Below, one piece after another: positions 1 to 64,000 of a stretch of 64,000 nucleotides of DNA. Both the position numbers and the translations under genes were made by a program. The stretch is from assembly GCA_007695195.1 (NCBI GenBank), contig REEG01000175.1:1-64000 (forward strand), given 5' to 3'. This DNA is from Gemmatimonadales bacterium. GTDB lineage: Bacteria; Gemmatimonadota; Gemmatimonadetes; Longimicrobiales; Gaopeijiaceae. Every line of letters starts with the position of its first letter. Position 1 is the first letter of the stretch. The notes beneath the pieces were generated by a model, which searched no databases, was not told the origin of the DNA, and was given only the letters and a program-made list of their open reading frames with translations.

Positions 1-773
1 TCCTGGAAGAGGAGTTCGGCATGATGGCCGAACCCTGGTCCCGGGTCCTGGCCGGAGGGTCCACCGGTGGATGGGAGGCGCTGGCGCTCCAGATCTTCCA
101 TCCCACCTTCTTCGGCGGCGCCTGGTCGTGGTGTCCGGATTCGGTGGACTTCCACGCCTACCAGATCGTGAACATCTACGACGACGAGAACGCCTACGAG
201 CGGGATCGGGGCTGGGTAACGGTAGAGCGTCCGTCGAACCGTCTCCCCGATGGAAACGTCCAGTTCACCATGCGCCAGGAGGGGCACTACGAGCTGGCGG
301 TGGCGGACCGCAGTCGGTCCGGAGGGCAGTGGGCCATCTGGGAGGCGGCGCATGGGCCGGTGGGGGCGGACGGCTACCCGCGGCCCATCTGGGATCACGA
401 GACCGGCGTCATCGACCGGGAGACGGCGGAGTACTGGCGGGAGAACTTCGACCTCCACCATCACCTTAGGGAGAACTGGTCCCGCATCGGAAACGACCTC
501 CGGGGGAAGCTCCACATCGCCACCGGCGACATGGACTCCTACTACCTGGAGCTTGCGGTGTACCGGTTGGAAGAGTTCCTGGGCCAGGCCACCGATCCGC
601 CCGCCGACGCCCGGGTGGAGTACGGCCGGCGCCGACCCCACTGCTGGCTGGGGGAGTCGCCGGAGCGTCCGGGGGAGGAGATCAACTATCGGGAGTTCAT
701 ACTGGAGGTGGGAGCGTACCTGGAGGGGCGGGCGCCGGCCGCAGCGCCCCGGGAGTGGCTCCCAGGGCGTTGA
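1..773 (+). CDS. Esterase-like alpha/beta hydrolase, C-terminal part (5' truncated)
   Basis: The reading frame is open from the window edge (codons begin at base 3) to a TGA at 771-773, so only about 256 C-terminal residues are seen. Near the start is AGGSTGGW, a GxSxG nucleophile elbow. It is followed by a segment mentioning scenes typical of the putative-esterase (Esterase D-like) family: a tryptophan- and aspartate-rich stretch (WSWCPDSVDFHAY) and, later, an HIATGDMDSYYLE segment. The in-frame ATG at 21 lies only eight residues before the nucleophile, so it cannot be the true start. I infer a serine hydrolase acting on an ester or peptide substrate. The substrate and cellular location cannot be told because the N-terminus lies outside the window. 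It converges on the LVIVD gene at 908-2749. Confidence 0.6.
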   Translation, partial: LEEEFGMMAEPWSRVLAGGSTGGWEALALQIFHPTFFGGAWSWCPDSVDFHAYQIVNIYDDENAYERDRGWVTVERPSNRLPDGNVQFTMRQEGHYELAVADRSRSGGQWAIWEAAHGPVGADGYPRPIWDHETGVIDRETAEYWRENFDLHHHLRENWSRIGNDLRGKLHIATGDMDSYYLELAVYRLEEFLGQATDPPADARVEYGRRRPHCWLGESPERPGEEINYREFILEVGAYLEGRAPAAAPREWLPGR

Positions 774-796
774 CGGGGACCCCGAAGCTCACCGCC

Positions 797-873
797 GACC
801 GACCCCGAGGACCCGGACCCGGTCGGTCGTAGCGGTACGAAATGAGGCCCCGAACCAAGCGGTCCGGGGCCTC
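797..873. terminator. Convergent terminator region with two hairpins
   Basis: Between the converging genes ending at 773 (plus) and 908 (minus) lie two inverted repeats. GACCGACC at 797-804 pairs with 821-828 across a 16-base loop. GAGGCCCCG at 844-852 pairs perfectly with CGGGGCCTC at 865-873. The second, read on the minus strand, is followed by ATTTCG, a weak T-rich end. Their position suggests they end transcription from both sides. Confidence 0.5.
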
Positions 874-907
874 GGGTACTTCCACGCTTACTTCAGGGGC
901 CAGGGTC

Positions 908-2749
908 CTACTGGACCGATGCCGCCCCGGCGATCTCCAGAAGCGATCCGGCCAGGGCCCGGATACGGGCCTCGTCGCCTGAGGCCTCACCGGTGGAGAT
1001 GCGACGGGCGTCGGCCCAGAGCCCCACTGCCAGATCGGAGAGAGCCGACCGCTGGGCCGTGCCGCTCAAGCCCTCGGCCCGGTCCATCTCGGCGCGCACG
1101 GCGGCCAGGCGCTGAGCCGGGAGTCCGTCGTGGCGGGCAAGCTGGTCGAAGAAGGCCCGGGCCACCACCATCTCCGCCGGCCAGGTCATGTAGGGCTGGT
1201 GCTGGGGGTTGAACTCGTGGAACCGCACGAGCTTCGCCGCCTCCAGCTCCGCCTCGGTGAGGTGCTCGTTGGGCTCCAACTCCAGGATGTCCAGCCCCCG
1301 GGCGATCTCGGCTCCGTAGATCCGCCCATTCCACCAATACGCCGACCAGTGGCCACCGGTGAAGAGCTGCTCATCGTCCAGGGGACCCCGATCGAAGTAC
1401 GCGATTTCGAAGGGATTCGACGGGTCGGTGAAGTCGAAGACCGAGATCCCACCCTGGTACCAGGCCTGCACCTTGATGTCCCGGCCCGGGACCGGCACCA
1501 GCGAGCCGTTGTGGGCCACGCAGTTCTCCGTATCCGTCTGGGGAACCGGCAGCTTGTAGTAGCTGGTCCGGTGCATGCGCCCGTTCCGGATGGAGAAGAT
1601 GGCGTTGGCGCCCCACTCGGGACGGTCCGTGGCCCGGCAGCGAGGCGAGGTGCCGCCACCCCACTCGTCGGTGAAGATCACCGTCGTCCCGTCGTTGTTG
1701 AAGGTGGCCGAATGCCAGTAGGCGAAGTTCTCGTCGATCACCTCGTCCATGCGGACCGGGTTCACCGGATCCGAAATGTCGAAGAGGATGCCGTTCCCCG
1801 AGCAGGCTCCGGCGGCGATGCCCAGGTGGGGGTAGATGGTGATGTCGTGGCAGTGGTTCGTGGGCGCTGAGCGCTGCGTGTCCTCACCGTGGGGACCACC
1901 GGGCCAGAGACCCGCCACGTCGCCGGTGGCCCGGTCCGCAAAGACCCTGGGCTGGCTGACAATGGCGGCATTCTCCGGAGCCGCCAGGGGCACCCGGATC
2001 ACCTCGATGCGGAAGAGGGAGGTGAGATCCTCCACCTCATCGGGACCCCGGGGCTCACACCCTTCCAACTCGTCACCGGACCGGACGCCGGCGGCGCCGG
2101 AGTTGTAGACGTAGATGTGGTCCGGGTCGTTGGCGTCTTCCAGGAGGGTGTGGGTATGGGATCCCCGGCATGTCTGGACTGCCGCTACTTGCTGAGGCGT
2201 ATCCAGGTTGCTGATGTCGAAGATCCGGATCCCCCGGAACCGCTCGGGATTGACCGGGCCCGGTGCTCCTTCGGGTCCGCAGTCGATGCGGCCCCGGGTC
2301 TGCTCCACCGACATGAAGACCAGGTCGCCGTAGATGGAGACGTCGCCCTGTCCGCCTGGACAGGAGACGGACGAACGCAGGACCGGGTTGGCGGGGTCCG
2401 AAACGTCGTAGATCATGAACCCGCTGAAGTTGCCCACCACCACCAGGTCGCCCTGAAAGGCCAGATCCGAATTGGCCACATTCAGGTTACCCAGATTCTC
2501 GCCGTCGTAGAAGCCGTCGGGACGGGGCGTATTGGAGAGGAGTCGCATGTTCCATGCCGCCTCTTCCGCATCCATCCACCCGGCCGACAGCCCGATCCTG
2601 GGATCGGACTGGTCCCACCAGATCTCCTGGGTTTCCTGTGCCTCACCCGACGAAGGGAGGGTCAGGATCGCGACCATGGTCATGGCCAGGGGGAGGGCGG
2701 CGAGGCGGGCGATGCCGCTCCGGCGCTCATACGAATGTCGTTCGTTCAT
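908..2749 (-). CDS. Exported LVIVD-repeat beta-propeller protein (copy 1)
   Basis: The 613-residue product has a Sec signal peptide (cleavage near GEA-QE, about residue 37). LVIVD-type repeats follow, for example LVVVGNFSGFMIYDVSD and a later ISVFDFTDPSNPFEI, which are expected to build a seven-bladed propeller. Conserved blocks include TNHCHDITIYPH, HSATFNNDGTTVIF and TDEWGGG. A helical C-terminal tail of about 100 residues follows the propeller. The function is unknown; it is probably periplasmic or surface-located. The start at 2749 was preferred over an in-frame ATG at 2761 because GAGG lies six bases upstream of it. It is the last gene of a four-gene minus-strand array in which the same pair (DUF305 then LVIVD) occurs twice; copy 2 is at 3882-5717. 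Histidines and acidic residues in the conserved blocks could bind metal, but this is inference. Confidence 0.8.
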   Translation of the reverse strand: MNERHSYERRSGIARLAALPLAMTMVAILTLPSSGEAQETQEIWWDQSDPRIGLSAGWMDAEEAAWNMRLLSNTPRPDGFYDGENLGNLNVANSDLAFQGDLVVVGNFSGFMIYDVSDPANPVLRSSVSCPGGQGDVSIYGDLVFMSVEQTRGRIDCGPEGAPGPVNPERFRGIRIFDISNLDTPQQVAAVQTCRGSHTHTLLEDANDPDHIYVYNSGAAGVRSGDELEGCEPRGPDEVEDLTSLFRIEVIRVPLAAPENAAIVSQPRVFADRATGDVAGLWPGGPHGEDTQRSAPTNHCHDITIYPHLGIAAGACSGNGILFDISDPVNPVRMDEVIDENFAYWHSATFNNDGTTVIFTDEWGGGTSPRCRATDRPEWGANAIFSIRNGRMHRTSYYKLPVPQTDTENCVAHNGSLVPVPGRDIKVQAWYQGGISVFDFTDPSNPFEIAYFDRGPLDDEQLFTGGHWSAYWWNGRIYGAEIARGLDILELEPNEHLTEAELEAAKLVRFHEFNPQHQPYMTWPAEMVVARAFFDQLARHDGLPAQRLAAVRAEMDRAEGLSGTAQRSALSDLAVGLWADARRISTGEASGDEARIRALAGSLLEIAGAASVQ

Positions 2750-2843
2750 TCCGGACCTCATAAGGAAGGGTATGTTCCAGTGGCAGAGGGTGGCCAGGGC
2801 CGGCCCCTCCGCGTTCCGCGTTGTTCCCGGGCAAGGGCCGGGT

Positions 2844-2886
2844 TCATCTGAGTCCCGGCAGAGCCCGGGTCATCTGAGTCCCGGCA
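2844..2886. repeat. 17-bp direct repeat in the spacer
   Basis: TCATCTGAGTCCCGGCA occurs at 2844-2860 and again at 2870-2886, a 26-bp period. It lies in the spacer between the DUF305 gene (ending 2889) and the downstream LVIVD start (2749). It could be a duplicated operator or simply replication slippage. Confidence 0.6.
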
Positions 2887-2888
2887 TC

Positions 2889-3716
2889 TCAGGATCCCCG
2901 GGCCAGCATCTGCCGCATGCGCTCGATCTCGATGACCTGGTCCGACTCCACGTGGGCGGCGAATCCGAAGATCTCGCCCTCCTGGCCTCCCGCGTCGGAG
3001 GCGAAGAGTTCATGGACCATCTGCACCGCTCCTTCGTGGTGGTAAATCATGAACTCGAGAAAAAGGCGGTCGAACTCCTGGCCGGTCGAGGCCGCCAGGG
3101 ACTCCATCTGGGCGGGAGTCAACATCCCCGCCATCCCGGCGTGGTCATGCCCCATGACGTGGTCAGGCTCCCCATGGTCATGGTCCGGGTCCGGGTCATG
3201 GTGGTGATGGTGGGCGTGGTGCCCATGCCCGTCGTGGTCATGGGCATGACCGTGATCCCCGTGCGGATCTCCGGCCAGAAGCCGCCCTGTGGCCAGGTCC
3301 ACCGGCGGAGCCCACTCTCCCCGATCCTCGAGCCAGCGCCGCATGAGCTCGATCTCGTCGGCCTGGGAGGCCTGGATGCGCCGGGCCAGCATGGCCACAT
3401 CGTCGCGGACGCTGCGCTCGGGCACTAGAGCCGTCATCTCCAGCGCCTGGGCGTGGTGGGCGATCATCATCTGCATGAAGTGCACATCATCGGCGGTGTG
3501 GGCCAGAAGCCCCAGCGCCTGGCCGGGTCGGGTGGCGACGGTCCTGCCGTCGGCCCCGGGGGCTCCCGGCTGGAAGGTCGTCGCTGTCGCCGGAGTGCCG
3601 GACCCGGAAACGGGTGTGCCCGGCGCCGGTCCGGCGGCACACCCCGAGGAGATGAAGAGGAGGCCGGCGGCGAGAGGCCAGGCCCTGAGGAGGGCGTGGG
3701 GGCGAGATGGGATCAT
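2889..3716 (-). CDS. DUF305 lipoprotein with His-rich insertion (copy a)
   Basis: This 275-residue lipoprotein has a signal peptide ending in the lipobox FISSGC (Cys26). The DUF305 fold, a ferritin-like helical domain, is recognisable from two copies of its hallmark: FMQMMIAHHAQAL (residues 80-92) and FMIYHHEGAVQM (about 222-233). Between them, residues 150-193 form a His/Asp/Gly-rich insertion likely to bind divalent metal. Some DUF305 proteins, such as cyanobacterial CopM, bind copper or silver, so a periplasmic metal-scavenging role is reasonable but inferred. The ATG at 3716 was chosen because the signal peptide begins directly there; an upstream in-frame start would add 45 residues of low-complexity sequence. 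The LVIVD copy 1 gene lies 139 bases downstream, and a homologous DUF305 gene is at 5761-6471. Confidence 0.85.
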   Translation of the reverse strand: MIPSRPHALLRAWPLAAGLLFISSGCAAGPAPGTPVSGSGTPATATTFQPGAPGADGRTVATRPGQALGLLAHTADDVHFMQMMIAHHAQALEMTALVPERSVRDDVAMLARRIQASQADEIELMRRWLEDRGEWAPPVDLATGRLLAGDPHGDHGHAHDHDGHGHHAHHHHHDPDPDHDHGEPDHVMGHDHAGMAGMLTPAQMESLAASTGQEFDRLFLEFMIYHHEGAVQMVHELFASDAGGQEGEIFGFAAHVESDQVIEIERMRQMLARGS

Positions 3717-3749
3717 GGGCGCAAATGGGAAAGGACACCGTAACCGGGA

Positions 3750-3784
3750 CCTTCCCCCTCGACCGCACCGGTCGAGGGGGAAGG
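3750..3784. terminator. Perfect 16-bp inverted repeat between the two modules
   Basis: Bases 3750-3765 are the exact reverse complement of 3769-3784, with a three-base loop (CAC). The repeat lies between the stop of LVIVD copy 2 (3882) and the start of the copy-a DUF305 gene (3716). No T-run follows on either strand, so it may be a rho-independent-like terminator, an mRNA-stabilising hairpin or a protein-binding palindrome that separates the modules. Confidence 0.6.
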
Positions 3785-3881
3785 GATGAAGACCGCTACT
3801 GTGTCCATACTCCGGCCAGGGGCGCTGCGATCCCGCCGGCAAGCCCCGCAACCGGAGGCGGCCCCTGTCCGGGACGGCGGC

Positions 3882-5717
3882 TTACATGGCGGTGGCCACA
3901 TCCAGGAGGCCACCGGCCAGGCGACGGACGCGCGTCTCATCACCGGCAACCTCTCCCGTGCTGATGCGACGGGCGTCGGACCACAGCCCGGTGGCCAACT
4001 CACCCAGCGCCGTACGCTTCGCGGCACCGTCAGCCATGGCGTCGATGCGGTCCATCTCCCGGGCGATCTCGCCCAGGCGCGCGGCGGACAGCCCCTGGTG
4101 GCGCTCCAACTGGTCGAAGTAGGCCCGGGCAACAACGAACTCGGGGGGCCAGATCACCCGCGGCTGCATCTGCGGGTTGAATTCGTCGAAGTGGATGAGG
4201 TTGGCCGCGGCGATCTCATTGGCCGAGAGGTGCTCGCTGGGGGTGAGTTCGAGGACGTCGAATCCCCGGGAGATCTCGGAGCCGTAGATGAAGCCGTTGT
4301 GCCAGTAGGTGGACCAGTACCCGCCCGTGAAGAGCTGCTCGTCACTCAGGGGGCCCCGATCGAAGAAGGCGATCTCGTAGGCGTTGGAGGGGTCGGTGAA
4401 GTCGAAGACCGAGACGCCTCCCTGATACCAGGCCTGCACCTTGATGTCCCGACCGGGGACCGGCACCAGCGACCCGTTGTGGGCCACACAGTTCTCGGTT
4501 TCCGTCTGGGGAGCGGGAAGCTTGTAGTACCCGGCGTGGCGCATCCGACCGCCTTCCACGGTGAAGAAGGTGTTGGCCCCCCACTCGGGGAGGTCGGTGG
4601 CCAGGCAGCGCGGCTGGCCGCCGCCGCCCCATTCGTCGGTGAAGATGACGGTGGTCCCGTCGTTGTTGAAGGTGGCCGAGTGCCAGTAGGCGAAGTTCGG
4701 ATCCACCACCTCATGAATCCGCCGGGGAACCGCCGGATTGCTGATATCGAAGAGGATCCCGTTCCCGGAGCAAGCGCCGGCCGCGAGCCCGATCTCCGGG
4801 TAGGCGGTGATGTCGTGACACTGGTTGGTGTCCCGGGTGGTCTGGGTTCCCTCGCCGTGGTCCCCGCCGGTCCAGAGGCCGGCGATGGTGCCTTCCTCCA
4901 CATCGGCGAAGACCCGGGGCGAGTCGATGAGCTCGGCGTTCTGCGGGGCCGACAGCGGCACCCGGATCACGTCGATGCTCCAGTACGACGTGGTGGGATC
5001 TTCGGGATCCCGCACGTTGACGCACCCTTCCATCTCCTCGCCGGACCGGGCCACGCTGGTGCCCGAGTTGTAGACGTACAGCGTCTCGGGATCGTTCAGG
5101 TCCTCCACCAGCGTATGGGTGTGGGACCCCCGGCAGGTCTGGACCGCGGCGATCTGCACCGGGTTGGCGAAGTCGCTCATGTCGAAGATCCGCACGCCCC
5201 GGAACCGCTCCGCCGACACCGCTTCCTCGATGCCCTGGTCACCGCAGTCCAGCCGGCCCCGGGTCTCCTGCGCCGACATGAACACCAGATTCCCGTAGAC
5301 CGAGATGTCTCCCTGACCACCGGCACACTCCACCGACGCCACCAGCACCGGATTCCGGGGGTCGGTGATGTCGTAGACGTTGAAGCCGTGGTAGTTGCCC
5401 ACGTACGCCAGTCCGTCCTGGAAGCCGATGTCGGTGTTGGAGAAGCGACCGTCACCCGGGGTTTCAGGGTTGTAGAACCCCTCGGGCCTGGGGGTGAAGG
5501 AGAGGAGCTCCATATTCCAGGAGGCGGATTCGGCGTCCATCCATCCGGCGCCCAGGCCGATCCGGGGATCGTCCGGTCCTCCGGGAGTGAAGGCCGACTG
5601 GGCCTCCAGGGACGAGGCACCGGCCAGAAGGACCGCGGTAAGCACCATGGCGGGCACCGCGGTTACGGGCCGTGATCGCCGTCGGGTGGGTTCGGTGTGC
5701 GGGGTCAGTCGTGTCAT
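3882..5717 (-). CDS. Exported LVIVD-repeat beta-propeller protein (copy 2)
   Basis: The 611-residue product is a close paralogue of the protein at 908-2749. It shares the mature N-terminus (DPRIGLGAGWMDAES), the CHDIT, HSATFNNDGTTVIF and TDEWGGGG blocks, and the helical tail. The signal peptide runs from MTRLTPHT to SLEAQ. The ATG at 5717 was preferred because the upstream in-frame extension overlaps the DUF305 gene and reads as its antisense shadow. Propeller repeats include LAYVGNYHGFNVYDITD. The DUF305 copy-b gene ends 43 bases upstream, so the two are probably co-transcribed. Codon use resembles its neighbours, so duplication within the genome is more likely than recent import. The function is unknown. 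Confidence 0.8.
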   Translation of the reverse strand: MTRLTPHTEPTRRRSRPVTAVPAMVLTAVLLAGASSLEAQSAFTPGGPDDPRIGLGAGWMDAESASWNMELLSFTPRPEGFYNPETPGDGRFSNTDIGFQDGLAYVGNYHGFNVYDITDPRNPVLVASVECAGGQGDISVYGNLVFMSAQETRGRLDCGDQGIEEAVSAERFRGVRIFDMSDFANPVQIAAVQTCRGSHTHTLVEDLNDPETLYVYNSGTSVARSGEEMEGCVNVRDPEDPTTSYWSIDVIRVPLSAPQNAELIDSPRVFADVEEGTIAGLWTGGDHGEGTQTTRDTNQCHDITAYPEIGLAAGACSGNGILFDISNPAVPRRIHEVVDPNFAYWHSATFNNDGTTVIFTDEWGGGGQPRCLATDLPEWGANTFFTVEGGRMRHAGYYKLPAPQTETENCVAHNGSLVPVPGRDIKVQAWYQGGVSVFDFTDPSNAYEIAFFDRGPLSDEQLFTGGYWSTYWHNGFIYGSEISRGFDVLELTPSEHLSANEIAAANLIHFDEFNPQMQPRVIWPPEFVVARAYFDQLERHQGLSAARLGEIAREMDRIDAMADGAAKRTALGELATGLWSDARRISTGEVAGDETRVRRLAGGLLDVATAM

Positions 5718-5760
5718 GGGTTCCAGGGAAGGAGGGTTGAGGGGCGGAAGAGCCCGGCTA

Positions 5761-6471
5761 TCAATTGGTTTCCCGGAGAAGCCGAAGCATCCGGACGATC
5801 TCCATGCGCTGATCGCTGTCCACGTGGGAAGCAAACTGGAAGATGTCCGACTCCTGTCCGGCGCCCGGTGTGGCGAAGAGATCTTCCACCATGATGAGGG
5901 CACCCTCGTGGTGGAAGATCATGAACTGCAGAAAGAGGCGTTCGAACTCGGCTCCGTGGGATGCGGCGAGGCGATCCAACTCCTCATCGGTGAGCATCCC
6001 CGCCATCTCCGAGTGATCGTGGTGGCCGTGATCCCCGTGATGGGCGTGCTCCTCCTCATGGTGGCCATGATGGTGCTCATGGTCCGCGTGGTCCGCGTGG
6101 TCCCCATGGTCCCCATGCTCTGCGTGATCCTCTTCCAATGGGTCGTAGAGGCGAACCTCGGGGATCTCTTCCCCACGCTCCTCGAGCCACCGGGTCATGA
6201 TTCGGATCTCGTCGTCCTGGGACCGGTCAATGCGCTGCGCCAGAAGCCGAAGCTCCCGCCGGTCCGTCCGTTCGTCCACCATCCGCGCCATGATCAGGGC
6301 CTGGGCGTGGTGATGGATCATGTCCTGCATGAAGCGGACGTCTGCGGAATGATACGGGGCGCCGGTGGCCGGGAACTGGGCCGACGCCGTTCCCGGGAGA
6401 AAGGCCGGCAACAGGACCAGGGCCGCCAGAACCGGAAGGGTTCGGAGGGGGTGGGGGAGGGAGGGACCCAT
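5761..6471 (-). CDS. DUF305 protein with His-rich insertion (copy b)
   Basis: This 236-residue exported protein has a cleavable signal peptide (GTASA-QF, about residue 31) instead of the lipobox seen in copy a. It shows both DUF305 hallmarks: FMQDMIHHHAQALIMA (residues 48-63) and FMIFHHEGALIM (183-194). A His/Glu/Asp-rich stretch occupies residues 115-153 between them. The insertion differs in sequence from that of copy a although the flanking helices are alike, as expected if only metal-binding composition is selected. The ATG at 6471 directly precedes the signal peptide; an alternative at 6534 would add 21 residues. It is the first gene of the array. A role in copper, silver or other metal binding is inferred from the family. 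Confidence 0.85.
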   Translation of the reverse strand: MGPSLPHPLRTLPVLAALVLLPAFLPGTASAQFPATGAPYHSADVRFMQDMIHHHAQALIMARMVDERTDRRELRLLAQRIDRSQDDEIRIMTRWLEERGEEIPEVRLYDPLEEDHAEHGDHGDHADHADHEHHHGHHEEEHAHHGDHGHHDHSEMAGMLTDEELDRLAASHGAEFERLFLQFMIFHHEGALIMVEDLFATPGAGQESDIFQFASHVDSDQRMEIVRMLRLLRETN

Positions 6472-6565
6472 GACGCTCCGGGAAGCCTTCCCATAGCGCA
6501 CCGGGCCCCGGGTACCTGCCGGGACCTTGAACATGCGAACACATCTCCGTTGGAGTCAGCCGGTA

Positions 6566-6594
6566 CACATACGCGCCGGCGCCCCGTTTCGCAA
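6566..6594 (-). promoter_or_regulatory. Candidate sigma-70-type promoter for the DUF305/LVIVD array
   Basis: On the minus strand TTGCGA (6589-6594) and TATGTG (6566-6571) are separated by 17 bases. The match to TTGACA/TATAAT is partial (4/6 and 3/6). It lies 95 bases before the start at 6471, where a promoter for the array is expected. Confidence 0.28.
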
Positions 6595-6605
6595 GCCGAG
6601 CCCCC

Positions 6606-6642
6606 GGGTCCCCGCCTGCCCCCGCCGGTCAGGCGGGAACCC
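6606..6642 (-). terminator. Hairpin downstream of the gene at 6656-7579
   Basis: CCCGCCTG (6611-6618) pairs with CAGGCGGG (6630-6637), extended by GGGT/ACCC across a one-base bulge. It follows the stop at 6656 on the minus strand. No T-run follows, so termination is only likely from position. Confidence 0.4.
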
Positions 6643-6655
6643 GGTAAACAGGAGA

Positions 6656-7579
6656 TCAGCGCATTTCGCCTGGCGGTCCGGCATTCACCTGGAGGTCCAG
6701 CACCTTCAACTCGATCTGGATGCGCTCTCCGGAGAGGGCACCCTCCAGCATCCGGATCTGGTCACCCATCATCTGCTCCATCATGGCCCGCTGGGCTTCC
6801 GGCATGACCTCGAGCTGTCGCCGAAGTTCGTCGAGACCGGCCCGGGCCTGCGCCACCTCATCGGCAGAGAGACCGGCCTGCGCCAGGTCCACCTCGAGGA
6901 CCGAGAGGAAGGGGTGCAGGTAGCCATTCACCTCCCGGTAATCGGAGAAGCGCGCTTCCACGGCGACGGGTCTGCGCTCTCCCCCATCCACCACCTCTCC
7001 TTCCAGCCACATGTGAAGGGGGATGTGTCGGTCCTGCTCGAGCTCCAGCCGGATGCTCCGGGGGTGGAAGGGCGTGTCATCGCCGGGGAGGGTGGCGTCC
7101 CAGGTCAGGCCCTCGAAATCCGTGAGCGACATCTGCCAGGTGGCGCGTCCCTCCACCGAACCGCTCCCGTCCAGGGTCCATCGCTCCAGGGCGTCACCGA
7201 ACAGGCCGGCGGGATCGGACCAGAGCTCTCCGGTCACATCGCCGGGGTCCATGCCTCCCGGGATCCCCGCCGCATCCACGGACCGGCTCCGGAGCACGGG
7301 GCGACCATCCACCATCTCCTTCTCCATGAAGACGACGGAGGGGAAGCCCAGCACCTCCTGCCGGATGGTGAGGTCATCCACGCCGCTCAGGCGTGCTTCA
7401 TGGGCGGCGAGCGCCCGTTCCAGGATATCGCTGGGGGCCTGAGCCGCTACGGCTCCCGGGACGGCAACCACGCCCAGGAGCACGAGACCCACTCCGAAAC
7501 CGCCGGCGGGGGCGAGGGCTGGGAAAACCCGTGGGAGGCGACGGCCCACAGCGCTGGACATCAAAGACGGAGAAGGCAT
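6656..7579 (-). CDS. Exported protein of unknown function, possibly LolA-like fold
   Basis: The 307-residue product has a signal peptide ending near AVAAQ (about residue 46). The mature part has alternating short beta-strand-like stretches (LGFPSVVFMEKEMVDG, WQMSLTDFEGLTW, HIPLHMWLEGEVV). A methionine/glutamine-rich helical end follows (MPEAQRAMMEQMMGDQ). The arrangement is reminiscent of lipoprotein-carrier-like exported proteins that have an outer-membrane-lipoprotein-sorting type sheet, but I do not recognise the family with certainty. The start at 7579 gives a long n-region; an ATG at 7561 is a good alternative. It lies downstream of the lipoprotein gene at 7757-8935 on the same strand, about 180 bases apart. 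Confidence 0.6.
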   Translation of the reverse strand: MPSPSLMSSAVGRRLPRVFPALAPAGGFGVGLVLLGVVAVPGAVAAQAPSDILERALAAHEARLSGVDDLTIRQEVLGFPSVVFMEKEMVDGRPVLRSRSVDAAGIPGGMDPGDVTGELWSDPAGLFGDALERWTLDGSGSVEGRATWQMSLTDFEGLTWDATLPGDDTPFHPRSIRLELEQDRHIPLHMWLEGEVVDGGERRPVAVEARFSDYREVNGYLHPFLSVLEVDLAQAGLSADEVAQARAGLDELRRQLEVMPEAQRAMMEQMMGDQIRMLEGALSGERIQIELKVLDLQVNAGPPGEMR

Positions 7580-7756
7580 CACGAACGATCCTCGGAAGAA
7601 GGGCGGGGAGTCCTTTCCCACTCACCTGACACGGGCCGGCCGGGCAGGCCGGGGCCTGCAAGCAGCATCCCGGGGGAAGCGAACTCCCTTGGAGAACTTG
7701 GACCAGATGCCGGGTTCTATGCTTCCGGACCCGGGAAGGATCCCGAAGGGGTTTCC

Positions 7757-8935
7757 CTACCTGCCGTCAGGGGCCACTACCTGGAAGGGGAGTTCGGCGT
7801 TGAGGGTCCCATCAAGGGTCTCCACCTCCACGCGAAGGCGGTATGCCCCAGGGGTTCGGGGGGCCTCGATTCCTTCTTCGAAGTCAAGTCCCACCTCTCC
7901 GGCCCCGAGGTGGACCTCACCCAGAACCTGCGCGAAGGCCCGATCCTCGGACCAGCGATGGATCACGTCGTCATCTTTCAAGACTACCAGGTCGAAGCGC
8001 TGGGCCGTGGCGAAGCGGAGGGTCGTCTCCACCTGCATCCGGTTCACCAAACGGAGGGCGACGCGCATGGAATCGCCGGGGGCATAGGTGAGTCGGTCCG
8101 CGGAGAGCATGACCTGGATCCCCTCGGTGGGGTCCGGCGCGGCAGAGGCGGGGAGGCCGGCCCCGGCGGAGGCTTCCCCGGGATCCATGACCCGGACATT
8201 CTCAAGTTCCACCACGGACACCAGGCTCAGATCGGGGGACCCGAGGAGTACCGGATAGTCGGCGATGTCGTCGACGTGGGGGTCGGCGGTGAAATTTTCC
8301 CAGTCCTGGAGGAGTAGCCCCCCCACCTCCCGCCGATTCACTGCTCGGCGAAAGCGGCTTCCCCCGTCGCCCGTATGGAATCGGTAGGCCAGATAGTCCA
8401 GGGTATTCCCGTCGCGGTGAAACCAGTAGACGAACCGATCTTCCCAGTCCTGCCCTCCCCCATCTTCCTCGAACGTCACCTCCACCACCCGATAGGGTTC
8501 CTCACCGATTCGCGTTTCTCCCAGATCCCGGTGCCGCGCCGCCGGGTCCAGTAGGCGGAAGGGGAGGAAGCCGAAGTAGACCACCGAATTGACGGCGGTC
8601 TCGAGGGCGGCGAGTTCCGAGTCATCCAGGGGAACCGGTTGTCCATCCACCTCCCGACCGGTCTCCTGGTTGGTCATCCAGTCTCGGATTGATGCACCAT
8701 CCTGCCGATACTTACGTTCATAGAGGAATCGGCCGTCGTCCCGAACAACCCGATAGGTGTCACCCCGGAAATCGAAGTGGACTTCCATGCGATCAAAGCG
8801 TTCTCCTCCATGCCGCTGGATGGCCTGCTCCACAGTCCGTTCCGGCGTGGAACCCCCGTCGCACCCCTGAGCGGCGACCAGGAGGATCGCAATGCCAAGG
8901 AGTCGGACAACGGATGACGTGGATGGACGGACCAA
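7757..8935 (-). CDS. Lipoprotein with DUF6503-like and BsuPI-like domains
   Basis: The product is 392 residues if read from a TTG at 8935. That start has GAGGT eight bases upstream and gives a compact lipoprotein signal ending in VAAQGC (Cys25). The in-frame ATG at 9016 would give a 51-residue signal region and overlap the divergent gene. The N-terminal two-thirds (RTVEQAIQRHGGERFDRMEV, then repeated beta-strand segments with VYWFHRDGNTLDYLAYRF) resembles the DUF6503 family of exported proteins. The last 100 residues (YAPGDSMRVALRLVN, LVVLKDDDVIHRWSE) match the pattern of the BsuPI intracellular proteinase-inhibitor domain, an immunoglobulin-like fold. The function is unknown; it probably sits on the inner face of the outer membrane or in the periplasm. 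Confidence 0.65.
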   Translation of the reverse strand: MVRPSTSSVVRLLGIAILLVAAQGCDGGSTPERTVEQAIQRHGGERFDRMEVHFDFRGDTYRVVRDDGRFLYERKYRQDGASIRDWMTNQETGREVDGQPVPLDDSELAALETAVNSVVYFGFLPFRLLDPAARHRDLGETRIGEEPYRVVEVTFEEDGGGQDWEDRFVYWFHRDGNTLDYLAYRFHTGDGGSRFRRAVNRREVGGLLLQDWENFTADPHVDDIADYPVLLGSPDLSLVSVVELENVRVMDPGEASAGAGLPASAAPDPTEGIQVMLSADRLTYAPGDSMRVALRLVNRMQVETTLRFATAQRFDLVVLKDDDVIHRWSEDRAFAQVLGEVHLGAGEVGLDFEEGIEAPRTPGAYRLRVEVETLDGTLNAELPFQVVAPDGR

Positions 8936-9028
8936 GAGCTTGACCTCGGTGAGGGGGTGGGCGGGTGCAGGGCGCCCGAGACCCCTCGCGGGCGATCCCT
9001 TCGACTGCACTGCCATGTCGGGGCCTTG

Positions 9029-10675
9029 ATGAACGGTGACGAACAGCGAAAGCGTTTCGTCGTGAGGGATTCCGGTGGCCGGGAGCGATCCCTGGCCACG
9101 GTGGAAGACCTCCATGACGAGGTGGCGGCCGGTCGTATCGGAGTCGAAGATGAGGTTTTCGATTCCAGTACGGGCGCGTGGTCCCCTGCGGGAAAGATAC
9201 CCGTCTTCCAGTTCATCGTCGAGGAGTTGGAGGCCGAGGGAAGGCTTCCGGAGCGCTTGAAGGCACCGGAAACACCGGAAACACCGGAAACACCGGAGGT
9301 GCCGGTGCGTCCGGACCCTGCCCGGAGCTCGGGTGAAGCGCAGTCGGCAAGACGGGACCGGGATCCCTTCGACCTCTCCCTCGATTTGGTGGATTCGGGG
9401 CCACCGGTTCCCGGCCCTGACGAAGGCGAGTCCGGCGGTGGACCGTCTGCGGACGAGCCAGCCGCTGTCCGCCCTGCCCGCGATGCCTCCAGGGAAGGCA
9501 ACGATGCTCGTGACGGAGACGGAACCGAAGCTCCTCTCAAGGTGCAGGTGAAGCCCGAGGACCTTCTACGCCCGGCGGATGAGGACGACTTCAACATCCA
9601 GCCCGGGAGCGCACTGGACGAGGATTGGCAGGCACTGAGCCGGGTGGATTCTTCCGTTCGGGACAGGGGGCGCGAAGCTGGCCTGGACCGCACCGAGTCC
9701 AAGGGGGATCGAAGATTCCGTGAGCCGGAAGAAGAGGCTCGCCATTCCCTCCGAGGGTCGGATCCGTCGGACAGGGCCGATCCCGGTGATGACGAGGCCG
9801 TCCCGTGGCAACCAGATACCGGAGATCAATCCACCGAGGCGTCGCCCAAGGCGGGGGAGACCCCGTCGCCCCGTCGCATATCGGCGCCCTTGGCGAAGCG
9901 TGGTTCGGGCGGACTCCTGGCCGCTGTGGTGGGCGGTGTGCTGCTTCTGGTGGGAGGAGGATGGTTCCTTCTCACCGGCGGGCAGGGCAATGAACCGGAC
10001 CGGACGGTGCTTGAGGCCCCTGTGCCCGCCCCTGCGCCTCCACCTTCCGCGCCGCCGCCCCCGGCCGGAGCCGAAGACCGGGTGCCGGCGGGTCTCCAGG
10101 GCGTGGAAGACCGCTTCCGAATGGTGATGGATTCACTCCGTGCCGAACTGGATCTGGCGCCCGCTCCTCCTCGGGAGTGGCTGAGCGGCGCCTACCTGGC
10201 CGATGCCGCCGCCTTCCCCCAGGTACGGGGATTCTGGGAGGGGTACCAGGAGTTCCTGCGCCGAATGCAGCCTCTCGATGGAAAGACGTATCTCGAGGGA
10301 GTCGAGATGGGCCTTGAGGCTGAGGACAACGGCGGGAATCCGCCGGTCAGCGCGTATTTCCAGGAGCGGTACAGCGGCCTGCGCTCCTACCGCATGGCCC
10401 GGTACGAGAGCCTCGCCGCCGTGACCCGGGCGGCCCTCAACCTCCACGATGTGCTGGCGCGGCATCGTGCGGAGATCTCCTTCTCTCCAGCGGTGGGCCG
10501 TGGTGTCTCGGCCGATCCCATCCTGGAGGCGGTGATCCCCGACGGCCCGGTGCGCCGGGAGGTGGAGGCCGCTCTGGACCAGGTCTTCCGGGCCCTGGAT
10601 CGATCGCGGGGCGGCGGCGTTCCTACCATGGACGGGCTTCGCTCGGAACTCTTCGAGCGATTCGGCGAGGGTTAG
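9029..10675 (+). CDS. Single-pass membrane protein with GYF-like N-terminal domain
   Basis: The 548-residue product starts at the ATG at 9029. Residues 10-65 (FVVRDSGGRERS, then LHDEVAAGRIGVEDEVFDS and GAWSPAGKIP) follow the pattern of the GYF_2/DUF4339 domain, a cytoplasmic module thought to recognise proline-rich peptides. A long acidic, low-complexity region follows, including an ETP repeat. One transmembrane helix lies at about residues 295-317 (GGLLAAVVGGVLLLVGGG), then a Pro/Ala linker and a helical, probably periplasmic, domain of about 190 residues. No enzyme motif is visible. Its stop overlaps the stop of the convergent gene by four bases (shared TTAG). A scaffold or sensor role is inference. 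Confidence 0.7.
   Translation: MNGDEQRKRFVVRDSGGRERSLATVEDLHDEVAAGRIGVEDEVFDSSTGAWSPAGKIPVFQFIVEELEAEGRLPERLKAPETPETPETPEVPVRPDPARSSGEAQSARRDRDPFDLSLDLVDSGPPVPGPDEGESGGGPSADEPAAVRPARDASREGNDARDGDGTEAPLKVQVKPEDLLRPADEDDFNIQPGSALDEDWQALSRVDSSVRDRGREAGLDRTESKGDRRFREPEEEARHSLRGSDPSDRADPGDDEAVPWQPDTGDQSTEASPKAGETPSPRRISAPLAKRGSGGLLAAVVGGVLLLVGGGWFLLTGGQGNEPDRTVLEAPVPAPAPPPSAPPPPAGAEDRVPAGLQGVEDRFRMVMDSLRAELDLAPAPPREWLSGAYLADAAAFPQVRGFWEGYQEFLRRMQPLDGKTYLEGVEMGLEAEDNGGNPPVSAYFQERYSGLRSYRMARYESLAAVTRAALNLHDVLARHRAEISFSPAVGRGVSADPILEAVIPDGPVRREVEAALDQVFRALDRSRGGGVPTMDGLRSELFERFGEG
9264..9299 (+). repeat. Nine-base tandem repeat (caccggaaa, about four copies)
   Basis: Three exact copies of CACCGGAAA at 9264-9290 and a fourth imperfect copy at 9291-9299 encode the ETP-ETP-ETP stretch of the surrounding protein. 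The copy number could vary by slippage without breaking the frame. Confidence 0.75.
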
Positions 10676-12612
10676 GGGCGAGGCCCGTGCCGGGTTGCCG
10701 GTTCCACCATCAGGAGATGATGACGGTGGCCCACACGGTTCAGCCTGCGACTGAGAAGAACCTTCCCCCCTCCCCGCTCCACGGCCTGCACCCACTGATC
10801 AACCCGGCGAAAGGTGAGGGGCGCCCGGGCCCAACGTTGGGCATCGGGGCTCCGCTCCCGATTCACCCAGCGATCGACTCGCTCCAGTGCCCACCGCTCC
10901 CACTCCCAGCGGTAGGTGGATTCGGTGATGATGACGCGCCCCCGGGCCACACGGAGCGCCTCCCGGAGCAGGGCGTCCGGGTCCGACGCGTGGTGCAGGA
11001 CCAGGGACAGGACCACCGTGTCCACGGCGCCGTCCCGGAGGGGAAGGGATCGTCCATCGAACACGAAATAGGGCAGGTCGCACCGGAGGAAGGGTTCCAC
11101 GTCGGCGGCCATCACCTGCCGCCCTTCCTCCCTTGCCAGCGCTGAGCCGACCCAGCCTTCTCCGGCCCCGAGATCCAGGACCAGCCCCCGATCCGGAATG
11201 AACGACTGGATCTGGCGCGCCTTCCTCCACCCTGCCAGGGGGAGTAGCCGCCGGCGGATCCAGGGCCAGGCGGCGGTGAAGGCGAGAAGGGCGATGCCCC
11301 CCCAGAAGAGGAGGGAGAGGGGGGCCATGGGGACCCCGGTGTAGACCAGATAGGTGGGGAAGGCCGCCCATGAGGCCCAGAGCCAGGCCCCCCGATACGC
11401 CGTGACCAGCGGGACCAGGGGGAGCGCCCACAGGAGGTACCAGGGGTGCACGGTGGTGGCCGTGACGAGATAGAGCCCCTGGAGGAGGAGGTAGGCCCCC
11501 ATGACCTGACGTCCACTGGCGAGTGGGTGGCGCAGGATCACCATGGTGGCCAGCGCCAGGAACACCCACCGAAGGAGGCGCCCCGCCTCCAGGGCCGAGC
11601 CTCCCGGCATCACCTCCAGGGCGGCCCGGACCGGTGCCAGGAGCGCTGCGTTGAACTCGAAGAGGGAGACGTAGAGGTCCGCCGAGGCCAGAGCGCCCCG
11701 AGGCAGGCCCGAGGCCATGAAGGGAAGGGAAAGGACCAGGGCTGGCACCCCACCCAGGATCGCCCGGACCGCCGTACCCCTCCATCCCACACCCCTCAGG
11801 TGATGGATCAGGAGGAGGGGGACGCCCACCACCGGAATCCCCTTGGAGATGACGGCGAGGCCGAGTCCCGCCCACGCCGTGATGCCGGCCGCCACCGCAT
11901 GTCCGCCTCGTCCCCGGGCCAGTCCCCAGGCCAGCACCCCCAAGCCCAGGACCAGCCCACCCTCGGAGTGCCCTCCCCCGGCCACCGTCACCACGGCCAG
12001 GGGGTTCAGGGCGTAAAGCGCCACCCATCCGGGCCGGACCCCCCAGATCCGGGCTGCGGCCAGGAGTGCCGTGACGCCGGCCAGCTCCAGCACCGTCATC
12101 CCCGTCTTCATGACCAGGAAGGCGCCCGGCCACCCGAACCGTTCCCAACTGAGGCCGCCCAGGAGGAAGATCCACTGGGAGAGCGGAGGGTAGATGCTGT
12201 GGAAGTCCCGGGAGTTCATCTCCCGGAAGAGCACCGTGTCGTGGAGGTGGACGAGTTCGGGGTCGGAGGGGGCGAAGCGGTACGGATTCAACCCGGAGGC
12301 CGACAGGACCCCGTCCCAGAGATAGCGGAACGGGTCCACCGACAGGTCCGGTACCGTGGGGAGGAAGAGGAGGCGGAGGGCCACCGCGCCTCCCAGGATC
12401 ACGGCGGTCCGGTCCATCCAACCGCCGTGGAAGCGGAAGACCAGGAGGAGGAGTGCTCCGGTCCAGAGCGAGTACAGGACTACCGCTGCCGGAAGGGTGG
12501 CCAGGGTGGGACCGAGCCAGGCCAGCCCCGAGGCGGCTCCCGCCAGGACCACCCAGAGAAGCGCGGGGGTGACGGCCGGCCCGCCGTCACCCCCGGATCC
12601 GATGTGCTTCAT
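10672..12612 (-). CDS. Membrane glycosyltransferase fused to SAM-dependent methyltransferase
   Basis: The 646-residue product has two parts. Residues 1 to about 440 are strongly hydrophobic (roughly ten or more transmembrane helices). They carry the pattern of polyprenyl-phosphate-dependent mannosyltransferases of the DUF2029/MptB type: RYLWDGVLSASGLNPYRFAP followed by SIYPPLSQW. Residues from about 465 to the end form a class I methyltransferase, with motif I VLDLGAGEGWVGSAL (near residue 477), an acidic motif (AADVEPF) and LSLVLHHASDPDALLREALR. The two domains are in one frame with no intervening stop or start signal, so this appears to be a real fusion. It may attach and methylate a sugar on a lipid-linked glycan. 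It starts 17 bases after the M16 gene stop, so it belongs to that operon. Confidence 0.75.
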   Translation of the reverse strand: MKHIGSGGDGGPAVTPALLWVVLAGAASGLAWLGPTLATLPAAVVLYSLWTGALLLLVFRFHGGWMDRTAVILGGAVALRLLFLPTVPDLSVDPFRYLWDGVLSASGLNPYRFAPSDPELVHLHDTVLFREMNSRDFHSIYPPLSQWIFLLGGLSWERFGWPGAFLVMKTGMTVLELAGVTALLAAARIWGVRPGWVALYALNPLAVVTVAGGGHSEGGLVLGLGVLAWGLARGRGGHAVAAGITAWAGLGLAVISKGIPVVGVPLLLIHHLRGVGWRGTAVRAILGGVPALVLSLPFMASGLPRGALASADLYVSLFEFNAALLAPVRAALEVMPGGSALEAGRLLRWVFLALATMVILRHPLASGRQVMGAYLLLQGLYLVTATTVHPWYLLWALPLVPLVTAYRGAWLWASWAAFPTYLVYTGVPMAPLSLLFWGGIALLAFTAAWPWIRRRLLPLAGWRKARQIQSFIPDRGLVLDLGAGEGWVGSALAREEGRQVMAADVEPFLRCDLPYFVFDGRSLPLRDGAVDTVVLSLVLHHASDPDALLREALRVARGRVIITESTYRWEWERWALERVDRWVNRERSPDAQRWARAPLTFRRVDQWVQAVERGGGKVLLSRRLNRVGHRHHLLMVEPATRHGPRP

Positions 12613-12629
12613 GGAGAGCGGAGGTCCGC

Positions 12630-14738
12630 TCAGGGCGTGTCCATGGCCGTGAGGTCCAGACGGATGGGCTGACCCACGAACTCCTGACGGATCAGGAGGT
12701 GGGGAGCCTCGACCTTCAGGTACAGGACCAGGGGGACGTCTCCGCCGGTGAGCTCCACCCGCCAGGTGTCGAAGGTCCCGCCGGGAACCTGGATCTCTTC
12801 CCGCCCCGTGACCCGGGCCTCGATGGTGCGCCGGCTCCCCTGGATCACATCCAGGTACCGGAGGGTGAAGGATGCCCCCTCCTCCAGATCCGCCACGGCC
12901 AGCGCCAACTCCTCCATGCCTGGGAGGAGGACGCCGGGATCCAGCGCCTCATCCAACTCCCGGTCCCCCCCCATCTGATCCGGAAGCTGGATCTGGCCCA
13001 ACACCCGGCCATCCTGCACCGTGAGATTGGCCTGCACGGCCGCAGGGCCCTGGCCCATCTGCTGGGAGAGGCTGATGGGGGCGAAGTCCGTGGCCGAGAA
13101 ACGGAGCTCCGTCTCCTGGCTCCCTGCCGGCGACTGGATGACGACGGTGGAGACCCACTGGTCGCCCTCCCGGGTCAGGGTGTACTCGGCCGCCCCCAGC
13201 GGATTGTCCTGGAGGTACAGATCGTAGCGGCGCATCCCCTCCCGGAGACGGCTCGCGTCCCAGGCCACCGGCTCTCCGGACCCCATGACCTGCTCCCGGG
13301 TGAGGGGTTCACCCCGGACATCGAAGAACTGGATGGGGGCCCGTCCCTCAAGCTGCTCCAGGACCTCTTCGGCATCGCCCACCACGATGATGGCGGCCCG
13401 GTCCGGGTGGACGTGGGTGCGCGCCGCCCGCTGCACGTCCTCGGCCGTCACGGCGCGAATGCGGTCGGGGAAGCGGGTCACGTCGTCCAGGGGCAGTCCC
13501 AGGAGGAGGCTCTGGGCCAGCTGCCCGGCCACCTGTCCGGCTGTTTCCAGTCGGAGGGGGAAACTCCCGGCCAGGTAGTTCCGGGCTGCATCCAGCTCTT
13601 CCGCCGGCACCGGCTCGTCGCGGAGGCGGTCGAACTGGTGGATGAGTTCCACGAAGGTGGAATCGGACACGTCGGTCCGAACCTCGGTGATGGCCCGGAT
13701 GACGCCCACATCGGCGGGACGTGTGATCTGGGAGAAGGCTCCGTACGTCCACCCCCGCTCTTCGCGAAGGATCTGGAAGAGACGGGCATCGGCCCCGCCG
13801 CCGAGCACCCGGTTCATCACCGTCAGGGCGAAGTAATCGGGGTGATCCGGGGTCACCCCCAGGTGCCCCACGCCGAACACCGACTGGACCGAGCCCGGAC
13901 GATGAACGAAGTAGATCCTGGCCTCGTCCCGCTCCGGCGGCGAAACGAACGAGGGAAGGGTGCGCTCACCTCCCTGCCATCCGCCGAAGAGCTCCCGCAC
14001 GCGGGCCTCCATGGCGTCGGGGTCGACGAGACCGGCGATGAGGAGAAGGGCGCCCCCGGCGTGGACCACCTCGTCCCGGAAGGCCACCAGCTCATCCCGG
14101 GTGATGGCCTCCACCGTGGCGGGGATGGCGGCCCGGCCGTAGGGATGGTTCTCTCCATAGACCACGGCGTTGAAGCGCTGCTGGGCCACGGCCTGGGGTT
14201 GACCGAGCTGGGCCTGAAGACCGGAAAGGGTCTGACGCCGGGTCAGCTCCACCTCGTCCTCGGGGAAGGTGGCGTTGAAGGCCACGTCCTGGAGCAGCTC
14301 CAGGGCCACATCCATGTGGTCCACCAGCGCCGAAGCGGAGATGGTCAGGAAATCCTGACCGGCGGATGCATTCAGCGACCCGCCCACTCCCTCGATGGTG
14401 GCGGAGATCTCCTCGGCCGACCGCGATTCGGTGCCTCGGGTGAGAACCGAGGCCGTCATGGAGGCGAGACCAGCGCGCTCGGCAGGGTCCAGCGCCCCGC
14501 CCCCGGGGAGGTAGAGGTTGGCGCTCATGACCGGCTGGGTCCCGTAGGGCAGGATGACCACCCTGAGCCCGTTCTCCAGCGTCAGCTCCCGGAAATCCGG
14601 GAACTCGATGGGGCGCTCCTCCAGGGGCGGGGGAGGGGAGGTGACCTGGGCGGAGACGGACTGGACCCCCATGCCCAGGGCCAGGAGCACGGCACCGGTA
14701 GCCGCAGCGGCGGTGGTGGTTCGGTGGCTGAGCGTCAT
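12630..14738 (-). CDS. M16 peptidase-family protein without the zinc motif (non-catalytic partner)
   Basis: The 702-residue exported protein has a signal peptide (MTLSHRTTTAAAATG to SVSAQ). It has the tandem M16 fold: the N-terminal half includes LTLENGLRVVILPYGTQPV, and the C-terminal half includes FGVGHLGVTPDHPDYFAL and GGGADARLFQILREERGWTYGA. Where active M16 enzymes have HxxEH it reads LASMTASVLTRGT, so it cannot bind zinc in the usual way. About 230 extra C-terminal residues (from about 470) form an unrelated beta-rich, DUF3108-like domain. Its ATG overlaps the stop of the catalytic partner by four bases (ATGA), so the two are translationally coupled. This pairing parallels the alpha/beta heterodimers of mitochondrial-processing-type peptidases. 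Confidence 0.85.
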   Translation of the reverse strand: MTLSHRTTTAAAATGAVLLALGMGVQSVSAQVTSPPPPLEERPIEFPDFRELTLENGLRVVILPYGTQPVMSANLYLPGGGALDPAERAGLASMTASVLTRGTESRSAEEISATIEGVGGSLNASAGQDFLTISASALVDHMDVALELLQDVAFNATFPEDEVELTRRQTLSGLQAQLGQPQAVAQQRFNAVVYGENHPYGRAAIPATVEAITRDELVAFRDEVVHAGGALLLIAGLVDPDAMEARVRELFGGWQGGERTLPSFVSPPERDEARIYFVHRPGSVQSVFGVGHLGVTPDHPDYFALTVMNRVLGGGADARLFQILREERGWTYGAFSQITRPADVGVIRAITEVRTDVSDSTFVELIHQFDRLRDEPVPAEELDAARNYLAGSFPLRLETAGQVAGQLAQSLLLGLPLDDVTRFPDRIRAVTAEDVQRAARTHVHPDRAAIIVVGDAEEVLEQLEGRAPIQFFDVRGEPLTREQVMGSGEPVAWDASRLREGMRRYDLYLQDNPLGAAEYTLTREGDQWVSTVVIQSPAGSQETELRFSATDFAPISLSQQMGQGPAAVQANLTVQDGRVLGQIQLPDQMGGDRELDEALDPGVLLPGMEELALAVADLEEGASFTLRYLDVIQGSRRTIEARVTGREEIQVPGGTFDTWRVELTGGDVPLVLYLKVEAPHLLIRQEFVGQPIRLDLTAMDTP

Positions 14739-16147
14739 CGGTCGTCCTCCTGGTTCTGTCCGGTTCCGGGACGGGTGAAGATCACGGCCCGATTGTCCCG
14801 AGTCAGGTAGGTGGAGGCCACCCGACGGACATCCTCCGCCGTGACGGCTTCCACCCGCTCCACCGTGGTGTGGACGGCCTGCGGGGACCCGTAGAAGTGG
14901 TTGGCGGTCTGGAGTGCCTCGGCCCGACCCATGACGGTCTGGCGGCCCAGGATGGTGCCGGCCCGGACCTGGTTCCGGGCTCGTTCCAGCTCCTGGTCGG
15001 TGACGCCGTCGGCCACGATGCGATCCACCTCCTCATCCAGGAGCTCCAGGAGTCGTTCCGCCTCCACACCCTGATTGGCGATGCCGATGAGCTGGATGAG
15101 TCCCGGGCCCAGGCGGAGGTTCGACAGGGCGGCGCTCTGGAGCGCCGCCTGCTCCTGGCGCACCAGGCGCTGGTGGAGGCGGGAACTCTCCCCACTCCCC
15201 AGGATCTGGGCCAGGACATTCAGCGCCGCAGCGTCCGGATGGCGCCGTTCCACTGCGCCGTAGGAGATCCAGACGGCCTCGAGCTGGGCGTTGCCGTCGA
15301 ATACCTCCATCTCCACGGGCAGGTGGGAGAAGGGCTCCTCGCACATGACCTCCGCCGGTTCGGTCCCTCGCGGGATGCCCCCGAAATACTCCTGGATGAG
15401 CTCACGGGCCACGGCTTCGTCGAACGCGCCCACCACCGTCAGGGTGGCGTTGTTGGGGGCGTAGTAGGTGTCGAAGAAGCGTTGGACATCTTCCAGCTCC
15501 GCCGCCCGCAGATCCTCTACCGATCCGATGACCGAGTGGGCGTAGGCGAAGCAGGAGGCGGAGTCGTAGGCGGCGTAGAAGGCGGCCTGAAGATTGGACG
15601 TTCCGTAGGGCGAGTTGTCCACCACCTGCCGGCGCTCTTCGATGACCACGTCCACCTCCCGCGCCATGTTCTCCTCGGTCACGCTGAGGCTCCGCATCCG
15701 GTCCGACTCGAGCCACAGCGCCAGGTTCATGCGCTCCGGCGGAACGGTCTGGAAGTAGTTGGTCCGGTCCTGGGTGATGGAGGCGTTCAGGTTCCCGCCG
15801 GCTCGCTCCACGAACTGGAAGTGCTCGCCGCGGGCCACATTCTCCGACCCCTGGAACATGAGGTGTTCGAAGAGGTGGGCGAATCCGGAGCGCCCCGGCG
15901 GCTCGTGGCGGCTGCCTGCATTGTACCAGAGGTTCACGGCCACCGCCGTGGAGCCCGGGTCCGGGGCCAGGATGACGTGCAGGCCGTTGTCCAGATGGTA
16001 TTCGGTGAACTCGAAGGTGCCTCCGTCCGTCGCTCCATTGGTGGGGCCGGCCTGAGCCGCCTGAGCGTCGGGCGCGAGGAATAGCGAAGCCAGCAGCGCG
16101 GCGGTGCCTGCCGCGGCTGCCTTTCCTCCGGTGAACGAACGATGCAT
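14735..16147 (-). CDS. M16 family zinc metallopeptidase, catalytic subunit
   Basis: The 470-residue exported protein has the inverted zinc motif HLFEH (His91, Glu94, His95) and the downstream third-ligand glutamate in VVIEERRQVVDNSPYG. This is the standard M16B arrangement for cleaving unfolded peptides inside a clam-shell chamber. The signal peptide is MHRSFTGGKAAAAGTAAL to APDAQAAQA. The ATG at 16147 is preferred over an upstream in-frame start at 16315, whose extra 56 residues read through the 5' leader. It is the first gene of the operon M16 catalytic, M16 non-catalytic, glycosyltransferase-methyltransferase. The likely role is periplasmic peptide degradation. Confidence 0.9.
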   Translation of the reverse strand: MHRSFTGGKAAAAGTAALLASLFLAPDAQAAQAGPTNGATDGGTFEFTEYHLDNGLHVILAPDPGSTAVAVNLWYNAGSRHEPPGRSGFAHLFEHLMFQGSENVARGEHFQFVERAGGNLNASITQDRTNYFQTVPPERMNLALWLESDRMRSLSVTEENMAREVDVVIEERRQVVDNSPYGTSNLQAAFYAAYDSASCFAYAHSVIGSVEDLRAAELEDVQRFFDTYYAPNNATLTVVGAFDEAVARELIQEYFGGIPRGTEPAEVMCEEPFSHLPVEMEVFDGNAQLEAVWISYGAVERRHPDAAALNVLAQILGSGESSRLHQRLVRQEQAALQSAALSNLRLGPGLIQLIGIANQGVEAERLLELLDEEVDRIVADGVTDQELERARNQVRAGTILGRQTVMGRAEALQTANHFYGSPQAVHTTVERVEAVTAEDVRRVASTYLTRDNRAVIFTRPGTGQNQEDDR

Positions 16148-16459
16148 GGTGAGATTCCTGTTCGGTTTGAGTCCGGCGATTGCGGGGATTCCCGGAAGAG
16201 GAGAGATCGCCGGGAAAGGCGAGAATCCCCTTGCGGTCCTGGACATGAGGGTGGCGGTGCGAGTCCCGGCGTCGGCGTTCCACGGTTGGCCCGTCGCTTC
16301 CCGGGCCGGGATCATCTCTCGAGAATAGCGTCACCCCAAGGCTGACCCGTCCTAATCGACCTTGATACGGGCGGGGAGCCGGCCCCGTTCCCTCGTTGTT
16401 CCGAAGACCCTTCATCCCACCGTACGGAGGCAGGCCCGGAAATTCTTCAGAGTGGAACA

Positions 16460-16488
16460 TTGCTGGATCTCCCAGCCTGGCCTAGCAT
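16460..16488 (+). promoter_or_regulatory. Weak candidate promoter for the S9 peptidase gene
   Basis: TTGCTG (16460-16465) and TAGCAT (16483-16488) are separated by 17 bases. The same -35-like hexamer with the same spacing occurs before the glycyl-tRNA synthetase gene. The match to consensus is only partial. Confidence 0.3.
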
Positions 16489-16497
16489 CAGGGGATC

Positions 16498-16521
16498 CCC
16501 CCGGGCGGTGCCGGGGGTTTT
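16498..16521 (+). terminator. Hairpin with T-run upstream of the S9 gene
   Basis: CCCCCGG (16498-16504) pairs with CCGGGGG (16511-16517) and is followed by TTTT. It has intrinsic-terminator form on the plus strand although no plus-strand gene lies just upstream. It sits 60 bases before the S9 start, so it may be a leader element. Confidence 0.45.
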
Positions 16522-16581
16522 CCAGCAACCCTCCCTCAGCCGGAGGCTCCCCCGCACAGGGGCCTCCAGAGGTTGAACCCC

Positions 16582-18891
16582 ATGCGACGACTTCTCTCAG
16601 GTCTGATGTTGGTCGTGCTGGCCCCCCTTGCGGTGGCGGCACAGGAGACCCGGCCCATCGAGCCGGAGGACTACTATCGGGTGGATCGGGTGTCCAGCCC
16701 GGCCCTGTCTCCCGATGGAAACCACCTTCTCTATCAGGTCGAGACGGTGCGGCAGGATCGGAATGACCGGATCAATCACATCTGGTGGGTGGATCTGCGA
16801 AATGGTCGGAATCAGCGGATCAGCACCCAGGGCATCAACTCCACCAACCCCAACTGGACGCCGGACGGCCGCCGCATCTACTTCCAGACCGCCCGGGGAG
16901 ACGAGCGAGGGACGCACTTCCTGAACTTCACTGAGCCCGGTGGGGAAGCCTACCGGATCCGGGGGCTGGAGGGAATGCCGCGCTTCCACCCCGATGGGTC
17001 GTGGGCGCTGGTGACCCGGAACGTGCCGGTGGAGAGCGAGGATGAGGCGGGAGATGGCGAGGAGGAGCGGACGCTGCCACCCACCGAGCGTCGTCCCTCC
17101 CACTGGCCCTCCGGGACGCCGGCGCTCACCAGTCCCATGGACCGGGCCGCCGCCGGTCAGACCGAGGAGGACCGGAATCGCGACGTCTATGTCATTACCC
17201 ATGACGTCTACAAGCGGGACGGCCAGCTCGGCTTCATTGCCCCGCCTCGGCCCGGGCGTGAGACCGTCACCCAGTTCTACCGGGTTCCCGCCGACGGTCT
17301 GCCCGAGGGTGAGGAGCGGGGCGAGCGCCTTACCACCGGAGAGATGAACAAGACCTTCCGGGAGTTCTCCCGGGACGGGCAGTGGATCCTCTTCACGGCT
17401 CAGGTGCCTGCGCTGGAGCGGCCGGACCGGGAGCCCGACGAAGATGAGGATCCCGACGAGGAGCGCCGGGAGACCGGGATCTTCGTCATGCCCGCCACCG
17501 GTGGGGAGTCCCAACTGGTCTACCAGAGCCCGTCGGGTGTGCGGGGCGTGAGCCTCTCACCGGACAACGGGGAGCTGGCCTACGTCACCACCGAGGATCC
17601 CATCACCGACGACCCCCACATCCGCATCGTCTCCGTGGAATCGGGGGAAGTCATCCGGGAATTGGCCGACGAGGACTGGGTCTTCTCGGTCTCGACTCCC
17701 ACCTGGTCCACCGACGGGGGGCATCTCTACTGGGTGTCGGCCATCGGAGGCCAGGACCAGCTCGTGCGTGTCCCCTCCCAGGGCGGTCCCGTGGAGCGGG
17801 TGACCGACGGACGCCACACCTTCGCCGGGTTCGACGCGAATCTCGACCGGCAGCGCATCGCCTACGTGAAGAGCACGGCGGAGCGGCCCTGGGAGGCCTT
17901 CGTGGCCAACCTGGACGGCTCCGGGGAAGAGCAGGTCACCCAGGTGAACACCGACTGGCTCGCCCAGGTGCGTCTGTCGCCGGTGGAGCACTTCACCTTC
18001 GAGGGTCCGCCCCATAACCGGGAATGGCTGGACCAGCTCCGGGAGCGGGGGGTCGAGTACATGCTGGCCAACGACGCCCCGGACGGCGAGCGCTTCGAGA
18101 TCGACGGGTGGCTGGTCTACCCCCTGGACTATGAGGAGGGCCGGCAGTACCCCATGGTGGTCTCCATCCACGGCGGTCCCCACTCCCGGTACGCCGAAAC
18201 CTGGTTCCCCGAGTTCCAGATGCTGGCGGCCCAGGGGATGTTCGTCTACTACCCCAACCCCCGAGGCTCTTCGGGATATGGTATGAACTTCCAGTATTCC
18301 ACCATGGAGGCCTGGGGAATCGACGACATGAAGGACATCCTTCGGGGCGTGGATGAGATCGTGGCCCGGGGGATCGTGGATCCGGACCGTATGGGGGTGA
18401 CCGGCGGATCGTACGGGGGGTTCATGACCAGTTGGATCACCGCCCACGACCACCGCTTCCGGAGCGCCCTGACGGCTCGGGGAATCGTGAACTGGCTCTC
18501 CTTCTATGGGGTGTCCGATGCCTCGGGCCTCGTAGAGCGGGAGTTCGGCGGCATGCCCTGGCCCTTCCGGAGCGCCGATGAGGGAAGCTACGACCTGGTG
18601 ATGAAGCTCTCGCCCATCGTCTGGGCCGACCGGGTGCAGACCCCCACCCTCATCGTACACTCCATCAACGACTACCGGACGCCTCTGGAGGGTGGAGAGC
18701 AGTGGTTCCGGGCACTTCGCAAGCACGACGTGCCGGTGAAGATGGTCCTCTTCCCCGATTCGTCCCACGGGCTCTCCCGCACCGGCGAGCCGTGGCTCCT
18801 GGTGCGGCGACTCCACGAGTACATGGACTGGTTCCGCTACTACCTGGTGGAGGAAGGCCCCATCGTGGTTCAGGACGACGATAGCCAGTAG
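16582..18891 (+). CDS. S9 family serine peptidase (prolyl oligopeptidase / acylaminoacyl-peptidase type)
   Basis: The 769-residue exported protein has a signal peptide (MRRLLSGLMLVVLAPLAVAAQ). Residues of about 35-470 form a beta-propeller with TolB/PD40-like repeats (SPALSPDGNHLLYQVE, NPNWTPDGRRIYF). The C-terminal hydrolase domain carries the triad: Ser610 in GGSYGGFMT, Asp697 in HSINDYRTP and His729 in PDSSHGLSR. This is the typical length and layout of S9C peptidases, which remove dipeptides or acylated residues from short peptides. The ATG at 16582 has AGAGG nine bases upstream. A strong terminator follows at 18923, so it is probably a single-gene transcript. Confidence 0.93.
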   Translation: MRRLLSGLMLVVLAPLAVAAQETRPIEPEDYYRVDRVSSPALSPDGNHLLYQVETVRQDRNDRINHIWWVDLRNGRNQRISTQGINSTNPNWTPDGRRIYFQTARGDERGTHFLNFTEPGGEAYRIRGLEGMPRFHPDGSWALVTRNVPVESEDEAGDGEEERTLPPTERRPSHWPSGTPALTSPMDRAAAGQTEEDRNRDVYVITHDVYKRDGQLGFIAPPRPGRETVTQFYRVPADGLPEGEERGERLTTGEMNKTFREFSRDGQWILFTAQVPALERPDREPDEDEDPDEERRETGIFVMPATGGESQLVYQSPSGVRGVSLSPDNGELAYVTTEDPITDDPHIRIVSVESGEVIRELADEDWVFSVSTPTWSTDGGHLYWVSAIGGQDQLVRVPSQGGPVERVTDGRHTFAGFDANLDRQRIAYVKSTAERPWEAFVANLDGSGEEQVTQVNTDWLAQVRLSPVEHFTFEGPPHNREWLDQLRERGVEYMLANDAPDGERFEIDGWLVYPLDYEEGRQYPMVVSIHGGPHSRYAETWFPEFQMLAAQGMFVYYPNPRGSSGYGMNFQYSTMEAWGIDDMKDILRGVDEIVARGIVDPDRMGVTGGSYGGFMTSWITAHDHRFRSALTARGIVNWLSFYGVSDASGLVEREFGGMPWPFRSADEGSYDLVMKLSPIVWADRVQTPTLIVHSINDYRTPLEGGEQWFRALRKHDVPVKMVLFPDSSHGLSRTGEPWLLVRRLHEYMDWFRYYLVEEGPIVVQDDDSQ

Positions 18892-18922
18892 GGCCGGGCC
18901 GCCCTCGCACCTGGTTCGTCCA

Positions 18923-18965
18923 CCCCCGGCGGGATCTTCGGAATCCCGTCGGGGGTCTGTATTTT
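18923..18965 (+). terminator. Intrinsic terminator after the S9 peptidase gene
   Basis: A 13-bp stem (18923-18935 with 18943-18955, one G-T wobble) with a seven-base loop (CTTCGGA) is followed by TCTGTATTTT. It lies 31 bases after the stop. Confidence 0.85.
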
Positions 18966-19013
18966 GTCACTGAATCCGATGGGTCCCCCCCTGGAATCAG
19001 GAGTCTCCCGGAT

Positions 19014-22000
19014 ATGTCGCTTCGCGATCTCCGTCAGCGCCGTGCCCGACGGCGACGATCGGCAGAAGGCGCGGAGCGTGCCCGGCGCCGGCGTTGGCCA
19101 TGGATCCTGGCCGGCGTCCTGGGCTTCCTGTCGGTGGGGATCGTGGGGTTTGCCGTGTGGGAGATGAGAACCTCCCATTTCCAGGCTCGCTTCCTGACCC
19201 CTCTCGCCGCCGAAGCCACATGGTGGGTGGAGGAAGGGGTATCGCCCCGTCCCGCCCGGGCTCCCACCGGTCCCTACGACCTTCGGTTGGGGTACGCGTC
19301 CCTCCCCGAGCGAGTGAAGCGCGCTTCCGACAGGGGATTCGAAGTCCGGGAGCAGGGCCGGGTCTCGGACCGCTTCGTGGAGTTGGTGGATGAGCGAGGC
19401 CTCTTTCCCGTCTATCGGCAGAAGACCCGGGCAGGCCTGCAGATCGTGGATCGGGAGGGCGATGTCCTCTTCGACCATCATCGGCCGGAGTGGTTCTACC
19501 CCTCCTTCGAGGCCATTCCCCCGGTGGTGTGGCAGTCACTTCTCTTCATCGAGAACCGGTCCATGCTGGATCCGGAGCAGCCCCTCCGGAACCCGGCGGT
19601 GGAGTGGGGAAGGCTACTCCGGAGCGTGTCCGAATTGGGCCTCCGCTATGTGGGTCGGGAGGGAAGGGTGGCGGGCGCCAGCACTCTGGCTACCCAGATG
19701 GAGAAGTTCCGCCACGCGCCGGAGGGGATCACCGAGACGCCCGCCGACAAGCTCCGGCAGATGGCCTCAGCGGCGCTCCGCGGATACCTGGACGGCGAGG
19801 AGACCCTGCCGGCCCGTCGTGGGATCGTCCTGGACTACCTGAATTCCGTTCCCCTGGCCGCCATTCGGGGGGAGGGGGAGATCCTGGGGTTGGCCGAGGG
19901 ACTCCGGAGCTGGTACGGCGCCGATGTGGTCCGGCTGAACTGGCTCCTGTCCAGGGTAGCCGTGGACCAGTCCGGCCTCATCCCCCGACCGGAACAGATC
20001 CTCCCGCCGGGAACCCGGAGTGCCTCGTCCTTCTGGGAAGAGGTGCGGACGGGGACATCCCCTCGCCTGCCCGGAGAGGACGTTGGATCCGATCCCCCCC
20101 ATGGCCTCCGTCGGGTGGAAGCGGGCCCATGGGAACCGACCACGCCACCGCTCGGACCGGCCACCGACCCGCTCCGACCTGCCCCACTCGAAGCCGACGA
20201 ATGGCGAGAGGCCGGCGAGGGCTACCGCCAGGTCCTGGCACTCCTCCTGGCCCAGCGGCGGCCCTCCTACCACCTGACCCGCCCCGAGGGACGGGAGGCG
20301 CTGGACCGGTTGGTGGACCGTCATCTGAACCTCCTGGAGGCCCAGGGGCTCATCCCATCCCGGCTGGCCCGGGAGGCCCGGGCAGCCCGTCCTGAACTCC
20401 GGGTTCTGGCGCCCCCCCGTCCACCGGTCCCCTTCGTGGAGCGGAAGGCGGCCAATGCGGTTCGCACCCAGCTTCTGGGCCTCCTGGGAATCGAGCGCCT
20501 CTACGAATTGGATCGCACGGACCTCACGGTGCGAACCACCATCGACTCGGAGGCCCAGGAGGTGGTCACCCGCTTCCTGACCCGTCTCCAGGACCCGGCG
20601 TTCGTCCGGGAGAGGGGCCTGGACGAATTCAGGCTCCTGGATCGGGGAGACCCGGCCAGCGTGGTATACTCGGTGCTCCTGAATGAACGCACTTCCCGCG
20701 GGAATGTGGTGCGCATCCAGGTGGACAACCTGGATGCCCCCTTCAACCTCAACGAGTCGGCACGTCTGGAACTGGGATCCACGGCCAAGCTCCGGACACT
20801 GGTGAGCTACCTGGAGATCATCGCCGAACTCCATGGGCGTCTGGCGCCCCTGGGAGCTTCCGAGCTGCGGGCGTATCCCATCGCCGCCCAGGACCGGCTT
20901 TCGCTCTGGGTCCGGGATCAGCTCCTGGCCCGACCCGACCTGGATCTCGATGGCCTCCTTCAGCGGGCCATGGTCCGTTCCTACTCGGCGAATCCGGCGC
21001 AGAGGTTTCAGACCGGTGGAGGCGTCCAGACCTTCTCCAACTTCGACCGCACCTACGATCAGCAGGTGGTGACGGTCTCACTGGCCTTCCAGCAGTCCAT
21101 CAATCTGGTCTTCGTGCGGATGATGCGGGACATCGTGGACCACTACATGTACCGCGTCCCCGGTTCCACCGCCCATGTCCTGGAAGAGCGGGACACGCCA
21201 CTGCGACAGGAGTATCTGGCGCGCTTCGCCGACCGGGAGGGCATCGAGTTCCTGAATCGGTTCATTCCCCGCTACGAGGATGCCGAGCCCGAGCAGATCC
21301 TCCACAGGCTCCTGGAAGAGCGCCGCCTGGCCCCTCAACGGATCGCGTGGGCGGTCCGCGCCGTGGCACCGGATCTGGACGTGTCCCGATTCGAGAACTA
21401 CCTCCGGATCCACCACCCCGATGCCGAGTTCTCGGCCGCTACGGTGGAGGATCTCTTCCGCCGAGCCGACCCCGACCCCCATTCGCTGGCGGATCTGGGG
21501 TACCTGTCGTCCGTTCACCCTCTCGAGCTCTGGGTGGCCCGGTATCTCCGCGAGAATCCGGGAGCGCCCCGGAGCGAGTTGCTGGACCGGAGCCGCGATG
21601 CTCGTCAGGACGTGTATCGCTGGCTCTTCCGGACCCGGCACACCAACGCCCAGGACCGCCGCATCCTCTCCCTCCTGGAGGTGGAGGCCTTCACCCAGGT
21701 TCTGGAGGGGTGGCAGCGCCTGGGCTATCCGTTCCGGAATATCGTTCCGTCGCTGGGCACCTCCATCGGGAGCTCCGGCGACCGCCCCGCCGCCCTCAGC
21801 GACCTGCTGGGGATCATCCTGAACGACGGGATGCTCCTCCCCACCCACCGGGTCGACGAGCTGCACTTCGCGGCGAATACCCCGTTCGAGACCCGCCTCG
21901 AGCGGGTCGCAGTAGAGGGTGAGCGCGTCATGGAGCCGGAGGTGGCCCGGGTCCTGAAACAGGCACTCACCGAGGTGGTGGACCTGGGGACCGGGCGGCG

Positions 22001-22310
22001 GGCGCGGAACACGGTGCGGGACCCGGACGGGATCGTGGTTCCGGTGGGGGCCAAGACCGGAACCGGGGATAATCGGTACCGGATCTTCGCCCCCGGTGGA
22101 CGGTTGGTGGAGTCCCGGAGCGTGAATCGGACGTCGAGTCTGGTCTTCTTCGTAGGTGACCGTTTCTACGGGGTCATCACCGCCTACGTGGCGGGCGAGG
22201 AGGCGGACGACTTCCGCTTCACATCGGCCTTGCCCGCTCAGATCTTCCGGGAACTGGCCCCCGTTTTCGAAGGCCTCCTCCACCAGACCACACCGGCGCT
22301 GGACGGGTAG
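19014..22310 (+). CDS. Divergent bifunctional (class A) penicillin-binding protein
   Basis: The 1098-residue membrane protein has an Arg-rich cytoplasmic N-terminus and one signal-anchor helix (about residues 28-48). A glycosyltransferase-51-like domain follows, then a transpeptidase domain. The transpeptidase motifs are intact: SxxK is STAK (Ser589, Lys592), SxN is SAN (Ser658-Asn660), and KTG is KTGTG (Lys1014). The GT51 part is unusual. The first motif has Glu180 in FIENRSML rather than EDxxFxxHxG, and the second is GASTLATQMEK (221-231) rather than GxSTIxQQ. Several long insertions make the protein larger than typical PBP1 enzymes. It should cross-link periplasmic peptidoglycan; whether it also polymerises glycan is uncertain. 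It ends four bases from the convergent methyltransferase stop. Confidence 0.85.
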   Translation: MSLRDLRQRRARRRRSAEGAERARRRRWPWILAGVLGFLSVGIVGFAVWEMRTSHFQARFLTPLAAEATWWVEEGVSPRPARAPTGPYDLRLGYASLPERVKRASDRGFEVREQGRVSDRFVELVDERGLFPVYRQKTRAGLQIVDREGDVLFDHHRPEWFYPSFEAIPPVVWQSLLFIENRSMLDPEQPLRNPAVEWGRLLRSVSELGLRYVGREGRVAGASTLATQMEKFRHAPEGITETPADKLRQMASAALRGYLDGEETLPARRGIVLDYLNSVPLAAIRGEGEILGLAEGLRSWYGADVVRLNWLLSRVAVDQSGLIPRPEQILPPGTRSASSFWEEVRTGTSPRLPGEDVGSDPPHGLRRVEAGPWEPTTPPLGPATDPLRPAPLEADEWREAGEGYRQVLALLLAQRRPSYHLTRPEGREALDRLVDRHLNLLEAQGLIPSRLAREARAARPELRVLAPPRPPVPFVERKAANAVRTQLLGLLGIERLYELDRTDLTVRTTIDSEAQEVVTRFLTRLQDPAFVRERGLDEFRLLDRGDPASVVYSVLLNERTSRGNVVRIQVDNLDAPFNLNESARLELGSTAKLRTLVSYLEIIAELHGRLAPLGASELRAYPIAAQDRLSLWVRDQLLARPDLDLDGLLQRAMVRSYSANPAQRFQTGGGVQTFSNFDRTYDQQVVTVSLAFQQSINLVFVRMMRDIVDHYMYRVPGSTAHVLEERDTPLRQEYLARFADREGIEFLNRFIPRYEDAEPEQILHRLLEERRLAPQRIAWAVRAVAPDLDVSRFENYLRIHHPDAEFSAATVEDLFRRADPDPHSLADLGYLSSVHPLELWVARYLRENPGAPRSELLDRSRDARQDVYRWLFRTRHTNAQDRRILSLLEVEAFTQVLEGWQRLGYPFRNIVPSLGTSIGSSGDRPAALSDLLGIILNDGMLLPTHRVDELHFAANTPFETRLERVAVEGERVMEPEVARVLKQALTEVVDLGTGRRARNTVRDPDGIVVPVGAKTGTGDNRYRIFAPGGRLVESRSVNRTSSLVFFVGDRFYGVITAYVAGEEADDFRFTSALPAQIFRELAPVFEGLLHQTTPALDG

Positions 22311-22314
22311 GCAA

Positions 22315-23664
22315 TCAGCTCACGGTTCCGAACAGACACTTCAGGTACTCTCCTTCCGGTAGCCCGATGGGATGATCCAGGGCGTGGCCCCACCGGGCCT
22401 CCCCCTCCAGTCGGCGACCGGACTCCAGCACGCTTCGACGAATGACCCGGTAGAAGGCTTCCGGCTCTACCCTGGACGAGCAGGACGCCTGGACCAGCGT
22501 TCCCCCGGGTGCCAGGAGGGGAAGGGCGGCTCGGGTCAGCCGCCCGTAGGCCGCCAGCGCCCCATCCCGCTGCTCCTTTCGCGTGGCGAAGGAAGGAGGG
22601 TCCAGGATGATGAGGTGAAATGCTCCTTCCTCCCCCGTCATCCCGTCCAGGATCTGGAAGGCGTCGCCCTCCACCGTCCGATGCAGCGCCTGTCCGAGCT
22701 CAGCCTGGTTCAGGGCGAAGTGGCGTCGCGCCTGCCGGAGCGCCGGTCCGGCGGTGTCCACGCTGACTACCTCCACGGCTCCACCGGGAGTGGGCCCGCC
22801 GCCGGACACCCCATCCACTCCCGCCAGACCTCCCCGTGCCGCGTACAGGGAGAAGCCACCGGAGTAGCTGAATACGTTGAGGGCCCGGAGGGATCCCCGC
22901 TCTCCAGCGAGGCGTCGGGCTTCGTCCTCCACTCGCTGCCGGTTCTCCCGCTGGTCCAGGTAGAACCCGGTCTTGTGGCCCTCCAGGGGGTGGGCTTCCA
23001 GGGTGAACCCATTCTCCCGGAACGGCACGGCTGAGCCTGGGTCGGCTCCGTGGAGGAGGGCCCCCATCCGGAGTTCGTCGGGGCACAGGGGGTGTGCCCC
23101 CACCCGTCGGGAGACGAGCCCCACGAGGGAGGCGGGCGCCAGCGCCTCAACCATGGCCGGGATCAGATCCCGGAGGCGGGGAAGCCAGGCCGCCGAGTAG
23201 AGTTTGAGGACGACCGTATCCCCATATCGGTCCACAATGACGCCGGGGAGACCGTCTCCCTCCCCGTTGACGACCCGGAAGCCGTCGGTGACCATTCGGC
23301 CCGACGCTCCGCCATCCGGCGACATGAGGGGTGCGCGGCGCTGCAGCGCCTCCTGGAGGCGCTGGACGAAGAGGGCGCGCCCCACCCGGGTAGGGGTTCC
23401 CATGGCCAGGATCCGGAGGCGAACGACGTCGTCCGGGTCGTAGAGACCGGCGGCGAGGAAGCGGCCCTTGCGGTCGAAGACCACCCCCACATCGCCGGCG
23501 GTGGGGGTGGGACCCGAGCCGTCTACGGACCGAACGCTTCCCTCGAACACCCACGGATGACCGTCCCGGACGGCTCGTTCCCCGGGGCCCCGCAGGCGCA
23601 GGGCCAGCGAGCGGGAGGGTGGAGGCGCGATGTGATCAGCGTTGAAGGGGCGAATCCTGACCAT
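22315..23664 (-). CDS. rlmI: Class I rRNA (cytosine-C5)-methyltransferase of the RlmI family
   Basis: The 449-residue product has an N-terminal PUA-like RNA-binding domain (RDGHPWVFEGSVRSV) and a central EEHUD-like domain (GLPGVIVDRYGDTVVLKLYS). A C-terminal SAM-dependent methyltransferase domain follows (ALNVFSYSGGFSLYAARGG, with the DPPSF motif at LDPPSFA and a CSS segment near the end). This is the COG1092 architecture. In Escherichia coli RlmI methylates C1962 of 23S rRNA; the precise target here is inferred. The ATG at 23664 overlaps the end of the cyanophycinase-like gene by 29 bases, so the two are probably co-transcribed from nfuA. Confidence 0.82.
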   Translation of the reverse strand: MVRIRPFNADHIAPPPSRSLALRLRGPGERAVRDGHPWVFEGSVRSVDGSGPTPTAGDVGVVFDRKGRFLAAGLYDPDDVVRLRILAMGTPTRVGRALFVQRLQEALQRRAPLMSPDGGASGRMVTDGFRVVNGEGDGLPGVIVDRYGDTVVLKLYSAAWLPRLRDLIPAMVEALAPASLVGLVSRRVGAHPLCPDELRMGALLHGADPGSAVPFRENGFTLEAHPLEGHKTGFYLDQRENRQRVEDEARRLAGERGSLRALNVFSYSGGFSLYAARGGLAGVDGVSGGGPTPGGAVEVVSVDTAGPALRQARRHFALNQAELGQALHRTVEGDAFQILDGMTGEEGAFHLIILDPPSFATRKEQRDGALAAYGRLTRAALPLLAPGGTLVQASCSSRVEPEAFYRVIRRSVLESGRRLEGEARWGHALDHPIGLPEGEYLKCLFGTVS

Positions 23665-24595
23665 CCTGCTGCTGATCGATTTCCTGGGCGGTCCGGGGCA
23701 GGGGCATCCGTCGTCCCAGGTCGAAGATGGCCCCGCTCTGGAGGCTTCGGGCGCGACGGATGGGTCCGTTGGGGTCATAGAACAGTGCCTGGCTCACCCC
23801 GATGACCTCCGCCCGGTCGCCCTGGATGACCAGGGCGGTTCCCTCATCAATGCCGATTCCCAGAAGGTCCGGCCGAAGAGCCAGAAGTTCCCACAGGTCC
23901 TCTTCCCGACCGCGCGCAAGCAGGTGCTGGTCCACGGCGGAGTGGGAAAGGAAGCCGAAGCCCTCCTCGTAGTCCGGCGAGAGGAGCACCTGGTTCGTCT
24001 CCGGGTCGCCCCGGACCAGAAACGACGCCTGGATGGAGGCGCCGGCGGAGGTGCCTCCCACTACGCCTCCCCGGTCCAGGATCCCGAACAGCTGCTCGTG
24101 CACCCGGGTCCCCAGGTAGGCGTCCACCAGGCGCCACTGGCGTCCGCCGGGAAACCACACGCCGGTGGCCTCTTCGAGAGGCGCGGTGAAGGCCGAATCG
24201 TTGGCGATGACCCGATCCCGGGTGTGCAACACCGAAACATTCACCGCACCGGCTCGCCGCAGCGGTTCCAGGCCCGACCACCCGTCATCGAAATGGTCGT
24301 CGGCCCCGGCGGTGGGGATTACCACAATCCTGGCCTCCGGACCCCCGGCCAACTCCACGAAGCGCGCCCAGATCTCAGGTCCCAGAGTGCCTCCACCGGC
24401 CACGATCAGGCTTCCGGAGGCGGGCCCGATGAGGGGAGACTCTGCCGGTGCCGTGGACTCCGACTCGACACCGCCCCCGCCGAAGCACCCCCAGACCAGC
24501 AAGGAGGAAACCAGGAGGGCCAGAATCCCGATTCCCCGGCGAGCGGAGCTTCCGAGCACCGGACGAGGAGGGGGAGAGTCGGAGCCCGGCGCCAT
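23636..24595 (-). CDS. Cyanophycinase-like lipoprotein (peptidase family S51)
   Basis: The 319-residue lipoprotein has a signal peptide ending in LLVWGC (Cys37). The S51 fold shows as LIVAGGGTLGPEIWARFVE, RIVVIPTAG, VWFPGGRQWRLVDA, the nucleophile GGTSAGAS, and GIGIDEGTALVI. Cyanophycinases cleave the beta-Asp-Arg storage polymer cyanophycin, but many members of this family act on other peptides, and no cyanophycin synthetase is seen in this window. Its ATG follows the nfuA stop by one base, and its end overlaps the start of rlmI. Confidence 0.82.
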   Translation of the reverse strand: MAPGSDSPPPRPVLGSSARRGIGILALLVSSLLVWGCFGGGGVESESTAPAESPLIGPASGSLIVAGGGTLGPEIWARFVELAGGPEARIVVIPTAGADDHFDDGWSGLEPLRRAGAVNVSVLHTRDRVIANDSAFTAPLEEATGVWFPGGRQWRLVDAYLGTRVHEQLFGILDRGGVVGGTSAGASIQASFLVRGDPETNQVLLSPDYEEGFGFLSHSAVDQHLLARGREEDLWELLALRPDLLGIGIDEGTALVIQGDRAEVIGVSQALFYDPNGPIRRARSLQSGAIFDLGRRMPLPRTAQEIDQQQDGQDSPLQR

Positions 24596-24596
24596 G

Positions 24597-25184
24597 TCAG
24601 CTCGAGAAGTAGGGGTTCTGCCCGGCGGCGTGGTTGGTCACGTCATGGATCTCGGTGATCTCGGGGACCGCCTTTCGGAGCATCTTCTCCACTCCCTGGC
24701 GCAGGGTGGCGCGGGACATGGCACATCCCTGGCAGCCGCCGGACATTTCGATGTAGATGTCCGTTCCCTCCACCTCCACCAGATCGATGCGACCGCCATG
24801 GGACGCGATGGAGGGGTTCACCTGCTGGTCCAGGATGTCCTGTACCCGGTCGGCCAGCGCACCCATGGGGGCTTCCACGCCGTTGGTTGGAGCAGACGGC
24901 GTGATCTCGAACCCCGACTCGTTGACCCGCTGCACGAAATCCACCACGGCGCCGTCGAGGCGTTCAGCGCTCTTGGGATCCAGGAGGACCTGGAATCCTC
25001 CCGTATCGACCAACACGTCGTCGGCGTCCTCGTCGTCGCTGGTCACCAGGGAGAGGTCGAAGGCGGGCGCCAGGGGACTTCCTCCGTTCACCTGGATCCG
25101 CAGCGCCTGTAGTTCTCCCTCACTCTGGTCGAGGAAGGTGCGGACCATTTCCTGGGCCCGATCGGTGAAGGTCAAGCTGGTCAT
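24597..25184 (-). CDS. nfuA: NfuA-type iron-sulfur cluster carrier
   Basis: The 195-residue protein has two domains. The N-terminal domain (residues 1-100) is an A-type carrier (HesB-like) fold without its cysteines, as in NfuA. The C-terminal NifU domain has the cluster-binding CxxC (Cys151 and Cys154 in GGCQGCAM). The ATG at 25184 has GAGGAG at good spacing. A much longer antisense reading frame through the glyS gene joins it in frame, but that part is a shadow of glyS and is not translated. It carries [4Fe-4S] clusters to apo-enzymes in the cytoplasm. It heads the operon nfuA, cyanophycinase-like gene, rlmI. Confidence 0.93.
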   Translation of the reverse strand: MTSLTFTDRAQEMVRTFLDQSEGELQALRIQVNGGSPLAPAFDLSLVTSDDEDADDVLVDTGGFQVLLDPKSAERLDGAVVDFVQRVNESGFEITPSAPTNGVEAPMGALADRVQDILDQQVNPSIASHGGRIDLVEVEGTDIYIEMSGGCQGCAMSRATLRQGVEKMLRKAVPEITEIHDVTNHAAGQNPYFSS

Positions 25185-25592
25185 CTGGACTCCTCGTCTG
25201 CCCCTCGGGGCTGGGTTCAATCTCTCGTGGGATGTCTCGCCGGATCCGGGTCGATGCCGGTGAGGCCCAACGCCGGAACGAGCGGCGAGGGCCAGGTTCT
25301 CATCTACCCTTCCACGAACCCGGGGTTCAAGTAACGGGAGAGTAGCCGAATGTGCAACGCCCGCCCGGACGCCTGGGATCCGTCGCGCCTGCAGCCTCGC
25401 CTTCCGCGAGGATCCACGGCGCCTACAGTGACACTCCATCCGGTTGCTGGCGCCTGATGCCCCTTCTATGATTTGGGGCTGGCGACGGAAACCTCGGAGA
25501 TTCCCCGGGGTCTCCCTCCAAACCGGCAGATGGTCGTTCTCTCGATGAAGGTCCGCCTTCGTCCAAGCCGCAGCAACTGAAACAGGAAACCC
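25185..25592. other. Divergent intergenic region between nfuA and the glycyl-tRNA synthetase gene
   Basis: No gene is visible in these 408 bases. The plus side has a good promoter candidate (25444-25472) and a leader hairpin (GGAGATTC at 25496-25503 with 25508-25515). I looked for a T-box specifier region and found no TGGNACCGCG-like antiterminator element. On the minus side TTGAAC and TAGATG (18-base spacer, 25301-25330) are a weak candidate for nfuA. Confidence 0.6.
25444..25472 (+). promoter_or_regulatory. Candidate sigma-70-type promoter for glyS
   Basis: TTGCTG (25444-25449) and TATGAT (25467-25472, five of six matches to TATAAT) are 17 bases apart. They would start a leader of about 115 bases before the ATG at 25593. 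Confidence 0.5.
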
Positions 25593-26924
25593 ATGTCGTC
25601 CAACGACACGATGGAGAAGCTGGTATCCCTGGCCAAGCGCCGGGGGTATGTCTTCCAGTCTTCCGAAATCTATGGCGGGACCGGCTCGGTCTGGGATTAC
25701 GGGCCCCTGGGGATCGAACTCAAGCGGAACGTCAAGGAGCTTTGGTGGAGCCGCATGGTCCACCAGCGGGACGACGTGGAGGGTCTCGATGCCGCCATCC
25801 TCATGCACCCCCGGGTGTGGGAAGCCTCCGGCCACGTGGACGGGTTCACCGACCCGCTGGTGGAGTGCCGTGTGTGCAAGAAGCGCTTCCGCCAGGACAC
25901 CCTGCCCGATCAGGCGTGTGGTCGGAAGCCCTCTGTGACACCGGGGGAGGATGCGGTGTGCGAACTGGGTGAGCCCCGCCTCTTCAACCTCATGTTCCGC
26001 ACCTTCATGGGACCGGTGGAAGATGCGGCCCACACCGTCTACCTGCGCCCGGAGACGGCCCAGGGGTCCTACGTGAACTTCCTCAACGTGCAGACGGCTT
26101 CCCGCCAGAAAGTCCCCTTCGGCATCGCCCAGATCGGCAAGGCGTTCCGGAATGAGATCACCCCGGGCAACTTCATCTTCCGGACCCGCGAGTTCGAGCA
26201 GGCCGAGATGCAGTTCTTCGTGGAGCCCGGCACCGATGACGAGTGGTTCGACCGGTGGCTCGAAGAGCGCATGGCCTGGCACCTTTCCCTGGGGATCCGG
26301 GAAGATCACCTCCGGATCCACGAGCACGGGCCAGACGAGCTCGCCCACTACGCCAAGAAGGCCGTGGACATCGAGTACCGCTTCCCCTTCGGATGGAAGG
26401 AATTGGAAGGAGTCCACAACCGCACCGACTTCGATCTGCGACGCCACGAGGAGTTCTCCGGGAAGCGTCTCCAGTACATCGACTCCGGGGGCGGGAAGCG
26501 TTTTCTGCCCTACGTGGTGGAGACGGCGGTGGGGGTGGATCGGACCGTCCTGGTCCTCCTCACCGACGCCTATCGGGAAGAAGAGGTGGAGGGGGAGGAG
26601 CGGGTGGTTCTGGGGCTTCACCCCCGGGTGGCGCCCATCAAGGCCGCCATCTTCCCGCTGGTGAAGAAGGACGGGCTGCCGGAGATCGCCACCCGGCTGG
26701 CCAGGGAGCTACGGGAAGCCGCTATCCCCAGCTTCTACGACGAATCCGGCTCCATCGGTCGGCGCTATCGGCGTCAGGATGAAGCCGGCACGCCCTGGTG
26801 CGTTACCGTGGACGGTCAGACCGCGGAAGACGGGACCGTCACCATACGGGACCGGGACTCCCTGGAGCAGGTGCGAGTGGATTCGTCGCAGTTGCAGACC
26901 TGGATTCGGGAGCGACTCCGCTAG
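25593..26924 (+). CDS. glyS: Glycyl-tRNA synthetase (dimeric class II type)
   Basis: The 443-residue product is the single-chain alpha-2 glycyl-tRNA synthetase. The early motif GSVWDYGPLG is at 31-40. Zinc-site cysteines are seen around CRVCKKRF (Cys92, Cys95) and Cys109. Class II motif 2 appears as AFRNEITPGNFIFRTREFEQ, and the anticodon-binding domain fills the C-terminal 110 residues (HPRVAPIKAAIFPLVKK). It charges tRNA-Gly in the cytoplasm. AGGA lies eight bases before the ATG. The length is normal for the family. A promoter candidate lies upstream at 25444. Confidence 0.95.
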   Translation: MSSNDTMEKLVSLAKRRGYVFQSSEIYGGTGSVWDYGPLGIELKRNVKELWWSRMVHQRDDVEGLDAAILMHPRVWEASGHVDGFTDPLVECRVCKKRFRQDTLPDQACGRKPSVTPGEDAVCELGEPRLFNLMFRTFMGPVEDAAHTVYLRPETAQGSYVNFLNVQTASRQKVPFGIAQIGKAFRNEITPGNFIFRTREFEQAEMQFFVEPGTDDEWFDRWLEERMAWHLSLGIREDHLRIHEHGPDELAHYAKKAVDIEYRFPFGWKELEGVHNRTDFDLRRHEEFSGKRLQYIDSGGGKRFLPYVVETAVGVDRTVLVLLTDAYREEEVEGEERVVLGLHPRVAPIKAAIFPLVKKDGLPEIATRLARELREAAIPSFYDESGSIGRRYRRQDEAGTPWCVTVDGQTAEDGTVTIRDRDSLEQVRVDSSQLQTWIRERLR

Positions 26925-27014
26925 GGGTGTTCCCAGGTGATCCCCACCCGGTTCAGCTTCCGGTCCCGGGGGGAAGCGGAAAGACGGACCGGAAGGACTT
27001 GGAGGATGTGAAGG

Positions 27015-27446
27015 ATGCAAAGCGTCGACAAAGTCCGTTCAGGTCGCCGGCGGAGTCGGTTGATCCTGGCCGGAGGCCTGGCCCTCCTCGGTCTGGTGGG
27101 GTGCGACCTCATCACCGGGACGGATCCGCCCCAGGAGGCCCGGGTGGAGCTCACCGGTTCGGGGGTGGAGGGGCCCATCATGATGATCACCTCCAGTTCC
27201 TTCCTGGTGGGTGCGGCCGGCCCGGAGGATGTGTTCTTCCGGCAGGCCGACACCACCTTCGTGAATATCCCGTTCGACGGGACCTTCAGCATGCGGGAGA
27301 CCCAGCAGTTTCTGGTGAGGGTTCCCTCACCGGAGGACCACGACCCGCGTCTCGCCATCCGCGTCTTCATTGACGGCGACCTCTCCCACACCCAGGAGCA
27401 GGTCATGGATGGGGGCCTCCTTCAGTTCCACTACACGCGTTTCTGA
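27015..27446 (+). CDS. Small lipoprotein of unknown function
   Basis: The 143-residue product has a lipoprotein signal ending in LLGLVGC. A beta-rich domain follows (VELTGSGVEGPIMMITSSSF, TFVNIPFDGTF, FLVRVPSPED, LAIRVFIDGDL). No known motif is seen. Its stop codon shares a base with the start codon of the transporter that follows (TGATG), so the two are translationally coupled and may work together. Confidence 0.7.
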   Translation: MQSVDKVRSGRRRSRLILAGGLALLGLVGCDLITGTDPPQEARVELTGSGVEGPIMMITSSSFLVGAAGPEDVFFRQADTTFVNIPFDGTFSMRETQQFLVRVPSPEDHDPRLAIRVFIDGDLSHTQEQVMDGGLLQFHYTRF

Positions 27447-28918
27447 TGGAGGCCGGCCGCTCCGTGGTCTTCACCTCGCGCTGGGGTATGCTCCTGGCGA
27501 TGGTGGGGATGGCGGTAGGGACGGGAAACATCTGGCGTTTTCCCCGGATCGCCGCCACCAATGGTGGAGGCTCCTTCCTGGTGGCGTGGGTGGTTTTCCT
27601 TCTCCTCTGGTCCATTCCACTCCTTCTCCTGGAGTTCGGCATGGGGAAGGGGACCCGCTCCGGACCCATCGGGGCCTTCGCCAAGACCATGGGGCCCCGG
27701 TTCGGATGGATGGGGGCCTGGGTGGCGTGGACGGCCACCGCCATCATGTTCTACTACTCGGTGGTCATGGGGTGGACCATCCAGTTTCTGGGAGCGTCGG
27801 TGCTGGGGCGGGTTCCCAGTGACCCGCCCGGGGCCTTCTGGGAAGGCTACGCCGCGTCGCCAGGTGCCTTGCTCACCCACATCATCGCCCTGGGGCTCGC
27901 CGTATTCGTGGTCTCCAAAGGGGTGAAGGGGATCGAGACGGCGGCCCGCATCCTCATCCCCTCCCTGGTGATCCTTGTGGTGATCCTGGCCATCCGGGCC
28001 GTCACCCTCCCCGGTGCCAGTGCGGGGCTCGCCTTCCTGTTCACTCCCGACTGGAGCGAGCTGGCCTCGTACGAGATCTGGCTCCAGGCCCTGACCCAGA
28101 ATGCCTGGGACACGGGCGCGGGGTGGGGGCTGGTGCTCTGCTACGCCATCTACATGCGGGCGCGGGCCGACACGGCTCTCAACGCCTTCGTCATCGGGTT
28201 CGGGAACAACAGTATGTCGCTCCTGGCCGGGATCATGGTGCTCTGCACGGTGTTCGCCGTCATGCCGGGGGCGGCGACGGAGATCGTAGGCGCAGACAAT
28301 GAGGGGATCACCTTCATCTGGGTTCCACAACTCTTCGACACCCTCCCCTTCGGCCAGTTCTTCCTGGTCATCTTCTTCCTGGCATTGGTGTTCGCCGCCT
28401 GGAGCTCCCTCATCGCCATGGTGGAGCTGGCCAGTCGGGTGCTCATGGACCTGGGGCTGCCTCGGGGGAAGGCCATCGGAGTCGTGGGGATCGCGGGACT
28501 GCTCATGGGGGTGCCGTCGGCCCTGAATATGGCCTTCTTCCAGAACCAGGATTTCGTCTGGGGGGTGGGGCTCATGCTCTCCGGGTTCTTCTTCGCCCTG
28601 GCGGTTCTCAAGTACGGGGTCACCCGCTGGCGCAACGAGTTCCTGAACACCCCCTACTCGGACATCCACATCGGGGCCTGGTGGGACTGGGCCATCCGCC
28701 TGGTGGTGGTACAGGCGGTGGTGCTCATCGTCTGGTGGCTGTGGCAGGTGCGGGGAGAAGGATTCGCCGCCAACTGGAGCCCCATCGCCACCTTCAACAT
28801 CGGGACGGTCCTCTTCCAGTGGGCCGTGGTCCTGGTGGTCTTCATCGCCGCCAACCGCTTCCTGGTGGAGCGGTCCACCCGGGATTCCGGCTCGGCCTTC
28901 CGCCCTCCGGGCGGTTGA
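27446..28918 (+). CDS. NSS-family sodium-dependent transporter (MetP/LeuT type)
   Basis: The 490-residue inner-membrane protein has about 11-12 predicted transmembrane helices. The family's first-helix signature reads GMAVGTGNIWRFP (about residues 21-33), where the unwound glycine region binds Na+ and substrate in LeuT. Further helices include LVVVQAVVLIVWWLW near the C-terminus. NSS transporters import amino acids with Na+. Bacterial MetP-type members often need a tiny partner, MetS; none follows directly here, but a MetS-like peptide is encoded at 35886-35990. The start is coupled to the lipoprotein gene upstream. Confidence 0.9.
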   Translation: MEAGRSVVFTSRWGMLLAMVGMAVGTGNIWRFPRIAATNGGGSFLVAWVVFLLLWSIPLLLLEFGMGKGTRSGPIGAFAKTMGPRFGWMGAWVAWTATAIMFYYSVVMGWTIQFLGASVLGRVPSDPPGAFWEGYAASPGALLTHIIALGLAVFVVSKGVKGIETAARILIPSLVILVVILAIRAVTLPGASAGLAFLFTPDWSELASYEIWLQALTQNAWDTGAGWGLVLCYAIYMRARADTALNAFVIGFGNNSMSLLAGIMVLCTVFAVMPGAATEIVGADNEGITFIWVPQLFDTLPFGQFFLVIFFLALVFAAWSSLIAMVELASRVLMDLGLPRGKAIGVVGIAGLLMGVPSALNMAFFQNQDFVWGVGLMLSGFFFALAVLKYGVTRWRNEFLNTPYSDIHIGAWWDWAIRLVVVQAVVLIVWWLWQVRGEGFAANWSPIATFNIGTVLFQWAVVLVVFIAANRFLVERSTRDSGSAFRPPGG

Positions 28919-28925
28919 GGGATGC

Positions 28926-29816
28926 ATGGGCTTCGATGACTTCGAAGAGGCCGCCCTCCGGATGTGGGCCGAGATCCCCGAGGTGTACAAGGAGGGGATC
29001 GACGGCATCGTGGTGAAGCGGGAGGCCGAGAGTCATCCGGACCACGACGAATACTTCACCCTGGGCATGTGCCTCACCGAGCCCTACCCCTCCGGCTACA
29101 TGGGGCCGGATACCACCCGGTCCTTCCTGGCCCTCTACTGGGGCTCCTTCCAGGCCGTCTCCGAGAGGAATCCCGACTTCCACTGGGAAGAGGAGCTCTG
29201 GGAGACGATCACCCACGAACTCCGGCATCACCTGGAGTTCCTGGCCGAGGACGACGCCCTGGAGGGCCTCGACTACGCCCTGGAGCAGACCTACCATCGT
29301 GGGCAGGGCGAAGACTTCGACCCCTGGTACTACCAGTCGGGGGTTCCGCTGGCGCCGGGGATCTTCCGGGTCGAGTACGACGTGTACATCGAGGAGAGCC
29401 GGACGCCGGAAGAGTTGGAGCGGGCCGGCACGGTGGAGTTCGGGTGGGACGGGCGCCGCTGGCGGATCCCCGCCCCGGAGGAGCTGGGCGATATCCACTA
29501 CGTCTGGCTTCACGGGCTGGACGCCGGAGGAGGATGGGTCCAGCTCGTCCTGACCCGGAAGCTTTCCTTCTGGGAGAAGGCCGGGCGAGCCCTCCGGAAG
29601 CAGCCCCTGGATCTCCTGGAATCGGAGGCCGAGCCCCAGGTGGTGGGAGAGGCCCCGGATACGCCGGGACCCGAGGACGGACGGCCCGGCCGGGGCGCCG
29701 GCGGCCCCCCTCCGCCTCCCTCGCGGAGCGAGGACCCGGCGCCAACCTCGGCAGAAGGGAGTGAAGCAGGGCATGAGGCCATGATCCAGGATGACCCGGA
29801 GGAGTCCAGTGGGTGA
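28926..29816 (+). CDS. Minimal-zincin metallopeptidase with long C-terminal extension
   Basis: The 296-residue product has the zinc motif HELRHH (His97, Glu98, His101, His102) within ITHELRHHLEF, matching the minimal zincin family (PF06262). Typical members are about 110-130 residues. Here the motif domain is followed by a beta-rich region (FRVEYDVYIEESRTPEELER) and a disordered Pro/Gly/Asp-rich tail of about 90 residues. There is no signal peptide, so it is probably cytoplasmic. The start is seven bases after the transporter stop. The next gene overlaps its end by eight bases, with its ribosome-binding site inside this gene. The substrate is unknown. Confidence 0.75.
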   Translation: MGFDDFEEAALRMWAEIPEVYKEGIDGIVVKREAESHPDHDEYFTLGMCLTEPYPSGYMGPDTTRSFLALYWGSFQAVSERNPDFHWEEELWETITHELRHHLEFLAEDDALEGLDYALEQTYHRGQGEDFDPWYYQSGVPLAPGIFRVEYDVYIEESRTPEELERAGTVEFGWDGRRWRIPAPEELGDIHYVWLHGLDAGGGWVQLVLTRKLSFWEKAGRALRKQPLDLLESEAEPQVVGEAPDTPGPEDGRPGRGAGGPPPPPSRSEDPAPTSAEGSEAGHEAMIQDDPEESSG

Positions 29817-30660
29817 GCGGGATGTGTGGGCCAGGATGACCCCCTACGAAGTGGGAATTCCCGGCAGGGAGTTCGCCGAAGCGAATTTCCCGGCGATCCG
29901 GCGGGAGGCGGAGGCCAGGAAGGTGGACGATACCGACCCCGGCGCCTTCCTTCTTCTGGGAGAGGTGGGGCGCACCCTGAAGGAGATCCAGGGCGAGGAA
30001 CGGGGGGGCGAGGCTCTTCACCAATTCGGGGCCTTCCTCTTCCATGCCTATCACTTCCATGGGGCCGGCGAACCGCTTCTGCTGGTGGAGACGGAGGCGC
30101 TGCGGGAGGCCATCCACCACGAAGGCTCTCCCGATGGCGGTGACGCACGCCTCTGGGAGGGCGAACTCCCCGCCCATGCCGGCTACCTCCAGCTCCCCCG
30201 CCACCTGGTATGGTCGCACCCGGATCCCGAGGGCCCCGCCGAAGATGTGGACGGGGTCTTCTGGACCCGATCCAGCGGCGGGAGCCTCTCCCTCCTGGCG
30301 GCCCTGGGAATCCGGGGAGATCGTCCGGGTCTGTCCGTGGTCCCCCTTCCCCCGGTCCCTCTGGCCGATGCGCCTCGTTGGCCCGCCGCGCCAGTGCGGG
30401 CCGAAGGGGAGGGCCCGGACTTCGCCACGACCCTCCCGGGTGGCGAGCTGGACGGACTCTACTCGGTGATCCGGGCCGGGGAGGTGCTGAAGCTGGTGGC
30501 TCGGGTCATGGCCCATGTCCATGCCCATCCGGGGGTACTGGGAGCCACGGAGCGGGCCCCCCATCCACGGGACGCCGGTGCCACCGCCACCGGTCGGATG
30601 GCGGGAGCCAGACCCTCCCTTCTTCCCTACCGCAGAATCGGGAGCCGCCAGGTGGGGTGA
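29809..30660 (+). CDS. Protein of unknown function, coupled to the zincin gene
   Basis: I do not recognise the family. The 283-residue product starts at a GTG (29809) with GGAGG six bases before it; an in-frame ATG at 29791 or 29836 is possible. A helical N-terminal half includes EVGRTLKEIQGE and HQFGAFLFHAYHFHGAGE. The middle has an LQLPRHLVW segment followed by VDGVFWTRSSGGSLSLLAALG. The C-terminal 50 residues are low-complexity. There are no membrane segments or signal peptide. Overlap with the zincin gene suggests a shared function. Confidence 0.6.
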   Translation: MGERDVWARMTPYEVGIPGREFAEANFPAIRREAEARKVDDTDPGAFLLLGEVGRTLKEIQGEERGGEALHQFGAFLFHAYHFHGAGEPLLLVETEALREAIHHEGSPDGGDARLWEGELPAHAGYLQLPRHLVWSHPDPEGPAEDVDGVFWTRSSGGSLSLLAALGIRGDRPGLSVVPLPPVPLADAPRWPAAPVRAEGEGPDFATTLPGGELDGLYSVIRAGEVLKLVARVMAHVHAHPGVLGATERAPHPRDAGATATGRMAGARPSLLPYRRIGSRQVG

Positions 30661-30698
30661 GCCTCCCACACCGCCGCATCCCCTCAACCCAAGGTCCC

Positions 30699-31349
30699 AT
30701 GCCCCGGGAATCCAAGAAGGCTCGCCGTGAGCGCGCCGAAGAGGTCTATGACCTTCTTCTCGAGACGTATCCGGATGCGCACTGCGAGCTGGATTACTCC
30801 AACGCCTACGAACTCACCGCCGCCACCATCCTGTCGGCGCAGTGCACCGATGTCCGGGTCAACATGGTCACCCCCGAACTCTTCCGGGACTACCCCACGG
30901 CCGAGGAGTTGGCCGCCGCACGCCAGGAAGATGTGGAGGAGATCATCCGCTCCACCGGGTTCTACCGGAACAAGGCCCGGAACCTCATCGGCATGGCCGA
31001 GGCCGTGGTGGAGCGCCATGGCGGAGAGATTCCCCGGACCATGGCCGATCTGGTGAAGCTGCCGGGGGTCGGGCGCAAGACGGCCAATGTGGTGCTTGGA
31101 AACGCGTTCGGGATCGATGAGGGCGTGGTGGTGGACACCCATGTGAAGCGCATTGCGGGCCGCCTGCGCTTCACCCGGCAGACGGACCCGGTGAAGGTGG
31201 AGCGCGACCTCATGGAGCTCTTTCCCCGGGAGCGCTGGACCCTCCTCTCGCACCTCCTGATCTTCCACGGCCGTGCCCTGTGCCCGGCCCGGAAGCCTCG
31301 CTGCGGGGAGTGTCCGGTGGCGCACCTGTGCCCGTCGGCGACGGTCTGA
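30699..31349 (+). CDS. nth: Endonuclease III (DNA glycosylase/AP lyase)
   Basis: The 216-residue product has the helix-hairpin-helix motif LPGVGRKTANVVL with catalytic Lys127, the catalytic Asp146 in VVDTHVKRIAG, and a C-terminal [4Fe-4S] loop with the standard C-x6-C-x2-C-x5-C spacing (Cys195, Cys202, Cys205, Cys211). It removes oxidised pyrimidines from DNA and cleaves the abasic site. The ATG at 30699 begins MPRESKKARR, and the length is normal for the family. A much longer upstream in-frame extension is a shadow of the preceding gene. Confidence 0.96.
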   Translation: MPRESKKARRERAEEVYDLLLETYPDAHCELDYSNAYELTAATILSAQCTDVRVNMVTPELFRDYPTAEELAAARQEDVEEIIRSTGFYRNKARNLIGMAEAVVERHGGEIPRTMADLVKLPGVGRKTANVVLGNAFGIDEGVVVDTHVKRIAGRLRFTRQTDPVKVERDLMELFPRERWTLLSHLLIFHGRALCPARKPRCGECPVAHLCPSATV

Positions 31350-31487
31350 TCCCCCGGGGAGGCGGCGCATTCCCCCGCGCCCTTGCGGATTCCCCTGCCC
31401 GCGGCCAGCGTACGGATCCACCCGGAAGCCGGACCTCATTGTCGGATCCCCGGTTCCCGAGCCTGCTACCCCCTCCCCCCCCTGGAC

Positions 31488-32063
31488 ATGCCCACACCGA
31501 CCCGCACCGATGCCCTGGCCCTCCTGGACGAGTGGGTAGAGAACGAGGGACTCAAGACCCACATGCTGGCCGTTGAAGCCGCGGTCCGGCATTACGCCCG
31601 GCTCCGGGATGGGGATGAGGAGCTCTGGGGGCTCGCCGGCCTCCTCCACGATCTGGACTGGGAGCGGAATCCCGAGCGCCACCCCCTGGAGGCGGTGGAT
31701 GCGCTCCGGGAGCGGGGGTACCCCTCGGAGGTGATCCAGGCGATCCTGGCCCACCGGTCCGAGTACACGGAGGTGGAGCCGGAAAACGAACTGGACCGGG
31801 TACTGGTGGCCTGTGACGAACTGTCCGGGCTTGTGGTGGCCTGCTGTCTGGTACGTCCCAACGGGATCGACGATCTGACGCCCCGGTCGGTGCGAAAGAA
31901 GCTGAAGGACAAGGCCTTTGCCGCCGGGGTGAGCCGCGAGGAGGTGGCCCGGGGAATCGAACTCATCGGGTTGGACCAGACCGAACACATCCAGAACGTC
32001 ATCGACGGTCTCCGGGCCCGCGGGGAGGCCTTGGGGATCCGGGGCGAAGACATAGGGAGGTAG
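31488..32063 (+). CDS. HD-domain metal-dependent phosphohydrolase
   Basis: The 191-residue product has the HD signature: His25 in THMLAVEAAVRHYAR, His54-Asp55 in GLLHDLDWE, and a later Asp110 in ACDELSGLV. Such enzymes hydrolyse nucleotide phosphates or phosphodiesters. The specific substrate is unknown. The ATG at 31488 was chosen because the upstream in-frame start runs through non-conserved sequence. The tryptophanase gene begins five bases after its stop. Confidence 0.85.
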   Translation: MPTPTRTDALALLDEWVENEGLKTHMLAVEAAVRHYARLRDGDEELWGLAGLLHDLDWERNPERHPLEAVDALRERGYPSEVIQAILAHRSEYTEVEPENELDRVLVACDELSGLVVACCLVRPNGIDDLTPRSVRKKLKDKAFAAGVSREEVARGIELIGLDQTEHIQNVIDGLRARGEALGIRGEDIGR

Positions 32064-32067
32064 CGCC

Positions 32068-33453
32068 GTGCGGACCATCATCGAGCCCTTCCGGATCAAG
32101 GTGGTGGAGCCCATCCGGATGACGACCCGGGAAGAGCGCCTCGCCCTTCTCCGCGAAGCCGGGTACAACGTCTTTCTTCTTCGCAGCGAGGATGTCCTCC
32201 TGGACCTCCTCACTGATTCCGGCACCTCGGCCATGAGCGCCGAGCAGTGGGCCGGGATGATGAGGGGTGACGAGTCGTATGCCGGGAGCCCGTCCTACTA
32301 CCGCTTCGAGGAGGCGGTCCATGAGGTCTTCGGCTTCGAGCACGTCATCCCCACCCATCAGGGTAGGGCCGCCGAGCGCATCCTCTTCGAGACCCTCTGC
32401 GGTCCCGGCGACCTGGTCCCGTCCAACACCCACTTCGACACGACCCGGGCCAATGTGGAGGCGGTGGGGGCCCGGGCGGTAGACCTCCTCATTCCCGAGG
32501 GCCTCCGACCGTCGGAGGTGCATCCCTTCAAGGGAAATCTGGATGTGGAGCGGCTCGAGGCGCTCATCCGCCAGGAAGGGGTGGACCGGATTCCCCTGGT
32601 CATGCTCACCCTGACCAACAACTCCGGCGGGGGCCAGCCCGTGTCCATGGCCAATGTGAAGGCCGTCTCGGAGGTCTGTCGCCGCCATGGGATTCCCCTC
32701 TACATCGATGCCTGCCGCTTCGCCGAGAACGCCTATCTGATCCGACTTCGCGAAGAAGGGTACGCGGATCGCCCGGTCCGGGAGATCGCCCGGGAGATCT
32801 TCTCCCACGCCGATGGGTGCACCATGTCGGCCAAGAAGGACGGACTGGCCAATATCGGGGGATTCGTCGCCACCCGGGACGCCGAGCTGGCGCAGCGTCA
32901 GCGCAACCTCCTCATCCTCACCGAGGGGTTTCCCACCTACGGAGGGCTTGCGGGGCGTGACCTGGAGGCCATCGCCATCGGCCTTCGGGAAGTCCTGGAA
33001 GAGGACTACCTGGAGTACCGCCTGGCCTCGGTCCGATACCTGGGCGAGGCCATCGCCGCCGGCGGGGTCCCTATCGTGCAGCCCCCGGGAGGTCATGCCA
33101 TCTACATCGATGCTGCGGCCTTCCTGCCCCACATCTCCCCGCTGGAGTTGCCGGGCCAGGCGTTGGTGGCCGAGCTCTACCTCGAGGGAGGGATCCGGGG
33201 CGTGGAGGTGGGGACGGTGATGTTCGGTCGGAGGGACCCGGATACGGGAGAGGAACATCCGGCGCCCATGGAGCTGGTTCGGTTGGCGCTCCCGCGGCGG
33301 GTCTACACCCAGAGTCATGTGGACTACCTGGTGGAGGCCATCCTGGCCTTCGCGGAGCGCAGGGAGCAGGTGGGGGGCTTTCGCTTCACCTACCAGGCCC
33401 CTGTCCTCCGTCACTTCACGGCCCGCTTCGAGCCCATGTACGAGCCGGCCTGA
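32068..33453 (+). CDS. tnaA: Tryptophanase (beta-eliminating lyase)
   Basis: The 461-residue PLP enzyme starts at GTG (32068) with GGGAGG before it. The PLP lysine lies in TMSAKKDG (Lys256/257). The substrate-side segment reads RGVEVGTVMFGRRDPDTGEE, which aligns with the tryptophanase pattern EIGSFLLGRDPKTGK. Tyrosine phenol-lyase instead has an Arg (ERG...) here. The segment GFPTYGGLAGRDLEAIAIGL and the C-terminal FTYQAPVLRHFTARFE are also typical. It should convert tryptophan to indole, pyruvate and ammonia. No tnaC-like leader peptide or tryptophan permease (tnaB) is next to it. It probably shares a transcript with the HD-hydrolase gene. Confidence 0.9.
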   Translation: MRTIIEPFRIKVVEPIRMTTREERLALLREAGYNVFLLRSEDVLLDLLTDSGTSAMSAEQWAGMMRGDESYAGSPSYYRFEEAVHEVFGFEHVIPTHQGRAAERILFETLCGPGDLVPSNTHFDTTRANVEAVGARAVDLLIPEGLRPSEVHPFKGNLDVERLEALIRQEGVDRIPLVMLTLTNNSGGGQPVSMANVKAVSEVCRRHGIPLYIDACRFAENAYLIRLREEGYADRPVREIAREIFSHADGCTMSAKKDGLANIGGFVATRDAELAQRQRNLLILTEGFPTYGGLAGRDLEAIAIGLREVLEEDYLEYRLASVRYLGEAIAAGGVPIVQPPGGHAIYIDAAAFLPHISPLELPGQALVAELYLEGGIRGVEVGTVMFGRRDPDTGEEHPAPMELVRLALPRRVYTQSHVDYLVEAILAFAERREQVGGFRFTYQAPVLRHFTARFEPMYEPA

Positions 33454-33535
33454 CGGGTGGGCCCGGCAGCGGGAACCGCCTCGGGCGCCGGCGGTTATCA
33501 AAGGGGCTTCGACCCCACCTCCTTCCCCCAGGCAC

Positions 33536-35287
33536 ATGTCCGCTCGCACCTTCTCGTCCGGGATATTCGGTCTCGCGCTGCTCCTCCTCTCCGGAGCCGG
33601 GAGTCTTGAGGCCCAGGACGTGGAGAAGCTGGCGGAACGCTACGGGACACCTCTCCCGCAGGCGTACTGGACCGAGGTGAGCCGGGACTCCAGGGCGTTT
33701 CACTTCCAGCGGGAGGGGAGCGAGCGCCTCCTCCACATCCAGACCTTCCGCGGGGGCCGGTTCCCCGATCTGGTGCTCCGTCAGGGGGAAGTGGTGCGAA
33801 GCCTGGGTCCCCGGGACGTGCCGCTGGTGGGGATCTTCCGATTTCCCCTTGTCCTGGGACTCTACGCCGACGGACCCACCGAGACCCCGTTCACGGCGGA
33901 GGTGGTGCAGCGCGAGTTCTTCGATGGCCCCAACTCGTACGTCCAGACACTTCCCGAGCTGTACCGGGAGATGTCGGGGGGGCGGGTGGATCTCCGGGGC
34001 GAGACCTTCCCCTGGATTCGGACGGAGCTGGAGCGGAGCCAGGTGACGCTGGGGGCCAGTGGGCTGGTGTCGAGCCCCGATCAGGGAGTGGCGGCCTTCG
34101 TTGAAGCCATCGTGCGGCGGCTGGACGCCGAGGGCGTGGACTGGAGCCGTTTCGACAACACCGGGGACGGCTTCGTGGATGTACTGGCGGTGATGCATCC
34201 CGGAGCCGGTGCCGAGTGTGGAGCCCGTGAGAATGTCTGGTCCCACCGCTGGAACCTCCGCTCCGCGTCGCAGGGGCGGCTCGATCCGGGGATTCCCACC
34301 TCCACGCCAAATCCCAGGGGAGGAGGGGTGATCCATGTGAACGACTACATCATCCAACCCGTGCTGGCGTGCGGGGAGGAAGGTGCCATCAATCGGATCG
34401 GAGTCTTCGCCCACGAGCTGGGTCACGGATTTGGACTGCCCGATCTCTACGGGACCCGGGGGGCGCCGGTGCGAGGAGCCGGACGCTGGGACCTCATGGC
34501 CTCGGGGACGTGGGGGTGTCAGGGCGAGGACCCGGCTCGCCCCTGCCACATGGGGGCCTGGAGTAAGGCCATGCTGGGCTGGGTCGATGTGGTGGACGTG
34601 GCCCCGGGGGAGGTGCTGGGCGAGGTCTCCCTCCCGCCGGTCCAGACATCGGGCCGAGTGCTCCGGGTCACGGCCCGGGACGGATCGGGCGAGTATCTCC
34701 TGCTGGAGAACCGGCAACGCCTGGGGTCCGACGCCAACCTCTGGGAGCCGGGTCTCCTCATCTGGCATGTGGATCCGGTCACGGTGGATCCGGCCTGGCC
34801 CCGGAACGAGGTGAACAACGATCCGAGTCGCCTGGGCGTCTGGCTCCGGCAGGCCGACGGGCGGAACGAACTGGCCGGTGCCGGTCCCAGCCTGGGTGAC
34901 CCCGGAGACCCGTTCCCCGGCTGCATCAAGGATGACTACTTTGACTATTTCCGGGCTTCGGTGCCCTGCGCACGAACCAACACCGAGTTCCACTTCGCCA
35001 GCGAGCCCGCCGCCTGGACCCACCGTGGTGAGCCGTTCGGCGTGGCCCTCACCGGGATCAGGCTGCGGGGCTCGGCGCCCCACGATGTGGTCTTCGACCT
35101 GTCGGCCCGGGTGGAGCCGGAGGTGGCGCTGGATCGCCTGGTGGACCACTTCCTCCGGCCCGGGGAGCCGTCGCCGCTGACGGCGCGTCAGCGGGAGTTC
35201 CTGGACCGGAATGGGAACCGGGATGGTCGCTACGATGTGGGAGATCTCCGTCGCTTCCTCATGGACCACAGTGGGAGCGGACGGTGA
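33536..35287 (+). CDS. Secreted M6-family metalloprotease with dockerin-like C-terminus
   Basis: The 583-residue exported protein has a signal peptide (MSARTFSSGIFGLALLLLSG to EAQ). The zinc motif is HELGHGFGLPD (His293, Glu294, His297), typical of M6/immune-inhibitor-A peptidases. A Met-turn-like ASGTWGC follows, then a beta-rich region with DNTGDGFVDVLAVM. The last 30 residues (about 555-575: FLDRNGNRDGRYDVGDLRRFL) look like a single calcium-binding dockerin-type repeat. It is probably secreted and may be held at the surface by that tail. A small lipoprotein gene follows 25 bases downstream. Confidence 0.85.
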   Translation: MSARTFSSGIFGLALLLLSGAGSLEAQDVEKLAERYGTPLPQAYWTEVSRDSRAFHFQREGSERLLHIQTFRGGRFPDLVLRQGEVVRSLGPRDVPLVGIFRFPLVLGLYADGPTETPFTAEVVQREFFDGPNSYVQTLPELYREMSGGRVDLRGETFPWIRTELERSQVTLGASGLVSSPDQGVAAFVEAIVRRLDAEGVDWSRFDNTGDGFVDVLAVMHPGAGAECGARENVWSHRWNLRSASQGRLDPGIPTSTPNPRGGGVIHVNDYIIQPVLACGEEGAINRIGVFAHELGHGFGLPDLYGTRGAPVRGAGRWDLMASGTWGCQGEDPARPCHMGAWSKAMLGWVDVVDVAPGEVLGEVSLPPVQTSGRVLRVTARDGSGEYLLLENRQRLGSDANLWEPGLLIWHVDPVTVDPAWPRNEVNNDPSRLGVWLRQADGRNELAGAGPSLGDPGDPFPGCIKDDYFDYFRASVPCARTNTEFHFASEPAAWTHRGEPFGVALTGIRLRGSAPHDVVFDLSARVEPEVALDRLVDHFLRPGEPSPLTARQREFLDRNGNRDGRYDVGDLRRFLMDHSGSGR

Positions 35288-35312
35288 GGCCCCGGCAGGC
35301 GGGAATGGACCG

Positions 35313-35747
35313 ATGAAGGGACGCCGCCGGGGGCCCGCCAGGTGCCGGAGCCGACGCCTGTGGAGCCCCTTCCCCCTGCTCTCGGCCCTCCTCCTGCTGG
35401 CCTCCATGGTCCTGGCGGGGTGCGACCGGGATTCCCGGAGCCCCGGAGTGATCCAGGCCTCTCTCGAGGGACCCGCGTCATCCTACGGCGCGGCGGTCCT
35501 TGAGGTTGCAGGGCCGGGGGTCGTGGAGGTTGTGGGCGCCGCCGGGACACAGGTGTGGACCCGCGAAGTGGAGCCTGAGCGGATCCGTTTCGTGGTGATC
35601 CAGCCGTCCACTGGCCCTCTGGCGTTCGGGGTCCGTGTGAGGGACCGATCCGGTCCCGCCCCCACCTTCACCATCGTGGAGTTGGCCGACGGAGAAGATC
35701 GCGTCGTGACGCCTACGGGAAGCGAGCGGATCCGCATCCGACGATAG
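35313..35747 (+). CDS. Small lipoprotein following the M6 protease
   Basis: The 144-residue product has an Arg-rich n-region and lipobox MVLAGC. It then has one beta-sandwich-like domain: GVIQASLEGPASSYGAAVL, RIRFVVIQPSTGPLAFGVRV, APTFTIVELADGEDRV. The alternating strands and the position right after a protease with a dockerin-like tail suggest a cohesin-like anchoring partner. That is inference; I do not recognise the family. The ATG at 35313 was chosen because the n-region is short and positive from there. Confidence 0.65.
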   Translation: MKGRRRGPARCRSRRLWSPFPLLSALLLLASMVLAGCDRDSRSPGVIQASLEGPASSYGAAVLEVAGPGVVEVVGAAGTQVWTREVEPERIRFVVIQPSTGPLAFGVRVRDRSGPAPTFTIVELADGEDRVVTPTGSERIRIRR

Positions 35748-35885
35748 GGAAGGGCTGCGGGCAGGTGGGGTCGGGTTGATTTCGGAGGGCTGGGGGTCGA
35801 GTTTACCCCGGTTCCGGCATCGGTGCGGGGAGGGAGCCGAGGCTCCACCTCCACCTGGACCAGATCCTCCGACGGGAGTTCTCCA

Positions 35886-35990
35886 ATGACCACGGCCACC
35901 TGGGTCACCATGATCGTGATCCTTACCGTCGTCTGGGGCGGGTGCGCCCTGACGATCCTGACGGCGATCCGGAAGGAATCGGACAAATAG
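35886..35990 (+). CDS. MetS-like small subunit of an NSS-type transporter
   Basis: This 34-residue peptide has a single hydrophobic helix followed by a charged tail (IRKESDK). Its sequence, [19 protein letters not shown] and onward, matches the MetS/MaAIMP_sms pattern: short, with a VVWGG motif after the helix and a polar C-terminal end. In Corynebacterium MetS is needed with MetP for methionine and alanine import. A ribosome-binding site (GGGAG) precedes the ATG. Such peptides usually follow their NSS transporter directly; here the only NSS gene in the window lies about 7 kb upstream (27446-28918). It may serve that transporter or one outside the window. Confidence 0.65.
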
Positions 35991-36094
35991 GGGCGGGGCG
36001 GGCGACCTGGCGTCGTCCGTCCCGTTCGCAGATTCCGGCTTCTCGCGACCGGACCAATCCCGCGCTCACCTCCACACTCTCCGGATGGGACCAC

Positions 36095-39000
36095 GTGCCA
36101 AGACGAGATGACCTCGAGACCATCATGATTCTGGGGTCGGGCCCCATCGTGATCGGCCAGGCCTGCGAGTTCGACTATTCCGGGACCCAGGCGGTTCGTG
36201 CGCTGAAGGAAGAGGGATACCGGGTTGTGTTGGTCAATTCCAACCCGGCCACCATCATGACCGATCCCGAGTTGGCGGATCGCACCTACATCGAACCCCT
36301 CACCGCCGAGTGGGTCACCCGGATCATCGAGGTGGAGCGACCCGACGCCATCCTTCCCACCATGGGGGGGCAGACCGCCCTGACCATTGCCATGGAGCTG
36401 GACGAGACGGGTGTGCTGGAGAAGTACGGGGTCGAGCTCATCGGCGCCAACGCCCGCTCCATCGCCATGGCAGAGGACCGGGAGGAGTTCACCGAGGCCA
36501 TGAACCGGATCGGGCTCGCCGTGCCCCACGGCGGGTTCGCAGGCACCGTCGATGAGGCGCTGGAGATCGTGGAGGACACGGGCTATCCGGCCATCATCCG
36601 CCCCTCGTACACCCTGGGGGGGACCGGCGGCGGCATCGCCTACAACCGGGAAGAGTTCGAGCTGGCGGTGCGCCGCGGGCTCGACGCCTCGCCCATCACC
36701 GAGGTCCTCATCGACCGTTCGGTCCTGGGGTGGAAGGAGTACGAACTGGAGGTGGTGCGGGACGGTGAAGACAACGTCATCATCGTCTGCTCCATCGAGA
36801 ACTTCGATCCCATGGGGGTCCACACCGGTGACTCCATCACCGTGGCCCCGGCCCAGACCCTGTCGGATGTGGAGTACCAGCGGATGCGGGACGCCGCCAT
36901 CGCCATCATCCGGGAGATCGGTGTGGAGGCGGGGGGGTGCAATATCCAGTTCGCCGTGAGTCCGCACACCGGCGAGATCCTGGTCATCGAGATGAATCCC
37001 CGGGTCTCCCGTTCCTCGGCGCTGGCCTCCAAGGCCACCGGTTTCCCCATCGCCCGGGTCGGGGCGAAGCTGGCGGTGGGATACCGGCTCCATGAGCTGC
37101 CCAACGACATCACCCGTACCACTCCGGCCTCCTTCGAACCCACCCTGGACTACGTGGTGGTGAAGTTTCCCCGCTTCGCCTTCGAGAAGTTCCGGGGCTC
37201 GGATCCCACCCTGGGAGTCCAGATGAAGGCCGTGGGCGAGACCATGGCCATTGGCCGCACCTTCAAGTCGGCGTGGCAGAAGGGACTCCGGGGGCTCGAG
37301 ATCGGACGGTCCGGTTGGGTGAAGGGGAAGACACCGGAGGACGACGGCCTGGAAGCCACGGACCGGGAGTCGCTCCTGGCGGCCATGCGTCGCCCTACCA
37401 CGGAGCGTCCCTTCCAGCTGAAGCGCGCCGTGGAGACGCTGGTGAGCTGGAAGGGCGATGCCGACGATCCCCAGCGCCCGGCCACCATGGATGAGATCCA
37501 CGAGGCCACGCGCATCGACCCGTGGTTCCTGGATCAGCTTCTGGAGATCGTGGAGATGGAGGTGTGGTACGCCGGTCTGGAGGAGGTGGGCACCACCGAA
37601 CTCCGCTGGATGAAGCGGCAGGGGTTCTCCGACCGCCAGTTGGCCGATCTGCGCGGCGAGACGGAAGCCCAGGTCCGGACCCGCCGGTGGGACGCGGGGA
37701 TCCGGCCCACCTACAATGTGGTGGACACCTGTGCCGGGGAGTTCCCGGCGGCCACGCCCTACTTCTACTCGTCCTACGAGACCCTGGACGAGGCGCAGCC
37801 CTCCCACCGCCGGAAGGTGGTGATCCTGGGGAGTGGTCCGAACCGGATCGGCCAGGGCATCGAGTTCGACTATTGCTGTGTGCAGGCGGTCCTGGGGCTC
37901 AAGGAGGCCGGGTACGAGACCATCATGGTGAACTCGAACCCCGAGACCGTCTCCACCGACTTCGACATCTCCGATCGCCTCTACTTCGAGCCCCTCACCC
38001 TGGAAGACGTGCTGGAGATCGTGGACCGGGAGAAGCCGGTAGGGGTCATCGTCCAGCTCGGCGGTCAGACTCCCCTGAACCTGGCTCAGGGGCTGGAGGC
38101 GGCCGGGGTCCCCATCCTGGGCACCTCGGTGGACGCCATCGATCGAGCCGAGGACCGGGAGCGGTTCGAGAAGGTGTGCCGGCGGGTGGGGGCCCTGGTC
38201 CCGGCCAACGGCGTGGCCGTCTCCCTGGATCAGGCGCGGCGGGTGGCGGCGGAGGTGGGGTACCCGGTCCTGGTCCGGCCGTCCTACGTACTCGGTGGCC
38301 GGGGGATGGAGATCGTCTACGACGAGGATTCCCTGGAGAGCTACTTCGAGCGTGCCGTGCAGGCGTCGCCGGACCACCCGGTGCTCATCGATCGGTTCCT
38401 GGAAGACGCCTTCGAGGCCGATGTGGACGCCCTCTGCGACGGGACCGACGTGGTTATCGGCGGCATCATGCAGCACATCGAGGAGGCGGGGGTCCACTCC
38501 GGCGACTCGGCCTGCGTTCTGCCCCCGTACCGTCTCGAACCGGAAGAGATGGATCGGATCCGGGAGTTGACCCGGGCCTTCGCCCTGGAGTTGGGGGTCG
38601 TGGGACTGGTGAACATCCAGTACGCCATCCGGGATGGCCGGGTCTACGTCCTGGAGGTCAACCCCCGGGCCTCCCGCACCATCCCCTTCGTGAGCAAGGC
38701 CACCGGGGTTCCCCTGGCCCGTCTCGCCGCCCGTATCATGGCCGGTGAGACCATCCAGTCCCTGGGGATTCCACCGGAGCCCCAGGTGCCCGGCGTGGCG
38801 GTGAAGGAGGCGGTCCTCCCCTTCAACCGCTTCGATGTGGACATCCTCCTGGGACCCGAGATGCGCTCCACCGGAGAGGTGATGGGCTTCGACGACTCCC
38901 TGGGTATGGCGTACGCCAAGGCCCAGGCGGGAGCCTACAACGTTCTACCCCTGGAGCCAGGCACCCTGGTGGTCACGGTAAATGATCGGGACAAACCTGT

Positions 39001-39391
39001 GGTCACCCCCATCCTTCGTCGATTCCACGACCTGGGGTTCCGTATCGTGGCCACCAAGGGAACCCATGAATACCTGAGTCGCCTGGGAATTCCCAGCGAG
39101 CGGATCTACAAGGTGAACGAGGGCCGCCCCAACATCGTGGATGCCATCGTAAGTGGCGAGGTGGACCTGCTGGTGAATACGCCCCTGGGCAAGAAGTCCC
39201 AGTACGACGACTATGCCATGCGTCGGGCGGCCATCACCTACAAGATCCCGTACCTCACCACCATGTCGGCCACCAGTGCGGCGTGCGATGCCATCATCGC
39301 CCTTCGGGGACTTCCCCATCGGGTCCGGTCCCTTCAGGAACGGGTCGAAGCGTACGGAGCCCCGGTAGACCCCACCGACGTCCCGGTCTGA
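36095..39391 (+). CDS. carB: Carbamoyl-phosphate synthase large subunit
   Basis: The 1098-residue product has the usual internally duplicated ATP-grasp layout. The N-half begins [20 protein letters not shown], with [18 protein letters not shown]. The second half begins [20 protein letters not shown] with [14 protein letters not shown]-terminal MGS-like allosteric domain ends near [14 protein letters not shown]. It makes carbamoyl phosphate from glutamine, bicarbonate and two ATP for arginine and pyrimidine synthesis. The start is a GTG at 36095. The glutaminase subunit gene carA is not in this window. Confidence 0.97.
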
Positions 39392-39404
39392 TCGTGCGTC
39401 GGTT

Positions 39405-40412
39405 ATGACAGCTCCAGAGGAGGGCTTGCCCACAGGGTTCCTGCTTCATTCCGCGGCGGCACTCCACGATCCGGGCTGGGGTCACCCGGAGCACCAGGGA
39501 CGCCTCAGGACGCTGGCCTCCACCGTGGGACGGGACCTGCTGGCACTGCACGGCCGAGTGGTGCAGTGGGAGGCGGGCCATGCCTCCATGGATGCCCTCT
39601 CGGCCGTCCATGACCCGGCCATGCTGGAACGGGTGCATCGGACGTGCCGGGAGGCGGGGCCGTCGCCACGGGAGGTGGGACCCGAGACCCTGGTGTGTGA
39701 GGCGTCGTGGGATGCCATCACCGGGAGCAGCGGCGCCCTCCTGGAGGCCGTGGACGGGGTGTTGGAAGGGAAGATCCGCAATGCCTTCGTGGCAACCCGG
39801 CCTCCCGGTCACCACGCCTCGGCCCGGGAGGTCATGGGTTTCTGCGTGGTGAACCACGTGGCGGTGGCGGCCCGGCACCTGCTGGACAGCGGACGGGCCC
39901 GAAGGGTCGCCATCGTGGATTGGGACGTGCACCACGGCAACGGCACCCAGGATATCTTCTGGGACGACCCGCAGGTGTTCTACCTCTCCCTCCATCAGAC
40001 GCCCCTCTTCCCCGGCACCGGCGCCGCAACGGAGATCGGTGCGGGGGAAGGGGAGGGGACGACCCTGAACGTGCCCCTGCCCGCCGGCACCGGCCCCACC
40101 GCCTACCTGGACGCCTTTCAGGATGCCCTCGCCCGAGCCCACCAGGTCTTCCGTCCAGACTTCATCCTGGTCTCGGCCGGATACGACGCGCTGGCGGTGG
40201 ATCCCCTGGGCGGCCTGTGTTTGGAGCCCGCTACCTTCCACCTCCTGACCCGCCAGGTCATGGTCTGGGCCCATGAGGTGTGCGAGGGTCGCATGGTGGC
40301 GGCGCTGGAGGGAGGGTATGATCCCCGAGCCACCGGATTGGCGGTGGCCGCCACCCTCCGGGCCCTGGCCGGAGTCCCGCTGGACCGGGAGACCGATCCG
40401 TCCGGTGCTTGA
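39405..40412 (+). CDS. Histone deacetylase-family (acetoin-utilisation type) amidohydrolase
   Basis: The 335-residue product has the arginase/deacetylase fold signatures: FVATRPPGHHASA, the zinc-site VDWDVHHGNGTQDIFW, LSLHQTPLFPGTGAATE, and FILVSAGYDALAVDPLGG. These supply the catalytic His pair and the Asp-His-Asp zinc ligands. Bacterial members deacetylate polyamines, acetyl-CoA synthetase lysines or acetoin-related substrates; the exact one cannot be told. The start is 14 bases after carB. Confidence 0.92.
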   Translation: MTAPEEGLPTGFLLHSAAALHDPGWGHPEHQGRLRTLASTVGRDLLALHGRVVQWEAGHASMDALSAVHDPAMLERVHRTCREAGPSPREVGPETLVCEASWDAITGSSGALLEAVDGVLEGKIRNAFVATRPPGHHASAREVMGFCVVNHVAVAARHLLDSGRARRVAIVDWDVHHGNGTQDIFWDDPQVFYLSLHQTPLFPGTGAATEIGAGEGEGTTLNVPLPAGTGPTAYLDAFQDALARAHQVFRPDFILVSAGYDALAVDPLGGLCLEPATFHLLTRQVMVWAHEVCEGRMVAALEGGYDPRATGLAVAATLRALAGVPLDRETDPSGA

Positions 40413-40521
40413 GGGGTACCCCTTGGCAGGCAATATTGGGAGTTGGCTCGGCTCCGGGGCGGAGTTTCCCCGTTCCGCGGTTCAACCCGGATCCAGCGAC
40501 CCGTCGACGGAGGCTTCATCC

Positions 40522-41031
40522 ATGCGCATCATCCTGAATCTCATCCTCCTTCTGGGGCTCACCGCCGCAGCGCTCGATGCCCAGATCCCGGAGGGGGTTG
40601 AGGGCACCTATGAGCCCCACCCGGAAGCATTGAAGGCCATCGACCAGCTTCTCTCCCCGTACTGTCCGGGTCTGATGCTGTCGCAGTGTCCGGTTGAGCC
40701 TTCCCGTATGCTCCGGGATTCCATCCACATGCTGGCCAACCAGGGGTGGACGGCCGACGAGCTCAAGTCGTGGATGCTGGCCAACCACGGGCCTGAATGG
40801 CAGGCGGTCCCCGACCGGAGTGGGGCCGGTCTCTGGGCGTGGATCCTTCCACCCTTCGCCCTGGTGGCGGGATTCGGCACCGTGATCGTAGTGGCACGGC
40901 GCTTCTCCCGTCCGGAAGATGAGGATTCCGATGAACGAGCGGACCGACCGGGTCCCACACCGGAAGACGAGGCACGCCTCAGGGAAGCACTACGGGAGTT
41001 GGAGTTGGCTGAGGACCCGTCCTTCGAGTAG
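40522..41031 (+). CDS. CcmH-like cytochrome c biogenesis protein with altered cysteine motif
   Basis: The 169-residue product has a signal peptide (MRIILNLILLLGLTAAALDA) and one transmembrane segment near residues 108-130 (AWILPPFALVAGFGTVIVV). The domain AIDQLLSPYCPGLMLSQCP, followed by LRDSIHMLANQGWTADELKS, has the shape of CcmH/NrfF haem-lyase subunits. However, its two cysteines (Cys48, Cys56) are C-x7-C rather than the usual LRCxxC. They could still form a redox pair that reduces apocytochrome. The charged C-terminal tail is cytoplasmic. It is followed closely by the methyltransferase gene. Confidence 0.75.
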   Translation: MRIILNLILLLGLTAAALDAQIPEGVEGTYEPHPEALKAIDQLLSPYCPGLMLSQCPVEPSRMLRDSIHMLANQGWTADELKSWMLANHGPEWQAVPDRSGAGLWAWILPPFALVAGFGTVIVVARRFSRPEDEDSDERADRPGPTPEDEARLREALRELELAEDPSFE

Positions 41032-41046
41032 GTCGGCTCCCCGTTC

Positions 41047-42006
41047 ATGACTTCTTCGTCCCGGGACCGACCGGATGTGGACGATGCTCCGTCCATGTTG
41101 GACCTCATCCGTCTGAGTCCCAGGAACCTCTTCCCTCCGGGAGGGCGGGACCTCTATCGACAGATCGCCCTCCTCACCGAGATGAACGAGGGCGACGAAG
41201 TCCTGGTGGCCTCATGCGGGGCCGGGATCACGGCCGAGTATTTCGCTGCGGAATTCGGCGCTAACGCCAGCGCCGTGGACGAGGATCCCCAGCTCATCGA
41301 GCGGGCCGAGAGCCGCATCCGGGAGCAGGGACTTGGAGACCGGATCCAGTTCCAGCCCGCGTCCATGGCGAGCCTTCCGTACCGGGACGGCGTGTTCGAC
41401 GTGGTGGTGGCCGAACTGGGGTTGACGGCCTCGGTGGACCCCGCCACGGCCATTGCCGAGCTCGTTCGTGTGACCCGGCCCGGTGGCCATGTGGTGATCG
41501 TCCATCTGGTCTGGAAGGCGTCGGTGGACCCGGAGCGACGGGATGTCCTGACACGACACCTGGGCGCACGGCCGGTGATGATGGTGGAACTCAAGCGAAC
41601 GCTCCGGGAACTGGGTGTCACCAACCTCCATTCCGAGGCCTGGTCCGACGAAGGGACAGCCTTCCGGCCCCACGCCAAGAAGCCATTCCCCGACTTTGCC
41701 GAACTGTTCTCCATCTCGGAGAAGGTGGGCATTCTACGACGCGCCTGGGCCCGGTGGGGCTGGCGGGGGGTGCGAACCGTGCTGGTTCGGGAGCGAGATG
41801 TCCATCGTCTCCTGACCCGGGAACGGATCCTGGGACTGGACATGATCAAGGGAACCCGGGTGGCCCCGGTGGATGCTGAACCGGTGGCCCCCGAATCTCC
41901 GCCAGCCGAATCGCCGGAGTTACACCAATCCCCGGAGCCAGGTGAACCGCCGCAGTCCGTCGAACCACCGGCGCCGTCCGAACCCGAATCGAAGGAGGAG
42001 ATGTGA
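41047..42006 (+). CDS. Class I SAM-dependent methyltransferase
   Basis: The 319-residue product has motif I VLVASCGAGITAEYFAAEF (Asp replaced in the usual GxGxG glycine loop), an acidic motif AVDEDPQLIERAESR, and FDVVVAELGLTASVDPATAI. The C-terminal 50 residues are a disordered Pro/Glu repeat region. There is no signal peptide. The substrate is unknown. Its TGA overlaps the GTG start of the M24 gene (GTGA), so the two are coupled. Confidence 0.8.
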   Translation: MTSSSRDRPDVDDAPSMLDLIRLSPRNLFPPGGRDLYRQIALLTEMNEGDEVLVASCGAGITAEYFAAEFGANASAVDEDPQLIERAESRIREQGLGDRIQFQPASMASLPYRDGVFDVVVAELGLTASVDPATAIAELVRVTRPGGHVVIVHLVWKASVDPERRDVLTRHLGARPVMMVELKRTLRELGVTNLHSEAWSDEGTAFRPHAKKPFPDFAELFSISEKVGILRRAWARWGWRGVRTVLVRERDVHRLLTRERILGLDMIKGTRVAPVDAEPVAPESPPAESPELHQSPEPGEPPQSVEPPAPSEPESKEEM

Positions 42007-43232
42007 CCCCCACCGCCCCCCCGTCTGCCCATCCCACATCCCGTCTCCTCTCGCCGGAGGGGCTGGCCCGCCTGCCCGATCTCCTGGAACGGGTGGGTGC
42101 CGATGCCTGGCTCCTCTTCGACATGGGCGATCACAACCCACTGGCCCACCGGATCCTGGGGCTGGGGAAGACGACGAGACGCGCCTTCGCCCTCATTCCT
42201 GCGACGGGTGCGCCCCGACTTCTTCACCACGCCATCGAGGCCTCGGCCTGGCGAGCCTGGCCGGGAGAGCGTCGCAGCTACTCCAGTTGGGGGGACCTGG
42301 AGGGTGGCCTGGCGTGGATCCTGGAGGGGCGGGGTCGGGTCGCCATGGAGGTGTCGCCCCGCTCCGCGGTGCCCACAGTGGACCGGGTTCCCTCGGGGAT
42401 CGTGGAACTGGTGAGGGCCAGGGACGTGGAGGTGGTCTCGTCGGGCGACCTCATCACGGCGTACCACTCCCTCTGGAGTCCGGACGACCTGGCTGCCCAT
42501 CGCGAGGCGGCGGGGATCGTCCGGGCCACGGCCATGCAAGCCTTTCAGAAGGTGGCCCGGGACATCGGAGCCGGGCGCGAAGTTCGGGAGCGGGATCTCA
42601 TGGATTGGATCCGGACGCGTCTCCACGAGGCCGGCGTGACGGAGCAGGTGGGATGCGTGGTGGCGGCGGGACCGTCGGCGTCGGATCCCCACTACGATCC
42701 GCCGGGAGCGGGCGTTCCCCTGAAGGGAGGCGACCTGGTCCTCTTGGACCTCTGGGGGGGGCTCACCGGTGGCGGGGTGCCGGCGGACCAGACATGGATG
42801 GCCTTTCTCGCTGCGCCCAATCGGGTCCCCACCCGGGTGCGAACCGTCTGGGAAGCGGTTCGGGATGCCCGGGACGGCGCGCTTCAGTTTCTGGCGGATC
42901 GGCACCGGGCCGGCCGGGAGGTCCGGGGGTGGGAGGTGGATGAGGTGGCTCGGGGGGTACTCAGGGATCGGGGCATGGACACCTGGTTCACCCATCGCCT
43001 GGGTCACTCCATCGATGGGCAGCTCCATGGCTCGGGACCGAACCTCGACCACCTGGAGACCCGCGACGAGCGTGTGCTCCTGCCCGGGGTGGGCTTTTCC
43101 GTGGAACCCGGCGTCTACATCCCGGGCGAGCTGGGGGTCCGGAGCGAGGTCAACGTCTACTGGGGAGAGGCCGGCCCGGAGGTGACCACTCCTCGTCCCC
43201 AGACCGACCTGATCTACGCGCCTCCTGCCTGA
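42003..43232 (+). CDS. M24 family metallopeptidase (Xaa-Pro aminopeptidase-like), copy 1
   Basis: The 409-residue product starts at a GTG that overlaps the preceding stop. An N-terminal creatinase-like domain leads into the pita-bread catalytic domain, with metal ligands in LVLLDLWGG (Asp), VPADQTW (Asp), RLGHSIDG (His), SVEPGVY (Glu) and RSEVNVYW (Glu). This five-residue set is the dinuclear metal site of M24. There is no signal peptide. It probably trims Xaa-Pro peptides in the cytoplasm. PriA begins eight bases downstream. Confidence 0.87.
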   Translation: MTPTAPPSAHPTSRLLSPEGLARLPDLLERVGADAWLLFDMGDHNPLAHRILGLGKTTRRAFALIPATGAPRLLHHAIEASAWRAWPGERRSYSSWGDLEGGLAWILEGRGRVAMEVSPRSAVPTVDRVPSGIVELVRARDVEVVSSGDLITAYHSLWSPDDLAAHREAAGIVRATAMQAFQKVARDIGAGREVRERDLMDWIRTRLHEAGVTEQVGCVVAAGPSASDPHYDPPGAGVPLKGGDLVLLDLWGGLTGGGVPADQTWMAFLAAPNRVPTRVRTVWEAVRDARDGALQFLADRHRAGREVRGWEVDEVARGVLRDRGMDTWFTHRLGHSIDGQLHGSGPNLDHLETRDERVLLPGVGFSVEPGVYIPGELGVRSEVNVYWGEAGPEVTTPRPQTDLIYAPPA

Positions 43233-43239
43233 TCCACCG

Positions 43240-45726
43240 GTGGATCATCATGTGGAGGTGGCCCTTCCCCTCCCGCTCTTCCAGTCGTTCACCTACCGGA
43301 TCGAGGAACCGCCGGCTCCAGGGAGTCGGGTTCTGGTCCCCTTCCGGCGGGGCGAGCGGGTGGGGTGGGTGTTGGGTCCAGGAGATCCGCACGGGATCCG
43401 GGGCATCCGTCCGGTCCTGGACGTCCTGGACGTGGAGCCGTCGATCCCGTCCGACCTGCTCCGCCTGGCCCGATGGATCGCCGAGTACTATGTGGCCCCG
43501 CTCGGTCTGGTGCTCCGGAGCATGCTGCCGTCCGTCCTGTCCGATCGGTCCCGGGACCTTCTTCGCCCCCTCTCGCCCGAGGACCCGTCCACGTTCCACG
43601 GTACCCTGCCCGGGCGGTCACGCCGGGTCCTGGAAGGGCTTCGGAGTCGTGCCGGCCCCGCCCGGGTCTCGTCTCTCCGGAATGAGCTGGGGATGGGGTC
43701 CATCTGGCCGGAGATCCGCCGTCTCCGGTCTCTGGGGCTGGTGGAGCACTGGACCGAGCCGCCGCCGGGGCCGCCGGTCCGGACCCGCAAGGTGGTGCGG
43801 CTCCAGACCTGGCTCGCCGATCTCGCCGAGCGGGAGCGCACCTTCGGACGGGCCGACCGGCAGCGGGAGTGCTTCGAACTTCTCATCGAACGGGGTGGAA
43901 GTGCGCCTCTGGCGGCTCTGCAATCCGACGACGGCTTTTCCCGTTCCGTCATCGGGGGCCTCGAGGCCAAGGGGTTGGTGGAGGTGGCGGACGACGAGGT
44001 CCTGAGGGATCCCTTCTCGGGGTCCGGGGGCGAACCCGGTCCGGCCTTCCGCCCCGTCCCCACGGAGGCACAAACCCGGGTCCTGGAGCATCTCCTGGGC
44101 TCGCTGGATGTGCCCACCCCGGCGCCCGTGCTGCTCAGGGGGGTCACGGGGTCGGGGAAGACCCTCGTATACCTGAGCCTCCTGGACGAAGTTGTGGCCC
44201 GGCGCGGTCGGTCCGCCATTGTTCTGGTTCCGGAGATCTCCCTGACCCCACAGACGGTGTCCCGCTTCCGTTCGTGGTTCGGGGATCAGGTCGCCGTCCT
44301 CCACTCGGCCCTCTCCGACGGCGAGCGCTTCGACCAGTGGCGGCAGATCCGGTCCGGGGAGCGGCGGATCGTGGTGGGCGCCCGGTCGGCGCTCTTTGCC
44401 CCCCTCCGGGACCTTGGGGCCATCGTGGTGGATGAGGAGCATGACGGCTCGTACAAACAGTCCGAGACGCCACGTTACCACGCTCGGGACGTGGCGGTGG
44501 TCCGGGCCGCCATGACCGGGGCCATCTGTCTCCTGGGAAGCGCGACGCCCTCGCTGGAGAGTTGGCGCAACGCCCAGCGGAAGAAGTTCACCCTCCTGAC
44601 CCTTCCGGAGCGGGTGGGTGGACGCCCCCTGCCCCCGGTGGAGGTGGTGGATCTCCGGACCTCCGGCGGCGGAAAGGGACCCGGCACGGGAAAGCCGTCG
44701 GCAGGAGGAACCGGCGGGCGTGCGCCGGACATCCTCACGCCCCTCCTGGTGGAGGCCGTGGAAGAGCGGCTGGACCGGGGAGAGCAGTCCATTCTCCTCC
44801 TGAACCGGCGAGGATACAGCTCCTTCATCCAGTGCCGGGCCTGTGGGGAGGTGAAGCAGTGCCCCCACTGTTCCGTGTCCCTCACCTTCCACCGCAGGAA
44901 GAACCGCCTGGTCTGCCATCACTGCCGACACGAAGAAGCGGTCCCGGGACGGTGTCCGGCGTGCGGCGATCCGGACCTGTCGTATCGGGGTCTGGGGACG
45001 GAGCAGGTCGAGCGCGTGGTGGCGGAGACCTTTCCCCGGGCCCGGATCGCCCGCATGGACGTGGACACCACAGGGGGGAAGTGGTCCCACGCCGAGATCC
45101 TGGATCGGGTAGGCCGGGGAGAGGTGGACATTCTCCTGGGCACCCAGATGATCGCCAAGGGGCTGGACTTCCCCCGGGTCACGCTGGTGGGGGTCGTCAA
45201 CGCCGATGTGGGGCTCCACCTCCCGGATTTCCGGGCCAGTGAGCGGACCTTCCAACTCCTGAGTCAGGTGGCAGGGCGGGCAGGGCGGGGAGATCTGGGG
45301 GGAAGGGTCCTGATCCAGACCGCTGTTCCCGACCACTACGCCGTCCGGGCTGCGTTGGAGCACGATTACCCGGGGTTCGCCCGACGGGAGATGGACGAGC
45401 GAGCGGCACCCCGCTATCCCCCCGGTCTTCGCATGGTGAACTTCGTGGTCAGTTCTCCCGATCCGGAGGCCGCCGCCGCCGGCGCCGAGCAGTGCCTGCG
45501 CTGGCTGGAGCGTCGCCGGGGAGGGCTCGGTCCGGGCGCGGAACTGGTGGGCCCCGCCCCCGCGCCCATCGAGCGTCTCCACGGTCGCTGGCGATGGCAC
45601 TTCTTCCTTCGGGGGGGCGGCGTAGCCGCCGTCACCCGATCCCTCCACGACCTGGCGGCCGACCCACCCCTTCCTCCGGGGGACGTGCGCCTGGTGGTGG
45701 ACCGTGACCCGGTGGCGCTTCTCTGA
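43240..45726 (+). CDS. priA: Primosomal protein N' (replication restart helicase)
   Basis: The 828-residue product has the PriA N-terminal DNA-binding region (VEVALPLPLFQSFTYRIEE), Walker A GVTGSGKT (Lys307), DEEH (398-401) and the two zinc-binding cysteine pairs (from Cys532, CRACGEVKQCPHC, to CPACGDP). The C-terminal helicase domain includes LLSQVAGRAGRGDLGGRV. It unwinds DNA at stalled forks and loads the replisome. The start is GTG at 43240. A hairpin follows directly after the stop. Confidence 0.95.
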   Translation: MDHHVEVALPLPLFQSFTYRIEEPPAPGSRVLVPFRRGERVGWVLGPGDPHGIRGIRPVLDVLDVEPSIPSDLLRLARWIAEYYVAPLGLVLRSMLPSVLSDRSRDLLRPLSPEDPSTFHGTLPGRSRRVLEGLRSRAGPARVSSLRNELGMGSIWPEIRRLRSLGLVEHWTEPPPGPPVRTRKVVRLQTWLADLAERERTFGRADRQRECFELLIERGGSAPLAALQSDDGFSRSVIGGLEAKGLVEVADDEVLRDPFSGSGGEPGPAFRPVPTEAQTRVLEHLLGSLDVPTPAPVLLRGVTGSGKTLVYLSLLDEVVARRGRSAIVLVPEISLTPQTVSRFRSWFGDQVAVLHSALSDGERFDQWRQIRSGERRIVVGARSALFAPLRDLGAIVVDEEHDGSYKQSETPRYHARDVAVVRAAMTGAICLLGSATPSLESWRNAQRKKFTLLTLPERVGGRPLPPVEVVDLRTSGGGKGPGTGKPSAGGTGGRAPDILTPLLVEAVEERLDRGEQSILLLNRRGYSSFIQCRACGEVKQCPHCSVSLTFHRRKNRLVCHHCRHEEAVPGRCPACGDPDLSYRGLGTEQVERVVAETFPRARIARMDVDTTGGKWSHAEILDRVGRGEVDILLGTQMIAKGLDFPRVTLVGVVNADVGLHLPDFRASERTFQLLSQVAGRAGRGDLGGRVLIQTAVPDHYAVRAALEHDYPGFARREMDERAAPRYPPGLRMVNFVVSSPDPEAAAAGAEQCLRWLERRRGGLGPGAELVGPAPAPIERLHGRWRWHFFLRGGGVAAVTRSLHDLAADPPLPPGDVRLVVDRDPVALL

Positions 45727-45729
45727 CCA

Positions 45730-45754
45730 CCAGGAAGGGACTGGTCCTTCCTGG
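45730..45754 (+). terminator. Hairpin directly after priA
   Basis: CCAGGAAGG (45730-45738) pairs perfectly with CCTTCCTGG (45746-45754), loop of seven bases, four bases after the priA stop. The T-run is missing, so it is a likely but not canonical terminator. Confidence 0.5.
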
Positions 45755-45901
45755 AAACGATTGGGTATCGAGTCGTACCCCCGCCCGGAACCGGCGAGAG
45801 CACTTCTGGTGGGGCGTGGACGGAGGCCGTAGATTTCCCGCAACCCGGCGGACCCGGGCGGGGTATCGGTCGGGGAACCTCAACGTTGGAGGTGGTCTCC
45901 C

Positions 45902-46486
45902 ATGGGTTGCCTGGCCCTCAACGCTTCCTTCGAGCCGCTTACGCTGGTCCCCCCCCGGCGAGCGGTCCGGCTGGTGCTGGATCGCAAGGCCGAGATCCTG
46001 GAAGTGGACGATTCCCGGGTGTTTCGCTCGGAGCGGGACGAGTTACCGTGTCCTACGGTGATCCGTCTTGTCCGCTTCATCCATGTGCCCCGCCGCTTTC
46101 GGAGACAGGTGACCAACACCTTCCTCTTCGCCCGGGACGCGTATACGTGCCAGTACTGCGGGGTCCATCGCAGGGAGCTCAGGACACGCCAGTTCATGAC
46201 CCGCGACCACGTCCTTCCTGTTTCCCGTGGTGGAGAGAACAGTTGGGCGAACGTGGTGACGGCATGCTCGCCGTGCAACAACCGGAAAGGGGATCGCACG
46301 CCGGAAGAGGCCCGGATGCCCCTCCTGTCGTCTCCAGGTGAGCCCAATCACGTCCATCTGGTCTGGGCCGTCCGGCGGGTCACGGCCCAACAGGCCCGAT
46401 ACATCGAGATGTTCTACGGAGCCGACGCTCTTCGTCTCCTGGAAGGACACGAACTGGAAACGGAGGGGTGGGTTCCGGGGGGGTGA
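45902..46486 (+). CDS. HNH endonuclease
   Basis: The 194-residue product has the HNH fold with zinc cysteines in YTCQYCGVH (Cys83, Cys86) and ACSPCNNRKG (Cys122, Cys125), the catalytic Asp102-His103 in RDHVLPVSRGG, and Asn117 in NSWANVV. GGAGGTGG precedes the ATG. The N-terminal 80 residues are a partner domain of unknown function. There are no restriction or mobile-element neighbours, so its role (DNA repair, phage defence or other) is open. Confidence 0.88.
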   Translation: MGCLALNASFEPLTLVPPRRAVRLVLDRKAEILEVDDSRVFRSERDELPCPTVIRLVRFIHVPRRFRRQVTNTFLFARDAYTCQYCGVHRRELRTRQFMTRDHVLPVSRGGENSWANVVTACSPCNNRKGDRTPEEARMPLLSSPGEPNHVHLVWAVRRVTAQQARYIEMFYGADALRLLEGHELETEGWVPGG

Positions 46487-46528
46487 TGGGACCCGAATCC
46501 CGAACCTGCGGACTCGGGAGCCCTTCGG

Positions 46529-47023
46529 CTACTCGTCCAGCCAGGAGTGGGGGTTTTCGGGAAGAAGGCCCGCCGCCCGGATCCATCCTTCCGGAGTGCG
46601 GATCCGCCAACGGAGCACTCTTCCTTTGAGCGAGTCGATCTCCACGGTGTACTCGAATCCCGGGACGATGGAGCGTTCCGCCACGAACCGCGCCAGTCCA
46701 GCGGGGAGCGGGTCCTCGTCCTCGACCGCCTCGCCCTTGAGGAGGTTGACCTCGGCGCGAAGTCGGGCCTGGGTCCGGCGCACCATTTCCTCCACCTCGT
46801 CCAGCGCCAGATGGAGTTGGGGAAGGGAGCCGGCTCCTTCCCAGCGGGACTTCTCATCTGCCTCCAGGTCCGGGAAGAGGGCAGAGGCCTCGTCCCTCAG
46901 TCCGTCGAGAACCGTGTTCACCCGGTGCTGGAAGTGGACGAGCCTCTCATACAGTTCGAGGCGGATGCGCTCCGTGTTCCCGGTGGAGCGTGGGTCACCG
47001 CCGGCTTCCCCGGATCCGGACAT
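46529..47023 (-). CDS. Small acidic coiled-coil protein
   Basis: I do not recognise this 164-residue protein. A predicted coiled coil covers about residues 20-100 (IRLELYERLVHFQHRVNTVL, LDEVEEMVRRTQARLRAEV). The C-terminal part has FEYTVEIDSLKGRVLRWRI. AGGAG lies just before the ATG at 47023. It starts three bases after the next gene's stop, completing a three-gene operon headed by the ADP-forming acyl-CoA synthetase. Confidence 0.65.
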   Translation of the reverse strand: MSGSGEAGGDPRSTGNTERIRLELYERLVHFQHRVNTVLDGLRDEASALFPDLEADEKSRWEGAGSLPQLHLALDEVEEMVRRTQARLRAEVNLLKGEAVEDEDPLPAGLARFVAERSIVPGFEYTVEIDSLKGRVLRWRIRTPEGWIRAAGLLPENPHSWLDE

Positions 47024-47025
47024 CT

Positions 47026-47394
47026 TCACTCCTGTTCGTCGAAGGAGCCGGGACCCCAGTTCCTCCACTCATCCCGGGCTTCCATCTGACGTTCCATGGC
47101 TTCCCGGACCACCCGAAGCGAGTCTTCGAGCCAGGCGATGTCCGCAAGGTCCGCCCCTTCCTCTCCCCCGATATCTTCCGGTGGGGTCGGACGGATGACT
47201 TCGCCCTCGTCCGGCAGCAGGCTGGCTCGGACCTCCCAGGCGAACAGCTTCTGCCGAAGCTGTCCCAGAACCACCTGAAGTTCGGCGGCGGACCTCAGAA
47301 GCGCTCCCTCACCGTCCAGGCGCTTGAGCAGTTCACTGAAGTGGAGAAGGTCGGCCCGGAGTTGTTCTCCGGAAATCCCGTCGTACTGGCCCAT
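47026..47394 (-). CDS. Small acidic protein of unknown function
   Basis: The 122-residue product is acidic and helical (ISGEQLRADLLHFSELLKRL, LEDSLRVVREAMERQMEAR). The ATG at 47394 was chosen because GGAGG lies nine bases upstream, inside the synthetase gene, whose stop is one base away. It and the next small protein may form a complex with the synthetase, but this is inference from spacing only. Confidence 0.6.
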   Translation of the reverse strand: MGQYDGISGEQLRADLLHFSELLKRLDGEGALLRSAAELQVVLGQLRQKLFAWEVRASLLPDEGEVIRPTPPEDIGGEEGADLADIAWLEDSLRVVREAMERQMEARDEWRNWGPGSFDEQE

Positions 47395-47395
47395 A

Positions 47396-49537
47396 CTACC
47401 GTGCCTCCGCATCGGGAGAGGAAGATCGACCGGGTTCGGCCAGGCGAATGCGGGCGTCCAGGGCCCAGGCCCCTTGGGGGGTGGCCAGGAAGGGATTCAC
47501 ATCGATCTCGGCCAGCGCCGGGTGGTTCTGCACCAACTGCGAGAGGCGTTGGATAGACTCCACCACTACGTCGAGGCGGACCGGCGGCTCGCCCCGTACT
47601 CCCTCCAGAAGTGGGTAGCTACGAATGGATCGGATCATTTCCCGAGCCTCCTGGTCCGTTACCGGCGGGACGCGAAAGGCCACGTCCTTGAACGTCTCAA
47701 CGTAGATACCCCCCAGCCCGAACATGAGAAGCGGGCCGAACGACGGGTCCGTACTCATGCCCAAGATGAGTTCCCGACCGTCCCTGCGATAGGGCGCGAC
47801 CAGGATCCCTCGAACGTCCTCTGCAACTTGGTGGCGCCGGAGGGAGGCCCGCAACTCGGCGAAGGCGTCCCGGACCTCGTCCGGACCCCGAAGATCCAGG
47901 CGGACGGCGCCCATCTCCGTCTTGTGCACGATCTGCGGCGAGACCGCCTTCAGCACCACCGGCCACCCCAGCTCCTCGGCCGCTGCCACAGCCTCCTCTA
48001 CGGTCTGCACCAGTCGATGGGGGACAACGGGGATCCCGTAGGCCTCCAGGATGCCATAGGCTTCAACCTCAAGGAGCCGGGTCCGGCCCTCGGTCCGAGC
48101 TGCCGCCACGATCCGGCTCACAGCGGCAGCATCCACAGGGAAGGCCGCTGGGGCCTGCACCGGGCGCGAGAGCCAGCGTCCGTAGCGATTAAGGGCCCCA
48201 AGGGCACGGACGGCCGACTCGGGGAAGATGTAGGCGGGGATCCCTGCGGTGCGGAGCTGGGATCGGCCCTGCGGGAGACCTTCCCGTCCCATGAGGACCG
48301 CCAGGACGGGGGTTTCCGGGTGCCGGCCCGCAGCCTCCATGATGGCCGAGGCCACATCCTGCTGGCGGACGCCGAGGGGGGGGACGAAGGCGGCGATGGC
48401 CGCATCGACGCCCGGGTCGCCCATGACCACATCCAGGGCGAGGCGGTAGCTCTCCGCCGTGGCGGTGGCGATCATGTCCACCGGATTGCTGACCGACGCT
48501 TCTTCCGGAAAGATCTTGCGAAGCGCGTCGGTGGTCTCCTCCTGGAAGTCGGCGACCTCGAGCCCCTCGGCTTCGCAGGCGTCGGCGACGATGATCCCCG
48601 GTCCCCCGGCATTGGTGACGATGGCTACCCGGTTTCCTCGGGGAATGGGGAGGTTTCCGAAAGCCATGGCCAGGTCGAAAAGCTCCTCCACCGTATCGGC
48701 GCGCATGACCCCGCACTGGGCCAGGAGGGCATCGGCGGCCACATCCCGGCCCGCCAGCGCTCCCGTGTGGGAAGAGGCCGCCCGGGCACCTGCTTTGGAC
48801 CGGCCCGACTTCACCACGATGATGGGCTTCTTCCGGCCCACCCGACGGGCAATGCGCGTGAAGTGCCTGGGGTTCCCGAATGTCTCGAGATACATGAGGA
48901 TCACCCGGGTTTCCGGATCCGTCTCCCACCACTCCAGGAGGTCATTGCCGGATACGTCGGGTTTGTTGCCCACCGATACGAAGTCCCGGATCCCGATGCC
49001 GTATTCGGCTGCGTAGTCCAGGATGGTGACCCCCATGGCACCGGACTGTGAGAGGAAACTCACGCGGCCCGCAGGGGGCATGGTGGGGGCGAAGGTGGCG
49101 TTCATGCGCACGGTCGGGTCGGTGCTCAGGACCCCCATGCAATTGGGTCCCACCAGGCGCATTCCGTGGTTGCGGATCCGCTCCATGAGGTGCGCCTCGC
49201 GGCGGGCACCCACCGGTCCGACCTCCTTGAATCCGGCCGAGATCACCACCACGGCGGGAATCCCGCGGGTGCCGCATTCATCCACCACCTGGGCGACACG
49301 GTCCTTCGGCACCACGATGATGGCCAGATCCACCGTTTCCGGGAGCTCCCGGACCGACCTCCACGCCGGCACGGAATGGATGGAGGTGGCTCTCGGATTC
49401 ACCGGATACACGGGACCCTGGAAGCCATGCCGGACCAGATTCTCCACGATCTGGTGGCCCACCGTTCCCGGCCGCCGGCTGGCGCCGATGACGGCAATGG
49501 AACGGGGGCGGAAGAAGGGGCGAAGGGAGGTGGACAC
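47396..49537 (-). CDS. ADP-forming acetate/acyl-CoA ligase (fused alpha-beta)
   Basis: The 713-residue product begins with a GTG at 49537 (reads as MSTSLRPFFRPRSIAVIGAS, the usual N-terminus). The order is: CoA-binding domain, succinyl-CoA-ligase-like domains with the phosphorylated His in SSHTGALAG (near residue 257), and a C-terminal ATP-grasp domain (ILEAYGIPVVPHRLVQTVEE, then VVLKAVSPQIVHKTEMGAV). Such enzymes make ATP from acyl-CoA, or activate acids. There is no GNAT domain, so it is not the Pat acetyltransferase type. It heads an operon with two small proteins. Confidence 0.88.
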   Translation of the reverse strand: MSTSLRPFFRPRSIAVIGASRRPGTVGHQIVENLVRHGFQGPVYPVNPRATSIHSVPAWRSVRELPETVDLAIIVVPKDRVAQVVDECGTRGIPAVVVISAGFKEVGPVGARREAHLMERIRNHGMRLVGPNCMGVLSTDPTVRMNATFAPTMPPAGRVSFLSQSGAMGVTILDYAAEYGIGIRDFVSVGNKPDVSGNDLLEWWETDPETRVILMYLETFGNPRHFTRIARRVGRKKPIIVVKSGRSKAGARAASSHTGALAGRDVAADALLAQCGVMRADTVEELFDLAMAFGNLPIPRGNRVAIVTNAGGPGIIVADACEAEGLEVADFQEETTDALRKIFPEEASVSNPVDMIATATAESYRLALDVVMGDPGVDAAIAAFVPPLGVRQQDVASAIMEAAGRHPETPVLAVLMGREGLPQGRSQLRTAGIPAYIFPESAVRALGALNRYGRWLSRPVQAPAAFPVDAAAVSRIVAAARTEGRTRLLEVEAYGILEAYGIPVVPHRLVQTVEEAVAAAEELGWPVVLKAVSPQIVHKTEMGAVRLDLRGPDEVRDAFAELRASLRRHQVAEDVRGILVAPYRRDGRELILGMSTDPSFGPLLMFGLGGIYVETFKDVAFRVPPVTDQEAREMIRSIRSYPLLEGVRGEPPVRLDVVVESIQRLSQLVQNHPALAEIDVNPFLATPQGAWALDARIRLAEPGRSSSPDAEAR

Positions 49538-49730
49538 AGGCGGGGCCGGACGGGGAAACGGTGACGGATCGATAGAGTAATGGACCGACCCATCGGGGTC
49601 TACGGCCCCGGCTTCGGTCCGGTCCCATGCGCCCCGCCCGGGAGCCTGGACCATGGTTGCGGGGCCCGGGCGGGATGGGGATCTTACGTCATCCACCCTC
49701 CGGTACCCTTCTGCCTGGACCGCCCTCCTC

Positions 49731-50222
49731 ATGAGCACCGACGAATCCGGCTCCGGTCCGCCGCCTCCGGTTCCCGTACGGGAGATCCTCCCCGATCCCA
49801 CCCCCCAGGCCCCGCCCCATCCAGTCTCCGGTCCGGAGAGCCCGGATATGACCGAGGCCTCGGGTGAGGCGGAGGTCTGCCTTCCCCATGGTGATTGGGT
49901 GATCCGCAGTGGTGGAGAGACACGCTCCGGGGTGCCTGGGGATTCGGGAGCGCCCCTTCAGCTCGTCCTGTTCCACCGCCGGGATCCCGAGTCCGGCGCC
50001 GTTGAGGCCGAGCCGGCGCGCGAGGTATGGGCTGTTGGCCGGGAAATGGAGGCGTGGGACTCGACGAAGCTGATGGAGCTTCTGGATCGCTCACGCCCCC
50101 ATCGTGCCCTCCCCGATCCACCCTCCACCTCCCGTTCCTCGCCTCCCCGATCGGCTTCCCCTTCCGCTCCCACCCCTGCCTCGCCCCGTCCCTCGCCCCC
50201 GAGGCCGCGCCGGCTGGACTGA
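49731..50222 (+). CDS. Hypothetical protein with a Trp-containing beta domain
   Basis: The 163-residue product has a Pro-rich N-terminus and a 50-residue C-terminal Ser/Pro/Arg-rich tail around a central folded part (WVIRSGGETRSGVPGDSGA, LQLVLFHRRDPE, REVWAVGREMEAWDS). The ATG at 49731 has no clear ribosome-binding site. The central part looks like a real protein domain, but I cannot name it, and the opposite strand also carries an open frame. Confidence 0.5.
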   Translation: MSTDESGSGPPPPVPVREILPDPTPQAPPHPVSGPESPDMTEASGEAEVCLPHGDWVIRSGGETRSGVPGDSGAPLQLVLFHRRDPESGAVEAEPAREVWAVGREMEAWDSTKLMELLDRSRPHRALPDPPSTSRSSPPRSASPSAPTPASPRPSPPRPRRLD

Positions 50223-50850
50223 GTTCGACGCCCGTGTCGTTTCGACACGCCCCTCTGTTTCGTTTGGACACGCCGGCCGGGCGAGGCGCCCGGGAGGAGG
50301 GTCCGGCTGTCGGTGGACTGATCTTCCAAGTCCTTGCTGTTGAACGCTTTATGGTTCTCTTGTCTCGTGCTCGGACTGGCTCGCCCATTGGCATGCGGCT
50401 TGCGACATTCCTGATGCGAAAGCGTTACGAAACCATCGCAACCTTCGCGATGTCCAGTCCATAGATTCGGCACCAGGAGACGGTGGCCCCATGAAGCCTG
50501 CCTACCAGCACCCAAGATCCCGCATCCCCGTTCGTCCTAGAGAGGGAGGCGACGTCCCCGGAATCGTCATCGCCGATGGCGGAGAGGCGGCCCGGTTGTC
50601 CGAGCAGCTTCCCCGGGTTCGGGCGTTCGTGTACGGAGAGCGAATCCCCAGCGCTCCCACCCTGCCCTTCGGTCGTTGGAAGCTTCCTGCCTGACCACTT
50701 CCTGCCTGACATCGGTCCGCCGGTCTGGACCTGCACCGGTGGGCGCGGGGCAGCGTCGGAATTCCCCTGAACCTTTCACCCATCCCTTTCGTAGGGGAGA
50801 GGAAGGGGGGCCGGAGACGGCCATCATGACTTCAGGGGAAGGGGGGTGTC
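50223..50850. other. 628-base region without a recognised gene
   Basis: It contains two imperfect copies of a 14-base element (50238-50251 and 50261-50274), a hairpin GTGTCG-tt-CGACAC (50234-50247) and another (CCGGGCG-agg-CGCCCGG, 50277-50293). Short open frames (for example 50491-50694, 67 codons) show no family resemblance and poor codon character. GC content dips around 50320-50480. This may be the promoter and leader of the ABC gene at 50851. Confidence 0.5.
50238..50274 (+). repeat. Two 14-base direct repeats (possible operator)
   Basis: CGTTTCGACACGCC (50238-50251) and CGTTTGGACACGCC (50261-50274) differ at one base and start 23 bases apart, about two helical turns. The first copy is also the centre of a short palindrome. 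A regulator-binding role is possible. Confidence 0.45.
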
Positions 50851-51594
50851 ATGTCGAAGCACGACGGGGGAGTTCCGGTGATCGATATTCGGGGCCTCGA
50901 GCGCGAGTATCGTCTGGGCGCCGAGACGGTGCGGGCCCTTCGCGGGGTGGACCTCACCATCGACCGGGGTGACTTCGTAGCTATCATGGGTCCGTCGGGT
51001 TCGGGTAAATCCACCATGATGAATCTCCTTGGCTGTCTGGATACGCCCACCGCAGGAGAGTACCGGCTCAATGGACAGAATGTGAGCCGGCTCAGTGAGG
51101 GCCAACTTGCGCGGGTCCGGAACCGGGACATCGGGTTTGTCTTCCAGACCTTCAATCTCCTCCCCCGCGCCTCGGCCCTCCACAATGTGGAACTCCCTCT
51201 CATCTACGCCGGCGTCTCGGCAACCGAACGGCGCCAACGTGCTCGCATGAAGCTGGAGATGGTGGGACTCGGGGACCGGATGTCACACCGCCCGCCTGAG
51301 CTATCGGGAGGGCAGCGCCAGCGCGTGGCGGTGGCCCGTGCGCTGGTGAATGAGCCGGCCCTCCTCCTGGCCGACGAGCCCACCGGAAATCTGGATTCAC
51401 GAACCAGCGACGAGATCATGGACGTTTTCGTTCGCCTGAACGACGAGGGTCAGACCCTGGTTCTCGTGACCCACGAACACGACATTGCCGAGTACGCCAG
51501 ACGGCAGGTGCACCTTCGGGACGGATTGATCGAGAGGGATTTCCGGAACGAGGTTCGGCGGACATCGACCCTCAGCGCGGCTCCGCCCTCCTGA
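50851..51594 (+). CDS. ABC transporter ATP-binding protein (LolD/MacB type)
   Basis: The 247-residue product has Walker [10 protein letters not shown], the signature LSGGQRQR, Walker [11 protein letters not shown] and the H-loop VTHEHD. The subfamily pattern ([28 protein letters not shown]) is that of LolD, MacB and FtsE-like ATPases that power lipoprotein release or efflux. No membrane permease gene is adjacent on either side, so its partner lies elsewhere. It ends overlapping the PDZ gene by 23 bases in convergent orientation. Confidence 0.9.
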
Positions 51595-52351
51595 TCCTGA
51601 GTTCGAGTGTCCGCGGCTCTCCGTCCCGGATGATGTCCAGGATGATGGCATCCGTCCCCTGGCTCGCCGCCGTCCCCTGTCTCCCTGCGGCTCCCGTCTG
51701 CGCCACGATGCGGCGGAGGTCGGAGACGGTTGCCACCGACGTACCCCGGACGGTCTTCACCACGTCTCCCGGTTCCAGACCGGCGGCCCGTGCCGGGGTT
51801 CCGTCCGCCACTTCCAGGACCAGCAGGCCGCGGTCCACGCCGAAATAGCGAGCCAGAGCGGGATCCATTCCCCTGAACTCGGCGCCGGCCACCGCCCGGA
51901 GCCCCACCATGGCAGCCGGACGCTCGCCCCACCGCATTCGTTCCCGTGCACCCTGTTGTTGGGAAAGGTGGGGCCGGGGTGCCGCCATGACCGCTACCTC
52001 CCGGTTCGTCTGCCCGCGGCGGACCACCAGATCCAGGCGATCTCCGGGACGGATCCGGGCAAGGGAGGCCTCCAGGGACTCCCTGGTCGCCGGCACGCCG
52101 TCGATTCGGACAATGACGTCCCCCGCCGTGAGTCGGGCACGGGCGCCAGGGCCCCCTGGAAGCACGGAGCGGATGGGTAGTCCCATCTCGCCGCTCCCGG
52201 CGGCGAACTCGACCTGGACCCCGAGCCAGCCCCTGCGTTCGCCCTGCTGACCATCCAGGGGACCGGCGGTCAGTCCCATCCATGCCCATACCAGGGCCGG
52301 CATCACCAGGCCCCGCCAGGGTAGGTGTGCGGATTTTCCTTGCGTCATCAT
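51572..52351 (-). CDS. Exported protein with two PDZ domains
   Basis: The 259-residue product has a signal peptide ([20 protein letters not shown] to GQQ). PDZ 1 begins [18 protein letters not shown] with [19 protein letters not shown] 2 has [24 protein letters not shown]. There is no protease domain, unlike DegP-type proteins. It lies 22 bases after the anti-sigma gene, so it is the third gene of the sigma/anti-sigma operon and may act in envelope-stress sensing. Confidence 0.85.
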
Positions 52352-52373
52352 CGGTTGCTCCCCTTCACCTGGG

Positions 52374-53096
52374 TCAATACCAGATCCGGTCAGGGGCGGT
52401 GGCCGTCATCCCCATCCGTGCGGCGTCCTGCTCGACCTGGACGTTCAGGACGAGCCCGTTCAGGAATGGATCGGCCGGTGCCGCCCAGAGCGCTTCGCGT
52501 CCGACCTCAAGGAGCGACTCCATGAGGGCGTATCGGACATGGGGATCCCCCGTGTGACCATCGGCCTCGCCGGCCTCCGCCATGACCCGTTCCCGATACT
52601 GCTCCAGAGCGAGGCGGTGCCACTCTTCCGTGGTGGCCAGCACCTCCTGGGCCTCGGCCAACGAGAGAGCACCGGCAGACGCCAGGAGCGACTCGATCCC
52701 GCCGGGACCTGCGGCAGCCCACCCCGAGCCTTCGCCCGATGTGCCCAGAAGACCGGACGAGCCCACCCCGGCCCCCAGGAGGAAGAGGAGGATCCCCGCC
52801 GCCAGCCGGCTCCACGCCATGGTTCGGGGGGCCGTCTTCCGGGCAGCACCCGACCTCCGGGTCGGCCGCCCGGGCGCCGCCACAAGCCCCTCGGCCTCCA
52901 GACGCCGCTCCAGCACCTTCCAGGGAGCCGCTCCCGGGCGCACCGAGGGGAGTGCAGCCAGGACCTGTGTCTGCTCCTTCAGCCCATCCAGTTCCCGGCG
53001 GCACTGCGGGCAACCGTCCAGGTGCGCCGCTTCCCTCTCATCGGGGGACTCGTCCACCAGGCGAGCCAGCGTTTCCAATGTCAGATGCCGTTCCAT
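52374..53096 (-). CDS. Anti-sigma factor with zinc-finger domain
   Basis: The 240-residue product has the zinc-finger motif HLDGCPQC (an HxxxCxxC pattern, about residues 26-33), a single transmembrane helix (LAAGILLFLLGAGVG) and a periplasmic C-terminal part with long helices. The ATG at 53096 has AGGAG at good spacing and overlaps the sigma gene region by a few bases. It should bind and inhibit the sigma factor encoded directly upstream until an envelope signal releases it. Confidence 0.88.
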   Translation of the reverse strand: MERHLTLETLARLVDESPDEREAAHLDGCPQCRRELDGLKEQTQVLAALPSVRPGAAPWKVLERRLEAEGLVAAPGRPTRRSGAARKTAPRTMAWSRLAAGILLFLLGAGVGSSGLLGTSGEGSGWAAAGPGGIESLLASAGALSLAEAQEVLATTEEWHRLALEQYRERVMAEAGEADGHTGDPHVRYALMESLLEVGREALWAAPADPFLNGLVLNVQVEQDAARMGMTATAPDRIWY

Positions 53097-53098
53097 GG

Positions 53099-53680
53099 TC
53101 AATCTCCTGTTTCCCGGTCCGACGACCGTTCTCCTGCGAGGTCCAACTCCGAGCCCTTGAGGATCAACCTCATCCGGGCTCGGGCCTTGAAGAGCTGGGA
53201 CTTGGAGGTGCCCGGCTGAACGCCCAACCGCTCCGCGATCTCCCCGTGGGTGAACCCTTCCACGTCGTGGAGCACGAGAATGGTTCGCATCCCCTGGGGA
53301 AGCCGATCCAGCGCCGCTTCGAGCCGTCGCGCCGCCAGGGGATCCGCCGACTCGTCATCGCCTGGATCCGGGAGGTCGTCAGGAAGGGTTTCCTGAACCT
53401 CGGACCGTCTCCGGCGTCCGCGGAGGCCCTGTAGCGCCGAGTTCACGGCGATGCGGTGCAGCCACGTGGAGAACCGTGCGTCGCCTCTGAAGCCAGGAAG
53501 GGCCCGGAACGCGCGGATCCAAGCCTCCTGCGCCGCATCTTCCGCCAGATCCTCATCGCCGGCAATGCGGCGCACCACCGCGTAGACCCGGGGGGCGTAT
53601 CGCTCATAGAGCGCACGGCTCGCCGCCCGATCACCCTGAGCGGCGCCGTCAATGAGTTCCCGTTCGCTTGGAACCGGCAT
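53099..53680 (-). CDS. ECF-type RNA polymerase sigma factor
   Basis: The 193-residue product has region 2 (YERYAPRVYAVVRRIAGDED, AAQEAWIRAFRALPGFRG) and region 4 (LDRLPQGMRTILVLHDVEGF, THGEIAERLGVQPGTSKSQL). It lacks region 3, as in ECF factors. The cognate anti-sigma and a PDZ protein follow in the operon. It probably directs an envelope-stress regulon and its own operon. Confidence 0.93.
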   Translation of the reverse strand: MPVPSERELIDGAAQGDRAASRALYERYAPRVYAVVRRIAGDEDLAEDAAQEAWIRAFRALPGFRGDARFSTWLHRIAVNSALQGLRGRRRRSEVQETLPDDLPDPGDDESADPLAARRLEAALDRLPQGMRTILVLHDVEGFTHGEIAERLGVQPGTSKSQLFKARARMRLILKGSELDLAGERSSDRETGD

Positions 53681-53982
53681 CTCCCGTCCTGGTCACGGTG
53701 CTCCGTACCCGACCCTCTCCAGTCGCCTCCCAATCCGTTCAACTCTCAATCCCTTCGATGCCGGCGCGGCCCCCGAGGGTTGCCCGAAGGGCGGAACCGG
53801 CGCCTGGCCATGCCCGGTCCGCGATGGCGAGCTCCTGGCCAACCTGCGATCCGGCAGTGGATCCCCGTCTTGTGGGCTGCCGGGCCCTTGGTTAGCCTCG
53901 GGCGTCGCCGGCCCGTTCGCCGACGGATCCCGGCCGGCGGTTCGGGTCTTCTCCCATTCCCCTCCCGGAGGTCCCCGCTCCC
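53681..53982. other. Divergent intergenic region (sigma operon and CPBP gene)
   Basis: No gene is seen. Promoters for both directions must lie here. I found only weak matches: on the minus strand TTGAAC followed by GACTGG at 16 bases, which could be an ECF-type site, and on the plus strand TTGTGG and TAGCCT 17 bases apart. Confidence 0.5.
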
Positions 53983-54828
53983 ATGTCACCTGCGCCCGAG
54001 CCTGGTGGCTCCGCCTCGCTCCCGAGTCCAGGGGGCGCCGTCGCCCTCCTCTTCCTCGTGGCGATCCTCTTCCTCCTGGGCGCCTTCCCCCTTGGTGCCC
54101 TGCTGGGGGAACCGGGCCTGGTCCTGAGCCAACTCCTATTCCTGGCGCTGCCCGCCGTCCTCTACGTCCTGGTTCGGGGGCATGATATCGTCCGTACTTT
54201 CTCGCTGCGCCTCCCGTCGGGACGCCACCTTCTGGGGGGGCTGCTTCTCTTCCTGGGAGGTACCCCGTTGGCCTGGTTCCTGGCCTGGCTCCAGAGCCTT
54301 GTGGCCCCGGTGCCCGTGGAATACCTGGAGGCCATGGCCGAGATGCTGACGGCGGACTCGGTGCCCCGCTTCCTCTGGCTCCTGGTGATGGCCGCCGTGG
54401 TGCCGGCCATCTGTGAGGAAGTCCTCTTCCGCGGCACCCTCCTGAGCGGGCTTCGAAACGGGCTGCCCGCCGTCGTCGCCGTGATCCTGAGTGGGGTCAT
54501 CTTCGGGCTCTTTCACGCTTCCCCGGAGACCGGGTTCAGGATCCTTCCCACCGCCTGGCTGGGTATCCTCCTGGCGTGGGTGGTGGTGGCCAGTGGTTCA
54601 CTCCCCCTGGCGGTGCTCCTCCACTTTCTCAACAATGGGGCCATTCTGGCGCTCATGGCACTGCCCCTGACCCGCGAACTGGTGTCGGGGACCGACGACG
54701 CGCCTCCGACGGTTCTGATGGTGGGCGCCGTCATCGCCCTGATCCTGGGCATCCGGCTCCTTCAGGGGGGGCGTTCCGCCGATGCCTTGAGTGTGCCCCC
54801 CGAGGAAGTTCACTTACGGGAGGGGTAA
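53983..54828 (+). CDS. CPBP (CAAX/Rce1-like) intramembrane metalloprotease
   Basis: The 281-residue membrane protein has about eight helices. The family motifs are present: Glu145-Glu146 and Arg150 in ICEEVLFRGTLL, His178 in FGLFHASP, and a final LLHFLNNGAILAL. These form the intramembrane metal site. Bacterial CPBP proteins act in bacteriocin immunity, membrane-anchor processing or unknown roles. The next small gene starts 18 bases downstream with AGGAGG, so they share a transcript. Confidence 0.88.
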   Translation: MSPAPEPGGSASLPSPGGAVALLFLVAILFLLGAFPLGALLGEPGLVLSQLLFLALPAVLYVLVRGHDIVRTFSLRLPSGRHLLGGLLLFLGGTPLAWFLAWLQSLVAPVPVEYLEAMAEMLTADSVPRFLWLLVMAAVVPAICEEVLFRGTLLSGLRNGLPAVVAVILSGVIFGLFHASPETGFRILPTAWLGILLAWVVVASGSLPLAVLLHFLNNGAILALMALPLTRELVSGTDDAPPTVLMVGAVIALILGIRLLQGGRSADALSVPPEEVHLREG

Positions 54829-54846
54829 CGACCTACAGGAGGCGGG

Positions 54847-55095
54847 ATGCTGGGCACACTCTTCTTCTTGCTGGCTGCGCTGGTGGTTGTGGGGGGGCTT
54901 CTCTTCCGTGGCCGTCTCCGCCGCCGTTTGGACGGACGGGATCCCATGACCGACGATCCTCTTCTCCGGCAGATCCTGGCGGATAGCGGGGCTCAGCGAC
55001 CGGAAGATGCGCCCCTGGATGAGGAGGCGATCCGGGAGGCGGAAGAGGAGTTCTGGGACCAGGAGTGGGACCAACCGGAGGACTGGCGGGGATGA
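54847..55095 (+). CDS. Small membrane protein with acidic tail
   Basis: The 82-residue product has one hydrophobic helix (LGTLFFLLAALVVVGGLLF), a basic segment and a highly acidic C-terminus (EEAIREAEEEFWDQEWDQ). AGGAGG precedes the ATG. I do not recognise it. It is likely an operon partner of the CPBP protease. Confidence 0.65.
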   Translation: MLGTLFFLLAALVVVGGLLFRGRLRRRLDGRDPMTDDPLLRQILADSGAQRPEDAPLDEEAIREAEEEFWDQEWDQPEDWRG

Positions 55096-55133
55096 ACCCT
55101 GGACCCGAACTCCGATTCGGTGTCCCCGAGCCA

Positions 55134-55643
55134 TCAGGGAGACCAGCCGAACCGGTAGTAGGCGCCGGGGATGGGAACGATGGTTCGATTTGGGGGCGTG
55201 TCATCTTCCGGATCCAACCGGTTCACCACCAGCGCCCGATTCAGCGCGACTTCGAGGCCGGCGCCATGACCGCCCGACACGTTCCAGTCGACACCGAGGG
55301 GGGCCCGGGCGATAAGGATGGAGCCGCTCCCGTCCTCGGTCCACGCCGTGAGGCTCCAGAAGCCCGCCCCGGCGAAGGGTTGGAAAGCGCCGTCACCGAA
55401 ATACCGCTTTCCCGAGACCGCCACGGCGATCTCACGGAAGGTGATGGTTCCCAGGGTGAGCTCTGCGGCCCAGTCATTGCGACGGTATTCGGTGACGATT
55501 CCCAGGAATCCCGTGCCCCCCAGCGTCAGGCCGAGTCTCACTTCGCCCCGATCCGTGGTCTGGGCTTCCAGCGGACCGGGACCCGGGGGGAGCAGGAGCC
55601 ACAGCGAAAGGCCCAGGATGCCGAGGAAGCAGGAACGCGACAT
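55134..55643 (-). CDS. Exported protein, probable small beta-barrel
   Basis: The 169-residue product has a signal peptide (MSRSCFLGILGLSLWLLLPP to EAQ). The mature part is made of alternating amphipathic strands (RLGLTLGGTGFLGIVTEYR, AAELTLGTITFREIAVAVS, ILIARAPLGVDWNVSGG) ending YYRFGWSP, with the terminal aromatic residues common in outer-membrane barrels. A longer reading frame upstream is a shadow of the opposite gene. It lies convergent with the small-protein gene and back-to-back with the gene at 55806. Confidence 0.7.
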   Translation of the reverse strand: MSRSCFLGILGLSLWLLLPPGPGPLEAQTTDRGEVRLGLTLGGTGFLGIVTEYRRNDWAAELTLGTITFREIAVAVSGKRYFGDGAFQPFAGAGFWSLTAWTEDGSGSILIARAPLGVDWNVSGGHGAGLEVALNRALVVNRLDPEDDTPPNRTIVPIPGAYYRFGWSP

Positions 55644-55805
55644 GGTGACGGGGCGGCGGAGGGACTCGGTGGAGGGAGGGGACAGGCCGGGGGAAAGCAG
55701 AGCGGCGGCGAAGCGGAAACGACCGCCAGACGCCGTCACCCGCAGCCCCTTGAGGTCGTTTCGAAGGTAACACCCTCCCGCCGCCACGACACCGTTTGGC
55801 CGGTC

Positions 55806-56771
55806 TTGCGTCGGATATCGTCCGGGCTGAGGCGCATCCGGCGTGGGGCGCCACCACGCCGGAGGAGGCTTCTCTCCCTGGGAACGGGGCTCGTGGCCCT
55901 GGCCGTGGTGGGTTGCGAGCCTCCGGATCGTCCTCCCATCCCTCCACCCGGGCTCCCGGCGGCGGCCATGGATTTTCTCGATCCCGACCGGGTCCGCGCC
56001 TTCCGCCTTGATCCGGGCGTGGTCTACCGGGAGGTGCGGAGTGGAATCAGTCCCTGGGTCGTCCATCTGCTGGAGGTTGACCTGACCCGCTGCGAATTGG
56101 GTTTTCGCGTCGAGGGGAGCGGGGTGGAAGAAGGTCGGATCCCAGTCACCACCCTGGCGCGCCGCGCCGGATCCAGTCTCGTGGCAGCGGTGAACGGGGA
56201 CTTCTTCACCCCTGAGGATCTGCCCCTGGGCGTCGAGGCCAGTGGAGGAGAGATCCGAGGGCGCAGCACCCGTCCGGTCTTCGCCTGGCGCCCGGGGAAT
56301 GGACCCTGGATCGGCTCCCTGGAGTGGGACGGCGACTCGATCCGGGTAGGTGAGTGGGCCTTCCCGGCGGAGGAGCCGGATCCACGGATCGAGATCCTCG
56401 GTGGGTACCCCACGCTTCTCCGGGATGGGGACTGGGTGGGGGATCTCCAGCAGACGGACCGCCCCGCCTTCTCCACCCAGCGCCACCCCAGGACCGCCCT
56501 GGGACTGGATCCCACCCTGGGCCGTGCCTGGCTCGTCGTGGTGGACGGACGGGGCGCATCGTCGGAGGGGATGACCCTGCCCGAACTGGCCGACCTCCTC
56601 AAGTCCCTGGGCGCCCGGGAGGCCCTGAACCTGGATGGGGGAGGGTCGTCGGTCATGGTGGTCCGGGGCGAGACGGTGAATCGGCCCTCGGACCCCCAGG
56701 GTGAGCGCGCCGTGGTGAATGCGCTGGTGGTGCGCAGGGATACGGCCTACTGCCGAACCGGCCTGCCCTGA
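55806..56771 (+). CDS. Phosphodiester glycosidase-family (NAGPA-like) lipoprotein
   Basis: No ATG precedes the signal peptide. A TTG at 55806 gives a 321-residue lipoprotein with lipobox LAVVGC. The NAGPA/DUF2233 signatures are clear: SLVAAVNGDFFTPEDLPLGV, TALGLDPTLGRAWLVVVDGR and LNLDGGGSSVMVV near the C-terminus. Related enzymes remove phosphodiester-linked N-acetylglucosamine, but bacterial members act on envelope glycans. A dark side of the assignment is the uncertain start codon. TenA follows convergently. Confidence 0.8.
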   Translation: MRRISSGLRRIRRGAPPRRRRLLSLGTGLVALAVVGCEPPDRPPIPPPGLPAAAMDFLDPDRVRAFRLDPGVVYREVRSGISPWVVHLLEVDLTRCELGFRVEGSGVEEGRIPVTTLARRAGSSLVAAVNGDFFTPEDLPLGVEASGGEIRGRSTRPVFAWRPGNGPWIGSLEWDGDSIRVGEWAFPAEEPDPRIEILGGYPTLLRDGDWVGDLQQTDRPAFSTQRHPRTALGLDPTLGRAWLVVVDGRGASSEGMTLPELADLLKSLGAREALNLDGGGSSVMVVRGETVNRPSDPQGERAVVNALVVRRDTAYCRTGLP

Positions 56772-56838
56772 CGGGGCGCCGCACCCCTCAGCCGGATCAC
56801 CCCTCTTCGCCCTTCCGCCCAATGATCCCGGCGGGGAT

Positions 56839-57498
56839 TCACCACGTCTCCCCCTCCCAGCACATGTCCCAGAAGCGGAGTTCGTAGCGGGACGACAGGA
56901 GGAAGATCTCGCGGAGCCGGGCCTCCTTCTCCGGCCCCACCCCTTCCGCGATCCGGTCCAGTTCGGCCTTCAGCCACTCCCCGGCGGCGGCGAACTCTTC
57001 GGAGGCGTACTGTTCGATCCATTCGGCGTAGCGCTCATCGCCGGGGGTCTCCCACCGGGCCAGCTCCCGGCCGATGACCATGTACCCCCACGCGCAGGGC
57101 AGGAGGGCGGCCAGGAGGTCGGCCATGTCCCCGTCTGCGGCGGTCCGGATGAGGAAGTCGGTATAGGCCCGGGTTGTGGGCCACATCTCCGCCGCCTCCA
57201 ACTGGTCGGGGCTGATGCCGAAGCGAGTGGCGTAGGTGCGGTGCAGCGCCATCTCGGTGTTCAGCGTCATGTCCAGGACCCGGGCGTACCACCCCATGCT
57301 GTCCAGATCCTGGGCTTTGGCCACGGCCCAGGCGAAGAGCTTGGCGAACTCCTTCAGGTATCCGTAGTCCTGGACCACCCAACGGGCGAAGACCTCCGGC
57401 GCCAGGGACCCGTCTCCGATCCCCTTCACGAAGGGGTGCTCGAGTTGGGCATCCCAGATGGGGTGCGCGGCGTCCAGGAGTCGGTTCGTCAGCGTCAT
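56839..57498 (-). CDS. tenA: TenA-family thiaminase II / aminopyrimidine hydrolase
   Basis: The 219-residue product has the TenA active-site set: Asp44, Cys135 in LLPCAWGYMVIG, and Glu206 in SSRYELRFWD, at nearly the same numbers as in Bacillus TenA. It hydrolyses degraded thiamin or aminopyrimidines to recycle the pyrimidine for thiamin. The ATG at 57498 was chosen because the longer upstream extension is low-complexity. I saw no TPP riboswitch in its leader. Confidence 0.9.
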   Translation of the reverse strand: MTLTNRLLDAAHPIWDAQLEHPFVKGIGDGSLAPEVFARWVVQDYGYLKEFAKLFAWAVAKAQDLDSMGWYARVLDMTLNTEMALHRTYATRFGISPDQLEAAEMWPTTRAYTDFLIRTAADGDMADLLAALLPCAWGYMVIGRELARWETPGDERYAEWIEQYASEEFAAAGEWLKAELDRIAEGVGPEKEARLREIFLLSSRYELRFWDMCWEGETW

Positions 57499-57528
57499 GG
57501 GGGGTCGGGTTCTGGGGGTGAAGGGTCG

Positions 57529-57560
57529 GGGGCACATCCGCCGCGGGGCACATCCGCCGG
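57529..57560. repeat. 16-base tandem duplication in the tenA leader
   Basis: GGGGCACATCCGCCGC at 57529-57544 is followed directly by a near-identical copy at 57545-57560 (last base differs). It lies in the tenA leader. Confidence 0.6.
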
Positions 57561-57785
57561 TGTGCTCCAGGGCGGGGGACTGCGTGCAACCTCCGGTATC
57601 CGATGAGAAGGAAACGGCGGCCGGGCCCCCGGTCAATGCGGGCTCGCGCGCCCTACCCGGCCGGCCCCACTTCTTCGTGGGGTATGTGGGCCCTACCTTC
57701 TTTCCCGGCGCCGGAGGCGGCGCCCTGGCCAGGTCGCTGTTGGACCGGTTGCCGGCACCGTTGCCACGTCGTGGGGGGAGGGGGC

Positions 57786-59150
57786 ATGAATGCAGGGAAG
57801 AGCGCTTCGGAGGCGCATCGCCTGGGGGGAATGCCCCGGGAGGTGTTCGCTCGCCGTCGCCGGCGGGTTCTGGAGCGCCTCGGCGATGACGTGATGATCC
57901 TGCCTGCGGCTCCGGCGCTGATCCGGAGTCGGGATTCGGAACTCCCCTACCGACCGGACTCGGAGCTCTTCTACCTGTCCGGGTGCCGGGAGCCGGAAGC
58001 GCTCCTGGTGTTGGTGGGCCGCTCCGCCGATGCCTCCACTGTGATGTTCACGCGGGTTCGGGATCCGGAGCAGGAGCGATGGACCGGGCCTCGGGTGGGC
58101 GTGGACGCCGCCCCGACCCTGTACGGCGTGGACCGAGCGTTCCCCGTGGGCGAACTCTCCCGGCGGCTTCCGGAGCTCCTGGAAGGGGCGGAGCGCATCC
58201 ATCACCGGTTGGGGGTCCACCCATCCCTGGACGCCATGGTCGTAGACGCGCTGCGGGTGGCGCGGATCCGGGGTGCCCGCACGGGGAGGGGGCCTCGGGC
58301 CGTGGTGGATCCCGGGGGGATCCTGGATGAACTGCGACTCCGAAAGGGACCGGAAGAGATCGTGGCACTCCGGGAGGCGGTGGAGGCCACGATCCATGGA
58401 TTCCGGGCCGGTATGGCGGTGACGGCCCCGGGGGTCGGGGAGTGGGAGATCCAGGCCGAGGTTGAGGCGGCCTTCCGAAGGGCCGGTGCGGAAGGGCCCG
58501 CCTTCGGTACCATCGTGGGGTCCGGCCCCAACGGGTGCGTGCTGCATTACGTGGACAACAACCGGAGGGTTGCCGCCGGGGATCTGGTGCTTCTGGACGC
58601 CGGCGCCGAGGTCCGGCTCTACGCGGGAGACCTGACGCGGACCTTTCCGGCCTCCGGCCGATTCACCCCGGAACAGGAGGCGGTCTACGAGGTGGTGGAG
58701 TCGGCTCGGCGGGTGGCGGTGGAGGCCGTGGCTCCAGGGGTCACGGTGCAGGAGGTGCACCGTCAGGCCGAGACCCAGCTCCTCCTGGGCCTTCGGGAGC
58801 TGGGTCTTCTCTCGGGCAGCGTGGACGAACTCCGGGCCCGTAAGGCGCACCGATCCTACTTCCCCCACCGCACCTCGCACTGGCTCGGGATGGATACCCA
58901 CGATCCCGGCGATTACGTGGTGGATGGTGGGAACCGTCCGCTGGAACCGGGAATGGTGCTGACGGTGGAGCCGGGGCTTTACTTCCCTCCGGGGCCCGTC
59001 GGGACGTCGGGGGACCATCCCTTTGCCGGGATCGGCATCCGCATTGAAGACGACGTCCTGGTGACGGAGGAGGGGCGGGATGTCCTCTCGGAGGCCCTGC
59101 CCACGGATCCGGCGCAGGTGGCGGCTCTGGTGGGCAGGGCCGGCAGGTGA
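57786..59150 (+). CDS. M24 family Xaa-Pro aminopeptidase (PepP type), copy 2
   Basis: The 454-residue product has the AMP_N domain (MPREVFARRRRRVLERLGDD, RPDSELFYLSGCREPEALL) and the catalytic pita-bread domain. Metal ligands are in LVLLDAGAEV (Asp), YAGDLTRTFP (Asp), SHWLGMDTHD (His), LTVEPGLY (Glu) and GIRIEDDVLV (Glu). This is the PepP layout and length. It cleaves N-terminal residues preceding proline. GGAGGGG precedes the ATG at 57786. The DapF-like gene follows. Confidence 0.93.
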   Translation: MNAGKSASEAHRLGGMPREVFARRRRRVLERLGDDVMILPAAPALIRSRDSELPYRPDSELFYLSGCREPEALLVLVGRSADASTVMFTRVRDPEQERWTGPRVGVDAAPTLYGVDRAFPVGELSRRLPELLEGAERIHHRLGVHPSLDAMVVDALRVARIRGARTGRGPRAVVDPGGILDELRLRKGPEEIVALREAVEATIHGFRAGMAVTAPGVGEWEIQAEVEAAFRRAGAEGPAFGTIVGSGPNGCVLHYVDNNRRVAAGDLVLLDAGAEVRLYAGDLTRTFPASGRFTPEQEAVYEVVESARRVAVEAVAPGVTVQEVHRQAETQLLLGLRELGLLSGSVDELRARKAHRSYFPHRTSHWLGMDTHDPGDYVVDGGNRPLEPGMVLTVEPGLYFPPGPVGTSGDHPFAGIGIRIEDDVLVTEEGRDVLSEALPTDPAQVAALVGRAGR

Positions 59151-59252
59151 GACTCCGGTCGGGGGGGCGAAATGTCCGCCGAGGGTTCAGGGCACCGGGA
59201 CGTGCGCCGAACGTCGAAACGATTGAATCCACACGAGAGAGGGGAGGTCGCC

Positions 59253-60152
59253 GTGGTGGCTGAGGAGGCCCGTCCGCGCCTGGGGAGTCGCTTTTTCCGG
59301 GCGCATGGGTTGGGGAACGACTACCTGGTGTTCGAAGCGGGAGACGAGTGGACGGCCACTCCCCATGCCGTCCGTATGCTCTGCCAGCGATGGAGGGGAC
59401 TCGGGAGCGACGGGATCGTGGCGCTCCTGGAACCGGAGCCGGAGGGGCAGAGGCCCTTCCCCCTTCGGATGTTCAATCCGGACGGGTCCGAGTTCGAACG
59501 GAGCGGGAATGGCCTACGGGTCCTGGGAGCGTGGCTCCACCGCTCCGGACGGGTTGCCGAGGAGCGCTTCAGGGTCCGCAGTGGGGGAGACGACATCGGG
59601 ATGCGGGTGCACGCTGTTTCCGATGAAGGGGAGTACGACATCTCCGTGCGCATGGGGAGGGCCAACCCTTCCCCCGAGGCGGTGGGGCTGGACCCCACCC
59701 TTCTGACGGCCCACGCCGCCGCCCTTCCCATGCAGCCGGTCTCGGTGGGCAACCCCCACGCCGTGGTCTTCGTCCAGGAGATGAGCCCCCCGTTGACCCT
59801 CTCCGACACCCACCTCCGGGAGCTGGGTTCGCTTCTCAGCGCCAACACGGCCTTCCGTCAGGGTACCAACGTCCAGTTGGTCCGTGTGGAACGGGACGGT
59901 CGCCTCCGCATCGCCATCTGGGAGCGGGGGGTCGGAAAGACCTATGCATCGGGAAGCAGTTCGTGCGCGGCCGCGGTGGCCGCCGTCCATCGGGGCCGGA
60001 TTCCCCCGGGCACCGTTGTGGTGGAGATGGAGGGTGGGACCATGGAAGTGACCGTGTCCGCGGAGCTGGACGTGATCCTCCGCGGCCCGGTCCGGGAGGT
60101 GTGCGAGGGCCGGCTGACCGCACGGTTCATCCGGAGCCTCACCGGGGAGTGA
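59253..60152 (+). CDS. Diaminopimelate epimerase-family protein with Cys-to-Ser active site
   Basis: The 299-residue product starts at GTG 59253 with GGGGAGG five bases before it; an ATG at 59172 would add a 27-residue low-complexity leader. The double-barrel DapF fold is clear: FRAHGLGNDYLVF, FNPDGSEFERSGNGLR, VSVGNPHAVVFV and the second half ending LRGPVREVCEGR. However, both catalytic cysteines are replaced by serine: SGNG (Ser84) where DapF has CGNG, and ASGSSSC (Ser233) where it has ACGxG. The usual two-base, PLP-free epimerisation of LL-DAP to meso-DAP may thus be lost or altered. It is not a pseudogene, since the frame and other core motifs are intact. Confidence 0.78.
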   Translation: MVAEEARPRLGSRFFRAHGLGNDYLVFEAGDEWTATPHAVRMLCQRWRGLGSDGIVALLEPEPEGQRPFPLRMFNPDGSEFERSGNGLRVLGAWLHRSGRVAEERFRVRSGGDDIGMRVHAVSDEGEYDISVRMGRANPSPEAVGLDPTLLTAHAAALPMQPVSVGNPHAVVFVQEMSPPLTLSDTHLRELGSLLSANTAFRQGTNVQLVRVERDGRLRIAIWERGVGKTYASGSSSCAAAVAAVHRGRIPPGTVVVEMEGGTMEVTVSAELDVILRGPVREVCEGRLTARFIRSLTGE

Positions 60153-60156
60153 CGGA

Positions 60157-60171
60157 GCCCGGCCGCCGGGC
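60157..60171. terminator. Hairpin between the DapF-like gene and lptG
   Basis: GCCCGG (60157-60162) pairs with CCGGGC (60166-60171) across CCG, between the convergent stops. No T-run is seen on either side. Confidence 0.35.
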
Positions 60172-60218
60172 CCACTCACTCCCCGGAGGTCATGTGCGGC
60201 CGGATGCCGCGGCGGCGC

Positions 60219-61289
60219 TCAGGTTCGGACCCGGATCAGAAGGATGACGGCTCCCACCAGGAAGAGGACATTGGGTAGCCAGGCCGCCCAGAGCGCCGGG
60301 AGCGTCCCGGCGTACCCCATGGCGCCCGATACCCGGAAGAGCATGAGGTAGAGCATGGTGGTGGCCAGGGACAGCCCGATCCCGTACGCCGTGCCGCCCC
60401 GGCGGCTGGAGGTGGCCAGGGGTGCGCCGAAGAGGATGATGATGAAGGTGGCCACCGGAATGGCCAACTGCTGCTCCCGCTTCGTGAGCAGGCGTCCGGC
60501 GTCCCCACCCGACCGGATCACCCGCTCCGCCAGCACGCCCAACTCGGCGTAGGTCATCTCGTCCTCGTCCCGCACCGTATCCAGGAGGTCCCGGGGGGCT
60601 TCCGCCAACGTTTCGGCGTCGAATTCCGTGAACTGGGTCGCCACCTCCCGCCCGTCGGGATGGAGCTCCCGGATCCATCCGTTCTGGAAGATCCACCCCT
60701 CACCCTCGCGCCACACGGCCTGGTCGGCCAGAATGTGACGGGTGGATCCGTCTCCGTTCACAGACCTGCTCTGCAGGGTGACCCCCTGCATCCGGTTGTC
60801 CGATGTGGTGAGGCGCCGGGCCGAGAGGGATTCGCCGGCGTCGGTGATGTAGACGAAGTTGCTCCGCCACTCCTGGCGCCGTTCCCGCTCACCCAGAACC
60901 TCCGCGGCGATCTGGTTCGTGCGAGGGACCACCTGGGAGATGGCCAGGGCGGCGCCCGTGAGCACCAGGCCGGCCATCACCATGGGCATTATGAGCCGGT
61001 AGAAGGAGATCCCGCCGGCCTTGGCCGCCATGAGCTCCCGGTGGGTGGTCATGGGATAGATGGTGAAGACGGTGGCCAGGAGCGCCGCTACTGGAAAGGA
61101 CCAGAGGAAGAAGTTGGGGAACTGATACATGTACCCCTGGGCCACCTCGCCCATGGTGAGGCCCCGCTCCAGATAACGATCCAGGCGGTCGGTGGCGTCT
61201 CCAAGGATGAACAGGAGGGGCGCTCCGGTCACGAAGACGAAGAAGAGCTTCAGAAACGTCGCCAGGACGAAGCGGTCCAGGATCCTCAT
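60219..61289 (-). CDS. lptG: Lipopolysaccharide export permease, LptG-like
   Basis: The 356-residue inner-membrane protein starts at the ATG at 61289, overlapping the lptF stop by four bases (ATGA). It has the LptF/G (YjgP/YjgQ) layout: N-terminal helices (MRILDRFVLATFLKLFFVF), a periplasmic jellyroll domain (WRSNFVYITDAGESLSAR) and C-terminal helices (IPVATFIIILFGAPLATSS). With LptF and LptB it extracts LPS from the inner membrane. Being second in the pair suggests LptG. Confidence 0.9.
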   Translation of the reverse strand: MRILDRFVLATFLKLFFVFVTGAPLLFILGDATDRLDRYLERGLTMGEVAQGYMYQFPNFFLWSFPVAALLATVFTIYPMTTHRELMAAKAGGISFYRLIMPMVMAGLVLTGAALAISQVVPRTNQIAAEVLGERERRQEWRSNFVYITDAGESLSARRLTTSDNRMQGVTLQSRSVNGDGSTRHILADQAVWREGEGWIFQNGWIRELHPDGREVATQFTEFDAETLAEAPRDLLDTVRDEDEMTYAELGVLAERVIRSGGDAGRLLTKREQQLAIPVATFIIILFGAPLATSSRRGGTAYGIGLSLATTMLYLMLFRVSGAMGYAGTLPALWAAWLPNVLFLVGAVILLIRVRT

Positions 61290-62713
61290 GGGGCCGCCGT
61301 CTCCTGAGGGGCGGCCGCCGCCGTTCCCACTCGACCCTTCAGTCGCTGGAGGAGGGCCCCCACAAGATGCTTGAGTTCGTCCAGCCTGTTCCCCCGGTTC
61401 GTGGCCATATCGCGGGCCATGCGACTCATGAGCCCCAGGGCGGGGATCAGGAGCAGGATGTTGGGCGCCCACATCCCGACCCAGGGGTGGATCTGCCCCC
61501 GGTCGGCGAAGCGCTCTCCTACGATGAGTCCGACCCAGTAGAAGAAGAAGATGCCCAGGGAGAGCGCGATGACCATGCCCACACCCCCCTGGGGGTAGCG
61601 GATGGCCAGCGGCGCCCCCAGGAGTACGAAGACCAGGCAGGCGAAGGCGATGGAATGCTTCTTGAAGATCTCCACCTGGTACTGGTAGACGTTCAGGTAC
61701 TGAACGCCCCAGCGGTGGTGGATGACACGCGACTCCGACGCCTGCTCCGCCACAAGGTGATCACGGGGAGCCGAGAGGCGGTCTTCATGCAGCACGATCC
61801 GCTCGTCTCCCACCGGCGCCGGCTCCAGGGCATTCTCCACGGCCCGCTCCGACAGGGAGAGCATCTCGTCGGCGATGGAGTGGGTCTCTTCCAGGCTCTG
61901 GTCGGCCCGGGACCGGAGCATGGCGATGTTCATCTCCCGGTCGCTGCGGGCACCTCCCCCGGTGCGGCGCTCAAGTTCGGTGCCCACACCGCGGAAGGGG
62001 ATGATCTGGGTCTCGAAGTAGAGCCGCTGGAAGCCGCCGGGCCGGGCGTCGGTGGTCTCGAAGACCACGCCCTCTTCCAGCGTCAGGTAGAGGTCGCGGC
62101 GATCCGGGGTGAAGGCCATCTCGCCTCGCTGGGCCACGATGGTCCGGTTTTCCCCCAACCGGGACAGGTCGTAGATGGTGACGTCGGTGAGGCGGTTGGT
62201 GGCGTTGTCGATGCCCCGGGCCCGGAGGAAGTACCGGGTGTCATCGATAGTGTGGACCTCGTTCACCACCTCTTCGCGCAACTCGAAGGTGGGGCTCTGC
62301 CGCCCCACATCCGCCAGGAGATTGGCAAGTCGGTGATTGGACTCCGGAAGGACCCGGTCGTTGAAGTAGAGCATGGTCCCGGTGAGCACCACGCCCACCA
62401 GGGCGATGGGGATGAGGAGCCGGGCCGGATGGACGCCGCCGGCCGCCAGCGCCGTGATCTCGTTGTTCCCCGTCATGTCCGAGAAGGCGTACAGCACCGC
62501 CACCAGGATGGCCATGGGGAAGGTCAGGGCGATGATGTGCGGCAACGAGAGGAGCATGAACTCCAGGATGATCCCCGGATCCAGGCCCTTCCCAACCAGA
62601 TCTTCCAGCGCCCGGGCCACCGCATTGAGGAAGAGGAGCCCGGTCACCGCGGTGAAGGCGAAGAGGAAGGGTCCGATGTGGGACCGGACGATGTAGCGGG
62701 TCAGAATCCTCAT
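61286..62713 (-). CDS. lptF: Lipopolysaccharide export permease, LptF-like
   Basis: The 475-residue inner-membrane protein is of the same family, longer than LptG. It begins MRILTRYIVRSHIGPFLFAF, with helices (LSLPHIIALTFPMAILVAVL), a periplasmic domain enlarged by a helical insertion of about 90 residues (SDREMNIAMLRSRADQSLEE), and a C-terminal helix bundle with FACLVFVLLGAPLAIRYPQ. The ATG at 62713 is chosen because the longer upstream frame is antisense to the gene at 62902. It is co-transcribed with lptG. Confidence 0.9.
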   Translation of the reverse strand: MRILTRYIVRSHIGPFLFAFTAVTGLLFLNAVARALEDLVGKGLDPGIILEFMLLSLPHIIALTFPMAILVAVLYAFSDMTGNNEITALAAGGVHPARLLIPIALVGVVLTGTMLYFNDRVLPESNHRLANLLADVGRQSPTFELREEVVNEVHTIDDTRYFLRARGIDNATNRLTDVTIYDLSRLGENRTIVAQRGEMAFTPDRRDLYLTLEEGVVFETTDARPGGFQRLYFETQIIPFRGVGTELERRTGGGARSDREMNIAMLRSRADQSLEETHSIADEMLSLSERAVENALEPAPVGDERIVLHEDRLSAPRDHLVAEQASESRVIHHRWGVQYLNVYQYQVEIFKKHSIAFACLVFVLLGAPLAIRYPQGGVGMVIALSLGIFFFYWVGLIVGERFADRGQIHPWVGMWAPNILLLIPALGLMSRMARDMATNRGNRLDELKHLVGALLQRLKGRVGTAAAAPQETAAP

Positions 62714-62901
62714 CTGCACCAGGTGTTGGATCGGGGCGACCGTGCGATGGGGCAGCGACCGGTTCCGGCCGTCCCCCTGCTCATGGGCGCCCGGGTTCCA
62801 GGGGTCCGGTGGAACGTTCGAGCGCGGCTCTACAATCCCCAACTTACCCGATTTCCGAAAGAGCGGTCCCTCGCCCCCGTGGACCGGACCGGGAGAACCC
62901 G

Positions 62902-64000
62902 GTGAACCCACTGGCCGCGCTGACGCTCCTGATCCTGCTCTCCGGATCGGACACGCCGCCGCCGTCGTCTCCGACGCCCGGCGCCGCACCGGCGTCTGTG
63001 ACGGCCACTTCGCTCGACCCGGACACCCTCCAGGCCGCCACGCCGGATTCTCTGCTTCGCCCGCCTGGCGACCTGGCCATCCGGATCCGGGCCCGGGGCG
63101 AGTTCGGCGGGGACTGGACACAGTTTCGGCCGTGCGACGCCGGAGTCCAGGGGACGTGCAACCCGGACCTGGTTCCGCAGCTCCAGCCGGACGTCCTTCT
63201 GGGGGTCCAGGCCGGGGGAGGCATCGCCGACCGGATCTTCCTGGATGTGGATTACGACCAGACCCGGGAGTTCGCCGGGGCCAATCGCTTCCGCGCCTTC
63301 TATCAGGGAAGGGAGGGAGAGATCCTGCAGCGGGTGGAGGTGGGAGATGTGACCTTCGCCCTCCCCGAGACGCGCTTTCTCACCCGGGGCATCCCGGCCG
63401 GGAACTTCGGCGTACTGGCCCGGGGCGAGGTGGCGGGGGTGGAGCTCCAGACCGTCTTCGCCCAGCAGCAGGGAGCCCGCCGGTCCCGGGAGTTCCGACT
63501 GGGGGCACAGGGGGGCGAGGTGGGGATCATCCAGGGAGACAGCCTGGTGCTGGATGACGCGGAGTACGTGCAGGGCCAGTTCTTCTTCCTCATGGATCCC
63601 GGGCGCCTCCAGGGGGCTCCCCACCTGGACGTTCTCTCCCTTCGTCCCGGTGACGCGCCCCCGGAGCTGGCTCCCGGCCCCGAGCCCATCCAGCTCTACC
63701 GCATGGAGCGGGATCCGGTCCTTCGGCAGCAGGTGGAAGGCTACATCCAGGCCGACGCCGTGGCGGAGGGGGCTGGGGGGACGGTCCAGGAATCGGGGTG
63801 GTTCCGGTACCTCCGGCCGGGGGTGGACTACTACCTGCATCCATCGGGGCTGTGGGTTGCCCTCCGCAGTCCCCTTCGCCCCGATGAGGCGCTGGCGGTG
63901 ACCTACCGGACGGCGCTGGGCGAGGAGGTGGGTGACTACAATCCCGAGGCTGTGGCCAATCAGGGGCGAGTGCCCACCCTCGAGCTCCTTCGAGCGTCCC
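62902..64000 (+). CDS. SprA-like outer-membrane translocon protein, N-terminus (3' truncated)
   Basis: The frame is open from a GTG at 62902 (GGGAG before it) through the window end, about 366 codons of a protein expected to be several thousand residues. A signal peptide is followed by repeats of the SprA N-terminal domain: DRIFLDVDYDQTREFAG, REGEILQRVEVGDVTFALPE, SRFLT-like TRFLTRGIPAGNFGVLAR, LQTVFAQQQGARRSREFR. SprA is the giant barrel of the type 9 secretion system and gliding machinery of Bacteroidota; related proteins occur in other phyla. A TACAAT (62831-62836) upstream could be its -10 element. No partner secretion genes are seen in the window. Confidence 0.75.
   Translation, partial: MNPLAALTLLILLSGSDTPPPSSPTPGAAPASVTATSLDPDTLQAATPDSLLRPPGDLAIRIRARGEFGGDWTQFRPCDAGVQGTCNPDLVPQLQPDVLLGVQAGGGIADRIFLDVDYDQTREFAGANRFRAFYQGREGEILQRVEVGDVTFALPETRFLTRGIPAGNFGVLARGEVAGVELQTVFAQQQGARRSREFRLGAQGGEVGIIQGDSLVLDDAEYVQGQFFFLMDPGRLQGAPHLDVLSLRPGDAPPELAPGPEPIQLYRMERDPVLRQQVEGYIQADAVAEGAGGTVQESGWFRYLRPGVDYYLHPSGLWVALRSPLRPDEALAVTYRTALGEEVGDYNPEAVANQGRVPTLELLRAS

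What the first reader, a model, noticed from the sequence alone, without database searches (positions are those of the whole stretch)
908..6471. Tandem duplication of a DUF305 / LVIVD-propeller module with divergent His-rich metal loops
The same gene pair (a helical DUF305 protein with a His-rich insertion, then a large exported LVIVD propeller) occurs twice in a row on one strand. The propellers are close paralogues across their full length. The DUF305 helices are conserved while their His-rich insertions differ, and one copy is a lipoprotein while the other has a cleavable signal. Preservation of the pair through duplication suggests that the two proteins work as a unit, perhaps in metal capture or sensing at the cell envelope. 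I know of no described system with this composition.
Basis: partly seen in the sequence, partly recalled or inferred. Interest (0 to 1): 0.62.

Follow-up and report, generated by a model that had tools for sequence, protein, structure and literature searches.

The report
Paired copper-chaperone-like and propeller protein genes
Two neighbouring copies of a two-gene cassette, a CopM-like metal-binding protein followed by an exported seven-bladed propeller with a strictly conserved histidine/acid site, belong to an apparently undescribed gene pair that stays together in several bacterial groups and probably forms a metal-dependent exported enzyme with its metal supplier.

Summary
On the minus strand lie DUF305-B, LVIVD-B, DUF305-A and LVIVD-A (6471 down to 908). 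The genome, a soda-lake-type Gemmatimonadota MAG, has six DUF305 genes and six long LVIVD genes, forming six pairs. In 57 related genomes, 94 of 100 strong DUF305 hits lie within 1 kb of such an LVIVD gene, 93 of them upstream on the same strand. In Actinomycetota the pair is divergent. No third gene is conserved.

It is not a recent tandem duplication. A and B are old cassettes, each with orthologues in congeners. DUF305 and LVIVD trees agree (distance r = 0.88, permutation maximum 0.22).

The variable His-rich loops are lineage-specific. The constant features are two MxxHH motifs, as in the copper protein CopM, and in the propeller an axial set (H199, H301, H346, H413, D361/E362) invariant in 119 sequences. 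The LVIVD-B model (pLDDT 91) best matches a binuclear-metal propeller phosphotriesterase.

Most likely the DUF305 protein holds copper (or another metal) and supplies a metal-dependent exported propeller enzyme, as senC is thought to serve the copper-dependent methanethiol oxidase. The unit is well supported. The metal, the transfer and the substrate are inferred.

The parts
5761..6471 (-). DUF305-B: exported CopM-type tandem DUF305 protein, 236 aa, signal peptide ending ..TASA
   Evidence: PF03713 5e-36; CopM PDB 5fej 4e-11 by single sequence, family profile 4e-26
6307..6321 (-). first MxxHH motif of DUF305-B (M51..H54 H55)
   Evidence: invariant in A2; MxxHH is the copper(II) motif of CopM (PMC11836926)
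6013..6126 (-). His-rich linker of DUF305-B, between the two DUF305 halves
   Evidence: 18 His; falls in the inter-domain linker where CopM has its GMMGMHQGHGMMAMD copper-binding segment
5908..5922 (-). second MxxHH motif of DUF305-B (M184..H187 H188)
   Evidence: invariant in A2; aligned with the second CopM motif
3882..5717 (-). LVIVD-B: exported seven-bladed propeller (about residues 62-491) with C-terminal helical domain (about 527-610), 611 aa
   Evidence: AlphaFold2 pLDDT 91.4, pTM 0.89; best PDB fold match 5hrm, E 6e-14
5121..5123 (-). H199, start of innermost strand of blade 3
   Evidence: 119/119; register secondary structure
4815..4817 (-). H301, start of innermost strand of blade 4
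   Evidence: 119/119
4680..4682 (-). H346 (YWHS motif), blade 5
   Evidence: 119/119; aligned to choice_anch_B His
4632..4637 (-). D361-E362, end of second strand of blade 5
   Evidence: 119/119; aligned to DE of choice_anch_B
4479..4481 (-). H413 (CVAHNGS motif), blade 6
   Evidence: 119/119; aligned to DHN of choice_anch_B
3750..3784 (.). perfect 16-bp inverted repeat, 3-nt loop, between cassette B and cassette A; possible transcript boundary
   Evidence: RNA fold of the 165-nt gap z = -3.2; no T run, so not a classical terminator
2889..3716 (-). DUF305-A: CopM-type tandem DUF305 lipoprotein, 275 aa
   Evidence: PF03713 4e-39; lipobox LFISSGC read by eye
3453..3467 (-). first MxxHH motif of DUF305-A (M84..H87 H88)
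   Evidence: sequence; alignment A2
3141..3263 (-). His-rich linker of DUF305-A
   Evidence: 18 His
3036..3050 (-). second MxxHH motif of DUF305-A (M223..H226 H227)
   Evidence: sequence; alignment A2
908..2761 (-). LVIVD-A: exported propeller, 617 aa, 65% identical to LVIVD-B
   Evidence: PF08309 9e-6, 25.4 bits over cut-off 20.2

Best explanation
The window carries two old copies of a conserved two-gene cassette. Gene 1 encodes an exported CopM-type DUF305 protein that binds copper (or a similar soft metal) through two MxxHH sites, assisted by a Met/His-rich linker that in this lineage has expanded into a His-rich loop. Gene 2 encodes an exported, disulfide-stabilised seven-bladed propeller whose central channel has a metal site made of His from blades 3-6 plus Asp/Glu. 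The DUF305 protein captures and hands metal to the propeller, or keeps it loaded, and the propeller is the working metal-dependent enzyme (an oxidase or hydrolase of unknown substrate). Shown: pairing, co-divergence, CopM homology and motifs, propeller model, invariant axial residues. Inferred: that the propeller binds metal, that the metal is copper, the hand-over, and catalysis.
For: Pairing: 94 of 100 strong DUF305 hits within 1 kb of a long LVIVD gene in 57 genomes; all six DUF305 and six LVIVD of the own genome paired; Fisher p = 1e-8 for genome co-occurrence; paired but divergent in Microbispora, Planotetraspora and Nonomuraea; median gap 55 nt; no third conserved neighbour. Co-divergence: r = 0.88 against permutation maximum 0.22; both trees place A and B in separate orthologous groups. 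DUF305: all 43 members hit CopM NF049983; profile matches 5fej at 4e-26 with both MxxHH motifs aligned. Propeller: pLDDT 91.4; best fold match 5hrm, described in its paper's title as a binuclear metal centre in a seven-bladed propeller (Mabanglo 2016, cited in PMC11656708); H199, H301, H346, H413, D361, E362 in 119/119 sequences; invariant polar residues concentrate at the channel top, 27 of 44 against 30% expected, p = 1.4e-5. Precedent: mtoX, a copper-dependent propeller oxidase, lies beside copper chaperone gene SCO1/senC (PMC5739008), and SELENBP1 needs copper through His/Asp/Glu in its propeller cavity (PMC10362175).
Against: No metal, interaction or activity data. No atomic coordinates could be inspected, so that the invariant residues meet in one site rests on blade register. 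The 5hrm match is modest (TM 0.47-0.57, 14% identity) and the sequence alignment to it is only stable in blades 6-7. DUF305 proteins score 52-56 bits against the CopM equivalog cut-off of 90. Five LVIVD genes with open upstream sequence have no DUF305 gene next to them yet keep the invariant residues, so the partner can be dispensable or supplied in trans.
Confidence: 0.58

Rival explanations
1. The propeller is a metal-dependent hydrolase related to the Sphingobium phosphotriesterase, with Mn or Zn rather than copper, and DUF305 supplies or buffers that metal.
For: 5hrm is by far the best fold match (6e-14, other folds about 1e-8). Shared WHS...E motif in blade 5 by eye (sequence; H376 and E394 there).
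Against: CopM-type MxxHH/Met sites favour copper or silver (PMC4335983, PMC11836926). Full-length sequence alignment to the phosphotriesterase is unstable.
Confidence: 0.2
2. The pair is a metal capture or sequestration system: the propeller is a docking or binding protein and not an enzyme, and the cassette protects the envelope from copper or silver.
For: CopM is a copper-resistance protein found in periplasm and outside the cell (PMC4335983). Expanded His loops in this lineage. Six cassettes in this genome.
Against: No efflux, regulator or other resistance gene is conserved beside the pair. Invariant acids and His at the channel top look like an active site.
Confidence: 0.15
3. The genes are neighbours by shared ancestry alone, with no functional link between the proteins.
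For: Related genomes inherit gene order, and mirror-tree correlation is partly due to species phylogeny.
Against: Six pairs in one genome, retained across several bacterial groups, with the orientation changed in Actinomycetota and no other neighbour kept.
Confidence: 0.04

Closest known systems
CopM (DUF305) of Synechocystis, copMRS operon
   Same: Exported tandem DUF305 fold, two MxxHH motifs with nearby Met, Met/His-containing linker between halves.
   Different: CopM is encoded with the two-component system CopRS; here the partner is an LVIVD propeller. Below the NCBIfam CopM cut-off.
choice-of-anchor B family (TIGR04312)
   Same: Homologous propeller over blades 1-7 (hhalign 96.6%), with H346, D361/E362 and H413 aligned.
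   Different: Below the family cut-off (62 vs 100 bits). The bona fide member in this genome (G000:C300:8763-9914) is not next to DUF305. The cassette family has eight conserved Cys and a C-terminal helical domain.
Sphingobium phosphotriesterase Sb-PTE (PDB 5hrm)
   Same: Best fold match; seven-bladed propeller with a metal site; blade-5 WHS...E motif by eye.
   Different: No DUF305 partner at the Sphingobium locus viewed; 14% identity; different Cys pattern.
SBP56 / methanethiol oxidase with SCO1/senC (mtoX locus)
   Same: Same logic: copper-dependent seven-bladed propeller encoded beside a copper chaperone gene (PMC5739008).
   Different: Different propeller family (no SBP56 Pfam hit) and different chaperone family (DUF305, not SCO1).

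Membership tests
DUF305 (PF03713) | Profile match over the curated cut-off | tested here: met
   134 and 124 bits against 27
CopM metallochaperone (NF049983) | Score over equivalog cut-off 90 | tested here: not met
   51.7 and 56.3 bits
CopM metallochaperone (NF049983) | Two DUF305 halves each with an MxxHH motif | tested here: met
CopM metallochaperone (NF049983) | Copper binding, copper induction | not testable with these tools
   needs protein and cells
LVIVD repeat (PF08309) | Profile match over cut-off 20.2 | tested here: inconclusive
   LVIVD-A 25.4 (over), LVIVD-B 17.4 (under)
choice-of-anchor B (TIGR04312) | Score over cut-off 100 | tested here: not met
   51.4 and 62.1 bits; all 75 relatives hit it at E 0.001 or better
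Sb-PTE-type phosphotriesterase | Seven-bladed propeller fold | tested here: met
Sb-PTE-type phosphotriesterase | Same metal-ligand residues | tested here: inconclusive
   WHS...E motif shared by eye; automatic alignments disagree; ligand numbers (His389, Glu407, His475) are recalled from memory, and three of six recalled ones fit the gene at one offset
SBP56 / methanethiol oxidase | SBP56 profile match | tested here: not met
   no hit at E 0.01
SBP56 / methanethiol oxidase | Methanethiol oxidase activity, copper content | not testable with these tools
   needs protein

The most novel reading that the evidence does not exclude
A widespread, undescribed class of exported metalloenzyme: LVIVD/choice-of-anchor propellers with an axial His4-Asp/Glu copper site, each loaded by its own dedicated CopM-type DUF305 chaperone. 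This would give DUF305 a general role as a copper-insertion protein rather than only a resistance protein.
Probability: 0.35. Interest if true: 0.78.

Novelty: new variant of a known kind. Interest (0 to 1): 0.58.

Why it matters
DUF305 and the LVIVD propellers are both large families with little known function. A near-obligate pairing across several bacterial groups gives each a testable partner and site: does DUF305 load the propeller with metal, and what reaction does the propeller carry out? Six cassettes in one Gemmatimonadota genome suggests a substantial envelope activity that has been overlooked. No paper in the held open-access library mentions both families.

Tried and rejected
Sequence search of LVIVD-B against PDB: no hit. 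Searching conserved third genes: none. Looking for DUF305-LVIVD fusions: none. Profile alignment to Sb-PTE over the full length: only blades 6-7 stable, so equivalence of metal ligands is not claimed. Searching 97 genomes for Sb-PTE relatives gave only weak hits. AlphaFold2 of DUF305-B, mistakenly run without an alignment, was useless (pLDDT 43) and is not used. Promoter and terminator scans found nothing. The recent-duplication reading was rejected on trees.

Full report
What is there. On the minus strand, from 6471 down to 908, the window encodes DUF305-B (236 aa), LVIVD-B (611 aa), DUF305-A (275 aa) and LVIVD-A (617 aa). DUF305 matches are unambiguous and LVIVD matches are weak. LVIVD-A and LVIVD-B share 65% identity, the DUF305 proteins 47%. 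All four begin with export signals; DUF305-A has a lipobox (by eye). A perfect 16-bp hairpin at 3750-3784 separates the cassettes.

The pair is the unit. The genome has six DUF305 genes and six long LVIVD genes, and they form six pairs on five contigs. In 57 genomes (this one and relatives, mostly of its family and order), 94 of 100 strong DUF305 hits lie within 1 kb of a long LVIVD gene, 93 of them upstream on the same strand; several of the six exceptions sit at the start of a contig (contig lengths were not checked for all, and the LVIVD list was cut at its weak end). By genome, 46 have both, 9 neither, 1 only LVIVD, 1 only DUF305 (counted by hand, weak LVIVD hits not counted; Fisher p = 1e-8). 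Loci found by homology in GTDB genomes show the same in Gemmatimonadota, Rhodothermales, an Acidobacteria MAG and others. In Microbispora, Planotetraspora and Nonomuraea the genes are divergent but still adjacent; there only some of the many DUF305 genes are so paired. No other neighbour is conserved. A few LVIVD genes lack the partner.

Not a recent duplication. Distances in the DUF305 and LVIVD trees correlate at 0.88 (permutation maximum 0.22; part of this reflects species phylogeny). Each of A and B groups with orthologues in other species, in both trees, and their common ancestor also includes other paralogues and other genera. Two congeneric genomes also carry two adjacent pairs (G001:C292, G004:C335). 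So two old cassettes sit side by side.

DUF305 protein. All 43 aligned members hit the CopM metallochaperone model, and their profile matches CopM structures over both halves. Both halves keep MxxHH with further Met residues. In CopM the MxxHH peptide binds copper(II) strongly and the linker between halves is a second site (PMC11836926); CopM binds copper and contributes to copper resistance in the periplasm and outside the cell (PMC4335983). It is variable: 0-40 His, median 3, and 8 or more in 21 of 96. It is therefore an elaboration, not the core.

LVIVD protein. Eight Cys are conserved in the main group, consistent with disulfides outside the cytoplasm. His199, His301, His346 and His413, at the same position at the start of the innermost strand of blades 3, 4, 5 and 6, and Asp361-Glu362 are invariant in 119 sequences including Actinomycetota. 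Invariant polar residues are enriched at the channel top (27 of 44, p = 1.4e-5; the strand boundaries were taken from the model and the test is simple). The best structure match is the Sphingobium phosphotriesterase 5hrm (6e-14), a metal-centre propeller. A choice-of-anchor B protein of the same genome aligns over the propeller with His346, Asp361/Glu362 and His413 matched.

Mechanism. The best reading is a metal supplier and a metal-dependent exported propeller. The closest precedent is mtoX with SCO1/senC (PMC5739008), and SELENBP1 shows that His/Asp/Glu in a propeller cavity can be a copper site required for oxidase activity (PMC10362175). Copper is favoured by the CopM relationship, but Mn or Zn hydrolase chemistry as in the phosphotriesterase is a real rival. 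Nothing here shows metal binding, hand-over or substrate.

Novelty. Neither component is new as a fold. The pairing, its breadth, and the axial site are, as far as the held open-access library shows, undescribed. That library lacks most subscription papers, so prior mention elsewhere cannot be excluded.

Noticed in passing
window 3750-3784: Perfect 16-bp inverted repeat with 3-nt loop between the two cassettes, unique in the window, without a T run.
   Followed up: partly
window 2834-2885: Two tandem copies of a 26-nt repeat (88% identical) in the gap between DUF305-A and LVIVD-A.
   Followed up: no
L164 (G000:C300:8763-9914): A full choice-of-anchor B propeller (408 bits) on the same contig as another DUF305-LVIVD pair, about 12.5 kb away, not paired itself, yet with the same His/DE motifs.
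   Followed up: partly
L124:5091-8762 (Nonomuraea gerenzanensis): One DUF305 lipoprotein gene divergent from two successive shorter LVIVD genes; in the second, the His at position 201 is Leu while the other axial residues are kept.
   Followed up: partly
L144 (G029:C1:1726500-1735500): Three LVIVD genes in a row with a single DUF305 gene.
   Followed up: no
G004:C335:5950-6480: A DUF305 match whose frame is flagged with one in-frame TGA; possible frame or assembly error.
   Followed up: no
window 6656-7621 and 7757-9115, minus strand: Upstream exported protein with no known family, then a DUF6503 + BsuPI-domain protein; no neighbour was found to be conserved beside the pair elsewhere.
   Followed up: no
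L058, L062, L072, L073, L079, L089: Close LVIVD relatives on contigs labelled Gammaproteobacteria or Rhodospirillaceae MAGs; may be misbinned Gemmatimonadota contigs or transfer.
   Followed up: no
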